Source: Candidatus Desantisbacteria bacterium CG1_02_49_89
Lineage (GTDB): Bacteria; Desantisbacteria; UBA1551
Reading direction: 5' to 3'
DNA length: 10,685 nucleotides
Assembly (NCBI GenBank): GCA_001871075.1
Contig: MNUP01000145.1
Coordinates: 1 to 10,685 of the forward strand
A program made the translations under genes and the position numbers. The notes beneath the pieces were generated by a model, which had not been told where the DNA came from, did no database searches, and saw nothing but the letters and a program-made list of their open reading frames with translations. This document shows positions 1 to 10,685 of this stretch, in pieces (position 1 is the first letter of the stretch; every line of letters begins with the position of its first letter).

Positions 1-853
1 TAGCCTTGAAATTATTCGTGCCGAAACCGAAACCTGCCCTCCATCCTATCGTATCAGTCCTTGCCCACATGCCGTCAAGCTCCACTTCGTTCGCCCTTAC
101 CTGCAGCCAGTTCTCGATACCCAGGCCGAATTTGAAATCTCCGTCCCTGTAACTGCAATCCGCGTTCATAACATAATCCTTGTTGCTTCCCAGCCTGAAT
201 GACACCCCGCATTTCAGGTTGAAAGGCACCGGGTCGTTCCTTTCGAGACTTATGTCAGGCTGGTTTACATCCCCCAGGAACACGCCCAGCGAGATATCGT
301 CGGTAAAACGGCAGAGCCCGCCTATGTCAACGCTGACGCCCTGGGCTGAAATGCCGTTCTGGAAAACAGGGTCAAGCTGGGAAGGATCCGTGGTGTCGTA
401 TTCGGCTTTGTAATATTTGTAGCGGTATTTCATGGAAACGCCTATGGAAAAAGGCTGGGCTCTTTTAAACTCCCTGCCGTATGTGATCATGGCGGTCCTC
501 TCGCCGTATAGGTCTGAGATCCTGCGTTCCGTGTAACCGGCTCCCACAGCCCCGAGATCACCCTTAAGCGGTTGCGCGTACATTATTATGCCGTCGGAAA
601 GCGAACTGTCATAAGTAAGGCCGGGGTGGAGCTGGACATAGCAGGCACCCAGTTCGCCGCACCTTATGCGCGATATGCCCGCAGGATTATAGAAAAGCGC
701 GCTGACGTCATCAGCCATGCCCACGAAGGCGTTTCCCATGCCTGCCACTCTTGCTGCGGCAGCCACGTCCTCGAAAGCGGCGTCGCAAAAGGCACATAGC
801 AAATGGCATATGGCACATATCAGTAAAACACAGACTTTTTTTATTGCTGGCAT
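1..853 (-). CDS. PorV/PorQ (UPF0164)-like outer-membrane beta-barrel protein, 3' end outside window
   Basis: The frame is open for about 284 codons from ATG at 853-851 to the left window edge, so the C-terminus is missing. A GGGGG Shine-Dalgarno precedes the start. Residues 1-25 form a signal peptide (MPAIKK, then a hydrophobic stretch, then a small-residue site near CDAAFED). The mature N-terminus reads AARVAGMGNAFVGMADDVSALFYNPAGIS, whose GMGNAFV-ADD-ALFYNPAG pattern is the hallmark of the UPF0164/PorV family. After it come alternating aromatic/hydrophobic strands with many Tyr and Gly, as expected of a barrel in the outer membrane. In Bacteroidota PorV works with type IX secretion, but in other phyla these proteins have no firm role, and none is assigned here. 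Five Cys within the first 25 residues is odd for a signal peptide and arises from a heptamer repeat in the DNA (791-818). Family confidence is good; function is open. Confidence 0.85.
   Translation of the reverse strand, partial: MPAIKKVCVLLICAICHLLCAFCDAAFEDVAAAARVAGMGNAFVGMADDVSALFYNPAGISRIRCGELGACYVQLHPGLTYDSSLSDGIIMYAQPLKGDLGAVGAGYTERRISDLYGERTAMITYGREFKRAQPFSIGVSMKYRYKYYKAEYDTTDPSQLDPVFQNGISAQGVSVDIGGLCRFTDDISLGVFLGDVNQPDISLERNDPVPFNLKCGVSFRLGSNKDYVMNADCSYRDGDFKFGLGIENWLQVRANEVELDGMWARTDTIGWRAGFGFGTNNFKA
791..818. repeat. Four tandem heptamers inside the porV-like signal-peptide codons
   Basis: The plus strand reads GGCACAT, AGCAAAT, GGCATAT, GGCACAT: four adjoining 7-bp units, two identical and two diverged. 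They encode residues about 12-21 (ICAICHLLCA) of the porV-like signal peptide. The style matches the AT-rich heptamer arrays in the intergenic gaps of the same window. Because 28 is not a multiple of three, gain or loss of one unit would shift the reading frame. Confidence 0.7.
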
Positions 854-1115
854 GATGCCCCCTTGAAAAAACAATGTTAAACCACAAGCCATAAATTTAT
901 CTTTAATAGCTCAAAGGTCAAATCGCCCCCAAGGGATCCCAGCGTCCAGTCCCGATATGCAATCGGGACTGCGGGGACAAATCGCCCGCCCTGCGCAAAG
1001 GCAGGGCAAGGTTTCGCCCCAAAGGGGCGGACAAAATTCCTTACCTTTGACTTTTAACTTCCAATATTTTTATTTTTCAACCATGAGCCATCAGCCATGA
1101 GCTATGAGCCAAAAG
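854..1115. repeat. Intergenic gap ahcY-porV: word repeats around three GC-rich hairpins
   Basis: No gene is seen in this 262-bp gap. It holds degenerate heptamer words on both sides (880-928, with units such as agccata, agctcaa, aggtcaa; and 1044-1118) and three hairpins at 948-1029. The 10-mer CAAATCGCCC occurs twice as a direct repeat (919-928 and 978-987). TCAAAGGT at 911-918 is inverted as ACCTTTGA at 1043-1050, so the hairpins are bracketed by an 8-bp inverted repeat. The porV promoter, if there is one, must lie here, but I cannot point to a convincing -35/-10 pair. Confidence 0.65.
948..1029 (-). repeat. Tandem GC-rich hairpin element, copy B
   Basis: Three stem-loops follow one another: 948-956 pairs with 962-970 (9 bp perfect, 5-nt loop); 988-994 with 1001-1007 (7 bp, 6-nt loop); 1015-1020 with 1024-1029 (6 bp, 3-nt loop). 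Read on the minus strand, the last two give GTCCGCCCC-TTT-GGGGCGAAACCTTGCCC-loop-GGGCGGG. This lines up with copy A (10110-10164) and more loosely with copy C (3900-3932). No U-tract follows, so these are not ordinary Rho-independent terminators. Confidence 0.6.
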
Positions 1116-1118
1116 CTA
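1044..1118. repeat. Degenerate heptamer array running into the ahcY stop codon
   Basis: Reading from 1044 in steps of seven gives cctttga, cttttaa, cttccaa, tattttt, atttttc, aaccatg, agccatc, agccatg, agctatg, agccaaa, agctacg. The tightest part is 1082-1109: CATGAGC, CATCAGC, CATGAGC, TATGAGC. The final AGCTA contains the complement of the ahcY TAG stop (1116-1118), so the array and the gene end share bases. Confidence 0.65.
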
Positions 1119-2384
1119 CGTGCCCATCTCCCAGCTTTCCAGGTATTTGTGCTGCTCTTTGCTCAGCGTGTCTATTTTTACGCCCATAGATATGAGCTTA
1201 AGCCTCGCTATTTCACGGTCTATCGCTTCCGGAACCGGGTACACCTTGTTATCAAGCTGCTTCCCTTTCCTGACCATGAATTCCACTGAAAGCGACTGGT
1301 TTGCGAAGCTCATGTCCATCACGGACGCGGGATGCCCTTCCGCAGCTGCCAGGTTTATAAGCCTTCCCTCGCCAAGCAGGAATATCTTTTTCCCGTTTTT
1401 CAGCCTGTATTCCTCCACGGAATCCCTGACAACTCTTTTGCCGGACGAAAGTTTTTTCAGGTCGGGTATTGACAACTCGACGTTGAAATGCCCGGAGTTC
1501 GCGACGATCGCCCCGTCTTTCATCCTGAGGAAATGCCTTCTGTCAAGGACGTTTATGTCCCCGGTGGCAGTGACGAAAACCTCTCCGATCCTGGCGGCCT
1601 CAAGCGTGGACATAACCCCGTATCCGTCCATTATCGCCTCAAGCGCCCTTACCGGACTTGCCTCGCAGACGATGACATTGGCGCCCATTCCCCGAGCCCT
1701 CATCGCTATTCCCCTGCCGCACCAGCCGTAGCCGCAGACCACGAACCTGCATCCTGCAAGCAGCTTGTTTGTGGCGCGCAGCACCCCGTCTATCGTGCTC
1801 TGGCCGGTCCCGTAGCGGTTATCAAAAAGGTGCTTTGTCTGCGCGTCGTTTACCGAGATTATGGGGTATCTCAGCACACCCTGTTTCGCCATGCTCCTCA
1901 GGCGTATCACGCCTGTGGTCGTTTCCTCGGTTCCCCCGATCACTTCTAACACGTTGACACGTTGACACGTTGACACGTTTTTATGCAGCATGCTGACCAG
2001 GTCAGCTCCGTCATCCATGGTCACATGCGGCTTTATGTCAAGCGCGCTTCTGATGTGGCTGTAATACGTCTTGTTGTCCTCGCCCTTGATCGCGAAAATG
2101 GGAATGCCGAAATCCCTGACAAGGGAAGACGCAACATCATCCTGCGTTGAAAGCGGGTTTGAAGCGCACAGCCGGACGTCAGCGCCACCGCACTTGAGCA
2201 CATCCATAAGGTTGGCTGTTTCGGTAGTCACGTGCAGGCAGGCGGAGATCCTTATGCCCTTCAGGGGCTTCTGCTTCGAGAACCTTTTTCTTATAAGCTT
2301 AAGCACAGGCATGCTCTGGCCCGCCCACTCTATCCTCAGCTTTCCCTTTGGAGCAAGTTTCATATCTTTAACGTCGTATCTCAT
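1116..2384 (-). CDS. ahcY: S-adenosylhomocysteinase (SAH hydrolase)
   Basis: This 422-residue cytoplasmic enzyme reversibly splits S-adenosylhomocysteine into adenosine and homocysteine, relieving product inhibition of methyltransferases. The start ATG has an ideal AAAGGAGG at 2391-2398. Visible family signatures are ACLHVTTET (His51), [10 protein letters not shown] (Asp125), [10 protein letters not shown] (Glu153), the K184/D188 pair in [17 protein letters not shown], the NAD-binding loop [11 protein letters not shown] at 215-225, GHFNVEL and [16 protein letters not shown]. The protein ends in YLESWEMGT, like archaeal/Thermotoga-type enzymes, without the longer C-terminal tail of the eukaryotic/proteobacterial type. 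It lies 188 bp downstream of metK, its partner in the methyl cycle. Residues 136-146, just before the substrate-contacting TEETTTG motif, are encoded by a simple 8-bp tandem repeat, which is unusual for such a conserved enzyme. No SAH riboswitch is recognisable upstream. Confidence 0.97.
1949..1979. repeat. 8-bp tandem repeat (3.9 copies) within ahcY
   Basis: The plus strand reads ACACGTTG three times in perfect tandem, followed by ACACGTT. It encodes residues 136-146 of AhcY. Each copy is read in a different frame, so the repeat leaves no protein periodicity. A change of one unit would frameshift the gene; a change of three units would not. Confidence 0.9.
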
Positions 2385-2572
2385 TCATCATCCTCCTTTA
2401 AACTCAAATTATGAGTTATGAATTATGGAATTCGAAAGCATTCTGCAAAACCACACGAGAATGTTGCCCGAAGGGCAAAATTATAAATCAGGGCTAAAGC
2501 CCTGAGTTACAATAAACACCCTTGCAGTTGATTCATAATTCAGCATTCATAATTCATAATTAATTACCTGTA
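2385..2572. repeat. Intergenic gap metK-ahcY: inverted heptamer arrays around two hairpins
   Basis: No gene is seen here. The ahcY-proximal side has TATGAGT, TATGAAT, TATGGAA (2410-2430). The metK-proximal side has ATTCATA, ATTCAGC, ATTCATA, ATTCATA, ATTAATT (2531-2565), which is the same word inverted. Between them lie two perfect hairpins at 2464-2505. The array begins seven bases beyond the metK stop codon. Confidence 0.7.
2464..2505 (-). repeat. Twin short hairpins downstream of metK
   Basis: TCAGGGC (2488-2494) pairs with GCCCTGA (2499-2505) across a 4-nt loop; TTGCCC (2464-2469) pairs with GGGCAA (2473-2478) across a 3-nt loop. In the direction of transcription the first hairpin is followed by a T-rich but interrupted stretch (TTTATAATTTT). 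It might act as a weak terminator or an RNA-processing block; there is no clean U-run. The stems differ in sequence from the twin hairpins in the other gaps but have the same layout. Confidence 0.55.
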
Positions 2573-3769
2573 TTAAATGCCGGCTTCGCGCCTCAGGGTC
2601 TGCGCCATGTCGGTTTTTTCCCAGGCGAAACCTTCTCCCTCCCTGCCGAAATGCCCGTAAGCAGCCGTCTTGACGTAACCCGGTTTAAGAAGGTCCAGCT
2701 TTTTGATCATGCTCCTGGGCCTGAAGTCGAAATGCTTCATTATAAGCCTTTTTATCTCTACCTCTGGCACCTTGAAGGTCCCGTATGTGTTCATTGTTAT
2801 CGAAAGCGGCTCCGCCTTGCCTATAACGTAGGAAATGTGCAGTTCGCACCTGTCAGCAAGCCCAGCCTTCACGACGTTCTTCGCAACGTACCTTGCCATA
2901 TATGCGCCTGAGCGGTCAACCTTTGTCGGGTCCTTGCCTGAGAACGCCCCGCCTCCGTGAGCGCACATCCCGCCGTACGTATCCACTATTATCTTCCTTC
3001 CGGTCATGCCCGTATCGCTCTGCGGGCCGCCTATAAGGAACTTGCCTGTCTGGTTGATGTGGTATTCGGGTTCAACCTTGCGCATAGACGCGGGAATAAT
3101 GGGCCTTACCACCTTTTCTATTATTTCCTCTCTCGCTTTTCTGCTCATCTGGTTCTTGTTCCTGGGGTCCAGCGCCTCTTCGGTATGCTGGGACGCTATG
3201 ACAACCGACTTCACCGCAATCGGTTTCCTGTTCCTGTATTCAACGGTGACCTGGGATTTGCCGTCAGGGCCGAGATATTTTAAAATACCTTTTTTCCTGA
3301 CTTCAGTAAGGCGCCTTGTGAGCTTGTGAGCGAGCATTATCGGCATAGGCATAAGCTCCGGGGTCTCGTTGACCGCGAACCCCACCATCATGCCCTGGTC
3401 GCCTGCTCCGCCCTTGTTGACCCCCTGGGCGATATCCGGTGACTGCCGCCCTATGACGTTGAGTACCGCGCAGGTCTTATAATCGAACCCGTATTTGGCA
3501 TCAACATATCCTATGTCCCTGAGCACGCCCCTTGCAAGGCGGTGAAGGTCTAAGTAGCAGTTCGTGGTAATTTCCCCGCCCACAACAACCATGCCCACAG
3601 TCACAAAGGTCTCGCAGGCAACGCGCGCAGCTTCAACGCAGCCGCTTCTGCTCTTTAACTCCCCGCCCAGTATTTCGTCAAGGACCGCGTCCGATATCTG
3701 GTCGCAGACCTTGTCCGGGTGGCCCTCCGTGACCGACTCCGAAGCAAACAAATAATTACCCTTGATCAT
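2573..3769 (-). CDS. metK: S-adenosylmethionine synthase (methionine adenosyltransferase)
   Basis: This 398-residue cytoplasmic enzyme makes SAM from methionine and ATP. The start ATG follows AAAGGAGGG (3774-3782). All three MetK domains are present: the N-terminal [13 protein letters not shown] signature at 8-20, the ATP-binding [13 protein letters not shown] at 120-132, [12 protein letters not shown] around 167-178, [21 protein letters not shown] around 247-267, and the phosphate-binding loop [17 protein letters not shown] at 271-287. The length is close to the bacterial norm of about 385-400. It stands between two repeat-filled gaps, with ahcY next downstream, so the two methyl-cycle genes may be co-transcribed or expressed separately. 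I see no SAM riboswitch in the 177 bases upstream. Confidence 0.98.
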
Positions 3770-3790
3770 TCTTCCCTCCTTTTAACTGAA

Positions 3791-3819
3791 GATTACGGTG
3801 ATTTTTAACTGCGATTACG
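3791..3819. repeat. 29-bp direct repeat, copy 1 (partner at 10060-10088)
   Basis: It begins GATTACGGTGATTTTTAACT and continues G-CGATTACG. The partner at 10060-10088 has the same 29 bases except A for G at position 21 (28 of 29 identical). Both sit a short distance upstream of a gene start on the minus strand (metK and the SDR). Confidence 0.85.
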
Positions 3820-3828
3820 GTGATTATT

Positions 3829-3949
3829 TAAAAACTGATTGCGGTAACAAAACAACCACTATAATCTCTTTCGTAATCACTGTAATCATCTTTTAAAATC
3901 CCGCCACTTCGGCGGGTCGCCGCAGGGGCGACACTGTAATCAGTTTTTA
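3829..3949. repeat. 12-bp perfect inverted repeat bracketing 97 bp, including a stop codon
   Basis: TAAAAACTGATT at 3829-3840 is the exact reverse complement of AATCAGTTTTTA at 3938-3949. Bases 3947-3949 are the TAA stop of the nucleotidyltransferase gene. The enclosed segment holds inverse GATTAC words and the twin hairpins at 3900-3932. Confidence 0.75.
3900..3932 (-). repeat. Twin GC-rich hairpin element, copy C
   Basis: CCCGCC (3900-3905) pairs with GGCGGG (3911-3916); GTCGCC (3916-3921) pairs with GGCGAC (3927-3932). On the minus strand this reads GTCGCCCC-TGC-GGCGACCCGCC-loop-GGCGGGATTTT. It keeps the GTC...GCCC / GGCGA..CC / GGCGGG order of copies A and B in a shorter form. Confidence 0.5.
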
Positions 3950-4987
3950 GTCGAGCTGGACTATCCCGTCGAAAACAGAAATGCTTTCTGTGACCCTGGC
4001 GTTCCTGCCGATTATGCAGTTCTCTATGCGCACCCCCTTTCCTATATAAGCGTTTTCCCATATTATGCTGTTTTTCACTATTGCACCTTTACCGATGAAT
4101 GAGCGGTCACCCACAACTGTCGCGCCGCTGATCTCAACACCGGAACTTATGCGGCAGTTATCGCCGACCACAAGGGGACCCGCAAGCCTTACCGAATGGT
4201 CTATCTCGCAGCCTCTGCCTATCCAGTTCTTGCCCCTTCGTTCGCCGTTCAGTTTTATCCTGACCTTTCCGTCCAGTATATCTCTGTGGGATATTCTATA
4301 TTGCTGTATGTTGCCTATATCGCACCAGTAGCTGTCCGTGTAATAAGCCGTCATCTTTTTCTTTCTCCTCATCAGCACCGGAAAAAGGTCTTTCGCGAAA
4401 TCATATTCCTTTCCGGGAGGGATAAGGTCTAGCACCCAGGGTTCCAGGACATAAATACCTGTATTCGCTCCGGCGCGCTGTCCACTTGCGGCAAAACACT
4501 CGCTCCATTTCGGCTTTTCAAGGAAGCGCGTGATCCTGCTCTTCCTGTCCGTCGCTGCCAGGCCGTATTCCAGTTTTGCCTCGATCTCTTTCAGGACCAT
4601 CGTGACGTCGCTGCCGCTTCTTTTGTGGAATTTCAGCAGATCGGTAAGGTTTATATCCGTCAGGCCGTCCCCGCTCATTACCAGGAACGTGCCGCCCTTG
4701 AACATTTTCTCCTTCCTCTTAACGCCGCCCGCCGTGCCCATCAGCTTCTTTTCGACCGAATACTTAAGGTCAACTCCGTACCGCCTTCCGTCGCCGAAAT
4801 AATCCGAGATCTGCCCGGGCTTGTAATGCAGGTTTGCCACGACTTCGCGTATCCCGTGATCCGCAAGAAGTTCCAGCGTGTATTCGAGCACCGGCCTGTT
4901 TGCCACGGGGACCATAGGTTTCGGAACACTGTATGTCAGCGGGCGCAGCCTTGTTCCTATGCCCGCGCACATCACGAAAGCTCGCAT
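3947..4987 (-). CDS. Sugar-1-phosphate nucleotidyltransferase (mannose-1-phosphate guanylyltransferase-like) with C-terminal left-handed beta-helix
   Basis: This 346-residue cytoplasmic enzyme should couple a sugar-1-phosphate to an NTP to form an NDP-sugar. The N-terminal nucleotidyltransferase domain (1 to about 235) shows CAGIGTRLRPLTYSVPKPMVPV at 7-28 (nucleotide-binding loop and catalytic Lys; the first loop residue is Cys where Gly is common), the metal-binding SGDGLTD at 105-111, FLEKP at 155-159, ANTGIYVLEP around 174-183 and WCDIGNIQQY around 221-230. From about 255 to the end, hexapeptide-like turns (IGRGCEIDHSV, VVGDNCRISSGVEI, VVGDRSFIGKGAIV, YIGKGVRIENCIIG) form a left-handed beta-helix. 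This is the GDP-mannose/NDP-glucose pyrophosphorylase layout; the sugar and base cannot be fixed from motifs alone. The start lies two bases after the previous gene's stop, with GGGAGG inside that gene, implying translational coupling. Confidence 0.9.
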   Translation of the reverse strand: MRAFVMCAGIGTRLRPLTYSVPKPMVPVANRPVLEYTLELLADHGIREVVANLHYKPGQISDYFGDGRRYGVDLKYSVEKKLMGTAGGVKRKEKMFKGGTFLVMSGDGLTDINLTDLLKFHKRSGSDVTMVLKEIEAKLEYGLAATDRKSRITRFLEKPKWSECFAASGQRAGANTGIYVLEPWVLDLIPPGKEYDFAKDLFPVLMRRKKKMTAYYTDSYWCDIGNIQQYRISHRDILDGKVRIKLNGERRGKNWIGRGCEIDHSVRLAGPLVVGDNCRISSGVEISGATVVGDRSFIGKGAIVKNSIIWENAYIGKGVRIENCIIGRNARVTESISVFDGIVQLD

Positions 4988-4989
4988 TT

Positions 4990-5445
4990 CTACCTCCCGG
5001 GATTTTTCTCTTCCGGCTGGCCGGCTGGCAAAAGAAGCATCCTGTCGGCTTCGTCTGCAAGGATCCTTATTTTTTGCTTTGCTTTCCTGACATCCAGACC
5101 TTCAATATCAGCCTGGATCTCTTCGGTTACGCGTTTAATATTTTCGTTGATTATCCCGGCTCTTCCCGGAAAAACCACGGTTTCCTTTGACAGGAGCTCT
5201 TTTACTAAAGCTATCTCTTCCCCCGCTATGCCGAAATTCTTTTCCAGCAGCGCGACAAGCGCGGCTTCGGCATGCCACTTTATCCTCAGCACGCCGGCCT
5301 GCAGTTCCTTCTTCTGTGCTTCCAGTTTCAGGGCGTTTATTTCCGAATTAAGCCCTGACACCTTTGCGGCATTCATAAAATATCCCGTTCCGAATGCAGC
5401 ACCTCCCGCTATGAGCAATATCACAATATATCGAAATATTTTCAT
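4990..5445 (-). CDS. Membrane-anchored coiled-coil protein of unknown function
   Basis: I do not recognise a family for this 151-residue protein. Residues 1-25 (MKIFRYIVILLIAGGAAFGTGYF) form a single N-terminal membrane segment or uncleaved signal, with a short positive N-terminus that suggests an N-in orientation. Residues about 30-130 are rich in Glu, Lys, Leu and Ala with little Pro, and look helical and partly coiled-coil (for example LNSEINALKLEAQKKELQ and NIKRVTEEIQADIEGLD). The tail LLLPAGQPEEKNPGR appears disordered. GGGAGG seven bases before the ATG is a good ribosome-binding site. It lies 14 bases after the 5'-nucleotidase-like gene and 2 bases before the nucleotidyltransferase, so it belongs to the same transcript. 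A periplasm-facing structural or partner role is only inference. Confidence 0.75.
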   Translation of the reverse strand: MKIFRYIVILLIAGGAAFGTGYFMNAAKVSGLNSEINALKLEAQKKELQAGVLRIKWHAEAALVALLEKNFGIAGEEIALVKELLSKETVVFPGRAGIINENIKRVTEEIQADIEGLDVRKAKQKIRILADEADRMLLLPAGQPEEKNPGR

Positions 5446-5459
5446 CCTGCCTCCCGAAA

Positions 5460-6446
5460 CTAAGATTTTTTCTGGGTTTTTTCAGACTTTTCGGCCTTTT
5501 CGATTTCGGTTTCGTACCTTCTCAACAGATCGTCTATCTCTGTGACCGAAGGTACTGCCTCTGTAACAGGCAATAATTTACCGCTGTAACTCTTTATTTT
5601 ATATTTACCGCTGCTGTCTTCGGAAATTAAAAGATCGAGCCTTCCAAGGTATATACCCCACTTAAACGCCTGGGCTATAACCGTCCTGCCTGCCCTGACG
5701 GGTTTCTGCAGTTTTGTATTCGAATAGCCGCCTATTATAACGTCGATACCCGGAACTGCCTCGGCAAATGCCTCGGCAAGGCCGCAGTCATATTCAAAAC
5801 CGCAGTTCGAAATAACAACCACGATGTCGGTTTTCCCCTTGTTTTTTTCAAGAAGGTCTTTTATTATTTTTTTTGGGCCCATGTATTTCGCCTTTGTTCT
5901 GCCGTCAGGAGAGAATCCCACTGCCGCGTCCGCTCCGGCGATCCCTATTATTCCGATCCTAACATCCTGGAAAGTTCTTATGACCATAGGCTCGAACAGG
6001 GGCTTTCCGCCCTTTTCGGAAACAATGTTGGCGCACACAAAGGGGAACTGCGCTTCTTTTTCTCTCTGCGCCAGTATCTTATGGCCCAGGCCGAATTCGC
6101 TCTGGCCCGGCGCTGCTGCGTCATAACCGATAAGGTTCATCAGTTCTATATCCGCCTTGCCTTTCAGTACCGAAGATTTGGCGTTTTCCTGGAAAATGCC
6201 GCCCGCGTCAAGCAGCATCACGAAATGCCCGGTCTCGATCCGGGTTTCCTTGACAAGCTCTGCCCTGCGGCTGATCCCGCCCGCGATCTTCGCCCCGCCA
6301 TAGCTGAAAGGCATGAGACGGCCGTGCGTATCGTTTGTATGCAGGATCGTCAGGTTTATTTCTTTAGGAAAAGCGCGGCCAGCGGAACACAACATAAGAG
6401 CCGCCGCAATAAAACACGCTATATTCTTTACAACACCTTCTTTCAC
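5460..6446 (-). CDS. Secreted 5'-nucleotidase-family metallophosphatase fold, predicted catalytically inactive
   Basis: The chosen start is GTG at 6446-6444, with GGAGG five bases upstream and a classical signal peptide directly after it (MKEGVVKN, hydrophobic IACFIAAALMLCSA, then GRAFPKE). A GTG at 6479 gives 11 more codons but a poor ribosome-binding site. The product has about 328 residues, matching only the N-terminal metallophosphatase domain of UshA-type enzymes; the C-terminal substrate domain is missing. The first metal motif HTNDTHG (36-42) is intact. The rest are altered: DAGD is DAGG (80-83), GNHEFD is GQSEFG (114-119), the SH.G His is Asn (SNCG, 213-216), and GGHSHT is GGYSNT (239-244). 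Known metallophosphatases need these residues for two metal ions and catalysis. It probably binds something in the periplasm rather than hydrolysing it. The C-terminus is a charged Glu/Lys/Ser helix. The gene follows the WecA-like gene directly, within one operon. Confidence 0.85.
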   Translation of the reverse strand: MKEGVVKNIACFIAAALMLCSAGRAFPKEINLTILHTNDTHGRLMPFSYGGAKIAGGISRRAELVKETRIETGHFVMLLDAGGIFQENAKSSVLKGKADIELMNLIGYDAAAPGQSEFGLGHKILAQREKEAQFPFVCANIVSEKGGKPLFEPMVIRTFQDVRIGIIGIAGADAAVGFSPDGRTKAKYMGPKKIIKDLLEKNKGKTDIVVVISNCGFEYDCGLAEAFAEAVPGIDVIIGGYSNTKLQKPVRAGRTVIAQAFKWGIYLGRLDLLISEDSSGKYKIKSYSGKLLPVTEAVPSVTEIDDLLRRYETEIEKAEKSEKTQKKS

Positions 6447-6475
6447 TCGATCCTCCGTGCGGATATCTGCAAAGA

Positions 6476-7537
6476 TCACTCCCCGGGCGTTTTGTCCTTG
6501 TTCCCTATCCTTCTTTTCAGTTCTTCACCTGTCGTAAACATAAGAAATACGATGATCGCGAACACGCAGAGCGCCTGTACCAGAAGCACGGCCGCGTCTT
6601 CTCTGCCCACGTGCGGCAGCAGCATTGAGGTAATGCCCGCGCAGAATGAAACAAGGTAGATGAATAATACCGCCTGGGGCTGGTTCATGCCCAGCCTTAC
6701 CAGCCTGTGGGAAAAGTGGTTCATATCCGCGGTGAAGATCGATACGCGCTGCCTTAACCTTATGATAACCACGGAAACTGTGTCGAAGATCGGCACGCCC
6801 AGTATCAGGACCGGCGTAATGACCGGCAGGTGCGTGAGAAGACTGCCCCTGAGGTATGTGCCCATGGAAGATGTGCCGCCTATGAGGAAACCCAGCAGCA
6901 GCGCGCCGCTGTCCCCCATTATCACGCTGGAAGGGTAGAAATTATAGCGAAGGAACCCGATAAGGCTGCCCATAAGAATGAACAGGAAAGTATTCAGGCT
7001 TTCAAGTCCCTGCCTCTGGTACACCAGCACGAACATCAGGCACGATACAGCCCCAACCCCCGCGGAGAGCCCGTCCATGTTGTCCAGCAGGTTGAACGAA
7101 TTGGTGATCGCGACTATCCATATCACGGTAACTATGCCTGAAAGCACAGGGTTATGTATAAACAAACTTATCATTACGCCGTGGTTGACCAGGATTATCG
7201 CCGCGAAGATCTGCACCGCGAGCTTTATCCAGGATCGTAAATTTACAAAATCATCGATCAGCCCTATCGCGAAAACGATCGAGCCCCCGATGAGCAGGCC
7301 GCGGAATTCATTCCTGTATGCCGCGGCAAAAAAACCGAGCCTGTGGCATACGTAGAAAGCAACAAGAATGGCAACCGCTAAGCCGGCGCCGCCGAACCTT
7401 GGCTTGGGAACCTTGTGTATCTTTCTGTGCCCGGGCTGGTCCATGACATTCATCTTCACTCCCAGCCACCGCACCACAGGCGTTATGAAATACGATACCA
7501 GGAAAGAAACTCCCAGCGCTATCAGGTATTTGTGCAT
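6476..7537 (-). CDS. WecA/TagO/MraY-family polyprenyl-phosphate N-acetylhexosamine-1-phosphate transferase
   Basis: This 353-residue polytopic inner-membrane enzyme should transfer a HexNAc-1-phosphate from a UDP-sugar to undecaprenyl phosphate, the first step of a surface glycan. Visible motifs are DQPGHRKIHKVPKPRFGG at 33-50, the catalytic Asp pair in GLIDD (92-96), NSFNLLDNMDGLSAG at 146-160, NFYPSSVIMGDSGALLLGF at 199-217, PIFDT, and the cytoplasmic loop MNHFSHRL (the HxHH-type motif of WecA-like enzymes). About ten hydrophobic segments separate these. MraY itself is less likely because no mur/fts genes are nearby and the loop is WecA-like. AGAGGAG at 7546-7552 precedes the ATG. The gene's end at 6476 overlaps the upstream alternative GTG of the next gene by three bases, or lies 29 bases from the preferred start. 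Confidence 0.92.
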   Translation of the reverse strand: MHKYLIALGVSFLVSYFITPVVRWLGVKMNVMDQPGHRKIHKVPKPRFGGAGLAVAILVAFYVCHRLGFFAAAYRNEFRGLLIGGSIVFAIGLIDDFVNLRSWIKLAVQIFAAIILVNHGVMISLFIHNPVLSGIVTVIWIVAITNSFNLLDNMDGLSAGVGAVSCLMFVLVYQRQGLESLNTFLFILMGSLIGFLRYNFYPSSVIMGDSGALLLGFLIGGTSSMGTYLRGSLLTHLPVITPVLILGVPIFDTVSVVIIRLRQRVSIFTADMNHFSHRLVRLGMNQPQAVLFIYLVSFCAGITSMLLPHVGREDAAVLLVQALCVFAIIVFLMFTTGEELKRRIGNKDKTPGE

Positions 7538-7736
7538 TTATTACTCCTCTGGAGTCAGCTCATAGCTCATAGTTCATAGCTCATAGTAAGAATTAAATTT
7601 TAATTTGTTACCATGAGCCATCAGCCATGGGTTTTATCTGCTGAAAGCTAAATGCTGGTTGGAAAATGTTAAAATCTATGTCCATCCGTAGTTAAATTTG
7701 CATTTTACAATTTGCAATTTGACTTTTGACTTATTA
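7538..7736. repeat. Intergenic gap dehydrogenase-WecA-like: heptamer arrays only
   Basis: No gene and no GC-rich hairpin pair is seen. Three heptamer tracts fill the gap. 7558-7585 reads GCTCATA, GCTCATA, GTTCATA, GCTCATA. 7612-7660 starts CATGAGC, CATCAGC, CATGGGT (inverse orientation) and decays through tttatct, gctgaaa, gctaaat, gctggtt. 7695-7736 reads AATTTGC, ATTTTAC, AATTTGC, AATTTGA, CTTTTGA, CTTATTA, up to the dehydrogenase stop codon. An AT palindrome (ATTAAA-T-TTTAAT) lies between the first two. A 5-bp hairpin, ACTCC/GGAGT (7543-7555), covers part of the downstream ribosome-binding site. Confidence 0.7.
7611..7629. repeat. Exact 19-bp copy of the word tract at 1081-1099
   Basis: CCATGAGCCATCAGCCATG is found identically at 1081-1099 and 7611-7629, each preceded by A. 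It contains the CATGAGC and CATCAGC heptamers, followed by a partial third unit. One copy ends next to ahcY, the other lies in the gap before the WecA-like gene. Confidence 0.85.
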
Positions 7737-9044
7737 TTATAATCTTACTATCTTGTCCCTGCAGCCTTTCACGCCTTTCAGGGCGTTCCTTGTGTCAAGT
7801 ATGCATTTCGCGTGCCTGGCTATCCATTCGTAATCATAGTCCGGATGGTCTGTCACCACAACAACGCAGTCAGCCGACCTTAAAAGCTTCGATGTGAGCT
7901 TCGAAGACCTATAGATCTTCCCTCCCCCGTGCTCGCGCAGGCTCGTGCTGGGAACGTAGGGATCGTTGTAAAGGACATCAAAACCTTCTTTCTGCATAAG
8001 GTCCATTATTTTCAAAGAGGGCGAATTCCTCATGTCCGATATTCCTTTCTTGAACGCGACTCCCAGGACCAGGACAGTGCTGTCCTCTGGTGATTTTTTC
8101 CTCAATAACGCGTTCACTTTGGACACAACGTAATAAGGCATGTTCGAGTTGACCTCTGCCGCGAGTTCTATGAACCTTGTGTGGAAATCAAATTCCTTGG
8201 CCTTCCAGGAAAGGTATACCGGGTCAACCGGTATGCAGTGGCCGCCCACTCCCGGCCCCGGCATGAACGACATAAAACCGAAAGGCTTTGTCTTTGCTGC
8301 CTCAACCACTTCCCAGATATTTATTTTCATGCGGTCGCACAGCAGCATAAGCTCGTTGACCAGGGCGATGTTCACGTTCCTGAATATGTTCTCCAGCAGT
8401 TTTGTCAGCTCCGCAACCTCCGGGCTTGAAACAGGTATGACCTTTATTATGAACTGGGAATAGAATAGCTTCACCATTTCGGTGCACCTGGGAGTTATGC
8501 CTCCCGCTACCTTGGGCGTGTTTGTGGTGTGGAAATCGCTGTTACCCGGATCTATCCTTTCCGGGGAAAACGCGAGAAAGAAATCCCTTCCGGGTTTCAT
8601 TTCCTTTTTCTTGAGCACCGGAAGCATTACCTCCCTGGTGGTGCCGGGATACGTGGTGCTCTCAAGGATCACGAGCTGTCCCTTACGGGAATTCTTCGCT
8701 ATAAATTCCGTGGCTTTAAGCACGTATGAAAGGTCCGGTTCCTTGTAAACATTGAAAGGAGTTGGGACCGCGACGCATATCACATCCGCTTCTGAAAGGA
8801 TCCGGGGGTCTGTTGTCGCGCTCAGGGCTCCTGACCTGATAACTCTTTTAAAATCCTGTTCTTCTATATCCGATATATAAAGTTTTCCCCTGTTGACATT
8901 GTTGACCTTGGTCTTGTCCAGGTCAAAGCCGAAAACGCGGAACCCCGCGTTCGCCGCCGCGACAGCTTCCGGCAGGCCGACATAGCCCAGGCCTATTATG
9001 CATACCTTAGCCTTCTTGCTCAGTATCTTTTCTTTTAGCAACAT
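7737..9044 (-). CDS. Nucleotide-sugar 6-dehydrogenase (UDP-GlcNAc/UDP-glucose/UDP-ManNAc type)
   Basis: This 435-residue cytoplasmic, NAD-dependent enzyme should oxidise C6 of a UDP-sugar in two steps to the uronic acid. The sequence shows the Rossmann loop GLGYVGLP (18-25), VAVPTPFN (91-98), ESTTYPGTT (128-136), FSPERIDPGN (159-168), the AELTKLLENIFRNVNIALVNEL segment with Lys215, the catalytic cysteine in GPGVGGHCIPVDP (Cys270), and KKGISDMRNSP in the C-terminal UDP-binding domain. The SPERIDPGN and GGHCIPVDP forms resemble the WbpA/TviB/WecC group more than classical UDP-glucose dehydrogenases, so a UDP-HexNAc substrate is slightly favoured. However, the neighbouring SDR looks UDP-glucuronate decarboxylase-like, which would suit UDP-glucose. 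The start overlaps the SDR end by 10 bases, with AAGGAGGGG inside that gene: translational coupling. Confidence 0.93.
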   Translation of the reverse strand: MLLKEKILSKKAKVCIIGLGYVGLPEAVAAANAGFRVFGFDLDKTKVNNVNRGKLYISDIEEQDFKRVIRSGALSATTDPRILSEADVICVAVPTPFNVYKEPDLSYVLKATEFIAKNSRKGQLVILESTTYPGTTREVMLPVLKKKEMKPGRDFFLAFSPERIDPGNSDFHTTNTPKVAGGITPRCTEMVKLFYSQFIIKVIPVSSPEVAELTKLLENIFRNVNIALVNELMLLCDRMKINIWEVVEAAKTKPFGFMSFMPGPGVGGHCIPVDPVYLSWKAKEFDFHTRFIELAAEVNSNMPYYVVSKVNALLRKKSPEDSTVLVLGVAFKKGISDMRNSPSLKIMDLMQKEGFDVLYNDPYVPSTSLREHGGGKIYRSSKLTSKLLRSADCVVVVTDHPDYDYEWIARHAKCILDTRNALKGVKGCRDKIVRL

Positions 9045-10042
9045 GCCTTTGCCCCTCCTTTTGAGATCCTTATCCTGGCGTCCTCTATCATATTTTCCAG
9101 CGTGTCCTTTAAAGTATATCTGATCCTGAAACCTGTCAGCCCGTGTATTTTAGCTGTGTTAGGGAACCTGTGGCGCATATCCTCAAATCCTTTCGTATAG
9201 ACTTTTTCATACGGGACCAGCTTTATGGCTGACCTGCTTCCTGTCATTGTGACTATCCTTGAAGCAAGGCCCGCGATCGTTATACGCTCTGAACTGCCTA
9301 TGTTGAATATTTCGCCCACAGCCTTCGGGTTCTTAGAAAGAGAAACGATCGCCCTGACCGCGTCGTCAACGTACAGGAAAGAACGGGTCTGCCTGCCGTC
9401 CCCGTAAACCGTTAACGGCTTATCCCTAAGCGCCTGCTCGATGAACCTCGGGATAACCATCCCGTAGTCGCTTACCTGCCTGGGCCCGCACGTGTTGAAA
9501 AGGCGCACTATGATAACAGGCAGTCTCTTTTCACGCCAGTATGCAAGCGCCAGGAATTCGTCCATTGCCTTAGCGCAGGAATAGCTCCAGCGGCTGATAG
9601 TCGTGGGGCCCATGACACGGTCATCCGTTTCTTTGAAGGGTATTTTTTCATTCTTTCCGTAAACTTCCGAAGTGGAAGTGATCAGAACTTTCTTCCTGCG
9701 GTTACCGCGCGAGAGCTTTTCCGCGAGCTCAAGCACTATCTCCGTGCCCTTCACGTTTGTCTGGATTGAGCGCAGGGGATTTTCAATGACATACTTCACC
9801 CCGACAGCCGCGGCCAGGTGGTAAATGAAATCGGCTTTGGAAACAAGCTTCGACATAAGCTGTTCGTTAAGTATTGTGCCTATGCGGACCGTGAGGTTTT
9901 TGTCGCAGGTAAGGTGCCTGATGTTATCTATGCGCCCGGTTGACAGGTCGTCTATAACCGTGACCTTATGCCCGTCTTCCAGCAGTTTCTCTACAAGGTG
10001 CGAACCCACGAACCCAGCCCCGCCTGTTACGAGTATGTTCAT
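9035..10042 (-). CDS. NAD-dependent sugar-nucleotide epimerase/decarboxylase (extended SDR)
   Basis: This 335-residue cytoplasmic enzyme belongs to the extended short-chain dehydrogenase/reductase family. It shows the NAD-binding TGGAGFVGS (6-14), acidic residues DD at 31-32 after strand 2 (NAD preference), HLAAAVGV (75-82), the active site TSTSEVYG with YSCAK (Tyr154, Lys158), the substrate-binding RLFNTCGPRQ (180-189), and GDGRQTRSFLYVDDAVRAI (214-232). The last motif and the overall pattern suit UDP-glucuronate decarboxylase (making UDP-xylose) or UDP-sugar 4-epimerases; the exact product is not decidable from motifs. TAGGAG precedes the ATG. It overlaps the 6-dehydrogenase by 10 bases, so the two probably act in sequence on one sugar nucleotide, with the dehydrogenase supplying a uronate. 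Confidence 0.92.
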   Translation of the reverse strand: MNILVTGGAGFVGSHLVEKLLEDGHKVTVIDDLSTGRIDNIRHLTCDKNLTVRIGTILNEQLMSKLVSKADFIYHLAAAVGVKYVIENPLRSIQTNVKGTEIVLELAEKLSRGNRRKKVLITSTSEVYGKNEKIPFKETDDRVMGPTTISRWSYSCAKAMDEFLALAYWREKRLPVIIVRLFNTCGPRQVSDYGMVIPRFIEQALRDKPLTVYGDGRQTRSFLYVDDAVRAIVSLSKNPKAVGEIFNIGSSERITIAGLASRIVTMTGSRSAIKLVPYEKVYTKGFEDMRHRFPNTAKIHGLTGFRIRYTLKDTLENMIEDARIRISKGGAKACC

Positions 10043-10059
10043 CTATTCTCCTAATTTTT

Positions 10060-10088
10060 GATTACGGTGATTTTTAACTACGATTACG
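10060..10088. repeat. 29-bp direct repeat, copy 2 (partner at 3791-3819)
   Basis: It is identical to 3791-3819 in 28 of 29 positions. It contains two GATTACG words separated by a TTTTTAACT spacer and lies about 20 bases upstream of the SDR start codon. Confidence 0.85.
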
Positions 10089-10109
10089 ATGTTAAATCTA
10101 TAATTTTCC

Positions 10110-10164
10110 CGCCCAATCAGTCAGATTGGGCGAGGTCTCGCCCGCTGAAAAGACGGGCGGAGAC
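10110..10164 (-). repeat. Twin GC-rich hairpin element, copy A
   Basis: CGCCCAATC (10110-10118) pairs with GATTGGGCG (10124-10132) across a 5-nt loop. GTCTCGCCCG (10135-10144) pairs with CGGGCG (10154-10159), then, after one bulged G, with AGAC (10161-10164). On the minus strand the order GTCTCCGCCCG-loop-CGGGCGAGACCTCGCCC-loop-GGGCGGG matches copy B well, including the ACCT-GCCC linker. Confidence 0.65.
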
Positions 10165-10171
10165 TTTTGAC

Positions 10172-10685
10172 TTATATTTTTAGCCTTTTCTCCCGTATAA
10201 GTTCTTCATAAAGATTCTCAATATCGGAAATAAGCCGCCTGATGCTGTATCTCGGGTACGCGCGCTCCCTTGCCTTCCTGCCCATCTCTTTCATTTTATT
10301 CGCATCCGATAAAACCGCGCAGACGCCTTTAGCCAGAGCTTCAGGGTCCTTCGCTGGCACGACAAATCCCGTTTCCCCGTCTGCCACAAGCTCCCTGACC
10401 CCGCCGACGTCCGTTGCCACAACCGGCTTTGCCGCGGTCATTGACTCGATTATCGCTACAGGCAGGCCTTCGTTCAGGGATGAAAGCACTACAACGTCCA
10501 TGTCCGCGTAAACCCTTTCAAGGTCGCTCCTGAACCCGGCCCATACTATATTCCCGGAAATACCGAGTTTCGAGGCGTATTCTTCCAGTTCCTTCCTCAG
10601 CTCCCCGTCACCCACGATCACGAATTTGACGCCAGGCATTTTTTCAAGCGCCTTTTTTGACGCCTCAAGGAAGTACTTATGCCCT
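10172..10685 (-). CDS. GT4-family glycosyltransferase, C-terminal half (5' end outside window)
   Basis: The frame stays open to the right window edge, so the gene starts outside; the ATG at 10639 is an internal methionine. The visible residues, beginning GHKYFLEASKKALEKMPG, form the C-terminal GT-B Rossmann domain that binds the sugar nucleotide. FVIVGDGELRKELEEYASKLGISGNIVWAGFRSDLERVYADMDVVVLSS is followed by the EX7E signature (NEGLPVAIIESMTAAKPVVATDVGGVRELV) and ETGFVVPAKDPEALAKGV, all typical of GT4 (WcaL/RfaG-like) retaining enzymes. It should add a sugar to a lipid-linked surface glycan on the cytoplasmic side of the inner membrane. The donor and acceptor cannot be told. It is separated from the SDR by 129 bases of repeats but fits the same polysaccharide locus. 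Confidence 0.93.
   Translation of the reverse strand, partial: GHKYFLEASKKALEKMPGVKFVIVGDGELRKELEEYASKLGISGNIVWAGFRSDLERVYADMDVVVLSSLNEGLPVAIIESMTAAKPVVATDVGGVRELVADGETGFVVPAKDPEALAKGVCAVLSDANKMKEMGRKARERAYPRYSIRRLISDIENLYEELIREKRLKI

Follow-up and report, generated by a model that had tools for sequence, protein, structure and literature searches.

Short words repeated in tandem and dispersed through the gaps between bacterial genes are known from the STRR heptamers of cyanobacteria, and ERIC-type elements are intergenic inverted repeats. STRR fingerprinting was used in PMC5088731. In marine Beggiatoaceae, direct repeats of the heptamer TAACTGA have been described (MacGregor 2015, PMC4679880), and a role in translational control was proposed for these arrays. 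The precedent for small repeats lying in frame within conserved genes is that of the Rickettsia palindromic elements (RPEs; Ogata 2000, 2002), as cited in the review PMC10969869. Here we analysed a stretch of 10,685 nucleotides (the window) of contig MNUP01000145.1 from Candidatus Desantisbacteria bacterium CG1_02_49_89, in which the adenosylhomocysteinase gene ahcY carries an array of an 8-bp word. The tract is very probably a single, complete arm belonging to a non-autonomous dispersed element specific to this lineage; the arm would have replaced a tolerant loop of AhcY in frame. No earlier description of this arm family was found in the open-licence papers searched.

The ahcY gene occupies positions 1116 to 2384 on the minus strand and encodes 422 amino acids in an unbroken frame; its identity, assigned in an earlier note on this DNA, was confirmed by TIGR00936, which matched with 616 bits against a cut-off of 498. 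On the plus strand, positions 1949 to 1979 hold three copies of ACACGTTG followed by ACACGTT, which amounts to 3.9 exact copies with 100% identical units (TRF score 62), just as that note had counted them. Exact ACACGTTG words number three in the window against 0.21 expected, and at least three were reached by none of 200 shuffles. The array is antisense to ahcY and codes for AhcY residues 136-146 (11 residues), a little N-terminal of the TEETTTG motif (residues 152-158), in agreement with the first reading. Together with its conserved ends the whole arm spans 1938 to 1985 on the plus strand and codes for about residues K135-E147 (13 residues).

The structure of the arm is T-rich-C(T/G)(C/T)TG-(ACACGYTG)x4-C-TTTT, its 8-bp word also being written TGAYACGY. 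Exactly four units are present in 72 of 100 distinct arrays, five in one, and two or three recognisable units in the other 27. The inner end is kept as T-rich-C(T/G)(C/T)TG and the outer end as ACACG-C-TTTT; in gaps, the inner end often follows CCTTG and a T-rich run that closes with GTTG, and the motif CCTTGCAGTTG borders ACACGTTG arms elsewhere in the genome. The inner end of the window arm reads CTTCTAACACG (family form ACTCTGACACG) and its outer end ACACGTTTTTA (family form ACACGCTTTTA). A profile built from 72 arms, the window arm excluded, matched the latter over all 48 columns, ends included, with 44.1 bits, less than most members of the family score (median 65) but not outside their range (minimum 35). 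Rather than a microsatellite, the array is an element of fixed size.

Local expansion of the tract inside ahcY had been proposed, and the perfect identity of the units would suit a microsatellite grown from a chance seed independently of other arrays. However, the word occurs with the same ends (T-rich-CTCTG, CTTTTA) at scores of unlinked sites in this genome and in no other genome searched, and the ends of the ahcY copy belong to the profile match. A further proposal was that of a slippage switch, with ahcY toggled, in the manner of a contingency locus, whenever one 8-bp unit is gained or lost. Three does not divide the unit length, the tract lies inside the ahcY frame, and the frameshift expected on the loss of one unit stands as arithmetic, but no sign of such a loss was seen. 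Contingency tracts are generally longer and variable in number, whereas the ahcY array has only four units, as do arrays at unrelated sites genome-wide, and the arm is common to many housekeeping genes with no switch logic. The fixed copy number, the shared ends and the many sites argue against both proposals; local growth is highly improbable and a switch on ahcY is barely credible.

The search for further arrays in the genome, which had been recommended, returned 135 matches to the degenerate three-word pattern TGAYACGYTGAYACGYTGAYACG in the host genome (G000, 2.48 Mb) and none in 385 other genomes. The exact two-word string occurred 30 times in G000 and in none of 58 other genomes, and the reversed string did not occur in G000. 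A 22-mer of the array was met in nine scattered stretches among 84,980 genomes, a collection from which G000 itself was possibly excluded. The arm profile found nothing of at least 10 bits in 202 kb of G001, the one other genome of the same phylum in the comparison set. Exact 7-/8-bp tandem runs numbered 30 in 214 kb of G000, in stretches picked independently of the array, compared with 2 in the 202 kb of G001. Besides, a viral source was considered and rejected: the exact pattern was not found in viral contigs, and the degenerate pattern matched one such contig (L203), but its surroundings are a different TGACACG-rich stretch.

Of 65 arms outside genes, 56 have a start or stop codon no more than 60 nt from the outer end, and 17 have one as close to the inner end; gene edges were taken as the starts and stops of open frames of at least 120 aa, and arms in long spanning frames were excluded. 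The tract had been described as an intergenic-type word array inside ahcY, and the same arms are indeed those at gene edges in gaps. Some precede starts and others follow stops, the two groups facing opposite ways with respect to the gene. Where two neighbouring arms are separated by less than 600 bp, 15 of 18 such pairs are inverted and point their outer ends outward, and these inverted pairs fold as long hairpins; the typical paired gap copy is therefore a foldback whose terminal repeats are made of four iterated words. Long open frames running over arrays (L051, L052, L053, L060 and others) were judged to be antisense or upstream frames and not genes.

The mostly four units, the kept ends and the strong placement at gene edges would also be expected of functional binding arrays, i.e. 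four binding sites in a row for a protein that recognises DNA or RNA and acts, for instance, in controlling termination or translation, with the in-gene copies as spill-over; the role proposed for the TAACTGA arrays (PMC4679880) favours this as well. Yet arms before starts and after stops with opposite orientation do not fit a single promoter- or translation-type role, the gaps within the window use other words, and Rfam returned no family at gathering scores in the arm-bearing loci searched. We consider it unlikely that the arms are binding arrays.

The ahcY-metK gap of the window has the same architecture built from another word. Its left arm (2407 to 2432, minus strand, TRF and inverted match) consists of AATTATG-type heptamers at the ahcY-side edge, and its right arm (2531 to 2561, plus strand, TRF) of ATTCATA x4 of the same heptamer family; 2407-2432 matches 2545-2561 in inverted orientation at 16 of 17 positions. 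Between the two arms lie CCTTGCAGTTG (2520-2530), which adjoins the right one, and a GGGCTAAAGCCC stem (2491-2502). Elsewhere, CCATGAG x4 stands beside the ahcY 3' end (1081-1111), a gap-edge array of AGCTCAT x4 is found with an inverted CCATGAG-type run nearby (7557-7586 and 7611-7629), and tandem 22-23-bp units around GATTACGGTGATTTTTAA fill 3780-3845 in the gap upstream of metK. In the genome sample, 12-mers of the GATTACGGTGATTTTTAA-unit kind rank with the most frequent dispersed ones.

Apart from AhcY, complete single arms are present in the open frames of HypF, GlyS, TopA, DprA and the radical SAM protein TIGR03960, and also in those of V-ATPase subunit A, NrdG2, LipB, a PyrK-like and an MFS-like protein, and others. 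This list was drawn from selected stretches of the genome and, as the loci were picked by word match, the in-gene share of arms is a biased estimate. All in-gene arms examined carry CGTGTCAA on the sense strand, and all three codon phases occur. Since TGA recurs every 8 bases on the ACACGTTG strand, four words place a stop in each frame, whereas the CGTGTCAA strand reads in every frame as the cyclic 8-residue peptide QRVNVSTC, because 8 and 3 share no common factor. Only the CGTGTCAA-coding orientation can thus survive in genes.

As compared to solved structures, HypF has about 8 extra residues in the alignment, V-ATPase A about 31 net extra residues in an insert composed of the arm and other repeat sequence, and HacA about 41 net extra residues in a compound insert that holds further repeat sequence besides the arm. 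The arms of TopA and LipB are located towards the protein ends, and the HycI arm and the first GlyS arm precede the conserved part, where the start codon is uncertain.

The arms of PurL and HacA are broken by a 27-bp hairpin (CCTGCCCGCCAACGCTTNNTGGGYGGG), which sits between two array words at L055 (1561-1587), L057 (about 1507-1533), L068 (about 1546-1572) and L175 (near 3234). It lies in register and without duplication, its position within the word being the same each time, and looks like a site-specific insertion into the arm. In the GlyS orthologue of G001 (L219), the loop that matches GlyS residues ~650-661 of L055 carries an array of another word whose middle is hairpin-like (GTTGCAAGTTG...CAAGTTGCAAGTTG); one and the same GlyS loop holds different words, a CGTGTCAA arm in G000 and another array in G001. 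PurL (L068), HycI (L056) and HacA (L057) contain further in-frame stretches resembling other dispersed repeats (e.g. ETRPPRLCRGEVSLRRGV, SPLTPLSKGGNGG), and several repeat families therefore seem to have entered genes.

The spacing in AhcY had been described as longer than usual, and an alignment bore this out: the stretch from DDGADLVS to GGTEETTTG is four residues longer than in most of 28 homologues from other genomes and one residue longer than in G001, the single same-order relative compared. The G001 loop itself exceeds the usual length by three residues, and its sequence is unrelated and written in ordinary codons. The arm site is a variable loop whose place is taken by the array-coded residues, and the extra length of the loop is real, if small. 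AhcY is 76% identical to its G001 counterpart on both sides of the arm. This also bears on an assembly or binning artefact, which could be suspected as the genome is a 150-contig draft; ahcY is intact, and the in-gene arms examined stay in frame with the stop-free strand as sense strand, whereas random joins would break most of them. An artefact can be dismissed with near certainty.

The replacement of the AhcY loop by a dispersed arm is the reading that we favour. Arms in gaps abut a start or a stop codon with the outer end and are often matched by an inverted one on the far side of the gap. In ahcY, one arm probably supplanted the variable loop that separates DDGADLVS from GGTEETTTG and is read in frame. 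The ahcY copy is a lone arm, the best inverted match within 450 bp reaching only 12 of 24 positions. A clean arm insertion would add about 12-15 aa; on balance AhcY is longer by only 4 aa, and the radical SAM protein by 2 aa relative to G001, which suggests that the arm replaced sequence or was trimmed afterwards. We infer that the arm spread as non-autonomous DNA, either selfish or hitch-hiking, and is simply tolerated in AhcY.

No autonomous parent element was recognised, and inverted arm pairs displayed no consistent target-site duplication when judged by eye. Y1 (RAYT-like) transposases were rejected as the driver: the genome has ten matches, but seven of the eight loci checked lack an arm within 1.5 kb. 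A reverse transcriptase was likewise discarded, its one partial match being at a contig end with no arms nearby. Among the nine transposase and reverse transcriptase loci, L127 is the sole one with an arm within 1.5 kb, and none has arms flanking a transposase. On a broader view, the lineage might have a class of modular foldback elements, each arm made up of about four 7-/8-bp words, with many words per genome, which a dedicated copying enzyme puts at gene edges and whose single arms overwrite protein loops in frame, the ahcY tract being one product; we put this forward tentatively and regard it as rather doubtful.

The arms signify that a short-word repeat can be a defined dispersed element rather than a slipping microsatellite, and can supply conserved enzymes with new peptide. 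One strand that is open in all frames explains which orientation survives in genes. With these arms, the way in which such arrays spread can be put to the test, as can the neutrality of the replaced loops.

As in the STRR and TAACTGA types, the arms are short direct arrays of a lineage-specific 7-8-bp word dispersed in gaps. The likeness to STRR lies in short-word tandem arrays scattered in gaps, and the arms differ in their 8-bp unit, mostly four copies, defined ends and inverted pairing. What they have in common with TAACTGA is a 7-8-bp word confined to one lineage and set in short direct arrays (2-6 copies), mostly beside gene starts, with stops in all frames on one strand and the other strand translatable, which makes in-gene copies one-way (PMC4679880). 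Unlike TAACTGA, the arms of this genome have mostly exactly four copies, kept ends and inverted foldback pairs, and are also found after stops; single arms lie amid conserved enzymes, whereas most in-gene TAACTGA copies are confined to protein ends or to hypothetical proteins (PMC4679880).

The paired gap copies resemble MITEs and REPINs in being foldbacks of about 100-400 bp with no gene of their own (PMC10969869, PMC3116915). Terminal inverted repeats, as in MITEs, bound the paired gap copies (15 of 18 pairs) but not the lone ahcY arm. The arms are unlike MITEs, REPINs and ERIC-type elements in that their terminal inverted repeats consist of iterated words, solo arms are common, and neither a target-site duplication nor a clear transposase link was seen. 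The arms are like RPEs in being small dispersed elements in frame in unrelated conserved genes. RPEs are palindromes of about 150 bp (PMC10969869), whereas the in-gene unit of this genome is a single ~40-48-bp arm of four tandem words, and the ahcY arm accordingly is no palindromic ~150-bp copy. The arm family combines traits of TAACTGA and of RPEs, and adds to them mostly four-word arms in inverted pairs.
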